From assembly GCA_947483795.1 (NCBI GenBank), contig CANKLZ010000002.1:1-63157 (forward strand): a stretch of 63,157 bases of DNA. Direction: 5' to 3'. The notes beneath the pieces are model-generated. The model saw only the letters and a program-made list of their open reading frames with translations, searched no databases and was not told the origin of the DNA. Positions within the stretch are counted from its first letter, which is position 1. Each line of letters starts with the position of its first letter. Made by a program: the position numbers and the translations under genes. The DNA is from Micrococcales bacterium (GTDB taxonomy: Bacteria; Actinomycetota; Actinomycetes; Actinomycetales; Microbacteriaceae). This document shows positions 1 to 63,157 of the stretch, piece after piece.

Positions 1-1000
1 GATCGGAAACCTAGCTGCAGCTAACGTGCTGACACCAATTGATGCGTACCTACCTGCAAACTTCAAGGATGACTTTGTTCCTGGTGCGTTACAGGCGATG
101 AAGTACAACGGTAAGTACTACGGAACACCGGGGTGGACAGAGAACATCGCTATCCTTCGTAACGTGAAGAAGGCTCCTAAGCCTTTGAAGTCTGTCAATG
201 ACATCAAAGACGGCGAACTGGGAATCAACTACGACGCAACCAATTCAGATCCTTACCACATGTACCCATTCCAGAGCATGTTCAACGCTCCTGTCTTCAA
301 GCAAGACAGCAAGGGTGACTGGACCAACACTGTAGGTATGGGAGGCACAGCGGGTGCGAACTTTGCAAAGTGGCTAAAACTAAAGGGAACCAAGTTCTTC
401 GGTCCTCCATCGAATGCAAAAATTCTTTGCGACTTCCTGAACCCAACTAAGACAACCACCGTCAAGGGTAAGAAAGTTACAACCGCAGCAGTCAAGTACT
501 GGGTAACAGGTGCTTGGAACATCACCGCAATTGAGTCTGGTGCTGGTGGCTGTAAGACAGGTTTGACTGTTGGTACAGGTTACGCAATTGATCCATTCCC
601 AACTGGTCCTACAGGACTCAAGGCAAAGCAGTTCCTTGGAATTCGTGGTTACTTGATGATGGCTTCAAAGCCTGGTAACCCTACTAACGTTCCTGCAGCT
701 GTAGACCTAATGCGCTGGATGTCTTCTGAATCAGTTCAGTTCAACCTGTACGATAACTTCAACAAGACACCTGCAAACAAGGCCGCACTAAACCGAGCTA
801 AGGACAACCCTGTAGTTGCTGGTTTTGCTAACGCGGCCAACACAGTGCCAATGCCTAACTCACCTGCTATGGCTGCTGCGTGGACTATCTGGGGTAAAGC
901 TCAGACCCGCATCATTCAGGGCAAGGAAGCAAAGCCAGATGTTGCTTGGGCAAACATGGTTAAGGCCTTGCAGTCGACTATCGATAAGACAAGTAAGTAG
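1..1000 (+). CDS. ABC transporter extracellular solute-binding protein, maltose/maltodextrin type, 5' truncated by the window edge
   Basis: Open reading frame runs from the window edge (frame 2) to TAG at 998-1000; solute-binding-like sequence followed directly by MalF/MalG-like permeases. Confidence 0.85.
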   Translation, partial: IGNLAAANVLTPIDAYLPANFKDDFVPGALQAMKYNGKYYGTPGWTENIAILRNVKKAPKPLKSVNDIKDGELGINYDATNSDPYHMYPFQSMFNAPVFKQDSKGDWTNTVGMGGTAGANFAKWLKLKGTKFFGPPSNAKILCDFLNPTKTTTVKGKKVTTAAVKYWVTGAWNITAIESGAGGCKTGLTVGTGYAIDPFPTGPTGLKAKQFLGIRGYLMMASKPGNPTNVPAAVDLMRWMSSESVQFNLYDNFNKTPANKAALNRAKDNPVVAGFANAANTVPMPNSPAMAAAWTIWGKAQTRIIQGKEAKPDVAWANMVKALQSTIDKTSK

Positions 1001-1012
1001 TTAGATAGCGTT

Positions 1013-1046
1013 AGGTGGGTGTCTCCTAAACTGGGGACACCCACCT
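1013..1046 (+). terminator. Intercistronic hairpin between solute-binding protein and permease genes
   Basis: AGGTGGGTGTCTCC-TAAACT-GGGGACACCCACCT, 14-bp stem with one T-G wobble; no strong T-run follows, so it may be an attenuator or RNA-stabilising stem. Confidence 0.7.
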
Positions 1047-1095
1047 TTCCGCTGTATAAATGGATTAGCGTTACACAACAAGAAAAGGTGTTCAG

Positions 1096-2769
1096 ATGGC
1101 CGGCAAGAAACTAAAAGCTTGGGGTGAAGCAGGCCCTAGCCTCAGTGGTACTCTTTGGAAGCTCGGTGTTCTAGGTACCGTTGACGCGATAGCTGTAACC
1201 ATGATTATGGTTCTAGTCTCGCAAGAGCTCCTAACCCAAGCTGTTCTGAGCATCTTTGTGTTGCTGATCGTGAACTGGATTTACCTTCGCAAAGGTGGTC
1301 TGCCTGCTAAGTATCTAACTCCAGGTGTTCTATTCCTCATAGTTTTCCAGGTCTATGTTCTGATGTTTAGCGGATACACCGCTTTCACAAACTACGGCAG
1401 TGCACACAACGGCGATAAAGGTTTAGCCATCCAAACCATCAACAACGCTGCCTACCGAATTGTAGATGGTCCTGACTACACGATTAATCTAGTCAAGGAC
1501 GACTCAGACGGTTCTAGAGCTTTCCTCATGACCAACAACATTGATGGACAGGTTTCCATTGGAAAGGACAAAGAGCTACCAGTAATCCTTGAAGAAGGGA
1601 AGTACACGCTCAGCACCGAGTGTGCTGACAAATACGCTGAAGACACAGTGAATTGTGCCAAAGCAGCGCTAAATGCTGATGGTTACACCACTCAAGATGT
1701 TGCTGCACTTTCGGAAGTTGAGAAATCACGGTATTTGGCGATCCGTGTCCTCACTGATCCTGAGAATCCAAACGTTGGAATTAGAACTTCTGAATTCACA
1801 ATAGCTTTACCTTCTGAAGCCACTTTGGCCTTTGATGAAAAGACAGACACTTTCACCGCGCTGGTTGATGATGAGTATGGAAATTTCTTTGCTGGCGATG
1901 TTTTCAAACCTGCAGTTGATGGTTTCTACAGAATCGATGGTGTTTTAGAAAACGCCAAGCTTGATGGTGGTTGGAGAGTCGAAGTTGGACTAGCCAACTT
2001 TGAGACCATATTCACGGACGTCCAGCTAAGAGAACCACTTGTGAAGGTGATTTCATGGACTTTCATGTTTGCAATCCTCACAGTTCTGACAACCTTCATT
2101 CTCGGATTGTTTATTGCCTTGGTGTTCAACCACGACAAGCTGCGCGGCAAGAAGTTCTATCGCGTCATAATGATCCTGCCTTACGCATTCCCGGGATTCC
2201 TATCTGCGTATGTATGGGTGGGTCTACTAAACCGTGAGAACGGATTCATAAATACAGTTATCTTCGGTCAGGAACCTGGGTCAGAAGCAAACTTCCCTTG
2301 GTTGCTCGAAGAGGGTCCAGCAAGACTTGCTGTGTTGCTGGTAAACCTTTGGCTCGGCTTTCCATACATGTTCCTAATCACAACTGGTGCATTGCAGTCG
2401 ATTCCTTCAGAGCTCAACGAGGCGGCAGAGATTGATGGCGCTTCCGGTTGGCAGAACTTTAGACTCATCAAGCTTCCATTGCTTCTGATCTCTATCGCGC
2501 CGCTATTGATTGCATCATTTGCGTTCAACTTCAACAACTTCACGATAATCTACCTACTCACCAAGGGAGGGCCGAGCGATTCGGGCCTCACGGATTATGA
2601 CGTTGGTGGCACAGACATCCTGATTACCTTCGTATACAAGATCGCATTCTCCGGTACGGGACAGAACTTCGGATTGGCTAGCGCGTTCTCCATTCTGATT
2701 TTCTTCGTGGTAGCCACCATTTCACTTATCAGCTTTAGAAGAACCAAGAAGTTTGAGGAGATCGTCTAA
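1096..2769 (+). CDS. malF: Maltose-type ABC transporter permease (MalF-like) with a long extracytoplasmic loop
   Basis: EAA-type motif NEAAEIDGASGWQNFRLIKLPLL; large P2-like insertion of roughly 200 aa before the conserved permease core. Confidence 0.85.
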   Translation: MAGKKLKAWGEAGPSLSGTLWKLGVLGTVDAIAVTMIMVLVSQELLTQAVLSIFVLLIVNWIYLRKGGLPAKYLTPGVLFLIVFQVYVLMFSGYTAFTNYGSAHNGDKGLAIQTINNAAYRIVDGPDYTINLVKDDSDGSRAFLMTNNIDGQVSIGKDKELPVILEEGKYTLSTECADKYAEDTVNCAKAALNADGYTTQDVAALSEVEKSRYLAIRVLTDPENPNVGIRTSEFTIALPSEATLAFDEKTDTFTALVDDEYGNFFAGDVFKPAVDGFYRIDGVLENAKLDGGWRVEVGLANFETIFTDVQLREPLVKVISWTFMFAILTVLTTFILGLFIALVFNHDKLRGKKFYRVIMILPYAFPGFLSAYVWVGLLNRENGFINTVIFGQEPGSEANFPWLLEEGPARLAVLLVNLWLGFPYMFLITTGALQSIPSELNEAAEIDGASGWQNFRLIKLPLLLISIAPLLIASFAFNFNNFTIIYLLTKGGPSDSGLTDYDVGGTDILITFVYKIAFSGTGQNFGLASAFSILIFFVVATISLISFRRTKKFEEIV

Positions 2770-3656
2770 TGAGCCTTACCGTCAAAAAGAGAAAGCCATT
2801 CAACATAATCAGATGGTTCCTTACTACAGGCTGGAGGCACGTTGTTGGTCTTGCGGTTTGTACCTTCGCAGTCTTCCCTTTGCTTTACATCTTGTCGACA
2901 TCTTTATATCCAAACAACGACATCAATAACACGACTGCATTGTTTGCCGAGATCTCGCTAGCGAACTACATGGAGCTGTTCAACCAAGAATCTAGACCGT
3001 TTGGTCGATGGTATTTCAACACCGTTTACATCGGCATCATCGCATCAGTTGGATCTGTTTTCCTCAGTGCCTTAGCTGCATTTGCTTTCTCAAGATTGCG
3101 CTTCAAGGGTCGCAGACCTGGTTTGCTTTCCTTGATTCTTATGCAAATGTTTCCGTCCATCCTAGGACTGGTAGCCATTTACAGCCTGCTAGCCGATGTT
3201 GGTCGTGTTTTCCCAATCCTTGGTCTAAATAGCCAAATTGGTTTGATGATGGTTTATCTTGGCGGGTCCCTCGGTGCTGGTACTTATCTCATGTATGGAT
3301 TCTTCAACACTGTGCCTAAGGAAATCGATGAGGCTGCAACTATTGACGGTGCTAGCCATGCTCGCATTTTCTTCTCAATAATTTTGAGACTTGTTGCTCC
3401 AATTCTTGCTGTGCAGATGCTGCTTAGCTATATCGGGGTCTCGAGCGATTTCATCTTGGCTTCGATTCTGCTTAGCGATCCAAACAGTTTGACCCTTGCT
3501 ACAGGCCTTCAGCAGTTCATCAGCGACCCGTACTCTAAGGACTGGTCGATGTTTGCTGCTGGTGCTGTTCTGTCCGCTTTGCCTAGCGTGTTCCTGTTCT
3601 TGGCTCTGCAGAAGTACATCACTTCAGGTCTGACTGGTGGAGCCGTAAAGGGCTAA
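2769..3656 (+). CDS. malG: Maltose-type ABC transporter permease (MalG-like)
   Basis: DEAATIDGASHARIFFSIILRL motif; starts at the stop of the upstream permease. Confidence 0.85.
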   Translation: MSLTVKKRKPFNIIRWFLTTGWRHVVGLAVCTFAVFPLLYILSTSLYPNNDINNTTALFAEISLANYMELFNQESRPFGRWYFNTVYIGIIASVGSVFLSALAAFAFSRLRFKGRRPGLLSLILMQMFPSILGLVAIYSLLADVGRVFPILGLNSQIGLMMVYLGGSLGAGTYLMYGFFNTVPKEIDEAATIDGASHARIFFSIILRLVAPILAVQMLLSYIGVSSDFILASILLSDPNSLTLATGLQQFISDPYSKDWSMFAAGAVLSALPSVFLFLALQKYITSGLTGGAVKG

Positions 3657-3673
3657 TACTCTTCAGAGCTTGG

Positions 3674-4270
3674 TTAGCCACGTTCATTTAGGTAGCAGAC
3701 GCCACAGAGTGACTCGTAGGTCACCTCAACGCCATCTATGGCGACTTGGTCACCTTCAAAGATGAACTCACCGTCAAACTTACGACCATTGAACATTGCC
3801 TTGCGTCCACAGCGACATATCGTCTTGAGTTCTTCAAGCGAGTGGGAGAGTTCCATCAAGCGGATTGAACCTGGGAAACCAACGGTTAAGAAGTCCGTTC
3901 TGATTCCATAGGCAAGAACTGGAACACCGTCCAAAACAGCTAATTCGAACGCTTGGTCAACTTGTTCACGGGTCAGGAACTGAGCTTCATCGATCAGCAA
4001 ACAGGCTAAGTTCTTTATGCCAGGGATGATTAACCCGTTGTTTGCATACTCGTGAGCCAACTCACGCAGGTTCTGGTCTGGGGTAACACGAAAATCTACG
4101 TGTCTGTCCACACCAAGCCTTGAGACGATGGTGGCGTCCCCTTTTGTGTCCACAGCTGGTTTAGCGATTAGGATCTGTTGGCTACGTTCTTCGTAGTTGT
4201 GGGCAACCTGCAGTAGGGCAGTACTCTTACCGCTGTTCATCGCTCCGTAGCGGAAATACAACTTAGCCAT
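3674..4270 (-). CDS. tdk: Thymidine kinase
   Basis: P-loop YFRYGAMNSGKST, DEAQFL, C-terminal Cys motifs. Confidence 0.95.
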   Translation of the reverse strand: MAKLYFRYGAMNSGKSTALLQVAHNYEERSQQILIAKPAVDTKGDATIVSRLGVDRHVDFRVTPDQNLRELAHEYANNGLIIPGIKNLACLLIDEAQFLTREQVDQAFELAVLDGVPVLAYGIRTDFLTVGFPGSIRLMELSHSLEELKTICRCGRKAMFNGRKFDGEFIFEGDQVAIDGVEVTYESLCGVCYLNERG

Positions 4271-4421
4271 TTTGGCCTTTCTGGTGTTTAAGTCTCTATA
4301 ACAATGCTAGCCAGCAGGCTCCCAGGAATTGCGCTAATTGGTTGGCAGTCGTAATCTAGAAATCTCTGAATTGCCAGGACGTTGGGGAAGACGCACCTAG
4401 CCCAAGATTCGGAGGTTTGCT

Positions 4422-4910
4422 ATGCGTAGAGGTCAGTTTGTATTGACCCTGGCTATTCACGCCTGCCCTAGGGCTCTGGTGGCTCAAATTGACACTCTTT
4501 TAGCCTCGCTGTCCGTCACTCTAAGTTGGCATGAGCAAAACCTAGTTTCCGATAATCTTGCGGCAGACATCTCGTTCAAGCTAACAGAAGATGAGGCTGC
4601 TGAACTAGCCTCACAGATCTACGCAATAGGCACGATCTATTTTGAGATGAGCCAAAGGTTCGGAAGATCTGGAGTTCTATTCATGGGAGTTCCTGGTTTA
4701 GGTGTTTATCGAGGTGAACTCAACGAGTCAGGATCGATCATGCTCAGTGAGGACAGAATCAACCAGATTGTTGATAAATCTGCGGGTAATCACAGAGAGT
4801 TCATGAGACTACTCAGGGTTAGCTTGGGTCAATCCTGGGATGACATCATTGAGCCATTTAGGGGAGCGAAGTTCAGCAACAACGTGGTGCTGCTTACTAA
4901 AGCCGGGTAG
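4422..4910 (+). CDS. DUF3145 family protein
   Basis: Sequence resembles the actinobacterial DUF3145 family found beside the FAS II cluster; SD GGAGG upstream. Confidence 0.75.
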   Translation: MRRGQFVLTLAIHACPRALVAQIDTLLASLSVTLSWHEQNLVSDNLAADISFKLTEDEAAELASQIYAIGTIYFEMSQRFGRSGVLFMGVPGLGVYRGELNESGSIMLSEDRINQIVDKSAGNHREFMRLLRVSLGQSWDDIIEPFRGAKFSNNVVLLTKAG

Positions 4911-6149
4911 TTATTTGTTGTATGAACGGAAAGCTACAACTGCGTTGTGACCACCAAAACCAAATGAGTTGGAGATAGCCAAAATGTTGTCACCTAGTGC
5001 TCTAGGGGAAACAACAACATCAAGTTCGATAGCTGGGTCTGGATCATCAAGATTCAATGTTGGTGGAGCAGTCTTCTCGTGCACAGCAAGAACAGTGAAG
5101 ATGGCTTCGATAGCACCAGCACCACCTAGTAGGTGACCGGTAGAAGACTTGGTTGCAGATACTGGAATGTTCTTTAGGTGATCACCGAATACTCGCTTTA
5201 GAGCTGTGTATTCAGCAATGTCACCAACCGGTGTGCTGGTTGCGTGAGCATTGATGTGATTGACATCAGTAAGTTCAGCGTTAGCCATCTTTAGAGCGCC
5301 AATAACTGCTCTAGCCGCAGCCGCACCTTCTGGATCTGGTGCGGTGATGTGATGTGCATCGCTAGTCACATAGCCACCGGCTAGTTCAGCGTAAATCTTT
5401 GCTCCACGAGCAAGTGCGTGCTCTTCTGTTTCAAGAACTAGAGCACCAGCTCCTTCACCCATAACAAAACCATCGCGGTTGATGTCATATGGACGGCTTG
5501 CTCTTGCTGGTTCCTCGTTACGACGAGAAAGTGCGTGCATGGCAGCAAAGGCTGCGATTGTAAGTGGATGCATAGCTGCTTCACAGCCACCTGCTACAAC
5601 GATGTCAATCTCGCCTGAACGAAGACGGGTAATCGCGTTGGCAATAGCCTCGGTGCCAGATGCACAAGCTGATACTGAAGTTCTAACTCCACCTCTAGCT
5701 GAGATGTCCATACCAATGGCAGCTGCTGGTCCATTAGGCATGAGCATTGGCACAGTCATTGGTAGTACTCGGCGAGGACCTTTTTCTTGCAAGGTTTCAA
5801 ATGCATCTAGCAGAGTCCAAATTCCACCGATACCGGTAGCGAATTCCACTGAAAGGCGTTCGGGATCAAAATCGATGATCGATGCATCAGCCCAAGCTTC
5901 TCTAGATGCAATCAGAGCAAATTGGCTTGATGGGTCTAATCTTTTTGTTTCTTGAAGGGTTAGTACTTCAGATGCTTTAACCTTTGCCTGTCCTGCGAAT
6001 GTCACAGGGATTTCGTACTTCGCAATCCAATCTTGCTCCATGGTGCTTATGCCAGATTCACCGGCTAGTAGAGCCTTCCAAGTGGATTGGGCGTCGCCAC
6101 CGAGAGGCGTGGTAGCGCCTATCCCGGTGACAACAATCTTGATACTCAA
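4911..6149 (-). CDS. fabF: 3-oxoacyl-[acyl-carrier-protein] synthase II
   Basis: KAS motifs VSACASGTEA, NAHATSTPVGD, SFGFGGHN. Confidence 0.95.
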   Translation of the reverse strand: MSIKIVVTGIGATTPLGGDAQSTWKALLAGESGISTMEQDWIAKYEIPVTFAGQAKVKASEVLTLQETKRLDPSSQFALIASREAWADASIIDFDPERLSVEFATGIGGIWTLLDAFETLQEKGPRRVLPMTVPMLMPNGPAAAIGMDISARGGVRTSVSACASGTEAIANAITRLRSGEIDIVVAGGCEAAMHPLTIAAFAAMHALSRRNEEPARASRPYDINRDGFVMGEGAGALVLETEEHALARGAKIYAELAGGYVTSDAHHITAPDPEGAAAARAVIGALKMANAELTDVNHINAHATSTPVGDIAEYTALKRVFGDHLKNIPVSATKSSTGHLLGGAGAIEAIFTVLAVHEKTAPPTLNLDDPDPAIELDVVVSPRALGDNILAISNSFGFGGHNAVVAFRSYNK

Positions 6150-6155
6150 GAGAAA

Positions 6156-6404
6156 TTAGCCCTGTGCTGCAGTAATGAAGTTAACTGCGTCACCAACAGT
6201 AAGAAGGTTCTTTACTTCTTCATCTGGGATCTTGACGCTAAATTTTTCTTCGGCGTTAACCACGATGGTCATCATGGAGATTGAGTCGATGTCTAGGTCA
6301 TTGGTGAAAGATTTCTCCATCTTCACTGAATCAGTGTCGATACCAGTCTCTTCGTTAACGATTTCAGCCAATCCAGCTAGAACTTCGTTCTGTGATAGTG
6401 CCAT
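6156..6404 (-). CDS. acpP: Acyl carrier protein
   Basis: 82 aa with the phosphopantetheine-site region DLDIDSISMM; located in the fab cluster. Confidence 0.95.
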   Translation of the reverse strand: MALSQNEVLAGLAEIVNEETGIDTDSVKMEKSFTNDLDIDSISMMTIVVNAEEKFSVKIPDEEVKNLLTVGDAVNFITAAQG

Positions 6405-6441
6405 GAGTTACTCCTTGGTTGTTTGATTTACTAGGTAAAGT

Positions 6442-7446
6442 TTAGGGCAGGATTACAACTTGAGCCGCGAAGGCAAGCCCAGCTCCAAAGCCAATCTGTA
6501 GGGCTAAGCCACCAGATTTTACCAATCCATCCTCCAAAAGCTGATGCATGGCTAATGGAACGCTAGCAGCTGACGTGTTTCCAGTGTTGACAATGTCTCT
6601 TGCCACCACAACGTTTTCAGGCAGCTTGAGCTGTTTTACCAATTCGTCAATGATTCGGATGTTCGCCTGGTGAGGGACTAATGCCGAGAGGTCTTCAGCC
6701 TTTACTCCTGCGACCTCTAAAGCTTCTTGGGCAACCTTGACCATCTCCCAAACGGCCCACTTGAAGACAGTCATACCGTCTTGACGCACAGTAGGCCAGC
6801 CTGATTCTCCATCACGGAAGTCAAGCAATGAGGCAGTCATGCTAACTGAATCCCAATGTGAACCGTCTGAACCCCAAACAGTAGGGGAGATGCCTGGCTC
6901 ATCCGATGGGCCAACAATAGCTGCTCCTGCACCATCGGCTAGAAGGAACGAGATGGAGCGGTCAGTTGGATCAATAAAGTCGCTCAGCTTTTCGCCACCA
7001 ACAACAAGAACGTATTTAGCAACACCTGCTCTAACAAGTGCATCAGCTTGAGCAATGCCGTAGCAGTAACCAGCACACGCAGCCGAGATATCAAAAGCAG
7101 GAGCTGGGTTAGCCCCAATCTTGTCGGCAAGTAAAGTGGCAGCCGATGGAGTTTGATATGGGTGAGAGATTGTGCTGAATATGACAGCTCCGATTTCTCT
7201 AGGTTTAATTCCGGCTTTTCTGATTGCCTCATTGGATGCGTCAACGGCCATGTCCATTAGTGAGAGATTTGTACTGGCTCTTCTTCTGGTGATGATTCCA
7301 GTGCGCTGACGAATCCATTCATCACTTGAATCGATGGGACCAGCGATGTCATCGTTGGTGACTACCAAGTCACCTCTGGCAGCACCGAGGGAGTAAATGC
7401 GACTGAACTTTACAGTCTGGAATTGATTCAGAGTTAGATGAGTCAT
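6442..7446 (-). CDS. fabH: 3-oxoacyl-ACP synthase III
   Basis: DISAACAGYCYGI active-site region, VPHQANIRI, NTGNTSAASVPLA. Confidence 0.95.
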   Translation of the reverse strand: MTHLTLNQFQTVKFSRIYSLGAARGDLVVTNDDIAGPIDSSDEWIRQRTGIITRRRASTNLSLMDMAVDASNEAIRKAGIKPREIGAVIFSTISHPYQTPSAATLLADKIGANPAPAFDISAACAGYCYGIAQADALVRAGVAKYVLVVGGEKLSDFIDPTDRSISFLLADGAGAAIVGPSDEPGISPTVWGSDGSHWDSVSMTASLLDFRDGESGWPTVRQDGMTVFKWAVWEMVKVAQEALEVAGVKAEDLSALVPHQANIRIIDELVKQLKLPENVVVARDIVNTGNTSAASVPLAMHQLLEDGLVKSGGLALQIGFGAGLAFAAQVVILP

Positions 7447-8366
7447 TAGACCTTCTTTGTTGAACTGGTAAGTAAATCTTGAGCAGCTTCTAAATCTTTA
7501 GGTTCCTTGAGAGCAACAATCTCAACCCCTGGCATTCCTCGCTTGGCAAGTCCCGCAAGCGTTCCAGCAGGAGATACTTCAATAACAGCAGTTACCCCAG
7601 CTTGAACCATTGCATCCATACATAGATCCCAGCGAACGGAGTTTGCAATCTGTCCAACTAGAAGTTGGATAAAGTCTTGGCCACTCTGAACTAGCTGACC
7701 ATTCTGGTTAGACCAGATACTGATTTCAGGTTCACTGATGTTCAGAGAAGAAGTGAAGTTCTCTAGCTCGCTAACTGCTGGAAGCATGTATGAAGTGTGG
7801 AAGGCACCAGCGACACTGAGTGGAATCACCTTGCTTCCTTGAGGGCCTTCTGCAACAAGTTTCTCGATTCCTATTTTGGAACCCGCGGCAACAATCTGGC
7901 CACCTCCGTTGTAGTTTGCAGCAGACAAACCAAGCTCTGCTAATCGAGCGAGAACTACTTCCTGTTCGCCACCTAGAATTGCGGCCATGCCGGTTACTTC
8001 ACTTGATGCCGCTGCTTTAGCCATGGCTTGAGCTCTGATGTTTACAAGCTTCATCGCGTCAGTGTTTGAAATAACACCAGCTATTGCAGCTGCAGATACT
8101 TCACCGACCGAGTGACCTGCAACTCCAGAAGCATTAGCTTTGTCTAGAAGAACTGCGGTTGCGATGCTGGCACTGACTATCAGTGGTTGCGCGATTGCTG
8201 TGTCACGAATAGTTTCTTCATCGCTAAGAGTTCCATGCTTAATCAGATCAAGAGAAATAGCGTCGGAGAACTGTTCTAGCGTTGACCTGTATAAAGGAAC
8301 CTCAAGCCAGCTGCTCATGAATCCAGGCTTTTGAGAGCCTTGACCTGGAGCGAGAATAACTAGCAT
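7446..8366 (-). CDS. fabD: ACP S-malonyltransferase
   Basis: APGQGSQ and GHSVGE motifs. Confidence 0.93.
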   Translation of the reverse strand: MLVILAPGQGSQKPGFMSSWLEVPLYRSTLEQFSDAISLDLIKHGTLSDEETIRDTAIAQPLIVSASIATAVLLDKANASGVAGHSVGEVSAAAIAGVISNTDAMKLVNIRAQAMAKAAASSEVTGMAAILGGEQEVVLARLAELGLSAANYNGGGQIVAAGSKIGIEKLVAEGPQGSKVIPLSVAGAFHTSYMLPAVSELENFTSSLNISEPEISIWSNQNGQLVQSGQDFIQLLVGQIANSVRWDLCMDAMVQAGVTAVIEVSPAGTLAGLAKRGMPGVEIVALKEPKDLEAAQDLLTSSTKKV

Positions 8367-8368
8367 TT

Positions 8369-11149
8369 TTAGGCGTCTCCACCTGCGTTGCCAGAAGTTC
8401 CAGCGGTGACATCTAGTAAACGGTACTTATCAATTGCGAGTTGTGGGATGTGAGTTGCAACATCCCCTCTTGAAGCAAGTTGCTCAAGCACACGTACAAC
8501 AATCGAAGGACCATCAATCTTGAATGATCTTCTGGCTGCGGCTCTTGTGTCTGAGAATCCAAAGCCATCCGCTCCTAGAGTTGCGTACTCGCCTGGAATC
8601 CACTTGCGAACCTGATCAGGTACTTGATGCATGAAGTCGCTCACACCAATGAAAGGCCCAGGGGCTCCTGCAAGTTTGTTGGTGATGTATGGAAGTGGGC
8701 TTACCTCATTTGGGTAAAGGAATTTCTTTTCATCACAGGCAAGAGCATCACGACGCAGCTCTGTCCAAGACGTAACAGACCAGATGTCCGCAGAGATGTT
8801 CCAATCATCTTGGAGCAGTCTCTGTGCTTCATGAGCCCACGGGACAGCAACACCAGAGGCGAGGATTTGTGCTTTCTTACCAGCGCCAGAACCCACGCTG
8901 ATGCGGTGAATACCTTTGACAATTCCATCGACGTCAACATTCTCAGGCTCTGCTGGGTGAATGACCGGCTCGTTATAAACAGTGATGTAGAAGATTACAT
9001 TCGGATCTTTGTGAGTTCCACCATACATACGCTCGATACCAGCTTTGATGATGTGACCAATCTCGTATCCGTAAGCAGGGTCGAATGTTATAACTCCAGT
9101 GTTTGTTGCCGCAATGATAGGGGAGTGACCATCTGCGTGCTGCAAGCCTTCACCCGTAAGAGTAGTTCTACCAGCGGTAGCACCAATCATGAATCCTCTA
9201 GAAAGCTGATCGGTAGCTGCCCATATTGCATCAGCAGTTCTTTGGAAACCGAACATCGAGTAGAAGACATAGAAAGGAATTAGCGGTTGACCTTGGGTCG
9301 CATATGATGTGGCAATCGCTGTGAAAGCAGCCATTGAGCCTGCTTCGTTGATACCGGTGTGGAGAATCTGTCCGGCATCGCTTTCTTTGTATGAAAGAAG
9401 AAGTTCACGGTCAACAGAGATGTAGTGCTGCCCATTTGGGTTATAGATCTTTGCAGTCGGGAAGAAAGCATCCATGCCGAAAGTTCTAGCTTCGTCAGGA
9501 ATTATCGGAACAATTCTTGGACCAAGCTCTGGTGTCTTTAGGAGATCCTTTAGCAGACGAACGAATGCCATTGTCGTTGCAATCTCTTGAGTACCTGAGC
9601 CACCCTTGGCTGCAGCAAATGCCTTGTCTTCAGGAAGTTCGAAGGAAACATACTTACTTCTTCGTTCGGGAAGATATCCACCTAGAGCTCGGCGGCGTTC
9701 ATGCATGTAATCAATCTCAGGAGTGCCAGGAGCCGGACGGTAGTAAGGCGGTTGATATGGATCTGCCTCAAGTTGAGCGTCAGTGATTGGGATCTTCATG
9801 TCATCACGGAATGACTTCAAGTTATCCAAAGTAAGTTTCTTCATCTGGTGAGTGGCGTTTCTACCTTCGAATGCTTTACCGAGTCCATAACCCTTGATGG
9901 TTTTGGCAAGAATAACTGTTGGCTGACCCTTGTGAGAAAGTGCTTGAGCATACGCTGCATAGATCTTGCGGTAGTCGTGGCCACCACGCTTAAGTCCCCA
10001 AATTTGTTGGTCGGTCATAGATTCAACAAGTTTTGCTGTGCGAGGGTCTCTGCCGAAGAAGTTCTCACGAATGAAGCCACCATCCATGGTTTTATATGTT
10101 TGGAAATCACCATCAGGAGTTGTGTTCATTAGATTGACCAATGCACCATCAGTGTCAGCTTGAAGAAGTGAATCCCATTCACGACCCCAAACAACTTTGA
10201 TTACGTTCCAGCCGGCACCGCGGAAGAATGATTCAAGTTCTTGAACAATCTTTCCGTTTCCACGAACAGGACCGTCAAGTCTTTGCAGGTTACAGTTCAC
10301 AACAAAGGTTAGGTTATCTAAACCATCGTTAGCGGCAAGTTGCAAAGCGCCACGTGATTCGACTTCATCCATTTCACCATCGCCTAAGAATGCCCAAACA
10401 TGTTGCTCTGATGTGTCCTTGAAGTTACGTCCTTGAAGGTATCTGTTTGCCTGAGCCTGGTAAATCGCATTGATTGGACCTATACCCATAGATACGGTGG
10501 GGAACTGCCAAAAGTCAGGCATGAGTCTTGGGTGAGGGTAAGAAGAAAGTCCTCCACCTGCATGGGACTTTTCTTGACGGAAACCATTTAGCTGTTCTTC
10601 GCTAAGGCGTCCCTCCAAGAAAGCTCTTGCGTAAGGACCAGGGCTTGCGTGTCCTTGAATGAATATCTGATCGCCACCTGACACATGATTCTGGCCTTTG
10701 AAAAAGTGGTTGAAACCAACTTCATAGAGTGAAGCTGAAGATGCATATGTTGAGATGTGTCCACCAACTGAAACACCTGGTCGCTGTGCTCTGTGGACAA
10801 GGACTGCTGCGTTCCAGCGCATCCATGCACGATAGGTTCTTTCAATTGCTTCATCACCTGGGAAGGTTGGTTCATCTGTTGTGGCAATGGTGTTGATGTA
10901 GTCGGTGGTCTGAACCATTGGAACATTTAGTTGAAGTTCATGAGAACGCTTCAAAAGATTTAACATGATTTCACGAGCACGTTTAGGTCCGTGCACTCGA
11001 GCTACCGCATCGAGGGATTCAAGCCACTCGCGGGTTTCCTCTGGATCTTGATCTGGAGTGTTGTTGTAGAAAACGTCCTGATTGTTGATGGACAAGAAAT
11101 CCTCGCTTCGTTTATAGATAACTGGTAGCTCTTGTGTTGCTTCAGTCAA
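8369..11149 (-). CDS. aceE: Pyruvate dehydrogenase E1 component, homodimeric type
   Basis: 926 aa; [13 protein letters not shown] thiamine-diphosphate motif; TTG start. Confidence 0.95.
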
Positions 11150-11244
11150 AAATAGTTATTAGACCGTTGTAGGTCTTGTATAAGTTTAGGGTTTGTTGGT
11201 AAGGCTTTATAGGATTAGAGCCAAGTCCAAACTAAGGAGTTCCC

Positions 11245-11709
11245 ATGTCACTAATAATCGGCGATCTAGCCCCAGATTTCACCCTTGCTAACCAATTCGG
11301 GGAGAACGTAACTCTTTCCGATTTCCGCGGCAAGAAACCAGTGGTTCTAGTTTTCTACCCTTTGTCATTCTCAGGGGTTTGCACAGGCGAACTATGTGAA
11401 ATTCGCGACAATTTCGACAAATTCGCCTCAAGTGATGTCGAATTGCTAGCTATCTCAGTAGACAGCAAGTACGTTCAGAAGGTTTTTGCTGAGCACGAGG
11501 GCTATAAGTTCTCTGTTTTGGCTGATTTCTGGCCTCACGGGCAGGTTGCTCAGGATTATGGAGTCTTCTTAGAGGAGCATGGAATCGCTAATAGAGGAAC
11601 CTTTGTTATCGATAAAGAGGGCGTTTTGGTGTCTAAATTCGTGACTGCCCCTGGTCAAGCTAGATCTTTGGACGAATATAGTCGCGCTTTGGCATCCTTG
11701 ACCGCCTAG
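11245..11709 (+). CDS. Peroxiredoxin, AhpE/Bcp-like
   Basis: FYPLSFSGVCTGELCEIRD peroxidatic Cys motif; SD AAGGAG. Confidence 0.88.
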   Translation: MSLIIGDLAPDFTLANQFGENVTLSDFRGKKPVVLVFYPLSFSGVCTGELCEIRDNFDKFASSDVELLAISVDSKYVQKVFAEHEGYKFSVLADFWPHGQVAQDYGVFLEEHGIANRGTFVIDKEGVLVSKFVTAPGQARSLDEYSRALASLTA

Positions 11710-11757
11710 CCTGTTGTATAGTTTTACAAGCGCCACATGGCGCTGCAGTCAAGAGTC

Positions 11758-11830
11758 GGGCCTTTAGCTCAGTTGGTAGAGCGCCACGCTTACACCGTGG
11801 ATGTCATCGGTTCGAGCCCGGTAGGGCCCA
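11758..11830 (+). tRNA. tRNA-Val (anticodon TAC)
   Basis: Cloverleaf: acceptor GGGCCTT/AGGGCCC, anticodon arm CCACG-CTTACAC-CGTGG, T-arm GGTTCGAGCC. Confidence 0.96.
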
Positions 11831-11887
11831 CTTTTAGACTACCTCCACCTAGAGGCATGAGTTAAGACTCAACGGTAAGATTTGCCT

Positions 11888-14455
11888 ATGGATTCAAGCA
11901 ACTTTCAGCCACCAATTCGACGTTCGTTATCCAACGAAGAGTTGGAAGCGCGAGTTAACCAAGCCATGTCGTCTCACTCAGGTGTCGAGACAGCTATGGA
12001 GTTGCTAGTTTCTCAGGAAGCACTTAGGTCTCAAGAAGATCGTGAATTAGCTGCATGGATCGAAAATATGCAGCAAATTGGCTCACCTGAGGCTCTTAGA
12101 GCACTAGAGGGTTATAGACAATCTGAGCAAGGAATCTTCGTTCCAGTTCAAGAACAGCCGTTGATTGAGGCTATCCAAGAGCCAAAAGTGGAACCCGTAG
12201 AAGTAGCCTCGAGTTTGTTCACCGTTCCGGAGACTGAGATCCAGAGCACCGAAGAGGTTGAACAAACCGTCTTGAATCAAAATGAGACTAACGCTCCTAG
12301 TGCAAATCCTGTGGTTGAACCCTTTTCATGGTTCACCAAAACATCTGAACCTGTTGAAGCAAATACAGCTGAAGCCCCAGAGCAATCCCAAGTATCAGCT
12401 AGCCCGCTAACAGTAAACGAGCAAGTCACGAGTTTAGAACCAATTGGATCTGAGACCAGAACTGATTTCGAGGCCTTATTAGCTGCCGCAGCCGCAGAAG
12501 AAGAACTTACCGCACTGGAAGAAAAGAAATCTAAGCCTGAGGTGACTAGTAAGAAAGCCAAGCAAAAGAAAGAAAAGAAGCAAGCGACGAATACTCGTAA
12601 GAGCGGAATCGGCTCCCCAGTAATAATTTGGCTTGGCCTTACAGCACTGGTAGCACCAATTGCTTTGGTTTGGGCATTAATTGGTTCTGGAATTTCCTCA
12701 ACGGCAATGGCAATAACATTCGGGGTAGCCATTCTGGTATCTGGCTCGCTAATTGCTCACGCTGCTTTAGCTAGTCGCAGGAACAGTAGCTTGCCGACTG
12801 AAGTTACTGGTCTACCTTCGCAGTCTGAACAGGAAACCATCTTGGTTCCAACACAGGTCGAAGAACATCGTTTTGAAGTGGCAGTTACAACTTCTCATCC
12901 ATTAGTTGAAATGGAAGCTGTTGAAGAAAAGCCGGAGGCACTAGGTCAATCATCGACCGAACCTGTGTCCCAGGCCATTGAAACCAATGTGCTCATACCC
13001 TCAGATGAATTCCGCAATCGTGGATTTACTTCTCAGCTTCTTGTATGGTTCGGTCTGTCCTCAACCCTGGCTCCTATTGTTTTAGTTTGGTCTCTTATTG
13101 GTTCTGGGCTTAGTGCACCTGTTATAGCAGTAGTTCTTAGCGTCGGATATTTAGTTTCGGGTTCACTGATCGCCCTAGCTGTTCTCGCTGGAAAGAGAAG
13201 TGGCCAGTCAACTAGCACTACCGCTCGAGCTGTGTTTGGAGTTTGGGGTAATGCTCTTCCGAGCGGGTTATTGTTCGTTAGTCGTGTGGCTATAGCTGCC
13301 CTGTTAATCGGAACATTCTCGTATTTGATGAATGGCGTTGAAGCTCGTATTCCAGATTTCAATACTGTCCTTGCAAGCACTTCCGGATTCTCAGTGACGG
13401 TCGGTTTAGTGGTGCAGATCGGCTTTTTGATCATAGTCACGGCCCTAGCAGCTGTTAGGGGAGGAGCTGCACGTATCATTCAAGTTTCATTTAGCGTTTT
13501 AGCTTTTGCTCTAGTCGCTGAAAGTTTCGTGTCACTGACTGTCAATCCAATCGCCTTACAGGCAAGTGGAACCAAAGGTGTGATCTCCGAGTCTGCACTT
13601 GCAGGGGTCGGCATGATTTTGATGGTCAACCTAACTTTGTGGTTTGCAGTTGCTCCTAACCTTTCGAAAGCAATTCCTACCAATGTAAAGAGTTACAAAG
13701 TGTACATTGCAGCGTTTGTTTCCAACTTTGTAGCACCGGTGCTTGTGGGAGTTGTCTCATTGCTTTGGTTAGGTCAAGTCAGTCTGGAGGCTTCAGAAGG
13801 CTTTAGTCTTCAAGACGCTGTGCTAGGTCTACCAAACTGGGCTCAAGGATCTCTAATGTCAGGTATCGCCTTAGCTTTGGTTTACGCTGTTCTGCTCTCA
13901 GCCCGATCAGCTGCTTTGGACTTGGTTTCAGTATTTAGGCTCAAGGGAAAAATCTCCGCGTTGGTTATGAGTGTCACTGCTGTTGCATCGCTTCTAGCAC
14001 TATTCGCTCAGCAGCCATCCAGCCAACAAGTTGAATATCTTCTAAACGTGTTTGTGTTGGTCTCTGCAGTATCCGCCGGTTGGATAGGAATCTTTGCCGG
14101 TGATGGCCTGGTGAGAAAGATTCCGTATCACGAACTTTCTTTAGCCAGAGCCTACGGGGTATACAAGAAGTTCAACTTAATGTCTTTGTTCACTTGGTTC
14201 ATAACTATTGCCTTTGCAATTGCTTTTATGCCGGTGAATCTCTATGGGATGAACTTCATGGGCTTCGCACTACCTGTACTCGGACTCGAGCCAAGTGTGT
14301 CTATCTCTGCTCTCGGCTTTACAGCAACCGTCCTGTTAGGTTTCCTACTGACCATAATCTTCAGAGTTCCTCAGATCAGGAGACAAGAAGCCGAAATAAA
14401 TGAACTTGAAGCTAGGCGCGAGCAGCTGAACGACATCTTCTTGGTTACCGAGTAA
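11888..14455 (+). CDS. NCS1-like (nucleobase:cation symporter-like) membrane protein with long acidic N-terminus and duplicated first TM pair
   Basis: ATG at 11888 sits 6 nt after TAAGAT (ORF-track start 11882 is an upstream TTG); C-terminal half has an NCS1-like pattern (RAVFGVWGNALPS, WIGIFAGDGLVRK). Confidence 0.65.
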   Translation: MDSSNFQPPIRRSLSNEELEARVNQAMSSHSGVETAMELLVSQEALRSQEDRELAAWIENMQQIGSPEALRALEGYRQSEQGIFVPVQEQPLIEAIQEPKVEPVEVASSLFTVPETEIQSTEEVEQTVLNQNETNAPSANPVVEPFSWFTKTSEPVEANTAEAPEQSQVSASPLTVNEQVTSLEPIGSETRTDFEALLAAAAAEEELTALEEKKSKPEVTSKKAKQKKEKKQATNTRKSGIGSPVIIWLGLTALVAPIALVWALIGSGISSTAMAITFGVAILVSGSLIAHAALASRRNSSLPTEVTGLPSQSEQETILVPTQVEEHRFEVAVTTSHPLVEMEAVEEKPEALGQSSTEPVSQAIETNVLIPSDEFRNRGFTSQLLVWFGLSSTLAPIVLVWSLIGSGLSAPVIAVVLSVGYLVSGSLIALAVLAGKRSGQSTSTTARAVFGVWGNALPSGLLFVSRVAIAALLIGTFSYLMNGVEARIPDFNTVLASTSGFSVTVGLVVQIGFLIIVTALAAVRGGAARIIQVSFSVLAFALVAESFVSLTVNPIALQASGTKGVISESALAGVGMILMVNLTLWFAVAPNLSKAIPTNVKSYKVYIAAFVSNFVAPVLVGVVSLLWLGQVSLEASEGFSLQDAVLGLPNWAQGSLMSGIALALVYAVLLSARSAALDLVSVFRLKGKISALVMSVTAVASLLALFAQQPSSQQVEYLLNVFVLVSAVSAGWIGIFAGDGLVRKIPYHELSLARAYGVYKKFNLMSLFTWFITIAFAIAFMPVNLYGMNFMGFALPVLGLEPSVSISALGFTATVLLGFLLTIIFRVPQIRRQEAEINELEARREQLNDIFLVTE
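12613..12785 (+). repeat. Copy A of internal two-TM duplication
   Basis: SPVIIWLGLTALVAPIALVWALIGSGISSTAMAITFGVAILVSGSLIAHAALASRR. Confidence 0.85.
13030..13200 (+). repeat. Copy B of internal two-TM duplication
   Basis: SQLLVWFGLSSTLAPIVLVWSLIGSGLSAPVIAVVLSVGYLVSGSLIALAVLAGKR. Confidence 0.85.
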
Positions 14456-15289
14456 ATGAACTTACCACTGGCACATGTCATAGAAGCCTTCGAAAAACTT
14501 TGGCCTACTCATTTAGCTGAAGACTGGGATGTGGTTGGCCTAGTATCTGGTTCTCCTAATCAAACTATTTCTAAGGTGATGTTGACAGTTGATGTTACCC
14601 ATGAAGTGGTGCAGCAGGCAAAGGATTCCAAGGCAAACTTAATACTTGCTCATCATCCACTAATGCTAAGAGGCGTCAGTTCCTTGCCGGAGGACAGTTC
14701 AAAAGGTTCAGTGATTGCCAACATAATTCGAGCAGATATAGCTCTGTACTCTGCTCATACCAACGCTGACTCGGTATCATCAGGTACTTCAGCAGTATTG
14801 GCTGATGCAATAGGTCTCAAGAACGCACAAGTGCTCTCGCCAGCAGCAGATGCAGGTTTAGGTATCGGAATCAAAGGGGAACTAGATCAAGGGATACCTT
14901 TGAGCGAATTAGCAACTCGTTTGCTGAGTGTTCTTCCGCAGACTGCTTCGGGAATTAGAGTTGCTGGCGAATACGATCGAGTCGTAAAAACCGTGGCTCT
15001 ATGTGCTGGTGCAGGCGACTCTTATCTAGAGCTCGCTTTGAATTCTGGATCAGATGTTTTTATTACTTCTGATCTTCGTCATCACAGAGCGCAAGAGACA
15101 CTTGAGGAAGCCAAGGCCAGGGGATTAGATTTCTCACTTGTTGATATATCTCACTGGGCAGCAGAGTTTCTATGGTTGGCTAAAGCTAAGGAACAACTGA
15201 GTATTGAACTACCTGAACTAGAGTTCGAAGTATGTGACATTAGAACTGACGTATTTGAATTCCTCATGAACAAGCCGAAAGAAGAGTAA
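14456..15289 (+). CDS. Nif3-like dinuclear metal centre hexameric protein
   Basis: ILAHHPLMLRG, YSAHTNADSV, CAGAGDSY. Confidence 0.9.
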   Translation: MNLPLAHVIEAFEKLWPTHLAEDWDVVGLVSGSPNQTISKVMLTVDVTHEVVQQAKDSKANLILAHHPLMLRGVSSLPEDSSKGSVIANIIRADIALYSAHTNADSVSSGTSAVLADAIGLKNAQVLSPAADAGLGIGIKGELDQGIPLSELATRLLSVLPQTASGIRVAGEYDRVVKTVALCAGAGDSYLELALNSGSDVFITSDLRHHRAQETLEEAKARGLDFSLVDISHWAAEFLWLAKAKEQLSIELPELEFEVCDIRTDVFEFLMNKPKEE

Positions 15290-16002
15290 TGAAACTAGAT
15301 AGAGCAGGTCAATCGGCATTGCTAAAACTCTCACAAGTTGACTTGGAAATCGAGCAAATCAAGTCTGAGATTTCCAAGGCGGTTAGTTCAAAAGAGCTGA
15401 CAGAAGCTTCAGCCAAGCTATCTTCGACTTCAGGTGAGGTCTTGGCTGCAAGGACCAACTTTGAGAACCTAAACATGGAAGCTCGCAAAGCTGACGATAA
15501 CTTGCACTTAGTCGAAGAACGTATTGCTAGAGACATGGAGAGACTCAACAACACTTCTTCGCCGAAAGATGCACAGGCGATTCAATCAGAAGTTGAGTCA
15601 CTAACCAAAAGAAAGAGTGATCTCGAGGAAGTTGAACTCGAAGTTCTAGATCGTCTAGAGAAAGCAGAGACTGAGTTGAACGCTATTTCTGTTACTCGTG
15701 AAGAACTTTCTAAACTGGTCTCTGAAATGCAAGAAAGCATTCAGTTGCAAGTAGATGAACTCAAATCTAGAGGCAGGAAACTCACCGCAGATAGAGAGAT
15801 TCTGCTGACTAAAGTTTCAAGTGAGATTCTCGTCAGGTATCAGAACCTGTCGGCAAAACAGGTTGCCGTAGGGCAAATCGAAAACAGATCTTGTACAGCC
15901 TGTCGCATGGGTCTTACTGCAAGCACCATTGATGCTCTTTCCTCTTTAGCTGAGGATGAGGTTGGCTCTTGTCCTGAGTGTCTAGCAATGATTGTTCGAT
16001 GA
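15289..16002 (+). CDS. C4-type zinc ribbon protein with coiled-coil hairpin (CT398-like)
   Basis: Long coiled coil then CTACRMGL...CPECLAMIVR; downstream of nif3 as in other actinobacteria. Confidence 0.85.
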   Translation: MKLDRAGQSALLKLSQVDLEIEQIKSEISKAVSSKELTEASAKLSSTSGEVLAARTNFENLNMEARKADDNLHLVEERIARDMERLNNTSSPKDAQAIQSEVESLTKRKSDLEEVELEVLDRLEKAETELNAISVTREELSKLVSEMQESIQLQVDELKSRGRKLTADREILLTKVSSEILVRYQNLSAKQVAVGQIENRSCTACRMGLTASTIDALSSLAEDEVGSCPECLAMIVR

Positions 16003-17192
16003 CTCAAAGCATAACTATTGAAGCCGATGGTGGCTCAAGAGGAAATCCAGGTCCTGCCGGTTCGGGTGCAGTGATTTTAGATTCAAAGACTGGTTCGATT
16101 CTAGCTGAGGTCGCTGTGTTCATCGGAGTGGCCACCAACAACGTTGCTGAGTATCGAGCAGTGTTGGCAGCCATAGAGGTGGCTAATGAGATAGCACCAG
16201 CAGTAAGAACACTTGTGCGTATGGACAGCAAGCTCGTTGTTGAACAAATGTCAGGCCGGTGGAAAGTAAAGAATGAGGGTATGCAGGATCTCGCCCTTGC
16301 TTTGAAGGATGCTATCGGTTCAAGAGAAGTAAGTTTCGAGTGGATTCCACGCGAACAAAATGGTAAGGCTGACTCACTTGCGAATGAAGCGATGGATGCA
16401 GAGAAAAGCACCATACGGAAATACATAGGTTCTGCCGACACATCAACAATTGATGTCATCACTTCATCATCCAAACCAATAGCCGCAGATCTTGAATACA
16501 ACCCTGAACTGCCAAGTTCGGTCCGAGCGCCGCGAAATGTTTCTAAGAAACTCACCACCATTATCTTGGTCCGTCATGGGCGAACCATCCTCACAGAGAG
16601 TCACAGAATCTCGGGGCGGGGTGGTGAAGATCCTCAACTTTCAGATGCAGGTAAGGAAGATGCGAGGAAGGTTGCCGAAGAACTCACTCACGTTGGCGCC
16701 TCTGGTCCACATGCAAAGCTTCTATCACCAAGTGTTGTGGTTAGTTCACCTATCGCTAGGGCAAGAGAGACAGCTTCAATAATCGCGTCGAAGTTAGGCA
16801 TTCCAGTTGAGACGCATGATGACATTGCTGAGATTGCCTTTGGCGATTGGGATGGACACACCAATCAAGAAGTGGCAGCTAATTGGTCAGCGCTCTATGA
16901 CCAATGGCGAGGAGACGTAAGGATCTCTCCACCAGGTGGCGGGGAGTCGTTAGAAGAGTTTGACGTTCGAGTAAACAAAGGAATCTCAGCGATACTCGAC
17001 AAGCATGAAGGCAAAACTGTAATTGTTGTGGCTCACGTCATGCCTATCAGGGGATTCATAAAGAAGGCTATTGATGCCACTTGGCCTGCATACTGGAGAA
17101 CCAGCATTGCTCCTTGTTCAATAAGTGTCATCAGGTTCTGGGGCGATGAAGCAGCTGAGATTTCGGTAGTGAATCAAACCAATCACCTCTAG
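15999..17192 (+). CDS. Bifunctional RNase H/acid phosphatase
   Basis: RNase HI domain (IEADGGSRGNPGPAGSGAV) fused to histidine phosphatase domain (ILVRHGRT); start taken at the ATGA overlap at 15999. Confidence 0.92.
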   Translation: MTQSITIEADGGSRGNPGPAGSGAVILDSKTGSILAEVAVFIGVATNNVAEYRAVLAAIEVANEIAPAVRTLVRMDSKLVVEQMSGRWKVKNEGMQDLALALKDAIGSREVSFEWIPREQNGKADSLANEAMDAEKSTIRKYIGSADTSTIDVITSSSKPIAADLEYNPELPSSVRAPRNVSKKLTTIILVRHGRTILTESHRISGRGGEDPQLSDAGKEDARKVAEELTHVGASGPHAKLLSPSVVVSSPIARARETASIIASKLGIPVETHDDIAEIAFGDWDGHTNQEVAANWSALYDQWRGDVRISPPGGGESLEEFDVRVNKGISAILDKHEGKTVIVVAHVMPIRGFIKKAIDATWPAYWRTSIAPCSISVIRFWGDEAAEISVVNQTNHL

Positions 17193-17232
17193 GGCTATCT
17201 TGCCTCAGCCTTCTCGATTACTCTTGAGTTGG

Positions 17233-17578
17233 AAGGGTCGGCTAGACGGTCGCGGTAGCGCAAGCTAACGAGGAACGTCCGGGCTCCACATAGCAGAGTG
17301 GTGGGTAACACCCACTCGGTGTAAACCGCAAGAAAGTGCAACAGAGAGTAGACCGCCACGCAAGTGGTAAGGGTGAAACGGTGGTGTAAGAGACCACCAG
17401 CGTTTTAGGTAACTAAGACGGCTAGGTAAACCTCGCTCGGAGCAAGGTCATACAGAAGGCGTTTGAGAGCAGCTAGTTCAAGTCTTCGGGTAGACCGCTT
17501 GATGGCATTGGTAACAATGTCGCTAGATAGATGACCGTCACCGCAAGGTACAGAACCCGGCGTATCGGCCGACCCCTC
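17233..17578 (+). ncRNA. rnpB: RNase P RNA, class A
   Basis: P1 stem GGGTCGGC (17236) / GCCGACCC (17568-17575); conserved GAGGAACGTCCGGGCTCCA and ACAGAACCCGGCGTATCGGC blocks. Confidence 0.95.
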
Positions 17579-17602
17579 CACTAATCAGTAGTGTGCTTTT
17601 TT
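17579..17602 (+). terminator. Candidate intrinsic terminator of rnpB inside the 3' end of ppgK
   Basis: CACTA-ATCAG-TAGTG stem followed by TGC and six T residues on the + strand. Confidence 0.65.
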
Positions 17603-18336
17603 GCCCAGTAGGCAGCACCAAGTATTCCAGCACTATTTCTATTGGTTGCTGGAACAATCCTGGTCTTGAGTTTTAGTAGCGGCAGGAATTGCTCATGTTC
17701 CTTGGAGACACCGCCACCAACGATAAATAGATCCGGAGTTAGATAAGCCTCGAGCTTGCCAAAGTACTTCTGTAGACGCTGAGCCCACTGATCCCAAGAT
17801 AACCCTTCTCTTTCCTTAGCTAAGTAGGCTGCCTTCGACTCGTAGTCAACACCATCTATTTCCAGGTGGCCAAGTTCTGCATTAGGAATTAGTTTGCCGT
17901 TGTAAATCAGAGCCGTGCCAATGCCGGTACCTAGAGTCACCACTACAACTAAACCTTTAGTATTCTTAGCTGCCCCATACTTTGCCTCTGCTAAGCCAGC
18001 TGCATCAGCATCATTCAATACGTGAACAGTTCGTTTCAGTTCTTTTTCAAACAACCTATCTGCATCCAAATCAATCCATTCTTTGGATACATTTGCTGCT
18101 GACTTGGTAACTCCATCTTTCACAACTGCTGGAAAACAAATTCCTACCGGTAAGCCGGCGGCTTTTGGTAGGTGTGAATTCAAATCACGAAGAACAGCCG
18201 CTATCTCCTTAGGCGAACCACCTTCGGGAGTTGCGTATCTGAGCCTCTCGCTTAGAAGTGTGCCTGTTCGAACATCCACTAAGGCTCCCTTTATTCCAGT
18301 GCCACCGATGTCTATGCCTATTGCTTTCTTTGCCAT
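17581..18336 (-). CDS. ppgK: Polyphosphate glucokinase (ROK family)
   Basis: GIDIGGTGIKGALVD, VTLGTGIGTALI, ELGHLEIDG. Confidence 0.9.
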   Translation of the reverse strand: MAKKAIGIDIGGTGIKGALVDVRTGTLLSERLRYATPEGGSPKEIAAVLRDLNSHLPKAAGLPVGICFPAVVKDGVTKSAANVSKEWIDLDADRLFEKELKRTVHVLNDADAAGLAEAKYGAAKNTKGLVVVVTLGTGIGTALIYNGKLIPNAELGHLEIDGVDYESKAAYLAKEREGLSWDQWAQRLQKYFGKLEAYLTPDLFIVGGGVSKEHEQFLPLLKLKTRIVPATNRNSAGILGAAYWAKKHTTD

Positions 18337-18345
18337 GATCTCTCC

Positions 18346-19215
18346 TTAAGCCAATGTCAAAATTTCTGCACCTGTTTCAGTTACAACAAGTGTGTGTTCA
18401 AATTGTGCTGTGATGCTCTTGTCTTTTGTTACAACGGTCCAACCATCTGGCCACATCTCCCAAAGGTGTGTGCCAAGAGTGAGCATGGGTTCAATAGTGA
18501 AAACCATGCCCACTTTCATTTCATCTGAATACATTGGGGCAGAATCAAAGTGCGGGATGATAAGCCCACTGTGAAAGCTCTCACCAATTCCATGTCCAGT
18601 GAAATCTCTTACTACTCCGTAACCAAATCTCTTTGCGTATGACTCGATTGCTCGCCCGATGAGATTTACCGATCGACCTGGGGCAACAACAGCAATACCT
18701 CTAGCAAGTGCCTCTTTGGTACGAGTAATTAGATCTGCTATCTCTGGTTTTACCTCGCCAACCATGAAAGTTTGATTACTGTCACCGTGATATCCGTCTA
18801 TGTACGCTGTGATGTCAATGTTAACGATGTCACCGTCTTGTAACACAGTGTCGTCAGGAATACCGTGACAGATAACTTCATTCACTGACGAACAAATCGA
18901 CTTTGGGTATCCTCGGTAGCCGAGTGTAGAGGGATAGGCACCGTTATCAATCAAGAACTGGTGAGCTATTTTGTCTAATTCATCTGTGGTTAATCCAGCT
19001 TTAGCGTTTTTAACCACCAATTCGATAGCTTGAGCGGCGATCTTTCCTGAGTGCCTTATCTTCTCGATTTGTTCTGGAGTTTTGACATCTGTGCCAGTGA
19101 ACTTAGCGGGCATAGGCTTTCCGACATACTCAGGTTTCGCTATGGAAGAAGGAACAGGAAGTTTGGGGGAGACGCGACCTGGAATCAGGTATCCAGTCTT
19201 GGCGTCTCTAGGCAT
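18346..19215 (-). CDS. map: Type I methionyl aminopeptidase
   Basis: [35 protein letters not shown]; start MPRDAKTG at 19215 preferred over the 19275 ORF start. Confidence 0.93.
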
Positions 19216-19254
19216 ACACCCAATACTAAGTAAGCACTGTGAGTATGCTGAGAA

Positions 19255-19470
19255 GTGAAACACATAAGGAGCCAAGAAATTAGCGATGAGCAGAAGCCAG
19301 AGTTTTGGTTCAACACCAAAACCAACAGCGTTGAAGAAGGCAAACAGGACCTAGCTCTATATCGAATTGGCCCATTTGCTACCCGTCTAGAAGCTCAAAA
19401 TGCCCTTCAAACCCTAAAAGCACGAAGTGACGCTTGGACCGAGGAAGACGAGCAAGACAAAGATCAATAG
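19255..19470 (+). CDS. Small SPOR-domain-like protein
   Basis: [15 protein letters not shown]...[16 protein letters not shown]; start ambiguous between GTG 19255 and ATT 19279. Confidence 0.7.
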
Positions 19471-19482
19471 AGCCTGTGTGAG

Positions 19483-20295
19483 TTACCCGTGTGAGTTCTC
19501 TTCGGTAGGAAAAGCGCCTTCTGCAACTTCGCTTCGATAAGCCGAGGCGGCCGAAAGTAGAGCGGTGCGCATGTCGGCATACTGCTTCACAAACTTGCGT
19601 GGTTTACCTGGGTAGAGCCCTGCGAAGTCTGTCCAAACCAAGATTTGACCGTCTGTTCCAGATCCAGCTCCGATACCAATGGTCGGTATGTGTAAATTGT
19701 TTGTCAGTTCCGTAGCTAGTTTGGCTGGCACTAGTTCTAGCACGACCGCAAATGCTCCAGCTTCCTGAACTGCTAATGCGTCATCAATCAGTTCTTTGGC
19801 AGTATCTCCTCTGCCCTGTACTTTTGCCCCGCTTAGCGAATGCACACTCTGTGGGGTAAAGCCAATGTGAGCCATAACAGGTATGCCTGCTATGACCAGT
19901 GCCTTGATTTGTGGAGCGCTTCGAGTTCCCCCCTCGAGTTTCACAGCGCTCGCCCCTGAGAGCTTCATCAGTCTGATTGCATTTGTGAGCGCATCCTCTG
20001 GCCCAGTTTCGTAACTACCGAAAGGCATATCCACAACGACTAGTGCTCTCTTTGCTGCTCTACTTACTGCTCTGCCGAATGGAATCATTTCGTCGATGGT
20101 TATCGGCAGAGTGGTTTCGTGGCCAAGTACGTTATCGGCAGCAGAGTCGCCAACCAGAAGAACATCGATACCAGCCTCATCGAAGATGCCACTGGTCAGC
20201 GAGTCATAAGAAGTCAGGCAAGAGAATTTACGGTTGGTTTGTTTGAACTCAAGAAGTGTTCCTGTTCTAACAACCTTTGGAGTAATCTCGTGCAT
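19483..20295 (-). CDS. panB: 3-methyl-2-oxobutanoate hydroxymethyltransferase
   Basis: LLVGDSAADNVLGHETTLPIT, VKLEGG, IPVMAHIGFTPQS, IGIGAGSGTDGQILV. Confidence 0.95.
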   Translation of the reverse strand: MHEITPKVVRTGTLLEFKQTNRKFSCLTSYDSLTSGIFDEAGIDVLLVGDSAADNVLGHETTLPITIDEMIPFGRAVSRAAKRALVVVDMPFGSYETGPEDALTNAIRLMKLSGASAVKLEGGTRSAPQIKALVIAGIPVMAHIGFTPQSVHSLSGAKVQGRGDTAKELIDDALAVQEAGAFAVVLELVPAKLATELTNNLHIPTIGIGAGSGTDGQILVWTDFAGLYPGKPRKFVKQYADMRTALLSAASAYRSEVAEGAFPTEENSHG

Positions 20296-20298
20296 TTG

Positions 20299-21954
20299 TT
20301 ATCCCTTGTATCTATTGGTGATAGGTAATCTTCTGTCACGGCCGAAAGCCATGCCGGTAATTTTAGGACCGATGGCTGACTGGCGTCTTTTCCACTCAGC
20401 TCGATCGACCAGTGTTAGCACTCTATTGACCATTTCCTCATCAAAACCGTATCCAACTATCTCAGCTGAAGATTTTCTTCTGTTGATGTAGGCATCCAAA
20501 ATGCCATCGAGGACATCGTATGGAGGTAGTGAATCTTGGTCTACTTGGTTAGGTCTAAGTTCTGCCGAGGGAGCCTTATCAATCGAGTTCTGCGGAATAG
20601 GTTCAATCTCACCACGGGACTTCGCGTATTCGTTGCGCCATTTTGCTAATTCCCAAACCAGTGTTTTCTCAACGTCTTTCAAGGGGTTGTAGCCACCGAC
20701 AGTATCGCCATAGATGGTTGAGTAGCCAACAGCTAGTTCTGTTTTATTTCCAGTGGTAAGTGTCAGGTGTCCATCTTTGTTGCTCAATGCCATGAGAATG
20801 ACTCCACGCACTCTGGCTTGAAGGTTCTCTACCGATAGACCTTCTAGCTCTAGCTGTGTTTCGAAAGGAGAAACTAAATCTGCAATTGGTTGAACCTGGT
20901 AGTTCATCCCTCTTCGCTGAGCTAGGTCCAAAGCATCATCTTTTGAGTGATCCGATGAATAGATACTTGGCATTGAAACTCCAAAAACGTTCTCAGCACC
21001 AATTGCATCTGCAGCGATAGTTGCACAGATAGCTGAATCAATTCCGCCACTCAAACCTAAGACCACTGATTTGAACGCGTTCTTCCGACAGTAGTCTCTA
21101 AGGCCAAGAACTAACGCATTCCAGGTTTGCCAGTTATCGTTTGGCTTGGTGAGGTGATGCTCGTCAACAACTCGCAGCTTGTCCTTGGCTTCGATATCGA
21201 TGCAGACTAAATCTGCTTTGAATTGTTTGAGGCGGGCAACCATTCTTGCTTGGCTATCGACCATGATGCTGTCGCCATCGAAGACTAAATCGTCTTGACC
21301 GCCAACAAGGTTGATATAAGCGGCTGCACAATTATGTTTTTTGGCTAGATCTGAGACAAGCTTTAGTCGAGTGTCGTTCTTATCTATTTCAAAAGGTGAG
21401 CCATTAAGAATTAGGACAACATCTGTATTTGCTTTGCCGAGGTGGGAAACTGGACCACCTGCTTGCCATATGTCTTCGCAAATGACAGTTGAGAAGTTCA
21501 AACCTTTGTGCTTGAAGGTTAAAAGTTCGTTTCCTGAAACAAAGGTTCGGTATTCATCAAAAACTGAGTAGTTAGGTAGATGGTGTTTCGAGTACCTTCC
21601 AATGACCTCACCTTCGAGTAGCACAGACGCGCTGTTGTGTGCGATGGCCCAACCAGTTTGGTCCTGCGCCGAGGCCATAGAAGGGTGTCCAATGACTACG
21701 GCGATGTGACTAAGAGATTTGCTTTTGAGTTCAATTGCTAGGTTTCTAACCATAAGTTCAGCATCAAGAATGAAAGACTCTCTGGTTGCCAGATCTTCGA
21801 TTGGATAGCCAGTTATCGACATTTCACCAAAGACCACAATGTCGGCTTCTCGATCTGCTGCATCCTGCACCACAGCCAAAATTCCCTGAAGATTGCCCTT
21901 GAGGTCACCCACAACCGGGTTGGTTTGAGCTAGTGCTAGGCGAACATTAGGCAT
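20299..21954 (-). CDS. nadE: Glutamine-dependent NAD+ synthase
   Basis: N-terminal nitrilase-like glutaminase (VICEDIW) plus synthetase LGLSGGIDSA; start MPNVRLALAQ at 21954. Confidence 0.95.
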   Translation of the reverse strand: MPNVRLALAQTNPVVGDLKGNLQGILAVVQDAADREADIVVFGEMSITGYPIEDLATRESFILDAELMVRNLAIELKSKSLSHIAVVIGHPSMASAQDQTGWAIAHNSASVLLEGEVIGRYSKHHLPNYSVFDEYRTFVSGNELLTFKHKGLNFSTVICEDIWQAGGPVSHLGKANTDVVLILNGSPFEIDKNDTRLKLVSDLAKKHNCAAAYINLVGGQDDLVFDGDSIMVDSQARMVARLKQFKADLVCIDIEAKDKLRVVDEHHLTKPNDNWQTWNALVLGLRDYCRKNAFKSVVLGLSGGIDSAICATIAADAIGAENVFGVSMPSIYSSDHSKDDALDLAQRRGMNYQVQPIADLVSPFETQLELEGLSVENLQARVRGVILMALSNKDGHLTLTTGNKTELAVGYSTIYGDTVGGYNPLKDVEKTLVWELAKWRNEYAKSRGEIEPIPQNSIDKAPSAELRPNQVDQDSLPPYDVLDGILDAYINRRKSSAEIVGYGFDEEMVNRVLTLVDRAEWKRRQSAIGPKITGMAFGRDRRLPITNRYKG

Positions 21955-21993
21955 AACCACTAGCCTAGTAGCAGGCAATTGAAAGGTTTTCCC

Positions 21994-23331
21994 ATGGATA
22001 AGCAGCGTGATTTCGTACTTCGTACGATCGAAGAGCGAAACGTCAAGTTTGTAAGGCTTTGGTTTACTGACGTAGCTGGCACACTGAAGTCCGTTGCTAT
22101 CGCTCCAGCAGAGATTGAAGGAGCATTTGCCGAGGGCATTGGCTTTGATGGCTCAGCTATTGAAGGTCTCTCTAGGTCTTATGAAGCCGATATGTTGGCT
22201 CAACCAGACCCCTCCACCTTTCAGATTCTGCCTTGGCGTGGCGAAATCGAGCCAACTGCCCGCATGTTTTGCGACATCACCACTCCAGACGGAGTCCCAG
22301 CCGCTGCAGACCCTAGAAACGTACTTCGCAGGGCGCTGGATAAGGCGGCCAGCATGGGCTTTTCCTTCTACATCCACCCAGAGATAGAGTTCTACCTTCT
22401 CAAGTCGTCTCAGATAGGCCCTGAGGGCCCTATCCCTGTTGATAAAGCAGGCTACTTCGACAATGTGCCTGGTGGAACAGCCAACGACTTCAGAAGAAGA
22501 GCAGTTAACATGCTTGAGCAGTTGGGTATTTCAGTTGAATTCAGCCACCACGAAGGTGGTCCAGGACAGAACGAGATCGACCTTCGCTATGCAGATGCTC
22601 TAACAATGGCCGACAACATCATGACCTTTAGAACTGTTATCAAAGAAGTTGCCATCGAACAGGGTGTTTATGCAACATTCATGCCTAAGCCTTTTACCGA
22701 GCACCCAGGTTCTGGAATGCACACTCACATGTCGCTCTTCGAAGGTGACACTAACGCTTTCTTCGATCCATCAGGCGAATACCAGATGTCAAAGACCGCA
22801 AAAAGTTTCATGGCTGGCATCCTTCGTCACGCTCCGGAGATCACAGCTGTGACCAATCAGTTTGTGAACTCATATAAAAGACTTTGGGGTGGCGGCGAAG
22901 CTCCATCATTTGTTTGTTGGGGCCACAATAACCGTTCAGCACTAATCAGAGTTCCTTTATACAAACCAAACAAGGGAAACTCTGCACGAATGGAATATCG
23001 AGCCATTGATTCAGCGGCTAACCCTTACCTGTCTTATGCACTGTTGTTATCAGCAGGACTTAAAGGAATCGAAAATAACTACGAGCTACCTGCTGAAACT
23101 GAAGATAACGTTTGGGATCTATCTGATTCAGAACGCAGAGCTATGGGTATCCAGTCCTTGCCGCAGAGCCTAGATCACGCTATCCGCTTACTGGAAGAAT
23201 CAGAGCTAGCTGCTGAAGTTCTAGGAGAACAGGTATTCAGCTATGTTCTTGCTAACAAGCGCAAGGAGTGGAGTGACTATCGCTCACAGGTAACTCCTTA
23301 CGAATTGAAGACCAACCTCGAAGTTCTCTAA
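21994..23331 (+). CDS. glnA2: Glutamine synthetase, second actinobacterial type (GlnA2-like)
   Basis: GS catalytic domain; MDKQRDFVLRTIEERNVKFVRLWFTDVAG; lacks a Tyr at the usual adenylylation position (NVWDLS). Confidence 0.92.
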   Translation: MDKQRDFVLRTIEERNVKFVRLWFTDVAGTLKSVAIAPAEIEGAFAEGIGFDGSAIEGLSRSYEADMLAQPDPSTFQILPWRGEIEPTARMFCDITTPDGVPAAADPRNVLRRALDKAASMGFSFYIHPEIEFYLLKSSQIGPEGPIPVDKAGYFDNVPGGTANDFRRRAVNMLEQLGISVEFSHHEGGPGQNEIDLRYADALTMADNIMTFRTVIKEVAIEQGVYATFMPKPFTEHPGSGMHTHMSLFEGDTNAFFDPSGEYQMSKTAKSFMAGILRHAPEITAVTNQFVNSYKRLWGGGEAPSFVCWGHNNRSALIRVPLYKPNKGNSARMEYRAIDSAANPYLSYALLLSAGLKGIENNYELPAETEDNVWDLSDSERRAMGIQSLPQSLDHAIRLLEESELAAEVLGEQVFSYVLANKRKEWSDYRSQVTPYELKTNLEVL

Positions 23332-26315
23332 TGGCCACAGCAAGATCTAATGGCTTGCTGGCAGGTCTTGCCAAATATGGGTTCATTGAACTTGAGAGCA
23401 CCATCGGCAAACTAGATGAACTTGTTTCGCTTGTTGGGGATAGTGGCAGGTCAGCTTTAGCATCGCTGGGTAAATCTGTCAGTCCTGATCAAGCACTCGA
23501 TTATCTAATTCGACTCTCACGTGAGAACAAAGTTGCAGTCAAAAAGTTACTGAGCAAAGAAGAAACTGCGCTCAGGCTATGCAAGCTCACAGGCGCGTCT
23601 GCTGCTCTTGCTGACTTTGTTGTTGTGAATCCATCAATACTGAAAGAATTCGAGAAGGAGCAGAAACTTCTAAGTAAATCTGACTACATTCAGATTCTTG
23701 TAAGTTCAATTATTGATACCTCAATAACTCACCAGGCTCAAGTAACTAATCTTCGTAAGGCTTATCGAGGTGAACTTACCAAGATAGCAATTTTCGATAC
23801 TTCAGCACTTGATCCAATCTTGGTCCAGCCAAGAGTATCTCTCGCTCTGGCAGATATTGCAGCAGCTGCTCTAGAAGCTGGTCTTGTGATTGGGCGAAGA
23901 GAACTAACTGAGACAAATGACTTTGGAACATTCACTAAGGAAGAAGTTGAAGATACCAGGCTTGCTGTTATTGGTATGGGTAAAGGGGGAGCAGGGGAAC
24001 TGAACTATATCAGCGATGTTGATGTTATTTATGTGGCTGAATCATCAAATGAGAATCTAGAGACTTCTCGAATGCTAGAGATTGCTACCAAGCTCGCTAC
24101 AAGAATGATGCGAGCCATGGATGCAACTAACTCAGAGCCTGCATTGTGGCAAGTTGATGCCAACCTGCGTCCAGAAGGAAAAGCTGGAGCTCTCGTTCGA
24201 ACACTAGATTCACACTCAAGTTATTACTCCAGGTGGGCCGAGAACTGGGAGTTCCAGGCTTTGCTAAAAGCAAGGCCTATGGCTGGGGATAAAGATCTTG
24301 GTAAAGCCTACTTCAACGCAATGAATCCTCTTGTATGGCAATCCACCCAACGCGAGAACTTTGTTGAATCAGTTCAGAAGATGCGTGAGAGAGTAAGTGG
24401 AAATATTCCTGCAGATGAAGTTGATCGACAAATCAAACTTGGTCCGGGTGGACTTAGAGACATTGAATTCACTGTTCAGTTGTTACAACTTGTTCACGGT
24501 AGAAGTGATGAAACCGTTCGCTCTCCAGACACTCTTACTGCAATTGAGGAACTTTCTAAGGGAGGATACATTGGCAGATCTGAAGCTGCTGAATTCTCTG
24601 CTCACTATAAGTTCCTAAGAGTTCTAGAGCACAGGATTCAAATGTCCAAGATGAGAAGAACTCATCTCATGCCAGTTGAAGAAGATGCTCAACGTGCCAT
24701 TGCTCGCGCAGTGAATCTTGATTGGACTGCTGATGATCTGTTAACTCGTTGGTCTGAAGTCAAACATCAAGTTCGCGCGTTGCACCAAAAGATCTTCTAT
24801 CGTCCACTACTAGCAGCTGTATCAAAAGCTAATGATGGTTTGGAGATCTCAAGCGAGCAAGCCTTGGATCGGTTGTCTGCTATTGGTTACAGGAATCCAG
24901 AAGGTGCTTTGCAACACATCAGAGCTCTTACCTCTGGGTTATCTAGAAGAGCGCAGATTCAAAGACAATTACTTCCAGTGCTACTGCAATGGTTCTCTGA
25001 AGGAACAGATCCTGATTCAGCACTTGTTGCATTCAGACGGCTGAGTGAAAACCTAGGTGAGTCACACTGGTATCTAAGAATGCTTAGAGATAGTTCAGGA
25101 GCAGCGGAGCGACTTAGTATTGCTCTATCAAACAGTCGTTTGGCTACTGCACTTCTAGAACTAATTCCAGAAGGTGCTGCCTGGTTTGAAGAACCCGAGG
25201 CTCTTAGGCCTTCTTCGTTAGCAAATCTCAATGAACAATCAGAGTCATTAGCTGCAAGACACAAAGACATCGATGAGCTTGCTAGGTCGATCAGGCACAT
25301 CCGCAGAAGAGAAACTCTTCGCCTATCTCTAGGTTCAGTCGTAGGTGAACTAAACATCGCTCAGGTTTCTCAAGGCTTATCTGATCTGTCTGAGTGGTAT
25401 TTACGAGCGCTAACTGATGCGGTTGTTGTTTCGCTACAAGTCAACGGTGAGTTTTCCAATGATGTGCTTGACTTTGGAATAGTGGCGATGGGTCGCTTCG
25501 GAGGTCAAGAACTAGGGTTTGGTAGCGATGCTGATCTGATGTTTGTTTATAAGTTAGTAAACAGCGAAGAGTCTGAAGCAGCACAGAAATCAGCAGAAAA
25601 AGTTATCTCTGAACTTCACCGTTTAGTCAAAGATCCACAGCTCGAGTTTGAAATAGACATGGAGCTAAGACCTGAAGGAAAGAACGGCTCTGTTGCCCGC
25701 TCAGTTGACTCTTACAAGGCCTACTACAGTCGTTGGGGAGATATTTGGGAGAACCAGGCCCTTCTTCGGGCGAGAATGATCTATGGGGGAGACCAGCTTG
25801 TTTCTGAGTTCAATGAGGTTATTGACGAGTATCGTTACCCAGAAACACTTGAACTCAAGTCCATTGTTGAGATTAGAAGAATCAAAGCTCGCATGGAAAA
25901 TGAGAGACTGCCTCAAGGAGCAGACCCTAAACGTCATCTGAAGCTAGGTCGTGGCTCACTCAGTGACATCGAATGGTTGGTTCAGTTACTCCAGCTAAAG
26001 CACGGCAGTCAATTCCCAAGCATTAGAACACCTAAAACTCTTGATGCATTAGTTGCACTTGTTGAAAGTGAACTGATAGCGGAACACGATGCCAGAGTGC
26101 TGTCTGAAGCTTGGACACTCGCTAGCCGTGTTAGGTCAGCTGGTGTGTTGTGGTCAAACAAAGTTTCTGATGTTCTATCAATTGACAGAAGACAGCTTGA
26201 AGGCATGGCAAGGATTCTTGAATACCCAAGAGGCTCTGCTAGTGCGCTTGAAGAGGACTACCTCGCTCATACCCGCAGAGCCAGACAAGTCTTTGAGCGT
26301 ATCTTCTACGTTTAA
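23331..26315 (+). CDS. glnE: Bifunctional glutamine synthetase adenylyltransferase/deadenylase
   Basis: Two nucleotidyltransferase domains (GMGKGGAGELNYISDVDVIYV and AMGRFGGQELGFGSDADLMFVY). Confidence 0.95.
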   Translation: MATARSNGLLAGLAKYGFIELESTIGKLDELVSLVGDSGRSALASLGKSVSPDQALDYLIRLSRENKVAVKKLLSKEETALRLCKLTGASAALADFVVVNPSILKEFEKEQKLLSKSDYIQILVSSIIDTSITHQAQVTNLRKAYRGELTKIAIFDTSALDPILVQPRVSLALADIAAAALEAGLVIGRRELTETNDFGTFTKEEVEDTRLAVIGMGKGGAGELNYISDVDVIYVAESSNENLETSRMLEIATKLATRMMRAMDATNSEPALWQVDANLRPEGKAGALVRTLDSHSSYYSRWAENWEFQALLKARPMAGDKDLGKAYFNAMNPLVWQSTQRENFVESVQKMRERVSGNIPADEVDRQIKLGPGGLRDIEFTVQLLQLVHGRSDETVRSPDTLTAIEELSKGGYIGRSEAAEFSAHYKFLRVLEHRIQMSKMRRTHLMPVEEDAQRAIARAVNLDWTADDLLTRWSEVKHQVRALHQKIFYRPLLAAVSKANDGLEISSEQALDRLSAIGYRNPEGALQHIRALTSGLSRRAQIQRQLLPVLLQWFSEGTDPDSALVAFRRLSENLGESHWYLRMLRDSSGAAERLSIALSNSRLATALLELIPEGAAWFEEPEALRPSSLANLNEQSESLAARHKDIDELARSIRHIRRRETLRLSLGSVVGELNIAQVSQGLSDLSEWYLRALTDAVVVSLQVNGEFSNDVLDFGIVAMGRFGGQELGFGSDADLMFVYKLVNSEESEAAQKSAEKVISELHRLVKDPQLEFEIDMELRPEGKNGSVARSVDSYKAYYSRWGDIWENQALLRARMIYGGDQLVSEFNEVIDEYRYPETLELKSIVEIRRIKARMENERLPQGADPKRHLKLGRGSLSDIEWLVQLLQLKHGSQFPSIRTPKTLDALVALVESELIAEHDARVLSEAWTLASRVRSAGVLWSNKVSDVLSIDRRQLEGMARILEYPRGSASALEEDYLAHTRRARQVFERIFYV

Positions 26316-26322
26316 ATAAGAA

Positions 26323-26355
26323 TGCGGGCCATCAAAAGATGACCCGCAATCTTTT
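26323..26355. terminator. Bidirectional terminator between convergent glnE and glnA1
   Basis: TGCGGGCCATC-AAAA-GATGACCCGCA stem; minus-strand version has a T-G wobble in place of the + strand C/A mismatch. Confidence 0.75.
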
Positions 26356-26360
26356 AGAAA

Positions 26361-27794
26361 CTAAACGCCGTAGTAAAGCTCGAACTCATATGGGTGAGGT
26401 CTTTGAGCAAATGGCTTGATTTCCTTCTCGCGCTTGTAGTCAATCCAGGTTTCGATTAGATCCTTGGTGAACACATCGCCTTGAAGTAGGTACTCGTGGT
26501 CTGCTTCTAGTGCCTGAAGAACTTCTTCTAGAGATCCTGGCACCTGAGGGATGTTCTTTGCTTCCTCTGGTGGCAATTCGTATAGGTCCTTGTCTACCGG
26601 AGCGTGTGGCTCAATACGGTTCTTGATTCCATCAAGACCCGCCATCAGCATTGCAGCAAAGCCTAGGTAGGCGTTACCTGAAGCGTCAGGTGCACGGAAC
26701 TCGATTCGCTTTGCCTTCGGGTTAGTACCAGTCATTGGGATACGAATGGCAGCTGATCGGTTACCTGCTGAGTAAACAAGGTTTACTGGAGCTTCGAAGC
26801 CAGGAACTAGACGACGGTAACTGTTAACGGTTGGGTTAGTGAATGCAAGAAGGCTTGGAGCGTGCTTCAGTAGACCACCGATATACCAACGAGCTAGATC
26901 TGATAGACCACCGTAACCATTCTCGTCATAGAACAATGGCTTGCCGTCTTTCCATAGCGACTGGTGAACGTGCATACCTGAACCGTTGTCACCAAAAAGT
27001 GGCTTCGGCATGAAGGTTGCTGTCTTGTTGTAGTTGTATGAGGTGTTCTTCACGATGTACTTGAACTTCAAAACATCGTCTGCGGACTGAACCAAAGTGT
27101 TGAAGCGGTAGTTGATCTCACATTGACCAGCAGTTCCAACTTCGTGGTGGCTGCGCTCAACTACTAGTCCAGCCTTTTCTAGGTTTAGAACAATCTCGTC
27201 ACGGATATCCGCTAGGTGATCAACTGGGGACACTGGGAAGTAACCACCCTTGTAAGGAGTCTTGTTACCTAGGTTACGGCCACCATCTGATTCGAATTCG
27301 CGAGCTGAGTTCCAAGCACCTTCGATTGAATCGACGAAGTGGTAGGCGGTATTTGATTTCGTTTCGTAGCGCACTTCATCAAAGATAAAGAATTCTGCTT
27401 CTGGAGCGAAGAATGCTGTGTCAGCAATACCTGTTGAGGTTAGATACGCTTCAGCCTTTTTGGCAACCTGACGTGGGTCACGGTGGTAAATCTCACCGTT
27501 ACGTGGGTTGTAGATGTCGAAGTTGATGATCAGAGTCTTCTCGACTCTAAAAGTGTCAAGGTAAGCAGTGGTTACATCAGGAATCAACTGCATGTCTGAT
27601 TCGTGAATAGATGCGAAGCCACGGATTGAGGAAGCGTCAAATAGCTGTCCGTTGACGAAGAAGTCTTCATCGATTTGGCTCACTGGCAGGTTGAAGTGTT
27701 GCTGGACACCGGGTAGATCTGTGAAACGAACGTCGAGGAATTTGACATCTTCATCTTTAATGAATTTGATGACCTCGGATGCTGATTTAAACAT
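26361..27794 (-). CDS. glnA: Glutamine synthetase type I
   Basis: GS signatures and adenylylation region [25 protein letters not shown]. Confidence 0.96.
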
Positions 27795-27886
27795 AGGGTT
27801 AGCCCTTCAAAGGTTTTTGGGGATTGAACACTTCATTGCGCTCCACTTAACTTTATAGGGCTTGGGGTGGCGTTCTTGCCAATCAA

Positions 27887-27900
27887 TGTTTCGGGATTGT
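27887..27900 (-). promoter_or_regulatory. Candidate nitrogen-regulatory element upstream of glnA1
   Basis: Minus strand ACAATCCCGAAACA, identical to the amt upstream element at 61532-61545. Confidence 0.5.
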
Positions 27901-27913
27901 AAAACTTATAAAC

Positions 27914-28627
27914 CTACTGAATTCGGCGGGAGGCCTTCATCTTGGTAGGGTCAATGCCTTTAGGGATAGGAAGTCCTGAGCGGCTGTCGATCGAGGCTAG
28001 ACGGTTCTGCACTGCAGTAATTTCAGCACGGTTCAGGGTGCGCTTTAGTTTAGCTACCTTCTTGTGAAGTTGCCCCAGAGGAACCCCGTCGCCGTTCTGA
28101 GCGCTAAAAAAAGTGTGAACTGTAACTCCAGATGCCAATCGCTGTACTTTCCGACGCTCTTCTTCCAGCATGGCTTTAGCGCTGGTAGATGATCCTTCGG
28201 CCATGAGAACTACTCCAGCTGGTCCAACAATGCGGAATACCATGTCCTTAGTTCTGGCGTTGACTGCGACCGGCTGGTTAGAGCCTTTCCAGCGCTTGCG
28301 CGTCAAAGTTCCTACCGTAATTGAGACTCGACCAGGTTCGTTCTCATATCGTTTGAAGATGGCTGAGTTAGCTCGTCTGGTCATAGTTAGCAAAAGGGTG
28401 AGGTAGCCGGTAACGATTCCCAACACGGCCCAAATGATGATTCCCAAAAATGTGAAACCAGATATGAAGGCACCAACAGTAAGAATCACTAGGAACATTA
28501 GTGAACCAAAGAGAATTCCAAGCGGAACAGCTTTAGGGTCAGCCTCTTTCAGGAACTTCAGCTGATCTCTGAACTGAGAGAACAGACCATTGCCCTTAGG
28601 TTTACGTACTTTTTCCTTTTTCGCCAT
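27914..28627 (-). CDS. DUF4191 membrane protein
   Basis: MAKKEK...LFSQFRDQLKFLKEADPKAVPL with two TMs; downstream of lipA as usual in actinobacteria. Confidence 0.85.
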   Translation of the reverse strand: MAKKEKVRKPKGNGLFSQFRDQLKFLKEADPKAVPLGILFGSLMFLVILTVGAFISGFTFLGIIIWAVLGIVTGYLTLLLTMTRRANSAIFKRYENEPGRVSITVGTLTRKRWKGSNQPVAVNARTKDMVFRIVGPAGVVLMAEGSSTSAKAMLEEERRKVQRLASGVTVHTFFSAQNGDGVPLGQLHKKVAKLKRTLNRAEITAVQNRLASIDSRSGLPIPKGIDPTKMKASRRIQ

Positions 28628-28648
28628 TGTTATGCCTTTTCGTCGTCT

Positions 28649-29647
28649 CTATTTTACCGCTTGGCTAAAGCCATCTTTGGCAGCGGCTTCAGCTAGGTGC
28701 TGCAGGTGCTCAGGAATGGTGTCGCCACGTTTGATCATGCTTTGAGCCCAGAGCCTGCCGGCTCTGTAGCTACTTCTAACTAGTGGTCCACTCAGTACTC
28801 CAAGGTAGCCCATCGATTCAGCTATCTCTTTTAGTTCAACGAACTCTTGAGGCTTTACCCAACGTGATACTGGGTGGTGTCTTACTGTTGGACGAAGGTA
28901 CTGGGTAATGGTGATGATGTCAGTTCCAGCGTCGTATAGATCTTGCAGCGCCTGGATAACTTCAGGGATTTCTTCGCCCATACCTAGAATCAAGTTGCTC
29001 TTGGTAACCATGCCAGCATTTCTACCCTGGGTGAGAACATCTAGAGACCGGTCGTAGGTAAAAGCTGGTCGGATTTGTTTGAAAATCCGAGGAACGGTTT
29101 CAACATTGTGAGCAAATACCTCTGGCTTTGCATCAAAAATCTTTTGAAGTAGTTCTGGTTTGCCGGAGAAATCCGGGATAAGAATTTCAACTCCTGTACC
29201 AGGGGATTGCTTGTGTATCTGACGAATAGTTTCGGCATACAGCCATGAACCTTCATCTGGGAGATCGTCTCTCGCTACACCGGTAACAGTTGCATAGCGC
29301 AAGGCCATCTTCTTTACGGATTGGCCAACTCTTCTAGGTTCATCAGGATCAAGATTCGCTGGCTTTCCAGTGTCGATCTGGCAGAAGTCGCATCTTCTAG
29401 TGCATTGGGCACCACCGATAAGGAAAGTAGCTTCGCGATCTTCCCAGCATTCAAATATGTTTGGGCAGCCTGCTTCTTGGCACACAGTGTGTAGACCTTC
29501 GGTCTTTACTAACGAGTGAAGGGCTTGATACTCGGGTCCCATTTTGGCTTTGGTTTTGATCCATTCAGGTTTTCTCTCGATTGGCACTTCTGCGTTACGT
29601 GCCTCGACTCTGAGCATTCTCTTAGGTGCTACAGGTTCTTCACTCAT
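28649..29647 (-). CDS. lipA: Lipoyl synthase
   Basis: [15 protein letters not shown] radical SAM motif; [13 protein letters not shown]. Confidence 0.96.
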
Positions 29648-30279
29648 ATCAGCACCCTTTCAATCTCGTTGAGCCTTCTTTGGATAACCTCTGCGGCCAT
29701 GCTTGGTGTTACTTCACGCTGAAGCAACTTGCTTATCGTACTCGTAGCCGCATCCTTGATGCCGCAGGCAATGATTGTTTCGTAAGGATCCAGAGAGTTA
29801 TTGCAGTTTAGGGCGAAACCGTGCATCGTAACTTTCTCTGCTACCCGAATACCGATTGCAGCGATTTTTACATGAGTGTCACCTACTGGAGCCCACACCC
29901 CTGAGCGGCCCTCAACTCTCTCAGTGTGGAGACCTAGCTCTGCGATTGAATCAATCAGAACCTGCTCAAGCCATCTGACATAGCCAACAACATCAATCGG
30001 CTCAGGAAGTCTCATGATTGGGTAGCCAACAAGCTGACCGGGTCCATGCCATGTGATCTTTCCACCTCTATCAACATCGATAACAGGAGTTCCATCCACT
30101 GGTCGTTCTTCATCTTCAGTTCTTTTGCCAGCTGTATACACGCCATCATGTTCGAGAAGTAATACAGTGTTTGGTCTTAGGCCACTTGCTACTTCTGAGT
30201 GAACATCTCTTTGGATGTCCCAAGCCCTCTGATAGTCCACAAAATTGGGGGCTAAACCTAACACTTCAAACTCGGGCAT
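29644..30279 (-). CDS. lipB: Lipoyl(octanoyl) transferase
   Basis: [28 protein letters not shown]. Confidence 0.95.
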
Positions 30280-30382
30280 GGTTCAATTCTAAATCCTCTC
30301 CACAGGACGAAGTGACCTAAAGAAGTCAACAGAGCCAAACAGCTTGAGCGACCAAAGAAACACGGCAACCCAGAATTGAAAG

Positions 30383-31060
30383 ATGTTTCGAGCCAGTAAG
30401 CCATCATTGAGGCACTTTGCTGTCCTAGAGCGAGAACTTCGAACTGTTGCAGGGTCAGTATGGGCGGTTCAGGACCGAAGAAATCCGTTACGGAAACAGT
30501 ATCTGTTTGTCCCTACGAAGGTAAGCTCATGGCCCATTTGGGTTGTTAGGTTGGAGTTCTTAGAGCCAACACCGACGAGACTCCGCAACGGAAAGGTTGC
30601 ACTGTTACTGAGTTCACCAGACGCCTCTTTGGTTCGCTCTACCTTCAGAAGTAGTACTAAGAATTCGAGAGTCAAGCTCAATGCATTGACAGGCTTCGAA
30701 TTGACGCAAAAAGCCAAGCGCAGAATGCCACGAGTTCTAATACCGATAATGGCTGTTGCATGTTCGTGCCTTTGGTTCATTCCAAGAGACAGTTCAGTTG
30801 CGACACAGACAGAAGTGCCAATAGTTTCCAGGCCAAAGGTTGACCTCTGTAGGACAACTGTTTATAAGGGATCTGAAATCGTCGGGGTAATCGCTCGCTA
30901 TGAATCGATTGAGTTAGCGGGGCAAGAGTTCAAAATTGCAGACATCAAACGTTTAGGCGGCTTAGTTCAAATCAAAGCAAAGCGCTTGTGTGACAAAAGA
31001 TATTTCAGATTTGATTCTTGGTCTGAGGGTAAGAAGCTTCGCGTGGAGCGAGTTTATTAG
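30383..31060 (+). CDS. Hypothetical protein with one predicted TM segment
   Basis: 225 aa uninterrupted ORF with a hydrophobic stretch (MPRVLIPIMAVACSCLWFIP); no family recognised. Confidence 0.6.
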   Translation: MFRASKPSLRHFAVLERELRTVAGSVWAVQDRRNPLRKQYLFVPTKVSSWPIWVVRLEFLEPTPTRLRNGKVALLLSSPDASLVRSTFRSSTKNSRVKLNALTGFELTQKAKRRMPRVLIPIMAVACSCLWFIPRDSSVATQTEVPIVSRPKVDLCRTTVYKGSEIVGVIARYESIELAGQEFKIADIKRLGGLVQIKAKRLCDKRYFRFDSWSEGKKLRVERVY

Positions 31061-32433
31061 AACCCAAAGTTAGCTTGGAAATCCGCTTCTTCCAAACGAG
31101 CCTTAACATCCACTAAGAATCTACTTGCGTCTGCACCGTCGATAATTCTGTGATCGTAGGAAAGAGCAAGGTAAACCATGCTGCGAATCGCAATACTGTC
31201 TTGACCATTTTCATCTGTGACCACAACTGGACGCTTAGCAACTACACCAGTGCCCAAGATTGCAGACTGAGGTAAGAATACGACTGGTGTATCAAAGAGT
31301 GCGCCTCTAGATCCTGTGTTGGTAAGAGTGAACGTTCCACCTGATAACTCGTCTGGCTTGAGTTTGTTCTCACGTGTTCTAGAAGCCATGTCAGCAATCT
31401 GCTGAGCAATATCTCCCAGGCTCAGTGATGCTGCATCTCTGATGACCGGGGTCAGAAGGCCACGTTCGGTATCAACAGCAAAGCTAATGTTCTCGGTAGC
31501 GTGATAAACGATGTTATCGCCATCAATAGCTGCGTTAATCTTTGGGTGAGCCCGCAGTGCCTCTGCAGCTGCCAAGAAGAAGAACGGCATGAAGTTAAGT
31601 TTCACGCCAGTCTTCGCAGTGAATTCTGCTTGGACCTTGGTACGTAACTGAGCAATCTTGGTTACATCCACTTCGACAAAAGTGGTTAACTGCGCACTTG
31701 AGACCATAGAGGCTACGGCGCGCTCTCCAAGTACCTTGCGAAGGCGTGACATCGGCTCAACAGTGCCACGAAGTGCTGACGTTGCTGGAACATGTGCAGC
31801 GACAGGTGTTGAGATCTGAGTTGAAGCACCACTTGCAGCGACAACAACATCTTCTCTACGAATACGTCCACCGACACCAGTGCCTGAAACAGTGGCAAGG
31901 TTAACACCAGATTCAGCAGCAAGTTTTCTAACCAAAGGCGTTACGTAACTAGCGTCTGAATTTGATTCCACCTGAGCCTGAGGAGCAGGTACTGAAACTT
32001 GAGGAGTGAATACTGGAAGTGCTGCTGGGGGAGCAACTGGAGTTGTTACCTGTGGAGTAAACACTGGAAGTGTTGGTGGAGTAACTACTGGTGCTGCTAC
32101 TACTGGTGCTGCCACTGGTGCAATTGGTTCCGCAACTACAGGGGCTACAGGAGCTTGAGCAACTGGTGCACTTGCTACGGGAGCAGAGCTATCGGCTACG
32201 CCGTCTCCGACTATTGCAAGAACTGCACCCACAAGAGCAACTTCATCTTCCTGCACGAGGATCTGCTGAAGCACACCTGCAACAGGGCTAGGAATCTCTG
32301 TATCGACCTTATCTGTTGATACTTCAACTAGTGGCTCGTCGATGGCAACTGTGTCGCCGATCTTCTTGAGCCAGCGTGTGACAGTTCCTTCGGTGACTGA
32401 TTCACCTAGTGCTGGAAGTTTTACTTCACTCAT
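31057..32433 (-). CDS. sucB: 2-oxoacid dehydrogenase complex E2 (dihydrolipoamide acyltransferase), single lipoyl domain
   Basis: Lipoyl motif STDKVDTEIPSP; E3-binding domain; catalytic LSYDHRIIDGADASRFL. Confidence 0.92.
   Translation of the reverse strand: MSEVKLPALGESVTEGTVTRWLKKIGDTVAIDEPLVEVSTDKVDTEIPSPVAGVLQQILVQEDEVALVGAVLAIVGDGVADSSAPVASAPVAQAPVAPVVAEPIAPVAAPVVAAPVVTPPTLPVFTPQVTTPVAPPAALPVFTPQVSVPAPQAQVESNSDASYVTPLVRKLAAESGVNLATVSGTGVGGRIRREDVVVAASGASTQISTPVAAHVPATSALRGTVEPMSRLRKVLGERAVASMVSSAQLTTFVEVDVTKIAQLRTKVQAEFTAKTGVKLNFMPFFFLAAAEALRAHPKINAAIDGDNIVYHATENISFAVDTERGLLTPVIRDAASLSLGDIAQQIADMASRTRENKLKPDELSGGTFTLTNTGSRGALFDTPVVFLPQSAILGTGVVAKRPVVVTDENGQDSIAIRSMVYLALSYDHRIIDGADASRFLVDVKARLEEADFQANFGF
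31979..32200 (-). repeat. Pro/Ala/Val-rich interdomain linker with duplicated LPVFTPQV unit
   Basis: TLPVFTPQVTTPVAPPAALPVFTPQVSVPAPQ within the E2 protein. Confidence 0.8.
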
Positions 32434-32461
32434 TATTTACTCCTTGTAAGCAATCTCTAGT

Positions 32462-33838
32462 TTAGGCGTGTGCGTGCAGTGGCTTGCCAGCCAAGGCCAT
32501 GTGTGCTTCGCCAATGGCTTCGTTCATTGTTGGGTGTGCGTGAACAAGTGAAGCAACCTCTTCAGGGAATGCTTCCCAGTTCACGATGAGTTGAGCTTCA
32601 CCAATCTGCTCACCAACTCGAGTTCCGATCATATGGATACCAACGATGGGTCCGTTGTTGCGACGAATTAGCTTGACGAAACCAGCAGTACCAAGGATCT
32701 GGCTCTTACCGTTCCCACCAAGGTTGTATTCGTAAACAGAAATGTTGTCCTGTCCATAAATCTCAGCCGCCTTTGCCTCTGTCACACCGACAGATGCAAT
32801 CTCAGGCTCAGAGTAAGTGACCTTCGGAATGCCTAGTTCGTCAATTGGAGCTGGTCTTAGACCGGCAATCTCCTCAGCAATGAAGATTCCTTGCTGGAAA
32901 CCACGGTGAGCTAGTTGTAGCCCTGGAACAATGTCTCCGGCTGCATAAACTCCTGGAACCGATGTTTCAAGTCTTTCGTTGGTTAGCACATAGCCGCGGT
33001 CCATCTTGATGCCGTTTTCCTCATAGCCAAAGCCTGCGGTGTTCGGTCCACGACCTACTGCAACCAACATAAGTTCGCCGTCAAAGGTTTCACCGTTTTC
33101 AAGAGTTGCAACTACACCCGTAGCACTCTGTTGAACACCTTGGAATCGAACACCAGTTTTGAAGTTGATGCCACGCTTACGGAAAGCTCGTTCCATAGCT
33201 TTGCTCACGGAGGCGTCCTCGTTTGGAACTAGAGTTGGAAGACCTTCGATGATGGTTACATCAGTACCGAATGAACGCCAGATAGATGCGAACTCAACAC
33301 CAATAACTCCACCACCTAGAACGATCACTTTGCTAGGAACGAAGTCAAGTTGAAGGGCGTGTTCAGATGTGATGACCCGTCCACCAATTTCTAACCCAGG
33401 CAGTGTCTTGCTGTATGAACCGGTCGCTAGAAAGATGTTCTTACCCGTGTAAAGCTCTCCGTTAACTGAAATGGTTTTAGGAGCAACAAGTGATCCTTCA
33501 CCTGATACAACAGTGATCTCTTTTGCTGCAACTAGACCGGTAAGACCTTTGAATAGGCGGTCCACGATGCCATCGCGATACTTATTTACCTGAGGCATGT
33601 CGATACCTTGGAAGGTGGCCTGAACTCCAACTGCTCCAGCATCCCGAGTCACGTCCGCAACTTCTGCTGAGTGAAGGAGTGCTTTAGTTGGAATACAACC
33701 GCGGTGCAAGCAGGTTCCACCAAGCTTGTCTCGCTCTATCAGTGCAACAGACAGACCTAGCTGTGAACTGCGCAGGGCGGCGGCATAGCCACCACTTCCG
33801 CCACCAAGGATTACGACGTCAAAATTGTACTCGGCCAA
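32462..33838 (-). CDS. lpdA: Dihydrolipoyl dehydrogenase
   Basis: GGTCLHRGCIPTKALL redox motif; HAHPTMNEAIGEAH. Confidence 0.95.
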   Translation of the reverse strand: MAEYNFDVVILGGGSGGYAAALRSSQLGLSVALIERDKLGGTCLHRGCIPTKALLHSAEVADVTRDAGAVGVQATFQGIDMPQVNKYRDGIVDRLFKGLTGLVAAKEITVVSGEGSLVAPKTISVNGELYTGKNIFLATGSYSKTLPGLEIGGRVITSEHALQLDFVPSKVIVLGGGVIGVEFASIWRSFGTDVTIIEGLPTLVPNEDASVSKAMERAFRKRGINFKTGVRFQGVQQSATGVVATLENGETFDGELMLVAVGRGPNTAGFGYEENGIKMDRGYVLTNERLETSVPGVYAAGDIVPGLQLAHRGFQQGIFIAEEIAGLRPAPIDELGIPKVTYSEPEIASVGVTEAKAAEIYGQDNISVYEYNLGGNGKSQILGTAGFVKLIRRNNGPIVGIHMIGTRVGEQIGEAQLIVNWEAFPEEVASLVHAHPTMNEAIGEAHMALAGKPLHAHA

Positions 33839-33896
33839 TTTAGCTCCTCAAAGCATGTTGTTTGGATAAGGTTTCGTTATAAAGATTACTAGAAGA

Positions 33897-35405
33897 CTAT
33901 TTCTTCTGTGTCGCTACCATTTGTTCAGCAACAGTCACAAGGGTTCGAACCATTGAACCTGTCGCACCCTTGACTGTATAACCATAGGGCGCTAGGTCAT
34001 TGTTGGCTGCGGTGGCGAAGTCTAAGTGAGCCCAGTTGAGTCGATCTTTACCTTTAGTGGAAGCTAATCCAACGAATTCCCTTAGGAACAGACCCCCAAC
34101 TAGCATGCTGCCAGCAGGATTACCCAAGCGAGAGTTCACAAAGTCGGCAACATCAGATTTAAGTAGGTCAAATAGCTCTTCGGCTAGTGGCATGTGCCAA
34201 ACCAGTTCTCCTGCTGCGCTTGCCGCCTTCTCAACTGCAGCAACTGCTTTGTCCTCACCCATTAGACCTGTGTATCGGTTTCCTAACGCGACTCTTGCCC
34301 CTCCGGTAAGAGTTGCTATGTCGATCATTAGATCTGGCTTCAGTTCGGAAGCCAAGATCAAGCCATCAGCCATGACTAATCGTCCTTCAGCGTCGGTATT
34401 GATAACTTCAACAGTCTTGCCGTTTCGGAAAGTTATAACATCGGTAGGTCGAGTGGCGGATCCAGATGGCATGTTCTCAGCGATACACATGAACGCTGTT
34501 ACTTTGATTTGAAGACCTAGTCGCGCAATTGCCAATGTAGCTTGCGCAATGGTCGCAGCTCCCGCCATGTCGTACTTCATACCAAGAATTCCAAGTGGTG
34601 GCTTGAGCGAGATACCACCGGTATCAAAAGTGATTCCTTTGCCAACTAGAGCTAGGTGAGACTTAGCCTTTGCAGGTGCGTATGTGATTTTTACCATTCT
34701 TGGACCGCGAACTGAACCTTGGCCTACAGAAAGAATTCCGATGCATTTTTCTTTGGCTAATTTCTTCTCGTCCCAGATCTCAACTGTTACCCCTGGAATT
34801 TTTGACTGAGACTCTACAATCTCGGCAAGTTTTGCAGGATACAAATCATTACCTGGAGTGTTTACCAGGTCTCTTGTTGCGTTAAGTGCATCTGAAAGAA
34901 TTTTTAGTCGATCGAGATCGATCTTAGATACAGACTTGCTCGAGACCAGGTGAACTGTCTTGAGAGTTGCAGGTTGGCTGCCGCTTGATTTGTACTTAGT
35001 AAATTCGTATTGAACTATTGCAATACCTTCTAGTAAAGCGAGTGCTATTTCAGATGTTGAGATTGGAATGTCAACAGTGATGGTCTTGGCATCTTTGAAT
35101 TCACGTCCAATAGCGCCCCCAATTTCACGAGCCTTAGCGTGATTGCTGATGCCTTCGCCAATTCCAACAAGGCCAACCACACTACTTCCAACACTCAACC
35201 TTGAGGTGGCTTCAGAAGCGCCTGATACAGCCAATGCCTTTAGATTAAGGGTCTTCAAGCCAGCTAACTTTGCAGCTGTCCCTTGTAGCTTGGGTTCTTT
35301 ACCGTCTAGACCAACGGCGTAAACAGAGATTGAATCGGTTGTTGTTATAGGAGCTACATTGCTCACTTTGTAAGAGATGGAGGTCATAGAGTCCATGTTA
35401 GCCAC
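33897..35405 (-). CDS. pepA: Leucyl aminopeptidase (M17)
   Basis: VGKGITFDTGGISLKP, NTDAEGRLVMADGL. Confidence 0.94.
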   Translation of the reverse strand: MANMDSMTSISYKVSNVAPITTTDSISVYAVGLDGKEPKLQGTAAKLAGLKTLNLKALAVSGASEATSRLSVGSSVVGLVGIGEGISNHAKAREIGGAIGREFKDAKTITVDIPISTSEIALALLEGIAIVQYEFTKYKSSGSQPATLKTVHLVSSKSVSKIDLDRLKILSDALNATRDLVNTPGNDLYPAKLAEIVESQSKIPGVTVEIWDEKKLAKEKCIGILSVGQGSVRGPRMVKITYAPAKAKSHLALVGKGITFDTGGISLKPPLGILGMKYDMAGAATIAQATLAIARLGLQIKVTAFMCIAENMPSGSATRPTDVITFRNGKTVEVINTDAEGRLVMADGLILASELKPDLMIDIATLTGGARVALGNRYTGLMGEDKAVAAVEKAASAAGELVWHMPLAEELFDLLKSDVADFVNSRLGNPAGSMLVGGLFLREFVGLASTKGKDRLNWAHLDFATAANNDLAPYGYTVKGATGSMVRTLVTVAEQMVATQKK

Positions 35406-35412
35406 GCCAAAG

Positions 35413-35419
35413 TAGAATA
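35413..35419. promoter_or_regulatory. Symmetric shared -10 element for divergent pepA and PAC2 genes
   Basis: TAGAATA: TAGAAT-N6-ATG on + and TATTCT-N8-GTG on -. Confidence 0.55.
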
Positions 35420-35424
35420 GTCAC

Positions 35425-36354
35425 ATGGCACAGCCAAATTCGCTTTTCACCTTCGTAAACTCGGAGATTCTCGTCCCTGAAGGATTGCACCTGTTTGCCT
35501 CAATCTCAGGCTTTACAGATGCAGGTTCTTCACTGCAACAAATCTCTGGGCACATTCTGGGCAATCTTGAATTTGAAACTGTTGCGGTATTTAACAATGA
35601 TGAGTTGTTAGATTACAGATCTAGAAGGCCGGTGATGTTCTTCGAGCAAGATCACATCGAGGACTACCAGCCAGCTACGCTAACTCTTCAGCTAGTTAGA
35701 GACGAGGTCGGAACGCAATTCCTCTTCTTGAACGGGTATGAGCCTGACTTCAAGTGGGAAGCATTTGCCTCAGCAATCGAGCAGCTTTTCGCAGTCCTTG
35801 CAATAGAGGACATGACCTGGTTACATGCCATTCCTTTTCCAATCCCGCATACCAAACCCGTCGGTGTCACGGTTTCAGGCAACCAGAAGGAAGTTATAGC
35901 GGAATACTCGGAATGGAAGCCTCGGACTCAGGTGCCTGGAAATATCATGCATCTACTTGAATACCGACTGACTCAAATCAACATACCTAGCACAGGCTTT
36001 GTTTTGCTGGTTCCGCATTACCTCTCAGACTCCGAGTATCCTCAGGCAGCTGTGGCTGGTTTAGAACTGATAAGCAGCCATCTTGGGTTGGTGTTCCCAA
36101 CTGACGATCTCAGGGAAGAAGGTGACGCTTTCCTAAGAAGGCTCACTACACAAATGGCAGAAAATCAGGATCTAGCCAGAATGGTTCACAACCTCGAGTC
36201 AAGTTTTCAAAACGAGAGAGCAGCCAATGGGCTTGGTTCCGTCAAACCTCGTGAAAGAGCTATACCTGATGCGGATGAGATTGCTGCAGAACTTGAGGAT
36301 TACTTAGCTAGCCACCAAAAAAATAAGATTGATAACGAAGAGGACCAAGACTGA
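35425..36354 (+). CDS. PAC2 family protein
   Basis: PAC2-like fold sequence (ASISGFTDAG, PHYLSDSEYPQAA). Confidence 0.85.
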   Translation: MAQPNSLFTFVNSEILVPEGLHLFASISGFTDAGSSLQQISGHILGNLEFETVAVFNNDELLDYRSRRPVMFFEQDHIEDYQPATLTLQLVRDEVGTQFLFLNGYEPDFKWEAFASAIEQLFAVLAIEDMTWLHAIPFPIPHTKPVGVTVSGNQKEVIAEYSEWKPRTQVPGNIMHLLEYRLTQINIPSTGFVLLVPHYLSDSEYPQAAVAGLELISSHLGLVFPTDDLREEGDAFLRRLTTQMAENQDLARMVHNLESSFQNERAANGLGSVKPRERAIPDADEIAAELEDYLASHQKNKIDNEEDQD

Positions 36355-37598
36355 AGCGTTCACCAACGCTGGTTCTCACAGTCGCAGGCCTAGCATATTT
36401 TCTAGCAGTCACACAACGATCATCTTTGGGTGTCGCTACTCTCACCGCTAGTGAAAGGTTCGACACTAACGCCCAACAACTGGCAACTCTCGCAGTATTC
36501 CAACTGGTGGTTTATGCTGCTATGCAAATTCCAGTAGGTATCCTGCTCGATAGATTCGGGGCAAAACTACTTCTAGGAGTTGGTGCTGCAATCATGGCTG
36601 TTGGTCAACTCATAGTTGCCTTCGCACCAGCGCTCGAATACGCAGTGCTCGGAAGAATGCTAGTTGGAATGGGAGATAGCTTCACATTCATCTCCATGAT
36701 TCGAATGGTCAATGGTTGGTACAGCGGTTCAAAAGCCTCCAAGCTTCAACAGTATCTTTCGACTATCGGTCAAACAGGTCAGTTCTTTTCAGCTGTGCCG
36801 TTTTGGCTGATGCTTGAAACTCTTGGCTGGCAACCTGCCTTCGCGATAATGGCAACTGCATCGCTTTTGGTTCTGCTCTTAGTGATTTCATTCACTTCAA
36901 ATGAAGCTCCTGGGACCAAACATTTAGAGGGTTCAGTATCGCTCAGAGGCGCAATAAATCAGTTGGTCGAGAATGTTAGAAATCCCGGAATACGAATGGC
37001 TTTCTGGACACACTTCTCTACCCAACCAACCACTACATCGATTTCACTGCTTTGGGCTGTTCCATATTTGGTTACTGCGGAAGGGCAATCACATGAGTTT
37101 GCGGCGCTAACACTGACACTCATGGTTGTGTTTGGGTTCGTAACTGGACCAATTATTGCTGAGATTTGTGCCAGAGCACCAGAACTCAGAACCAAACTTG
37201 TTTACTCAGTTGTTGGAAGCACAGTAGCGGCTTGGTTGGTTTTGCTTCTCGTTCCTGGGAAGGCGTCATCAGGCCTACTACTTGCTTGCTTTCTAGTAAT
37301 CTCAATCGGCGGACCGGCTTCGATGGTCGCATTTGACTTCTCCAAAGACTTTGCGCCGAGGCAAAGACTTGGGTCGGCCAATGGATTTGCCAACGTGGGT
37401 GGCTTCTTGGCTACTTTCGTCATGATGTATCTGACTGGACTTGTTATCGATTTGCTTCACGATCCAGCATCTGGAGTAGATAGATATAACGTTGACAGTT
37501 TCAGGTGGGGTTTCGCAGCTCAATTCATCGTTATTGCTGTTGGAATAACTCTCTTCACAATTGAAAAGCGAAGAACTTCATTATCTTCCTCGCTTTAG
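36351..37598 (+). CDS. MFS transporter, probable CTG start
   Basis: RFDTNAQQLATLAVFQLVVYAAMQIPVGILLDRFGAK; TM1 is recovered only from CTG 36351 (KRSPTLVLTVAGLAYFLAVTQRSSLGVA). Confidence 0.85.
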   Translation: MKRSPTLVLTVAGLAYFLAVTQRSSLGVATLTASERFDTNAQQLATLAVFQLVVYAAMQIPVGILLDRFGAKLLLGVGAAIMAVGQLIVAFAPALEYAVLGRMLVGMGDSFTFISMIRMVNGWYSGSKASKLQQYLSTIGQTGQFFSAVPFWLMLETLGWQPAFAIMATASLLVLLLVISFTSNEAPGTKHLEGSVSLRGAINQLVENVRNPGIRMAFWTHFSTQPTTTSISLLWAVPYLVTAEGQSHEFAALTLTLMVVFGFVTGPIIAEICARAPELRTKLVYSVVGSTVAAWLVLLLVPGKASSGLLLACFLVISIGGPASMVAFDFSKDFAPRQRLGSANGFANVGGFLATFVMMYLTGLVIDLLHDPASGVDRYNVDSFRWGFAAQFIVIAVGITLFTIEKRRTSLSSSL

Positions 37599-37677
37599 GG
37601 AATAGAAGCGGAACCTTTTGGGTTTCAACACCTGTAACTACCATTTGGCTCCGTTGTCCCGTAAACATGGAATTTAG

Positions 37678-37729
37678 TGGCATAATCGAGACAAGACCCA
37701 GTCATTTCAGCCGATTTGACATGGGTCTT
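37678..37729 (+). promoter_or_regulatory. Candidate extended -10 promoter and leader hairpin upstream of the primary sigma factor gene
   Basis: TGGCATAAT at 37678-37686; AAGACCCAGTCA...TGACATGGGTCTT at 37693-37729 (12 bp with one bulged A). Confidence 0.5.
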
Positions 37730-37781
37730 CGTAATGCCCGAAATTTCGTACTGGTCAACCTCATAGAAACTATAGGTTCTC

Positions 37782-39335
37782 ATGGCTTCAAAACCGACTA
37801 AGGCTTCTGCTGCATCTGCGGCAAAGAAAACCGTCGCGCCTAAAGAAAAAACCAAGGCTAAAGCGACAAGCGCAACAACTAAAGGAAAAACCATCAAATC
37901 TTCACCTAGCAAAGCAACGACAGTAAAGGCAGCCAAAGCCGAAGTCAAAACTAAGTCTGTCGCCAAGAAGCCAACCGCTAAAGTCGTGGCCAAGGCAACT
38001 AAACCTGTCGCGAAAACAGCAAAACCAGTGGTAAGGGTAGCAACTAAGAAAGTTGTAGCAAAGCCAGTTGCAAAAAAAGTGGTGAAGCCTGCGGCGAAGC
38101 CAGTTGCTACCGTCAAAGCTAAGGCATCGACAAAAGCAGAGGCTAAACCTCTCTCTAAGTCCACAGTTAAGGCTCCGAAGAAGATTGCTTCACCAAAGGA
38201 TATACTTCCAGCTGGAATTGATGTTGATGAAGATGAGGATGATTTAGATCCTGAGGTGCTGGTTAGCGAAGCGGAAGTAGACGTTATTGTCGCAGATGTT
38301 GAAGAGGTCATTCCAGAAGTTGAAGATGATGATGACCAACCAGTAGTTCCCGAGGGTGCTCTTGTCATTTCAAGCCGCGAAGAAGACGACATCCAGGTTC
38401 AAAGTACGAGCATCACTGGAGCAACTGCTGACCCAGTCAAAGACTACCTAAAGCAAATCGGTAAGGTTGCCTTGCTTAATGCCGAGCTTGAAGTTGAGCT
38501 CGCCAAGAGAATCGAAGCCGGACTTTTTGCTGAAGAGAAGATAGCTACAGATAAGAAGTTGAGCAAGGACATGGCTCGTGACTTGAAATGGGTTGTGAAA
38601 GATGGACAACGAGCTAAGAGCCACCTATTAGAGGCTAACCTTCGACTTGTTGTAAGCCTTGCCAAGCGCTACACCGGTCGAGGTATGCAGTTCCTTGACC
38701 TAATCCAAGAGGGAAACCTTGGACTTATTCGTGCAGTTGAGAAGTTTGACTACACCAAGGGTTATAAGTTCTCGACATATGCAACCTGGTGGATTCGACA
38801 GGCCATCACAAGAGCGATGGCAGATCAGGCGAGAACAATTCGTATTCCAGTACACATGGTGGAAGTCATTAACAAACTTTCTCGCGTGCAAAGGCAGTTG
38901 TTGCAAGATCTTGGTCGCGAACCAACTCCTGAAGAACTGGCCCGCGAGCTAGACATGACTCCAGAAAAAGTTGTCGAAGTTCAAAAGTATGGCCGCGAAC
39001 CAATTTCACTTTCAACTCCTTTAGGTGAAGACGGTGACTCAGAGTTCGGTGACCTAATTGAAGATACCGAAGCTGTGCAGCCTGCAGATGCCGTGGCATT
39101 TAGGATCATGCAGCGTGAGATCGAGCGACTTCTTGATACCTTGACTCCTCGTGAAGCAGCGGTTATTCGAAGCAGGTACGGAATTGGCGATGGAGTTATG
39201 AAGACCCTAGACCAAATCGGTGAAGACCACGGTGTAACTCGTGAACGCATTCGCCAGATTGAAGCGAAGACTATGTCCAAGCTAAAGCACCCATCCCGTG
39301 CTCAATGGCTTAGAGATTTCATCAAAGAGAGTTAG
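37782..39335 (+). CDS. rpoD: RNA polymerase primary sigma factor
   Basis: Sigma70 regions 1.2-4 ([54 protein letters not shown]) plus Lys/Ala-rich N-terminus. Confidence 0.96.
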
Positions 39336-39338
39336 TCA

Positions 39339-40607
39339 TTGTTTTACCTTCCAGCATTGCTAATCGGGCGACTAATTCGTTTCGCAGTTCGATTTGTAAG
39401 ACCTGGTGGAGGTTCAGCGTTACCGGGTTTAGTCGTAAGCAAGTTAGCCCCTAATCTCGTTTATAAATCGCTGAACTCTTTCAAAGACGGACTGGTTGTA
39501 ATAACTGGTACCGCAGGTAAGTCAACAACTACCAAGATGGTCGTTGCAGTTGTTAGGGCTCATGGAAAAGAAGTATTTACTAATCCCTCGACTGCCAACA
39601 TTCAGCAGGGATTCTTCAGCACAATAGTTCGTCACGGAGACCTTTTTGGCAAGGTTCCTGGTTCTATCGCAATTCTGGAAATGGACGAAGGCCATGCCGC
39701 TCGAATAGTTTCAAAAGTGAAGCCGATTACTTCAGTAATCCTCAATGTCTTCGAAGACCAACTAGATAGATTCATCGATCCAGCTTTAGTGCGAGAAAAA
39801 TTAGCTCAAGTTGCTAAAGCCACTGAGGGAACTGTCATCCTCAACGCTGACGATCAGAACTGTTTACAAATCGCTTCGTCACTAGATAATCCAATCCAGT
39901 ACTTCGGTCTTTCAGAAAAAGTAACTCAGTCAAGTGCAAGCCATATGGATTATGCGCAAACATTCTTGGCTGCAATCGCTAAACCTACTGCTCAAAGCAT
40001 CGCTTTGGACTTGGATGGATTGAACTTGGAAGTTGAGATATCAAAAGAGAGAACTTCCTTCACTCTTCCAAGTCGGGGAACACACTTCGCTCTGGATGCC
40101 GTTGCTGCAATGGCGTGCGCAAAGCAGATTCTGGGTCACGAATTTGATTTGGAATTGGCAGCTGCAGTCCTCAATGAATTACCACCAGTGTTTTCAAGGG
40201 GAGAGGTTCGCAACATTAATGGCGAAGCTTGCGAATTCATATTGGTACAGAATCCAATAAGCATGCAGTTGAACCTAGACAACTTACCTAAGCATCTAGG
40301 GCAAGTTATGTTCGCGATAGGTAGGGATGTGCACGATCCGTCTTGGATGTGGACTGTTGATTACTCAGCTCTTAAGAATGTGCACACGGTTACTGGATTC
40401 AACTACGCGGATGCAGCTTTGGTTTTGTCATATAACGATGTTGGCATTGAAGTGATCGAGCCTGAGTACCACGATGCTATTGATAGTTTCTTTGCTTTAC
40501 CAGCTCCAGCTGAGGGAATGAAGACCGTTATCTACAGCGCTGACGCAATGCGCAGGCTAAGGCGCTACATGGGTTTTACCGATCCAGAGGATGTCGAACG
40601 TGGCTAA
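39339..40607 (+). CDS. Divergent MurT-like Mur ligase
   Basis: TGTAGKSTTTK P-loop, LEMDEGHA, NVFEDQLDRF, LNADDQN, SWMWTVDYSAL; zinc-ribbon cysteines of canonical MurT absent. Confidence 0.85.
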   Translation: MFYLPALLIGRLIRFAVRFVRPGGGSALPGLVVSKLAPNLVYKSLNSFKDGLVVITGTAGKSTTTKMVVAVVRAHGKEVFTNPSTANIQQGFFSTIVRHGDLFGKVPGSIAILEMDEGHAARIVSKVKPITSVILNVFEDQLDRFIDPALVREKLAQVAKATEGTVILNADDQNCLQIASSLDNPIQYFGLSEKVTQSSASHMDYAQTFLAAIAKPTAQSIALDLDGLNLEVEISKERTSFTLPSRGTHFALDAVAAMACAKQILGHEFDLELAAAVLNELPPVFSRGEVRNINGEACEFILVQNPISMQLNLDNLPKHLGQVMFAIGRDVHDPSWMWTVDYSALKNVHTVTGFNYADAALVLSYNDVGIEVIEPEYHDAIDSFFALPAPAEGMKTVIYSADAMRRLRRYMGFTDPEDVERG

Positions 40608-41187
40608 GATTTTTAAGTTTGCAGCGCTCTACCCAAAGCACCTTGATCTCAACGGAGATCATGGAAATCTATTGGTTCTCCAAAAACGTCTGGCTTGGCG
40701 AGGCGTTTCAGCGGACATAGTGTCTGTTACTAAGCCGACGGACTTAGAGCAATTCGACTTCGTTCTTTTAGGTCACGGATCTAGAGATGCCTGGGCTGAA
40801 GTCCTAAGGATAGATCCTGAATTGATTTCAAAAGTAGGGAAGCTGGTGAGAGCATCTAAGTCGGTTATGGCAATCAGCTCTGGATATGAGCTTCTAATAG
40901 AAGAGCTTGAGTCATCTTCGGTTTCTCATGCGAATCACGTAAGCGAGTTCCGAGTAGTGGACAAAGTTGTTGGTTACGTGAACAGCGATTTGGTGTTGCC
41001 AGAAATTCAGCAACTTAATCAGACGGTTATGACTTTATTTCATGGGCCTGTACTGGCTAAGAATCCAGAATTGGCAGACCAAGTAATCAGCAAAGCGGGC
41101 TGGTGTGATGTTGTAATAAGAAATCTCGAAATAGATTCAGTTAATGAACTTGCTTCGGCTAGTCGCAGGATAGCTTTCGAAGACTAG
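40591..41187 (+). CDS. GatD-like class I glutamine amidotransferase domain lacking the catalytic Cys
   Basis: Downstream of and overlapping MurT; VMAISSGYELL where canonical GatD has ...CGGYQ(L/F)L; TLFHGPVLAKNPELAD retained. Confidence 0.82.
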   Translation: MSNVAKIFKFAALYPKHLDLNGDHGNLLVLQKRLAWRGVSADIVSVTKPTDLEQFDFVLLGHGSRDAWAEVLRIDPELISKVGKLVRASKSVMAISSGYELLIEELESSSVSHANHVSEFRVVDKVVGYVNSDLVLPEIQQLNQTVMTLFHGPVLAKNPELADQVISKAGWCDVVIRNLEIDSVNELASASRRIAFED

Positions 41188-41405
41188 TTGAGTTTGTCTG
41201 TCTCGTCTTGCCAGGTGATTGCGATTGGTTTGAGTTTGTCTTTGTTTGCCGTTCCGTGATGTCCACAGAAAACAAGATCTCCTGAGGCTAGAACAACACG
41301 GATAAAAGCTTGAGCCCCACAGATGTCGCAGCGGTCAGCAGCGGTCAATGCTGGTAGTTCTGTGGCTTCTAAAACCACTTCGTTGGTGCTTTCTGTCTGT
41401 TCCAT
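41184..41405 (-). CDS. DUF7455-like small protein with CxxC...CGHH
   Basis: TAADRCDICGAQAFIRVVLASGDLVFCGHHG; SD GGAGGA before ATG at 41405. Confidence 0.8.
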   Translation of the reverse strand: MEQTESTNEVVLEATELPALTAADRCDICGAQAFIRVVLASGDLVFCGHHGTANKDKLKPIAITWQDETDKLN

Positions 41406-41543
41406 TTGTTCCTCCATGACTACTACAACACAAGTACTTGAGTAAATGTTCCTCATTCGGCTGTATTTCGCTATCTGCGAATAGTTTTTCACTGTTTGAG
41501 TGTCCTAATCCTTTGATTTGCTGGTTCTGCTTAGGCTTGATGC

Positions 41544-43625
41544 ATGACTTCAAGTGATTACTCGGCACGCCATCTCTCAGTCCTCGAAGGTCTTGAAGCT
41601 GTTCGAAAGCGTCCTGGAATGTACATTGGTTCCACCGATAGTCGTGGCTTGATTCACTGTCTTTGGGAAATTATCGACAACTCGGTGGATGAAGCTTTAG
41701 CAGGCTACGGAAAGCTCATCAGCATCGTTTTGCATAAAGACGGCAGTGTGGAGATTACGGATCAGGCGCGAGGCATTCCTGTCGATATTGAACCAAAAAC
41801 TGGACTAAGCGGTGTTGAAGTGGTCTTCACCAAGCTTCACGCCGGTGGCAAGTTTGGAAGTGGCTCTTACGCGGCTTCCGGTGGGCTCCACGGTGTAGGA
41901 GCCTCTGTCGTAAACGCTCTTTCAGAGCGATTAGAGGTAGAAGTAGACAGAGACGGCAAGACCTGGGCTATGTCCTTTCACAGAGGAGCTCCAGGGCTTT
42001 TTGATGATAAGAAGACGCTGGCTCCAGGAAATCCCTTCAAACCATTTAAAGACAAAAGTGTTCTCCGTGAAATTGGTAAAGTTGCCAAAAACAAAACCGG
42101 TTCCCGAGTTAGATTTTGGGCTGATCCTCAGATATTCGTAAAAGGAGCTGAGTTCGAACTAGAAGACATTCTTTCCAGAGCTCGCCAAACAGCTTTCTTG
42201 GTTCCTGGCCTGAAGCTGGTTGTTACCGATCAGCGCTCTGGAAAAGTTGCGAATCATGAATTTTTCTTCCAAGGTGGTATCGTCGAGTTCGTTGACTTCC
42301 TAGCAAAAGATGCACCCTTGAGTAATGTTTGGAGACTCAGCGGAAGTGGTGCTTACTCTGAAACCGTGCCAGTACTGAATGCCGCTGGCAACATGGAATC
42401 CAAAGAGGTGCAACGTAACTGTGAAGTAGATGTTGTTGTGCGTTGGGGAACAGATTACAACACTGAAATCAAAAGTTTTGTAAACATCATCGCCACGCCT
42501 AAGGGTGGAACTCACCTTCAGGGCTTCGAACAAGCTCTTCTTAAGGTGCTCAAGGCGCAAGCAGATGCTAACTCAAGAAAGTTCAAGTTAGGCAACGAAA
42601 AGATTGAAAAAGAAGACGTTACTGCTGGACTCACCGCTGTGGTTACAGTGCGTATCGCAGAGCCGCAATTCGAGGGTCAGACTAAAGAAATTCTTGGAAC
42701 TCCAGCAATAAAAAACATTGTCGCCAACATCGTTTCAAAAGCTCTCACCGATCGATTCAATTCATCCAAGCGTGAGGACAAAGCACAAACGGCTCTAGTC
42801 CTTGAAAAAGTTGTAAACGAGATGAAGTCGAGAATTTCTGCGAGGACGCATAAGGAGACTCAGCGCCGAAAGACCGCGTTGGAGTCATCCTCTTTACCTA
42901 CCAAACTTGTTGACTGTAGAACTCAAGATACCTTCGATTCCGAACTGATCATCGTAGAGGGTGAATCTGCCCTCGGCACAGCAAAACTAGCTAGAAATAG
43001 CGAATTCCAAGCACTGCTACCAATACGTGGAAAAATCCTCAACGTTCAAAAGGCAGCTATTACCGACATGCTCAATAACACTGAGTGTGCTTCAATCATT
43101 CAGGTCCTCGGAGCTGGCTCGGGTAGATCCTTCGACTTAGCTTCAGCGCGCTACGGAAAAATCATTTTGATGAGCGATGCAGATGTCGATGGCGCCCACA
43201 TCAGAACCTTGCTGCTAACCCTGTTTTATAAATACATGAGACCTCTAGTTGAGGATGGTCGAGTTTTTGCTGCTGTACCACCACTGCACAGGGTGGTAGT
43301 AATGAATCCTGGCACTAAGCCCAACGAAACCATTTACACATACTCGCAACCTGAACTTGAGGCACTCTTGGCGAAGTTGGCTAAAGCGGGCAAGAAGTAT
43401 CAAGAACCGATTCAGAGATACAAGGGTTTAGGTGAGATGGATGCTGATCAACTTGCTGAAACAACTATGGATCGTAAGAGTAGATCACTGCGAAGAGTGA
43501 CAGTCGATGACCTAGCCGCCGCTGAAACTATGTTCGAACTACTCATGGGTAATGAAGTTGCTCCGAGAAGAGACTTCATTGTGGACAAAGCCGAGTCCTT
43601 TGAGCGAGAAAGAATTGACGCTTAG
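41544..43625 (+). CDS. parE: DNA topoisomerase IV subunit B (GyrB/ParE family)
   Basis: [41 protein letters not shown]; starts 6 nt after TAGGCT. Confidence 0.92.
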
Positions 43626-46048
43626 TCTCTTCCTGCCGAAATAATAGTTGCACTCAACGGTGTACCTGAAGCATCTCTTTTTGCTAAATACTCTGGAGTT
43701 TCAAGTGGTTTGCCTGCTGAGGCGCAAGCCAAAATTGGTGAGTTGCCGACATAAGCGAAGTACAGCTGGTTCTCATCCCGAATGAACTTATGCGCTCGCA
43801 CACCTCCTGTAGCCCTTCCTTTAGCCGGGAACTCAGTTATCTCAGTGATCTTCGCGCTTCCAGAGTCAACCGCTCCTAGTGACTCACTGTTGCTTGCGGC
43901 GGTAAGCACCTGTGTGTCCTTGGTCACCTTTATCGAAGTGAAGAAGATTGCTTGTGAGCCTTCGGAGAGTTTTATGCCAGCCATACCGGCAGCTCCTCTA
44001 CCTTGTGGTCGAACTGATGCTGCATCGAATCTCAGAAGTTGTGCATCATTTGTGACGAACACAAGAGTGTCTTTTTCGGTGCTAACTTCAGCTCCGATCA
44101 CAGCATCTCCAGATTTTAGTGAGATCACTTCGAACTCAGTTTTAGGCAGGAAGTCGGAACTCAATCGTTTGACTACACCCAACTTTGTTCCAATCGCTAT
44201 CACTGTGTTGTCAGTTAGTTCGAATGCACCGATCAATTTAGTTTGCTTAGGAATGCCCAGGAACTCAGCAGCAGATACGGATTCAGTTGCTTCGAAAGAT
44301 CCATCATTAGCTGGTATGTCACCAGCATGAACTCGATGCATTACACCGTCTGAGGTTAGGAAACCGATGTAGCTTCTAGTCGTGCTCGAGATAACTGTTC
44401 GAAATGCATCATGTTTTTTGCGCTTAGCGCTTGGAGTGGGTGCCAATGTAGTTCTAAGAACCTGGCCACTAGCTGTGAGTACGATGAAGCAAGGCGAGTC
44501 AGCCAGCTGAGCATCGATAGCCGCGGCCCTTGCAGAACTTACTGGTTTTACTTCGGTGACGCCATCGCTAATTGTGGATCTTCGGTCATCGCCATACTTG
44601 GCTGCGACTTCTTCAAGTTCATTAGCAACAACATCTCTAAGGTTCTTTTCTGCTGACAGAATTCTTTTGAGTTCAGCAATCTCTTTAGAAAGGGATTTGC
44701 TCTCTGCTTCTAATTCGAGCTTCGAAAACTTGGTTAGTCGTCGAAGTTTTAGTTCCAAAATGTATTCAGCTTGTATCTCTGACAACGTGAACTTGGCCAT
44801 GAGTTTCTTGCGAGCATCATCAACTTCATCTGCCGCCCTGATGATTTTGATGACTTCGTCAATGCTCAGTATTGCTTTAAGGAGACCTTCGACTAAATGC
44901 AATCTGGCCAGTTTCTTGCCGAGCCTATTTTCGCTGCGTCGCTTTACAACGACGACTCGGTGAGCTAGGTAAACACCGAGCATGTCTCTTAGTCCAAGTG
45001 TTTCCGGTCGTCCATCAACAAGAGCTACGTTATTGATGCTAAAAGAGTCTTCAAGCGGAGTGAATCGATATAGAAGATCTAGCACAACATTTGGGTCGAA
45101 TCCGGTTTTGAGTTCAATTACTAACTTGAGCCCATTCGTTCTGTCGGTTAAGTCGATGACATCGGCAATTCCCTGAAGCTTTTTGTTTGTAACTCCGTCT
45201 TTGATTTTCTCAATGATTCGCTCTGGTCCAATTAGGTAGGGGAGCTCTGTGACAACCAGAGCAAGCTTTCTCGGGGACACGCTTTCGATAGAAACCTTAG
45301 CTCTGGTCTTAAAGCTTCCTCGACCAGTTTCGTAGGCCTCCCTAATACCCTCGGTGCCCATGATGATTCCACCAGAAGGTAGGTCGGGGCCAGGAATGAA
45401 CTTCATAAGATCAGCAGAGGTAACTTTTGGATTTCCAAGAAGGTGAATAGCGCCAGCGATGACTTCACGCATGTTGTGTGGCGCCATGTTAGTAGCCATA
45501 CCCACGGCGATACCAGAGGATCCGTTAACGAGAAGGTTTGGGAATGCAGCAGGCAAAACTTCAGGTTCTGAGAGTTGGGCATCGTAGTTAGGTTTGAAAT
45601 CAACTACGTCCTCATCAAGACCTTCGTTCATGATGAGCGCTGCCGCTGCAAGTCTGGTCTCTGTGTATCGAGATGCTGCTGGACCATCGTCCAAAGAACC
45701 GAAGTTACCGTGGCCATCAATCATTGGCACTCTTAGAGTGAAAGGCTGTGACATCCTGACCATAGCGTCATAGATGGCCCCGTCGCCGTGAGGGTGGAGT
45801 TTTCCCATAACTTCACCCACTACTCGAGCGGATTTCACGTGGCCCTTATCGGGCCTCAGACCCATTTCTCCCATCTGGAAGATTATTCTTCGCTGCACAG
45901 GCTTGAGCCCGTCCCTAGCGTCTGGAAGAGCACGGGCATAGATAACTGAATATGAATACTCGAGGAATGAGTCGCTTAGCTCTTGAGTTAAGGCAATGTC
46001 AACGATTCGCTCATCTGGGAATCGGTTTTCAGACTTCTTATTAGTCAT
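43622..46048 (-). CDS. parC: DNA topoisomerase IV subunit A (GyrA/ParC family)
   Basis: [23 protein letters not shown]; catalytic Tyr in [11 protein letters not shown]. Confidence 0.92.
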
Positions 46049-46092
46049 GGTCTTTCTAGTGGCTAAAAGTGGGCTGTGGCAGACTTGTCTCT

Positions 46093-47205
46093 ATGTCTTC
46101 GATGCTACCTGCACCTCCCAAATCATTGGGGAAGCTAGGCGATGTGTTGATAAGCGCACTCGCCAGCGTCAGAGGAGAATCAAACCCCCTGTCTTTGCCC
46201 AAACGTCGATCAGTTTTGGTTTTACTCGTGGATGGCCTTGGCATGAAAAACATTAAGGACGCGGGGGCTTACGCAGGGTTTCTGAACAAGCAGCAATCCA
46301 TCGAAGCCTCTTGTTTTTACCCTTCAACTACTGCCTCGAGCATCGTTTCATTTTCAACTGGAGTTCCCCCTTGGGAGAACAATTTCATCGGATACCAGGT
46401 GTTCGATCGTGAGAGTAATCAAGCCATGAATCTACTTTCTGGTTGGGAATCTCAAGGACATGCGAAAGCCTTTCAGGGAATTCCAACAGTGTCTGAGAAA
46501 GCTATTTCATCAGGAATTGAATTCCACACCATAGCTCCCGCTGTTTACAAAGAGACAGGCTTCACCGCTGCAACTATGCGTGGGTCAGCTTTTCACGGAC
46601 TGAGTTCAATTGCTGAAAGGTTTGCTAAAGCACGAGCATTGTTGGCTGCGGGCGAGCCTAAAGTTGTATACCTCTATGTTCCTGAGTTGGATCAAACAGC
46701 GCATGCAAAAGGTTGTAAGTCCACAGAGTGGTTAAACCTATTAGAGGATGTGGATGCCGAGATTTCTTCACTGGCCAATTCTTTACCAAAGAACACCGGT
46801 TTAATCGTTACGGCTGACCATGGCATTGTTGACATTTCCAAAAGCAATCATGTTTATCTTGACGAGTACCTTAGCGAATCTGAGTTGCTGTTCGTTGGTG
46901 GTGACACAAGGGGATTGTTTGTGTATCTAATGGAGCCGAGCAAACTCGAGCCGACGCTGGATTTGTTAGAAAGCCTGGTAGGCGAATCATGCTATTTAGT
47001 AACTCCGCAGAACCTCATAGATTCTGGATATTGGAAGCCGATTAGTAAGAACTCGATTGTTCCAGACTTCATAGTTTTGGCAAAGAAGGAAGTTGCTCTC
47101 TATCACCGTGCGTTTGCCAAGCGAAAATCGCTAGAAATGATTGGCCACCATGGATCTATTTCAAGCGCTGAGATGTTAATACCTCTGATGACTTTTGGTT
47201 TCTAA
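46093..47205 (+). CDS. Alkaline phosphatase/nucleotide pyrophosphatase family protein
   Basis: LLVDGLGMKNI, FYPSTTASS, VTADHGIVDI. Confidence 0.87.
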   Translation: MSSMLPAPPKSLGKLGDVLISALASVRGESNPLSLPKRRSVLVLLVDGLGMKNIKDAGAYAGFLNKQQSIEASCFYPSTTASSIVSFSTGVPPWENNFIGYQVFDRESNQAMNLLSGWESQGHAKAFQGIPTVSEKAISSGIEFHTIAPAVYKETGFTAATMRGSAFHGLSSIAERFAKARALLAAGEPKVVYLYVPELDQTAHAKGCKSTEWLNLLEDVDAEISSLANSLPKNTGLIVTADHGIVDISKSNHVYLDEYLSESELLFVGGDTRGLFVYLMEPSKLEPTLDLLESLVGESCYLVTPQNLIDSGYWKPISKNSIVPDFIVLAKKEVALYHRAFAKRKSLEMIGHHGSISSAEMLIPLMTFGF

Positions 47206-48233
47206 TCTTCATCTTCTGTTTTAGAACCAAACAAAACTTCAGCCCAACGACTCGTGCTTTGATTCTTTGCTGGAGTGTAAGGTTCTTCCTTAGTTTGCGT
47301 TATTTGTGAAACTGGATTCTCATGCTGTTCATCATGTTCAGTATCGAATGACTCTTCAGGTACTGGCTCTTGCGCAGAAAACTCTTCAATTGCTTGCTCA
47401 AGTTGTGGCTCTTGCTGAGTAAATTCTTGAAGCTTAACTTCTAGCTCGCTATCCGATTGATTTTCAACAACATGAAAAGTGGTTCGCGTTTCTGTCTCAA
47501 CAATTGAGATGATTTCGGTTCGTGTCGCTGACTCCACTTCCTCAATCTCAACGAGTTCAGGAACGATGGACAAACTTGAAGTTTGTGCTGGTTGTTCTTC
47601 GACTGCTGCGAAGGCAGGAAAAATCGTTGTTGGATGAACTGGTTGTTCAGCTTGAGCAGCTCTAGGAGCCTCGGCAGAAGTTAGTGGAACAGCGTTTGAT
47701 AATTGCAGCGCACTCTGGTTCTCCGGCACTAGCAGGAGGTTTTTAGGATCAAAGGTCCACGTGGCAACACCAGCAGTTCCCGAAAGCATGTAACTCACAG
47801 AGACCAACCACTCACCTTCAGCTGATTTTCTTGAGCTCCACTTTGTTTCGGTGGCTTTGTTGTTTTGTAGTCGGTCGTCAATTACGGTTCCAAATTCAAT
47901 CTGCGTAGGGTCGATGAATCGCTCGGTGGCTAGCGAGAGCCTTATGTTGCGAGCAAGTGTGACAATGTGGTTGAGTTCGGTGATTATCGGTGCAGCGTAT
48001 TTGGCGACGTGGTCTTCATCTGCGCCAGTTCGAGCAACGAGCTCTTCGATAGACACGCCCAAACGAATCTCGGTTTGGATGTCTCTCGGTGTCAGGTTCT
48101 TCGGTAGTGAAGTTGATCTTGACTTCATGGCTTTGAGTAGGTCATCTGAAATTTCCAGATAGTGTCTAGTGCCATCAGGAGCTTGCAGCTCCAGTTGGTT
48201 GTTAGTAACTCCAGTTATCCGTAAATCCGCCAT
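47202..48233 (-). CDS. sepH: Septation protein SepH
   Basis: MADLRITGVTNNQLELQAPDGTRHYLEISDDL; DUF3071 region; start at 48233 with SD AAGGA. Confidence 0.88.
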   Translation of the reverse strand: MADLRITGVTNNQLELQAPDGTRHYLEISDDLLKAMKSRSTSLPKNLTPRDIQTEIRLGVSIEELVARTGADEDHVAKYAAPIITELNHIVTLARNIRLSLATERFIDPTQIEFGTVIDDRLQNNKATETKWSSRKSAEGEWLVSVSYMLSGTAGVATWTFDPKNLLLVPENQSALQLSNAVPLTSAEAPRAAQAEQPVHPTTIFPAFAAVEEQPAQTSSLSIVPELVEIEEVESATRTEIISIVETETRTTFHVVENQSDSELEVKLQEFTQQEPQLEQAIEEFSAQEPVPEESFDTEHDEQHENPVSQITQTKEEPYTPAKNQSTSRWAEVLFGSKTEDED

Positions 48234-48422
48234 TATGATTCCTTCTGCGGCTAGTTTCGCACTAAAACTCTGGGTTACTTGGTTCATTTTGGTTGTGCCG
48301 CGACACGCCCAAACTGAGAGATGACTGACAAAACACCATTCATCGGGGTTAATAGGGTTGCATTTATGCCGTTCGTGTTGGAGACTTCCAGCGCTTAGAC
48401 AAGATTATTGAAAGGAAAGTAA

Positions 48423-48707
48423 TTGGCTACCGATTACGATGCTCCACGCAAAAGCGACGACGATACCGAGTCCCTGGAAGCTATTAAAGAATCCGAGGGT
48501 ACATCAGCGTCTTCAGATGTTGATGCCGACGATCACTCCGACTCCTTTTCAATTCCTGAAGTCACTAACGAAGAGCAAGACGTTGTCGTCGTGCCTAAGC
48601 AAGAAGATGAGTTCACTTGCTCAGAATGCTTCATTGTTAAGCACCACAGCCAGAAAGCCAAGAAAGATGGCGAATATGGGCCTGTGTGTGTTGACTGTTC
48701 GCACTAA
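48423..48707 (+). CDS. DUF4193 family protein
   Basis: Acidic N-terminus and CSECFIVKHHSQ...CVDCSH; TTG start. Confidence 0.88.
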   Translation: MATDYDAPRKSDDDTESLEAIKESEGTSASSDVDADDHSDSFSIPEVTNEEQDVVVVPKQEDEFTCSECFIVKHHSQKAKKDGEYGPVCVDCSH

Positions 48708-49156
48708 AGCTTATTGAGCAAGCCAGCTATCACTTCTGGATTTCTACTCGCGATTAACCAATAAGGCGTTGGGTCTCTTTTATCATTGATAGCGATCTTC
48801 ACCAGCTGTTTCACGCCAATTTGAAAAACAGTGTAAGCGCGTGAATCTAGGAGGGTTCCACGTTCCATAAACACTTCATCGCCCTCAATTGACTTTGCTG
48901 TTCCCAAGTATTTTGTTTCAATCTTTACTTTTCCAATAGTCAAGTGTTCAGCAGTTAATGTGATCAGTGGGGAGAAAAACCAGGTTGTGACAAGAACCAG
49001 TGAAAAGGATAGAGCTGAAAGTACTAAGCCAACCTCTTCTGAGAAGGGAAGTGCTATCACGAAGACAGCAACAGGGACAAATAGGGTTGCTGCGTAGAAG
49101 CCAAGGCTCGGAAGAGTTCGTTCTTGGTATAGCACTGGTGAGGAAAGATTTGTCAT
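48704..49156 (-). CDS. DUF3093 membrane protein
   Basis: Two TMs near the N-terminus; between DUF4193 and dut as in other actinobacteria. Confidence 0.85.
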   Translation of the reverse strand: MTNLSSPVLYQERTLPSLGFYAATLFVPVAVFVIALPFSEEVGLVLSALSFSLVLVTTWFFSPLITLTAEHLTIGKVKIETKYLGTAKSIEGDEVFMERGTLLDSRAYTVFQIGVKQLVKIAINDKRDPTPYWLIASRNPEVIAGLLNKL

Positions 49157-49161
49157 GGAAT

Positions 49162-49168
49162 TAGAATA
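49162..49168. promoter_or_regulatory. Symmetric shared -10 element for divergent leaderless DUF3093 and dut genes
   Basis: TAGAATA core: + TAGAAT-ACGCTC-ATG and - TATTCT-AATTCC-ATG; only 17 nt between start codons. Confidence 0.65.
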
Positions 49169-49173
49169 CGCTC

Positions 49174-49608
49174 ATGACCAATTTTGAAGTTCTAATCAAA
49201 TGTGACCCAGAGCTAATGCCAACTTCAGCAAATCCAGGAGACGCAGGTTACGACCTTAGGTCAGCTGAGTCAGCGGTAGTTCCTGCAAGATCGAGAACTA
49301 CTGTGAACACAGGAGTCGCTATAGCTCTTCCTGCTGGTTTCGTCGCCCTTGTTCACCCTCGAAGTGGATTGGCGGCAAAGCACGGCATCACAGTGCTAAA
49401 TGCCCCTGGGACCGTAGATGCGGGTTACCGCGGTGAGATCTTGATTACATTGGTTAATCACTCCGACGAAGACTTTCAAATTGCCAAGGGTGACCGAGTG
49501 GCTCAGATCGTTTTCCAGAAGTTTGAATCAGCCACTTTCGTTCCCGTTACTGAACTGCCAGGTTCGCAGCGTGGCAACTCCGGTTTCGGTTCGACAGGAG
49601 TCAAGTAA
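49174..49608 (+). CDS. dut: dUTP diphosphatase
   Basis: PGDAGYDLRS, PRSGLAAKHGI, GTVDAGYRGEI, RGNSGFGSTG. Confidence 0.96.
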   Translation: MTNFEVLIKCDPELMPTSANPGDAGYDLRSAESAVVPARSRTTVNTGVAIALPAGFVALVHPRSGLAAKHGITVLNAPGTVDAGYRGEILITLVNHSDEDFQIAKGDRVAQIVFQKFESATFVPVTELPGSQRGNSGFGSTGVK

Positions 49609-50180
49609 TGTCTGATCTCGCAACTTCAGTTACCAATCAACCAAACAAAGGGCCTTGGGACAATTCTGATCTCAATGCACCAAAAGATTTGGTGGATTTC
49701 GGTTCGATAGCGTTTGTGCCGAATCAGAGCGTCGGTGTCAGGGCTGAAGTTGAAGAAGGTACTCAGAGAATCGTTGCAATCTCGTTTGACTACCAGGAAA
49801 GTGTCTTGCAAGTTCAAGCTTTCGCCAGTGCCAAGGGCGATAAATTATGGCTTGAAGTAAGTAGTGACATTACCGAAAGTTTGACAAGTCAGGGAATTTT
49901 TGTGCAAACCATTTCTGGTCCACATGGGTTAGAGATTGAGACGGAGTTACCTATTGGGAACGGAAACACCCAAAAGGTAAGGCTTTTCGGATTTGATGGA
50001 GATCGTTGGCTATTGCGTGGAACTATTTCTGGAGCTGCAATCTCAGACTCTGACCAAAGAAATCAACTAGAGGATATTTTTAGAGGCATCGTTGTCTTCA
50101 GAGGTGAGACGCCGCTACCACCTAGGGAAGTTCTGCCACTGACTTTGCCAACCGGTTCAATTGTGACAAGAGCCAACTGA
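49608..50180 (+). CDS. DUF3710 family protein
   Basis: GPWDNSD start region and RNQLEDIFRGIVVFRGETPLPPREVLPLTLP; follows dut. Confidence 0.85.
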   Translation: MSDLATSVTNQPNKGPWDNSDLNAPKDLVDFGSIAFVPNQSVGVRAEVEEGTQRIVAISFDYQESVLQVQAFASAKGDKLWLEVSSDITESLTSQGIFVQTISGPHGLEIETELPIGNGNTQKVRLFGFDGDRWLLRGTISGAAISDSDQRNQLEDIFRGIVVFRGETPLPPREVLPLTLPTGSIVTRAN

Positions 50181-50869
50181 TGGTTGATAAGAAGAAACCA
50201 GAAATTGATTCGAAGAAGTATGGATTAAAAAAAACCGACGACGGCTACAAGGTTGATGCAAAGAGCCTTCTAGAAAGCATCGGTGGAGTTCAAGGCTTCA
50301 TTGAGGCAACAGTGCCGGGGCTAGTCTACGTTCTAACTTTCGCTATCTGGCAGGACCTGACTGTCTCGATAATCAGCGTCGCTTTAGCCATGGCCGCTCT
50401 TACTATCCGTCACTTTATGGTGAAAAGGCCAGCGTCAGCACTAATTGGGCCAATAGTGGGAATTGGACTTGCGATCTATCTGGCTCAAAGACCAGAAGGC
50501 AAACCTAGTGATTTTTATCTCCCTGGCTTTTGGACCAATGTCGCCTACGGTGGGGGCTTGTTGCTGAGCATCCTTGTGAGATTCCCGATTATTGGTGTTC
50601 TAGTTGGATTTATGACCAATCAGGGATTTACGTGGCGTAAAGATCGCCGTAAAGTGCGCTTTTTCAACCTTGTAACCATGCTATGGGTGGGAATGTTTGG
50701 GCTTCGACTACTGGTTCAGGTGCCCATGTACCTAGCAAACGACATCGTTTCTCTAGGTTTTGCAAGGATTGCCATGGGACAACCTCTTTTCCTTTTGATG
50801 ATTTGGATTTCTTGGCTTTTGCTTAGGAAAGTGGTTAGAGCCGAACAAGATGGTAATTTGGACAAGTAG
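50180..50869 (+). CDS. DUF3159 membrane protein
   Basis: Multi-TM sequence after DUF3710; characteristic RLLVQVPMYLA. Confidence 0.85.
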   Translation: MVDKKKPEIDSKKYGLKKTDDGYKVDAKSLLESIGGVQGFIEATVPGLVYVLTFAIWQDLTVSIISVALAMAALTIRHFMVKRPASALIGPIVGIGLAIYLAQRPEGKPSDFYLPGFWTNVAYGGGLLLSILVRFPIIGVLVGFMTNQGFTWRKDRRKVRFFNLVTMLWVGMFGLRLLVQVPMYLANDIVSLGFARIAMGQPLFLLMIWISWLLLRKVVRAEQDGNLDK

Positions 50870-50897
50870 TTATTGTAGGAATCGCTAGGAGTGGACT

Positions 50898-53576
50898 TTG
50901 TCCAAAGTTGATAGTTTCAAATCGAGTTCAGTTCTCAATGTGGGCAGCAAGTCCTATCGAATATTTAAACTCGATAGCGTGCTGGAAGGTCAGCTTCCCT
51001 ATAGCCTGAAAATCCTTCTTGAGAACCTTCTGCGCACAGAAGACGGCTCCAACATAACAGCTGATCACATCAAAGCCATTGCCAACTGGGATCCACAAGC
51101 CGAGCCAGACATTGAAATTCAATTCAGCCCTGCAAGAGTCATTATGCAGGACTTCACGGGTGTTCCGTGCATCGTCGATTTAGCAACAATGCGTGAAGCA
51201 GTTAGCGCACTGGGTGGAGATCCCAAGAAAGTGAATCCTCTTACTCCGGCAGAACTTGTCATTGACCACTCCGTAGTTATCGATGTCGCTGGTTCTCCTG
51301 ACGCTTTCGAGCGAAACGTGGCGTATGAGTATGAACGCAATGGAGAAAGATACCAGTTCCTTCGTTGGGGTCAAGGAGCATTTAACAACTTCAAGGTAGT
51401 CCCTCCTGGCACCGGTATCGTTCATCAGGTCAACATTGAGTATTTAGCTCGAACTGTTATGACTCGAGAACAAGATGGTGAAACACTTGCTTATCCTGAC
51501 TCTTGTGTAGGAACCGATTCACACACAACGATGGTTAATGGTTTGGGTGTTTTAGGTTGGGGAGTAGGTGGCATCGAAGCGGAGGCTGCAATGCTAGGCC
51601 AACCTGTATCGATGTTGATTCCTAAAGTTGTCGGCTTCAAACTTTCTGGTTCAATTCCTGTCGGTGCAACCGCCACCGATGTGGTTCTCACAATCACCGA
51701 AATGATGCGTAAGCACGGTGTGGTCGGAAAGTTCGTTGAGTTCTTCGGTGCCGGTGTATCGGCTGTTCCATTAGCCAACCGAGCAACTATTGGAAACATG
51801 AGCCCTGAGTTCGGTTCAACCGTAGCGATTTTCCCGATTGATGAAGTGACTATCGATTACTTACGCGCAACTGGCAGAAGCGCTGAGGAGATCGCACTGG
51901 TCGAGGCTTATAGCAAAGCTCAGGGTCTATGGCATGATGCAAGCAACGAGGCTGCCTATAGCGAATACATCGAATTAGATCTTTCTACAGTGGTGCCATC
52001 CATTGCTGGACCTAAGCGTCCACAAGACCGCATCGAGCTGGCAAAAGCAAAGGAGCACTTTGCAGCCGACATAAAGAACTACAGTTCAAGTGCTTCGCAT
52101 AAGACCGCCGTTTCAGGTACCGATTACGAAATCGATAACGGTTATGTAGCTATCGCCTCCATCACATCTTGTACGAATACATCTAACCCATCAGTGATGA
52201 TGGCAGCAGGTTTGCTGGCTCGAAAGGCTGTTGCCAAAGGCCTATCGAGTAAACCGTGGGTAAAGACTTCTCTCGCCCCTGGTTCTAAGGTAGTAACCGA
52301 ATACTTTGATAAGGCTGGGTTGTCTCAAGATTTAAATAGCCTAGGTTTTGATTTAGTTGGTTACGGTTGCACAACCTGTATTGGAAACTCTGGACCATTG
52401 GATGCTGAAATCTCTAACGCCGTAAATCAGAATGATTTGGCGGTAACAGCAGTTCTCTCCGGTAACCGAAACTTCGAGGGTCGCATCAACCCTGACGTCA
52501 AGATGAACTATCTAGCTTCACCACCTTTAGTTGTTGCCTACGCACTGGCTGGAACTATGGATTTCGATTTCGAAACTGAAGCTTTAGGTAAAGACTCAAC
52601 TGGCACTGATGTTTTCCTTAGAGACATTTGGCCAACACCTGATGAGGTCCAATCAACCATCGATGCAACTATCGACTCAGAAATGTTCAATCGTCAGTAC
52701 GCTGGCGTATTTGAAGGAGACGATCGTTGGAAGGCTATCCCTACACCAGTAGGAGACACTTTCAGTTGGGACACCAAGAGCACTTACGTCAGAAAGCCAC
52801 CATACTTTGACGGCATGAGCATGACACCAAAAGCTGTTGTTGACATTTCTGGTGCCAGAGTCCTCGCAAAGTTAGGTGACTCTGTTACCACAGATCACAT
52901 TAGCCCTGCGGGCTCTATCAAAGCAGACTCACCTGCAGGTAAGTACTTGGCTGAAAACAACGTTTCTCGAGTTGATTTCAACTCTTACGGGTCAAGACGA
53001 GGTAACCACGAGGTTATGATTCGTGGAACCTTTGCCAACATAAGACTTCGCAACCAACTACTCAATGATGTTGAAGGTGGCTATACCAGAGACTTCACCT
53101 TAGCTGATGGCCCACAGAGCTTCATCTATGACGCTTCGACCAACTATCAAAATGCTGGTACTGATTTGGTTATTCTCGCTGGTAAAGAATACGGCTCAGG
53201 TTCATCCAGGGACTGGGCGGCTAAGGGAACTGCTTTACTTGGAGTGAAAGCCGTTATCGCTGAAAGCTTTGAGCGTATTCACCGAAGTAATCTGATTGGC
53301 ATGGGTGTACTGCCTTTGCAATACCTGCCCGGCCAAACTGCTCAGGGCTTAGGTCTAGATGGAACTGAATCTTTCAGCATCACAGGTGTTACGAAACTCA
53401 ACGATGGTGTAACCCCAAAGACCCTTTCGATTGTTGGCGAGCCAACAGCACACTCTCCACAGGGCAAACAGGTTTTGAGCTTCGAAGTTGCGTTGCGTAT
53501 AGATACACCTGGTGAAGCTGATTACTACAGACATGGTGGAATTCTTCAGTACGTGCTCAGAAGTTTGGTTGGCTAA
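50898..53576 (+). CDS. acnA: Aconitate hydratase A
   Basis: [43 protein letters not shown] start with SD AGGAG. Confidence 0.96.
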
Positions 53577-53578
53577 GC

Positions 53579-55510
53579 ATGTCTCTACTCGAATCAGTTA
53601 AGTCTCCAGATGACCTAAAGAGTCTTTCGTTGCCGCAGATGAATGAGTTGGCGCAAGATATCCGTGATTACCTAATCGAGACTATTGCTTCGACTGGTGG
53701 CCACCTTGGTCCAAACTTGGGGGTTGTTGAGCTCACTTTGGCGATTCACAGAGTATTCGATTCTCCTAAAGACAGTGTGATATTCGATACTGGGCATCAG
53801 TCTTATGTGCACAAACTCGTGACCGGCAGATCAGATCTTTCTAACATCAGAACTAAAGGAGGAGTTGCTGGATACCCGCAGCGCTCAGAGTCTGTTCACG
53901 ATGTCGTTGAATCATCACATGCCTCATCCTCACTTTCTTGGGCAGATGGCATAGCAAGGGCATATCGCATAACCGGTCAATCTGATCGTGCTGTAGTAGC
54001 TGTCATAGGCGATGGAGCTCTTACCGGTGGTATGGCTTGGGAAGCCTTGAACAACATCTCTGACGACAATGATCGCAATCTCGTGATTGTTGTGAATGAC
54101 AATGGTCGCTCCTATGCCCCAACTATCGGTGGGCTATCTAGATACCTGAATGACTTCAGGACTGACTCGCTTTATAAGCGCATGTATAGGGATACGAAGC
54201 GCTTCTTTTCATGGTTCGGACCTCTCGGACGTTTGGCCTATTCGACCCTTAGAGGAGCAGGCAAAGGTCTACTAGGCACTTATAGCCCTAAAGGTATGTT
54301 TCCTAACTTAGATCTCAAGTACATTGGTCCAATTGATGGTCACGATCAAGAAGCTATGGAGCAAGCTCTTCGTCAGGCTAAGCAATATGGTGCACCAGTT
54401 ATAGTCCATGCAATCACTCAAAAGGGTCGTGGTTTTCCTCTAGCCGAAGATGATGTCGATGACCAGTTCCACGCTGTCGGTCACATCGACCCTAAGACAG
54501 GTAAGTCTCTCGAGTCCACAACTGGTCAATCCTGGACGTCAGTTTTCTCAGAAGAGATTCTAAAGATTGCTCGTCAGAACGAACGAGTAGTTGGCATAAC
54601 TGGAGCTATGTTGATCCCAGTAGGTTTACACAAGTTCGCAGCTGAGTTCCCTGGCAGAGTCTTCGATGTTGGCATTGCAGAGCAGCACGCGGTTACCTCA
54701 AGTGCGGGCTTAGCATTTGGTGGATTGCACCCGGTTGTGGCTATCTATGCAACATTCGCTAATCGGGCCTTTGATCAAATACTCATGGATGTCGCACTGC
54801 ACAATGCTGGTGTAACTTTCGTTTTAGATCGTGCAGGTGTGACGGGACCAGATGGTGCATCACATCATGGAATGTGGGATCTTGCTCTATTGCAGATTGT
54901 TCCTGGTATCGAGATAGCAGCACCAAGAGATGCGATTCGTTTACGTGAAGAACTCGCCGAAGCTATCGCTATAGAAGAGTCGCCTACAGTAATCAGGTTC
55001 CCTAAAGGTGTTGCTCCCCTAGAGATAAAAGAACTGCGCAGACTTCACGACGGTGTTGATGTTCTAGTTGAATCGCCTGCTAAAGATGTCCTAATGGTTG
55101 CAGTTGGTGCGATGGCGCAGGTAGCCATCAAAGTAGCGGAGCTACTTGCAGCTCACGGTATTGGAGCAACTGTGATTGATCCACGTTGGGTAGTTCCAGT
55201 CAGACGAAGTGTTCTCGATCTAGCCAAAGACCACAGACTTGTCGTTACTTTAGAAGACGGTGTTCGTGTTGGTGGAATTGGCACAAGAATTCGCCAAGAT
55301 CTTAGGGCTGCTCAGATTGATACAGCATTGAATGAACTCGGTTTGCCGGATGAATTCCTCGAGCATGCTTCTCGAAATGAAATCCTCGATCGAGTTGGTC
55401 TAAAAGCTCAGGACATTGCTCAAGAAATAGTGGCTCAGGTATTAGGTTCAAGAGTTCCGCACGCAAAGCAGCTTGACGAACCTTCGAAAAAATCAGATCA
55501 AACTATCTGA
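53579..55510 (+). CDS. dxs: 1-deoxy-D-xylulose-5-phosphate synthase
   Basis: FDTGHQSYVHK, VIGDGALTGGMAWEALN, DIAEQHAV-type region (VGIAEQHAVT). Confidence 0.95.
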   Translation: MSLLESVKSPDDLKSLSLPQMNELAQDIRDYLIETIASTGGHLGPNLGVVELTLAIHRVFDSPKDSVIFDTGHQSYVHKLVTGRSDLSNIRTKGGVAGYPQRSESVHDVVESSHASSSLSWADGIARAYRITGQSDRAVVAVIGDGALTGGMAWEALNNISDDNDRNLVIVVNDNGRSYAPTIGGLSRYLNDFRTDSLYKRMYRDTKRFFSWFGPLGRLAYSTLRGAGKGLLGTYSPKGMFPNLDLKYIGPIDGHDQEAMEQALRQAKQYGAPVIVHAITQKGRGFPLAEDDVDDQFHAVGHIDPKTGKSLESTTGQSWTSVFSEEILKIARQNERVVGITGAMLIPVGLHKFAAEFPGRVFDVGIAEQHAVTSSAGLAFGGLHPVVAIYATFANRAFDQILMDVALHNAGVTFVLDRAGVTGPDGASHHGMWDLALLQIVPGIEIAAPRDAIRLREELAEAIAIEESPTVIRFPKGVAPLEIKELRRLHDGVDVLVESPAKDVLMVAVGAMAQVAIKVAELLAAHGIGATVIDPRWVVPVRRSVLDLAKDHRLVVTLEDGVRVGGIGTRIRQDLRAAQIDTALNELGLPDEFLEHASRNEILDRVGLKAQDIAQEIVAQVLGSRVPHAKQLDEPSKKSDQTI

Positions 55511-56755
55511 GTCAACGGTTTTCGTTGGAACCTCTTCTGCTGCAAGTGACTCGACAATGCCCTCAGCAACTAAATCAACTTGCCATTGGCGAACGTAGTT
55601 TTTCAAGAGTGTCTCGCTCACCGCTTCAATAGTTAGTTGTTCTGGAGGTTCAAAACAAATTGCCCGAAGAGCATCTGGGTTGAGAATATTCTCTTGAGGA
55701 ATGTCTCGCTCCGTGGATATTTTTGCTAAAAGTTCTTTAGCAGCTGATAGTCGGGCATGCGCTTCAGGAAATTTTTGAGGCCAATTTCTGTGGTTAGGAA
55801 TGCCTGTTGCTTTGAGTCTAAGTTCAACCAAGTTTTTTGTGTTGCTTCCATCCTCGATGGCCTTCCACCAAGTGTCTATAAACGTTCTACTTGCTCTTCC
55901 TGCAAAACTTTTTAGGCTAGCCAATTCTGATCTGGACCTTGGATGTTCCTTAACAGCCGCGACTATTGAAGTATCCGGAATCAATCTGCTAGGAGCAACA
56001 TCCTTCTCGACAGCCAATTCCTCACGAGCTGTCCACAAATACTTGGCGATAGTCAAATCTCGTTGGTCTTTCACTTCATGCAGACCGGACATAGTTCGCC
56101 AGCGATCTACTTTTGGAATCTTAGGGGCTGGATGCAAAAGGTAATCGAATTCTGCTTCCGCGATACTTAACTTATTCTTTTCAACTAAATCGCGTTCAAC
56201 GGCATCCCAAAGATCGAATAGAACATCCACATCCAGAGCCGCATAGTTAAGCCAGTTGCTAGGTAATGGTCTCTCGCTCCAGTCCACAGCCGAATGTTCC
56301 TTAGCTAGCCTGATGTGTAGGTAATGCTCGGTAAGTGTTCCTAGAGCAACTCTTGGAAGCCCTAGTAGTCTCGCTGCAAGTTCAGTGTCCAAAATCTTGA
56401 ACGGTCTGATGTCTAGTTCAGTAAGACAAGGAAGGTCCTGTGAGGCTGCATGGATGATCCAAGTAGCTGAGCCGACTCCAGTTATGAACTCATTCCAGAC
56501 AGCTCTCGAGTACTCTGCCACAGGGTCAATAAGGAAAATACGTGTATCTCTAATTGCAACCTGAAGCAAATATGCTCTTTGTCCGTATCTGAAACCACTT
56601 GCCCGTTCAGCGTCCAGTGCAATCGGAAAGTTTGTTAGCTTGAGTTCAGCAATAAATTCTTGCATTGTGCTATCGGATTCAACCAGTTGCGTCGATAGTC
56701 TTGGCGATTGTAAGAGTTCACTCAGGGGTTCAGGTGAATCTGCTTCTTCGGTCAT
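55493..56755 (-). CDS. rnd: HRDC domain ribonuclease D-like protein
   Basis: DAERASGFRYGQRAYLLQV, LDTELAARLLG, HRNWP; start MTEEAD at 56755. Confidence 0.9.
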   Translation of the reverse strand: MTEEADSPEPLSELLQSPRLSTQLVESDSTMQEFIAELKLTNFPIALDAERASGFRYGQRAYLLQVAIRDTRIFLIDPVAEYSRAVWNEFITGVGSATWIIHAASQDLPCLTELDIRPFKILDTELAARLLGLPRVALGTLTEHYLHIRLAKEHSAVDWSERPLPSNWLNYAALDVDVLFDLWDAVERDLVEKNKLSIAEAEFDYLLHPAPKIPKVDRWRTMSGLHEVKDQRDLTIAKYLWTAREELAVEKDVAPSRLIPDTSIVAAVKEHPRSRSELASLKSFAGRASRTFIDTWWKAIEDGSNTKNLVELRLKATGIPNHRNWPQKFPEAHARLSAAKELLAKISTERDIPQENILNPDALRAICFEPPEQLTIEAVSETLLKNYVRQWQVDLVAEGIVESLAAEEVPTKTVDSDSLI

Positions 56756-57333
56756 TTGTTTACGGTTAGGCGAGTGACGCCTTCTCCATCCATCCCGTAA
56801 CCCGCCATTGCTGCAATCAGATCTTGCCAAGCTGCCAGATGCGGGCCTAACTCATCACGTTGGGGTGACCATGAGGCTCGCATCTCAACTTCACTAGCAT
56901 TTGGGTCATTGGCCAACGTGCCCATACCTGTTGAAGTCATCTTCGTAACTGTTCCAGCTTCATGACTGTATTGGGCTCCATGTATGCGCAGTGCTTGAAT
57001 TAATCTTGCCCACCAAAAGTGTGCAACATCTTCTTCCATACCTAGATCGTTCTCAAGCGGTGATTTACCGTAGGCGATAACCCTCATGTTAGAACCCCAG
57101 GTCTCGAATTGAGCGGGGTCATATAGGAAGACAATACGTCCAACTCCACGATTCATTGGAGTGTCTGCAGGATTAGGAGCGTGAGCCGCAAACGCTAAGG
57201 CCCAAGGAGCTATCTGAGCAGGGGAGGGAATCTGTGCTGTTTCAATCTCTTCTCTCAAATAGGGTTCGGCGAGCGAAAGGGCAGCAGCAGCGAACTGGGC
57301 TGGCGCTTCGGGGTCGAGTTTGTAGAAGGACAT
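56752..57333 (-). CDS. DUF3000 family protein
   Basis: Sequence and position next to rnd match the actinobacterial DUF3000 family. Confidence 0.85.
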   Translation of the reverse strand: MSFYKLDPEAPAQFAAAALSLAEPYLREEIETAQIPSPAQIAPWALAFAAHAPNPADTPMNRGVGRIVFLYDPAQFETWGSNMRVIAYGKSPLENDLGMEEDVAHFWWARLIQALRIHGAQYSHEAGTVTKMTSTGMGTLANDPNASEVEMRASWSPQRDELGPHLAAWQDLIAAMAGYGMDGEGVTRLTVNK

Positions 57334-57394
57334 CTGTTCTAGGCTATTTGTGAAGGTCTAGACATTAGCCCTGCCACGCCGCAAAGGAATCGCA

Positions 57395-58486
57395 TTGATT
57401 GTTTACCTAAAGGTATTAGCCGCAGCAATCGGCCTACTCAAAATGACTGGACCTTTCAAAGGTGAGTGTAAAGTTCGAGCCGTTCACTTCCAGGATGGAG
57501 TGGTTTACATAGATCTTCCAGTCAATGCAGAGACTAAGAGCAACGCCATACACAGTTTGTTCTGGAACTCTAGGCAGAGCCACGCTGTGGTGCAGGCAGA
57601 GCAGACACAGACCCAAAGGTCTTTAGTGCGATACAGAGTTCTTCGTCAGCTAACGCAGGACCTGCCTGAGGCTGGCACTGCAGCATCGCTGTCGGGTTGG
57701 CTAGGGTCAAAGCCTGACGACTTTGGATTTGATAACCAATACTCAATTGTTACCCTCCCTAATGGCACAAATGGTTGGTTCTTTGACAACAACACCGAGA
57801 ACTGGGTGATTCACATCCATGGCAGGCGTGCAGGCAAAGGGGAGACACTCAGAAACCTTCAGCAGTTCGCAGACCTCGGATACAAACAATACGTAATGTC
57901 TATGAAAACCGATCCAAAGCCTGATGGTTTAGGGAAGAAGGTGTCAAAACTCGGCCAGAACGAATGGTCAGAGATTGAAGAAGCTGTGCTGCTTGCCAAT
58001 AGTTCAGGTGCTAGGAACATCATTCTTTTTGGTTGGTCGCAGGGAGCTATGATGAGCGGTTTGTTTCTAACCAGATCATCACATGCAAAATTCGTCACCG
58101 GAGCAATCTTTGACTCCCCGCTATTGGATTATCGCAACACCATGCGCTTTCAGGCAGAGCGCGGTGGATACGACAGAGTGCTTGGTGATCGAGTGGTCGA
58201 TGCCATTAGAGACAGCAAGCTCATTCGCGTGCTTGGTTATCGAAACGTCGATGTCGATCAAATCTCTCTGGTGAGCGATGCTCTATTGCCGCAAGTGCCA
58301 GTCCTGGTTCTCTATTCAATGAACGACGGGCATGTGGCTATTGAAGATGTTCATAGATTCGCGGAAATGAACGGTGCAGTGAGCCTAGTTGAAATTGCTC
58401 AGGCAAGGCACTGCAGATTGTTCAATGAGGATAAAGCCACGTACACAAACGCTATAAGTTCCTGGCTGCAGGCGAACCAAATCTAA
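57395..58486 (+). CDS. Alpha/beta hydrolase
   Basis: IHIHGRRAGKGETLRNLQQF and nucleophile elbow GWSQGA; TTG start with SD AAAGGA. Confidence 0.72.
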   Translation: MIVYLKVLAAAIGLLKMTGPFKGECKVRAVHFQDGVVYIDLPVNAETKSNAIHSLFWNSRQSHAVVQAEQTQTQRSLVRYRVLRQLTQDLPEAGTAASLSGWLGSKPDDFGFDNQYSIVTLPNGTNGWFFDNNTENWVIHIHGRRAGKGETLRNLQQFADLGYKQYVMSMKTDPKPDGLGKKVSKLGQNEWSEIEEAVLLANSSGARNIILFGWSQGAMMSGLFLTRSSHAKFVTGAIFDSPLLDYRNTMRFQAERGGYDRVLGDRVVDAIRDSKLIRVLGYRNVDVDQISLVSDALLPQVPVLVLYSMNDGHVAIEDVHRFAEMNGAVSLVEIAQARHCRLFNEDKATYTNAISSWLQANQI

Positions 58487-59141
58487 AGAACCAACTGTCT
58501 TCGTGTTTGAGTAATTGAATCATGTGGGCGTCGGTTATTCCGAGAGCCGTCAGAAACTCTTTTGCCAATCTACTTGCTACTTCTTGCTCTGGAGATCTCG
58601 TTACAGTCAAATCTATTTCAGTGAGCAAACCGGCATGTGCAAACTCTCTGGCAGCAGTTATTCCAGTCTCAACAACGGCTCTTAGGATTGAGTTGTCTCG
58701 ACAGAATGCAGACGCGAAATCAGGAATAGACGATCTCACTATACCTATAGCAATGGCTTTGGTATTTGGATATTCAGTACCTAGAGTTTGAGTGAGATAC
58801 ACCGGATGCGAAGATCTAGTTTGAGTGGCAGGGAAGTTGAGAGTTTCATTTGCTCTGGTTATAACCAACATAGGAGCGAATTGCGAACTGTTTAGTTTCT
58901 CATTTCTGGCCGTTAGCCCCGTTGTGATTATCAAATCTGATTGCGCGCGGATATGTTTCAATATCAGTCGGTCAAGTGAGTTAGTAGCTAAGTTGCTTTC
59001 AGGCTTGGTCACTTCAGCAGATGTGACGTAGTTGAAGCGAAATCCAGAAACTATGGGATATAGCGAGACTAAAGTTTCGGTCGGATTGTCTTGTAACTCG
59101 TGCAAGGTACCTGTCTCAGGGAACACCTCTCGCAGAATCAA
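58452..59141 (-). CDS. Divergent RibD C-terminal/pyrimidine reductase-like protein
   Basis: RibD_C-like pattern (LILKHIRAQSDLIITTGLTARNEKL...MLVITR); proximity to zapE parallels the Rv2671-Rv2670c neighbourhood of M. tuberculosis. Confidence 0.55.
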   Translation of the reverse strand: MILREVFPETGTLHELQDNPTETLVSLYPIVSGFRFNYVTSAEVTKPESNLATNSLDRLILKHIRAQSDLIITTGLTARNEKLNSSQFAPMLVITRANETLNFPATQTRSSHPVYLTQTLGTEYPNTKAIAIGIVRSSIPDFASAFCRDNSILRAVVETGITAAREFAHAGLLTEIDLTVTRSPEQEVASRLAKEFLTALGITDAHMIQLLKHEDSWFFRFGSPAARNL

Positions 59142-59566
59142 TTCATCTTCTCTTTTACTTGGCGTTTGATTCTCATCAGCATTCCATGCAGGCCTCTGAT
59201 TCGAAGGGGAGACACTAAATCTGTTATTCCGAGTTCGTCAACAAAAGATTCATCGAAGCCAAGAACTGTTGGTGCTGGCTCATCGTTCAGCGAGCTGAAC
59301 AGAAGACTGGCAAACCCCTTGGTAGTTGGTGCTTCATCAGGTGCTGTGAGGAATATGTTGACTTTGTTTGAAGCATCCAATTCAACAAATAGAAATACAG
59401 GGGACTGGCATTCCTCGACTCTCTCCAACAACTCAGGATGATCTGCATATCGGATAGGCAGTTCAGGCAGTGCTTGAGAATACTCGAGCAAGACTTCAAG
59501 ACGCATGTTGGCTGGAACTTCTTTGAATGCTGCGATTATTTCTTGGGCGCCTAAGGTTGTTGACAT
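59138..59566 (-). CDS. sufE: SufE family protein
   Basis: VEECQSPVF catalytic Cys motif; adjacent to sseA. Confidence 0.9.
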   Translation of the reverse strand: MSTTLGAQEIIAAFKEVPANMRLEVLLEYSQALPELPIRYADHPELLERVEECQSPVFLFVELDASNKVNIFLTAPDEAPTTKGFASLLFSSLNDEPAPTVLGFDESFVDELGITDLVSPLRIRGLHGMLMRIKRQVKEKMN

Positions 59567-59568
59567 GT

Positions 59569-60471
59569 TTAGAAACTTACAGGAACGGCACCTGGTTCTT
59601 CGCCCTTGACGATTGGCACGCGAACACTTGAACCCCACTCGGTCCATGAACCGTCATAGTTTCTCACCTTCGGGATACCAAGTAAATAAGTAAGAACAAA
59701 CCAAGTGTGCGATGAACGCTCACCTATGCGGCAGTATGCAATAACATCGCTCGAGTCTGAAATGCCAGCATCGACTCGATAAATCTGATTGAGTTCTTCT
59801 ATTGAACGGAAAGTTTGATCTTCGTTGACAGCCTTACCCCAGGGCACTGAACGAGCCGAAGGAATGTGACCGCCTCGCGATGCGCCTTCGTTTGGATAGT
59901 CAGGCATGTGAAGTTTCTCGCCTGTGTACTCTGGGAGGCTGCGAACATCTATCATCGGCTTACCGAAGTGCTGAATAACGTCGTCCTTGAAGGCTCGAAT
60001 TGTTGAGTCATCTCTTTCAATTACCGGATAGTTCGTTGGGAGTCGGTCTTGGGCTTCAGTGGTTAGTTCGCGACCTTCTGCGATCCACTTAGCTCTTCCA
60101 CCGTTCATGATCCTGATGTCTGCGTGTCCAAAAAGTTTGAAAACCCACATGGCGTAGGTTGCCCACCAGTTGCTCTTATCGCCGTATAGGACGATGGTGT
60201 CCTCTCGATTAATACCCTTAGCTGAAAGTAGTTGAGCCATTGCTTTACCATCGATGTAATCTCTATTGTCGGGATGATTTAGCTCGGTGTGCCAGTCAAT
60301 CTTTACGGCACTTGGTATGTGACCGGTTGAGTAGAGGAGAATGTCCTCATCACATTCGACTAGAACAAGACCTGGTTGCCCGAGGTTTTCCTCGACCCAC
60401 TGAGTCGAGACGAGAGCCTCAGGGTGCGCGTAGCCATTGAATTCAGCATTGGTCTCGGCTGGGTAGGGCAT
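59569..60471 (-). CDS. sseA: Thiosulfate sulfurtransferase (rhodanese)
   Basis: Two rhodanese domains; [27 protein letters not shown]. Confidence 0.93.
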
Positions 60472-60550
60472 GTGTAACCTCCTGGTTTAGGCTTTAGTTG
60501 CTTTTGACAATTCTCTCAAATTCATCATAAAAAGAAACGATTATTACGAA

Positions 60551-61531
60551 ATGCTCATCTCTCTTGCAGACTTGGACTCCACAGTCACTGTCAGTGAATT
60601 GCTGTCCGAGCTGGTACCTCCGGTTGAGTTTTCTAAGGTTTCTTTTGACTCATACATTCCTAACGAGAGCTTTCCTAGCCAGTCCGAGGCGCGCGACAAG
60701 GCTAAGGAGTTCAGCAAATCCATTGGAAAGAAGGCAGCCGCGGATTTGGGAATCTATTTAGATGGAGGGTTTGGTGTTGGCAAGACTCACCTTTTGGCGT
60801 CCATCTACTTTGCAAGTGGCAGAAAAGCTGCTTTCGGGTCTTTTCTTGCGTACACAAGCATCGTTGGATACCTAGGCTTCGCAGAAGCTGTGAAGCAATT
60901 CGTAAAGTATGAGCTTCTTTGCATTGACGAATTCGAATTGGATGATCCAGGGGACACGATGATCATGTCCCGGTTCCTTAAGGAACTTGCAGCTAAAGGT
61001 GTCCGTTTTGCTGCAACGTCGAATACACCACCCGCAGCTCTTGGCGAAGGCAGGTTCGCTGCAGATAGCTTTCAGCGCGAAATCCAATCTGTCGCTGACA
61101 GGTTTCAGATGGTGAGAATTGACGGCGATGACTATCGCCATCGAGATGCGACATTCGAGTTTCGGGAACTTCCAGAGAACGATGTAGAGACTTTTGGACA
61201 TGGAGCAGATAAGGCTCTATCGGTCGATTTCGAAGATTTGCTTAAATTTTTGGGATCAATTCATCAATCTAGGTACGCCAAAGTATCTGAACAATTCACG
61301 TCATTACTGATCGAGAACGTTCGTCAAATCAATGACCAGTTCGAAGGTATTCGGTTAGTAACTTTCATTGATCGTTGTTATGAAGCAGGCGTAGCGCTGG
61401 CGTTCACTGGACATTCTTTGGCTGAGCTATTCAGGGCCGACCACGTGCAAGGAGCCTACAGAAAGAAATACCTTCGATGTCTCTCGAGGCTATCTGCCAT
61501 GTCTTCAAGATATGACCTACAACAAAGTTAA
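60551..61531 (+). CDS. zapE: Cell division protein ZapE (AFG1-like ATPase)
   Basis: YLDGGFGVGKTHLLAS Walker A; LLCIDEFELDDPGDTM Walker B; ATSNTPP. Confidence 0.92.
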   Translation: MLISLADLDSTVTVSELLSELVPPVEFSKVSFDSYIPNESFPSQSEARDKAKEFSKSIGKKAAADLGIYLDGGFGVGKTHLLASIYFASGRKAAFGSFLAYTSIVGYLGFAEAVKQFVKYELLCIDEFELDDPGDTMIMSRFLKELAAKGVRFAATSNTPPAALGEGRFAADSFQREIQSVADRFQMVRIDGDDYRHRDATFEFRELPENDVETFGHGADKALSVDFEDLLKFLGSIHQSRYAKVSEQFTSLLIENVRQINDQFEGIRLVTFIDRCYEAGVALAFTGHSLAELFRADHVQGAYRKKYLRCLSRLSAMSSRYDLQQS

Positions 61532-61567
61532 ACAATCCCGAAACAATTCACAGTGTTTCCCGAAACA
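61532..61567 (+). promoter_or_regulatory. Direct-repeat element upstream of amt (candidate GlnR-type box)
   Basis: TCCCGAAACA at 61536-61545 and 61558-61567, 22 bp apart; layout TAAAC-N6-GAAAC-N6-CAGTG-N6-GAAAC. Confidence 0.5.
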
Positions 61568-61580
61568 ATGAACGTTCATT
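61567..61580. promoter_or_regulatory. 14-bp perfect palindrome upstream of amt (TetR-type operator candidate)
   Basis: AATGAACGTTCATT. Confidence 0.55.
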
Positions 61581-61621
61581 CTTGACCTAAGCCAAGTTGT
61601 GGCTTTTTCATTGGAGGCATA

Positions 61622-62887
61622 ATGGACCAGGGCAACACCGCATTTGTTTTATTCTCAGCAGCACTCGTGCTTCTCATGACGCCTGGACTTGCTTTCTTTT
61701 ACGGAGGAATGGTCAAGGCCAAAAGCGTAGTTAGCATGATGATGCTATCTTGGGGTTCGCTTGGGCTCGTTGGTGTGCTTTGGGTGCTCTACGGTTATGC
61801 GGTGAGCTTCGCGAGCTCAGATAGTCCAACATTCATAGGAATTCCAGGCTGGTTCGGCATTGATACAGCATCACTGGGACTTAACGCTGAGACTGCGGCA
61901 GCCTTGGAAGAAACTGCAAGTTCTTACCCAACAATGGCCTTCGTCGCCTTCCAAGCTACTTTTGCCATAATCTCGGTTGCACTAATATCTGGAGCCATCG
62001 CAGACAGAGCAAAGTTTGGTGCCTGGATGATTTTCGCTGGCATTTGGGCAACTATTGTCTACTTCCCGGTTGCTAACTGGGTCTTCAATTACGGAACAGC
62101 TGAGGACCACAGTGATGGTGGTTGGCTAGTCCAGTTAGGTGTCATCGACTTTGCCGGTGGTACAGCGGTTCACATTAACGCAGGTGCTGCAGGGCTCGCT
62201 CTTGCCCTTGTTTTAGGAAAACGATTTGGATTCAGTAAAGGTATTACTCAGCCACACAACGTTCCGCTCACCCTCTTAGGAGTTGCGCTACTTTGGTTTG
62301 GTTGGTTTGGTTTCAATGCAGGTAGCGAACTTGGAGCAGATGGTGTTGCTGCGCTTGCTTTTGTAAACACTATGGCAGCGCCATCTGCTGCGATGTTGGG
62401 CTGGGTATTCGTTGAAAAGATTCGTCACGGTAAGGCGACTTCGATAGGAGCAGGTTCCGGAGCAGTGGCAGGACTGGTTGCTATCACCCCTGCCTGTGCA
62501 GTTCTTGATCCGGTATGGGCGATGGTGCTTGGTCTCCTATCGGGAGCCCTGTGTGCTCTAGCGATTGATTTGAAGTTTGCATTAGGTTTCGACGACTCAC
62601 TGGATGTGGTAGGTCTCCACCTTGTCGGCGGCATCCTGGGAACTTTGTTTATTGGAGCTTTCGGTCGAGATGTTGGCTTCGCTTTTGGGAACGACTTCTC
62701 ACAGTTCTGGAAGCAGTTAGTTGGAGCCGGGGCAGTCTTGGTCTACTCCTTCGTGATTGCCTATGCCATAGGTTGGGTTATTGAAAAGACAATGGGCTTC
62801 AGGGTTAAGGCTGAAGACGAAATCGCTGGTATAGACACCGTTGTTCACGGTGAGGAAGCTTATGCTTTCGGCGCTGATAGAGGCTGA
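61622..62887 (+). CDS. amt: Ammonium transporter
   Basis: FFYGGMVKAKSVVSM, VHINAGAAGLAL, VVGLHLVGGILGTLFIG; SD TTGGAGG. Confidence 0.96.
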   Translation: MDQGNTAFVLFSAALVLLMTPGLAFFYGGMVKAKSVVSMMMLSWGSLGLVGVLWVLYGYAVSFASSDSPTFIGIPGWFGIDTASLGLNAETAAALEETASSYPTMAFVAFQATFAIISVALISGAIADRAKFGAWMIFAGIWATIVYFPVANWVFNYGTAEDHSDGGWLVQLGVIDFAGGTAVHINAGAAGLALALVLGKRFGFSKGITQPHNVPLTLLGVALLWFGWFGFNAGSELGADGVAALAFVNTMAAPSAAMLGWVFVEKIRHGKATSIGAGSGAVAGLVAITPACAVLDPVWAMVLGLLSGALCALAIDLKFALGFDDSLDVVGLHLVGGILGTLFIGAFGRDVGFAFGNDFSQFWKQLVGAGAVLVYSFVIAYAIGWVIEKTMGFRVKAEDEIAGIDTVVHGEEAYAFGADRG

Positions 62888-62902
62888 TTCGAGTGATTGA
62901 AT

Positions 62903-62936
62903 GCCCAGGTGTTTTCAACACTTGGGCCTTCTTTTT
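62903..62936 (+). terminator. Intrinsic terminator of amt
   Basis: GCCCAGGTGTT-TTC-AACACTTGGGC followed by CTTCTTTTT. Confidence 0.88.
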
Positions 62937-62987
62937 GACTAAATTTGCCTAAATCGGTTAGGGTTAGGTTGTCTTCTTAGAAGACAT

Positions 62988-63060
62988 GCGGATGTGGCTC
63001 AGTTGGTAGAGCACAACCTTGCCAAGGTTGGGGTCGCGAGTTCGAATCTCGTCATCCGCT
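62988..63060 (+). tRNA. tRNA-Gly (anticodon GCC)
   Basis: Acceptor GCGGATG/CATCCGC; anticodon arm CAACC-TTGCCAA-GGTTG; GAGTTCGAATCTC T-arm. Confidence 0.96.
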
Positions 63061-63092
63061 CGAAGCGGTCTAAACCAAGACTCGTGAAACAT

Positions 63093-63157
63093 GGTGGAGT
63101 GGCTGAGCGGCCCAAAGCAACAGCCTGCAAAGCTGTCAACCCACGGGTTCAAATCCC
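63093..63157 (+). tRNA. tRNA-Cys (anticodon GCA), truncated by the window end
   Basis: GGTGGAGTGGCTGAGCGG...CAGCCTGCAAAGCTG...GGGTTCAAATCCC. Confidence 0.92.

What the first reader, a model, noticed from the sequence alone, without database searches (positions are those of the whole stretch)
39339..41187. MurT/GatD pair without the glutaminase nucleophile or zinc ribbon: possible repurposed peptidoglycan D-Glu ligase
Seen: at the position of the catalytic-Cys motif (CGGYQxL in the S. aureus protein as I recall it), the GatD-like protein reads VMAISSGYELL. The Cys and following Gly are both Ser (codons AGC TCT). The segment after it, which carries the glutamine-selecting Arg region in canonical GatD, is short with no clear counterpart, while the His motif (TLFHGPVLAKNPELAD) is kept. 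The partner Mur ligase reads TGTAGKSTTT rather than TGTNGKTTT and NVFEDQLDRF rather than N(F/I)FRDQLDR. It also has no C..C...C..C ribbon between LNADDQN and the C-terminal domain. Yet the Asp-bearing SWMWTVDYSAL region is kept, both ORFs are intact, and the genes overlap by 17 nt, arguing against simple decay. Established: canonical MurT-GatD uses Gln-derived ammonia to amidate the D-Glu alpha-carboxyl of lipid II, and many Microbacteriaceae have group B peptidoglycan, where that same carboxyl carries the cross-bridge residue. Inference: this pair may activate the D-Glu alpha-carboxyl and join it to an amino acid or other amine rather than ammonia, with the GatD fold as a pseudoenzyme.
Basis: partly seen in the sequence, partly recalled or inferred. 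Interest (0 to 1): 0.9.

Follow-up and report, generated by a model that had tools for sequence, protein, structure and literature searches.

The report
Cell-wall amidase turned amino-acid ligase
Most sampled members of one large bacterial family (Microbacteriaceae) carry a version of a known cell-wall enzyme pair whose ammonia-making half is dead, and its place in the genome suggests that it now attaches an amino acid, building this family's unusual cell-wall cross-link, a step for which I found no published enzyme.

Summary
In detail: a MurT-like ligase (39339-40607) overlaps a GatD-like protein (40591-41187) by 17 nt, and GatD has Ser at the catalytic Cys position. It is not a one-off. Microbacteriaceae hold a single clade of such pairs: 0/90 have the Cys, 0/90 keep the MurT gate Arg, both genes are under purifying selection, and the ATP and acceptor-carboxylate residues are kept. 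In 8 other families of the order, every pair checked is canonical. The missing zinc ribbon is uninformative: most canonical pairs checked also lack it.

New here: Cys-less pairs sit directly behind the principal sigma-factor gene; 0/97 canonical copies do. In 27 MurT-less family genomes, a stand-alone CofE-like ligase (amino-acid-to-carboxylate family) is present instead, in the same slot wherever checked; no genome has both (p about 5e-26). Racemase and diaminobutyrate-synthase genes occur in the slot. MurT-less genomes of other families carry CofE fused to an asparagine-synthetase-type amidotransferase.

Best reading: the pair activates the D-Glu alpha-carboxyl of lipid-linked precursor and joins an amino acid (first residue of the group-B cross-bridge; D-Dab in Rhodoluna), with GatD as a structural pseudo-glutaminase.

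The parts
37782..39335 (+). principal sigma factor (HrdB/SigA type); marks the conserved slot
   Evidence: homologue lies directly upstream of all D1/D2/T Cys-less pairs examined
39339..40607 (+). MurT-like ligase, Cys-less-partner clade (class D1)
   Evidence: AlphaFold2 pLDDT 89, nearest PDB folds are MurT/GatD complexes
39501..39533 (+). P-loop ITGTAGKSTTT (residues 55-65), Lys61 kept
   Evidence: sequence; G57, G60, K61 invariant in alignment A1
39753..39755 (+). Glu139 in place of the gate Arg (RDQLDR) next to the ammonia path
   Evidence: Arg in 97/97 canonical, 0/90 Cys-less clade; role of the loop from PMC6085368
40251..40274 (+). NPISMQLN (residues 305-312); Ser308 and Asn312 are clade-specific
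   Evidence: S308 98%, N312 100% in the clade, absent from nearly all canonical MurT
40335..40337 (+). Asp333 (S. aureus Asp349 equivalent), kept
   Evidence: invariant in A1
40591..41187 (+). GatD-like pseudo-glutaminase, 198 aa
   Evidence: AlphaFold2 pLDDT 94, nearest PDB folds are GatD
40651..40653 (+). GatD Asn21 in place of the Tyr that plugs the ammonia channel
   Evidence: Tyr in 97/97 canonical; Asn in 71/90 of the clade; plug role PMC6085368
40876..40878 (+). GatD Ser96 in place of the nucleophilic Cys
41041..41043 (+). GatD His151, kept here, lost in 30/90 of the clade
41184..41492 (-). small conserved protein that often closes the slot
41544..43625 (+). parE/gyrB-type topoisomerase subunit, far side of the slot

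Best explanation
The pair is a peptidoglycan amide ligase descended from the MurT/GatD amidase. MurT phosphorylates the alpha-carboxyl of D-Glu in a lipid-linked precursor with ATP. An amino acid, not ammonia, then attacks the acyl phosphate and becomes the first residue of the group-B cross-bridge (in this lineage most likely D-2,4-diaminobutyrate). GatD no longer hydrolyses glutamine; it is kept because MurT needs it as a structural partner, and its opened former glutaminase/ammonia path may admit the amino acid. Shown: sequence, clade, residue losses and retentions, purifying selection, slot, complementarity with the CofE-like gene. Inferred: substrate, nucleophile, stage.
For: Clade of 90 Cys-less pairs, support 0.955, 0/90 Cys and 0/90 gate Arg against 97/97 in canonical pairs. 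The channel-plug Tyr and a canonical Gly at GatD position 62 go with them, while K61, N87, E114, D116, E117 and R287 stay. dN/dS 0.06-0.17 (MurT), 0.06-0.20 (GatD). The clade was not found outside the family: all pairs with a readable GatD from eight other families of the order have Cys, and at phylum level only same-family genomes score above 410 bits. All D1/D2/T pairs are in the slot behind the sigma gene, 0/97 canonical copies are. MurT-less family genomes carry a CofE-like ligase instead, in the same slot where checked: 27 genomes, none with MurT, Fisher p 4.8e-26; in one large genus (g81) 3 have MurT/GatD and 7 CofE, none both or neither. Alanine-racemase-like pairs and diaminobutyrate aminotransferase genes in the slot. 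Precedents: S. aureus MurT made the MurE product (Lys ligation) in vitro, and GatD is needed even when NH3 replaces Gln (PMC3266927). Rhodoluna wall: B type with D-Dab and Gly-D-Glu peptide (PMC4156110).
Against: No biochemistry. 9 of 200 family genomes have neither gene and about 18 have only the canonical pair, with an empty slot in the two checked; their wall types are unknown to me, and if they are group B another enzyme must exist. The window's own slot holds no racemase, and its genome shows only one long Ala-racemase-like protein and no strong diaminobutyrate aminotransferase (genome 82% complete). Cys-dead GatD can still support NH3-dependent amidation in vitro. Wall types are known only per genus and for few named genomes.
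Confidence: 0.7

Rival explanations
1. Ammonia-dependent amidase: the pair still amidates D-Glu (or the free carboxyl of the bridge diamino acid), using free NH3 because GatD is dead.
For: S. aureus GatD C94G with MurT still amidates lipid II with NH3 at pH 8.5 (PMC3266927); Asp333 and mostly His are kept.
Against: In group B the D-Glu alpha-carboxyl carries the cross-bridge; the gate Arg and channel Tyr are lost too and new invariant residues appear; a stand-alone CofE-like ligase is the alternative gene; racemases and diaminobutyrate aminotransferase lie beside it.
Confidence: 0.1
2. The pair is a Mur-type amide ligase, but of a later residue or another carboxyl (second bridge residue, or a non-wall substrate), not the first bond to D-Glu.
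For: Several bridge types have two residues; Gryllotalpicola has a CofE-like gene and a Cys-less MurT/GatD side by side; some slots also hold an ATP-grasp gene.
Against: The acceptor Asn (N87) and acidic pair (D116, E117) that bind the D-Glu carboxylate in MurT are invariant (roles from PMC6085368); most genomes have only one such pair.
Confidence: 0.15
3. Decaying or relaxed remnant without a function.
For: Lost catalytic Cys; GatD shortened in the Rhodoluna-like lineage.
Against: One old clade in most sampled genera of the family, dN/dS well below 1 for both genes, confident folds, retained in streamlined genomes down to 0.93 Mb.
Confidence: 0.02

Closest known systems
MurT/GatD lipid II isoglutaminyl synthase (S. 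aureus, S. pneumoniae, M. tuberculosis)
   Same: two-gene overlap, Mur middle + MurT_C domains, GatD fold, no UDP-binding N-terminal domain, P-loop, acceptor Asn, acidic pair
   Different: no nucleophilic Cys, no gate Arg, no channel-plug Tyr, clade-specific S308/N312, different gene slot
MurE/MurF amino-acid-adding ligases
   Same: Mur ligase fold and acyl-phosphate chemistry with an amino acid as proposed nucleophile
   Different: no N-terminal UDP-MurNAc domain; needs (or keeps) a GatD partner
CofE (F420-0:gamma-glutamyl ligase) family; slot protein in MurT-less relatives
   Same: proposed role: amide bond between a carboxylate and an amino acid; same chromosomal slot
   Different: unrelated fold; the slot proteins fall far below the CofE equivalog cut-off (34.9 of 180.65 bits)
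Pseudomurein ligases and archaeal MurT-like (PMC11915815)
   Same: Mur-type ligases that diverged to new cell-wall peptides; MurT-like copies without GatD there
   Different: archaeal, different clades; no Cys-less GatD partner described in the passages I read

Membership tests
MurT/GatD glutamine-dependent amidotransferase | Mur_ligase_M plus MurT_C domains | tested here: met
MurT/GatD glutamine-dependent amidotransferase | GatD nucleophilic Cys | tested here: not met
   Ser96; 0/90 of the clade have Cys
MurT/GatD glutamine-dependent amidotransferase | GatD His and MurT Asp349 equivalent | tested here: met
   His151, Asp333 present; His is variable in the clade
MurT/GatD glutamine-dependent amidotransferase | RDQLDR gate Arg and channel-plug Tyr | tested here: not met
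   Glu139, Asn21
MurT/GatD glutamine-dependent amidotransferase | MurT zinc ribbon | tested here: not met
   absent, but also absent in 87/97 canonical pairs, so not diagnostic
MurT/GatD glutamine-dependent amidotransferase | NCBIfam equivalog scores | tested here: not met
   114.7 of 800 and 44.4 of 400
MurT/GatD glutamine-dependent amidotransferase | glutamine-dependent amidation of lipid II | not testable with these tools
   needs the assay
Mur ligase fold, ATP-dependent carboxylate activation | P-loop Lys, Mg-binding Glu/Asp, acceptor Asn, hinge Arg | tested here: met
   K61, E114, D116, E117, N87, R287 invariant in 18 clade members; fold
UDP-precursor Mur ligases (MurC-F) | N-terminal UDP-binding domain | tested here: not met
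   only about 45 residues precede the middle domain; no such Pfam match
Group B cross-bridge ligase (proposed) | present in group-B organisms, absent elsewhere | tested here: inconclusive
   found only in Microbacteriaceae, but 36/200 family genomes lack MurT; 27 of these have the CofE-like gene, 9 neither

The most novel reading that the evidence does not exclude
In Microbacteriaceae two unrelated D-Glu alpha-carboxyl amidases, MurT/GatD and an asparagine-synthetase-CofE fusion, were each turned into an amino-acid ligase by losing the glutaminase part (dead GatD; CofE alone). They exchange at one chromosomal slot and build the group-B peptidoglycan cross-bridge, with sub-clades matched to the bridging amino acid.
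Probability: 0.5. Interest if true: 0.93.

Novelty: new variant of a known kind. Interest (0 to 1): 0.87.

Why it matters
Group B peptidoglycan, cross-linked through D-Glu instead of residue 3, has been described since the 1970s, and I know of no assigned enzyme for the first bond of its bridge; my literature searches of the held library found none. These genes give concrete candidates, testable with lipid II in a tube, and a genomic marker for the wall type. They would also show how an amidotransferase becomes a peptide ligase by killing its ammonia source, apparently twice in parallel.

Tried and rejected
Zinc-ribbon loss as a marker: rejected, since most canonical pairs checked lack it. P-loop KSTTT as a marker: rejected (also in mycobacteria). 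A clean D1 = diaminobutyrate, D2 = Orn/Lys split: rejected, because Clavibacter and Herbiconiux (diaminobutyrate type, from memory) have D2a. A weaker form (Tyr/Phe in the DQ[IL]xRF loop = Lys/Orn genera) fits Curtobacterium, Okibacterium, Mycetocola and Microcella (types from memory), but one Glaciihabitans genome breaks it. EctB as a family-wide proxy for diaminobutyrate walls: uninformative, probably mostly ectoine pathways. I could not test group-B Firmicutes or Micrococcus luteus by name.

Full report
Observation. The window encodes a MurT-like protein (39339-40607, 422 aa) and a GatD-like protein (40591-41187, 198 aa), overlapping by 17 nt; MurT starts 3 nt after the stop of the principal sigma-factor gene. 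GatD has Ser96-Ser97 where canonical GatD has Cys-Gly. Both proteins have MurT and GatD chains as best PDB sequence matches, and predicted models with confidence 89 and 94 match MurT and GatD structures first. The genome is a 1.16-Mb, 82% complete assembly; only one MurT was found in it and in four nearly complete genomes of the same genus. The nearest named relative in the searched set is a Rhodoluna MAG (56% identity in MurT).

A clade, not an accident. I collected 209 distinct MurT sequences, nearly all with their GatD partner. Ninety from the Microbacteriaceae form one clade (support 0.955). All 90 lack the Cys (Gly 64, Ala 14, Ser 7, Asn 3, Thr 2) and all 90 lack the Arg of the RDQLDR loop; 97 of 97 canonical pairs have Cys, Arg and His. 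Every pair with a readable GatD from eight other families of the order has the Cys, and a phylum-wide search found clade-level scores only in this family. Five family genomes hold both a canonical and a Cys-less pair, so the two are not redundant. dN/dS is 0.06-0.17 for MurT and 0.06-0.20 for GatD, close to the canonical pairs.

What was lost and kept. Lost together: nucleophile, a canonical Gly at GatD position 62, the Tyr that plugs the ammonia channel and the gate Arg (roles from PMC6085368 and PMC6113224). Kept: P-loop Lys, Glu114, Asp116-Glu117, the Asn that contacts the acceptor carboxylate, hinge Arg, Asp333 (roles). [quoted passage not shown] So carboxylate activation is intact and ammonia delivery is gone. 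The zinc ribbon is not informative (87 of 97 canonical pairs lack it).

The slot. All D1, D2 and T class Cys-less pairs examined lie directly behind the sigma-factor gene; none of 97 canonical copies does (one apparent exception, L122, is an over-extended ORF). In two genomes with only the canonical pair the slot is empty. In MurT-less genomes the slot instead holds a protein of about 231 aa of Pfam F420_ligase, whose namesake CofE forms an amide between a carboxylate and glutamate. Family-wide it occurs strongly in 27 of 200 genomes, none of which has MurT (164 do), p = 4.8e-26. In genus g81, three genomes have the MurT pair and seven the CofE-like gene, none both, none neither; in g76 five and one. 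Beside the ligase the slot may carry two alanine-racemase-like genes, a diaminobutyrate aminotransferase, or an ATP-grasp gene.

A parallel outside the family. In 21 MurT-less genomes of three other families the CofE-like domain is fused behind an asparagine-synthetase-type class II glutamine amidotransferase; none of these genomes has a MurT at the threshold used. Eight of the 21 were read in full (L343-L350). I infer that this fusion is an alternative D-Glu amidase, and that the stand-alone Microbacteriaceae protein is its counterpart without the ammonia source, just as the Cys-less MurT/GatD is of MurT/GatD.

Mechanism. Rhodoluna has type B peptidoglycan with D-diaminobutyrate and the peptides D-Ala-D-Dab and Gly-D-Glu (PMC4156110). 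In group B the bridge starts at the D-Glu alpha-carboxyl, the carboxyl that MurT activates. S. aureus MurT could make the MurE product in vitro, and MurT needed GatD even with NH3 as donor (PMC3266927). The simplest reading is ligation of an amino acid to the acyl phosphate, GatD being structural. The amine, the substrate stage and the role of the old pocket are inference.

Weak points. Nine of 200 family genomes have neither ligase and about 18 only the canonical pair; their wall types are unknown to me. The match of sub-clades to diamino acids is only suggestive. The window's genome shows no dedicated diaminobutyrate synthase or extra racemase.

Noticed in passing
L303, L306-L308, L311-L319 (slot behind the sigma gene in MurT-less genomes): A conserved stand-alone CofE-like protein of about 231 aa replaces the Cys-less MurT/GatD; 27/200 family genomes, never together with MurT.
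   Followed up: yes
L343-L350: Asparagine-synthetase-type amidotransferase fused to a CofE-like domain (about 800-930 aa) in MurT-less genomes of three other families; in the f12 members seen the N-terminal catalytic Cys motif is missing.
   Followed up: partly
L025-L031, L058, L059, L278: Class T: a separate Cys-less MurT/GatD clade with zinc ribbon, His lost, Asp349 replaced by Asn, in the same slot, often with an ATP-grasp (ATPgrasp_ST) gene.
   Followed up: partly
L156, L173-L177, L180-L182: Clostridia MAGs carry another Cys-less MurT/GatD clade (NxQKDQxQRN loop, His also lost); the genome of L182 has a canonical pair as well (L220).
   Followed up: partly
L045: In genus g52 (Gryllotalpicola, named by a plasmid match) a divergent CofE-like gene lies directly beside a Cys-less MurT/GatD, outside the slot.
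   Followed up: partly
   Followed up: partly
L124, L316; also G056 and G169 by coordinates: A diaminobutyrate--2-oxoglutarate aminotransferase gene (EctB type in L316) lies in the slot next to the ligase.
   Followed up: partly
L056, L221, L279: Class D3 copies (DQLHRW loop), two of them outside the slot as second copies in their genomes.
   Followed up: no
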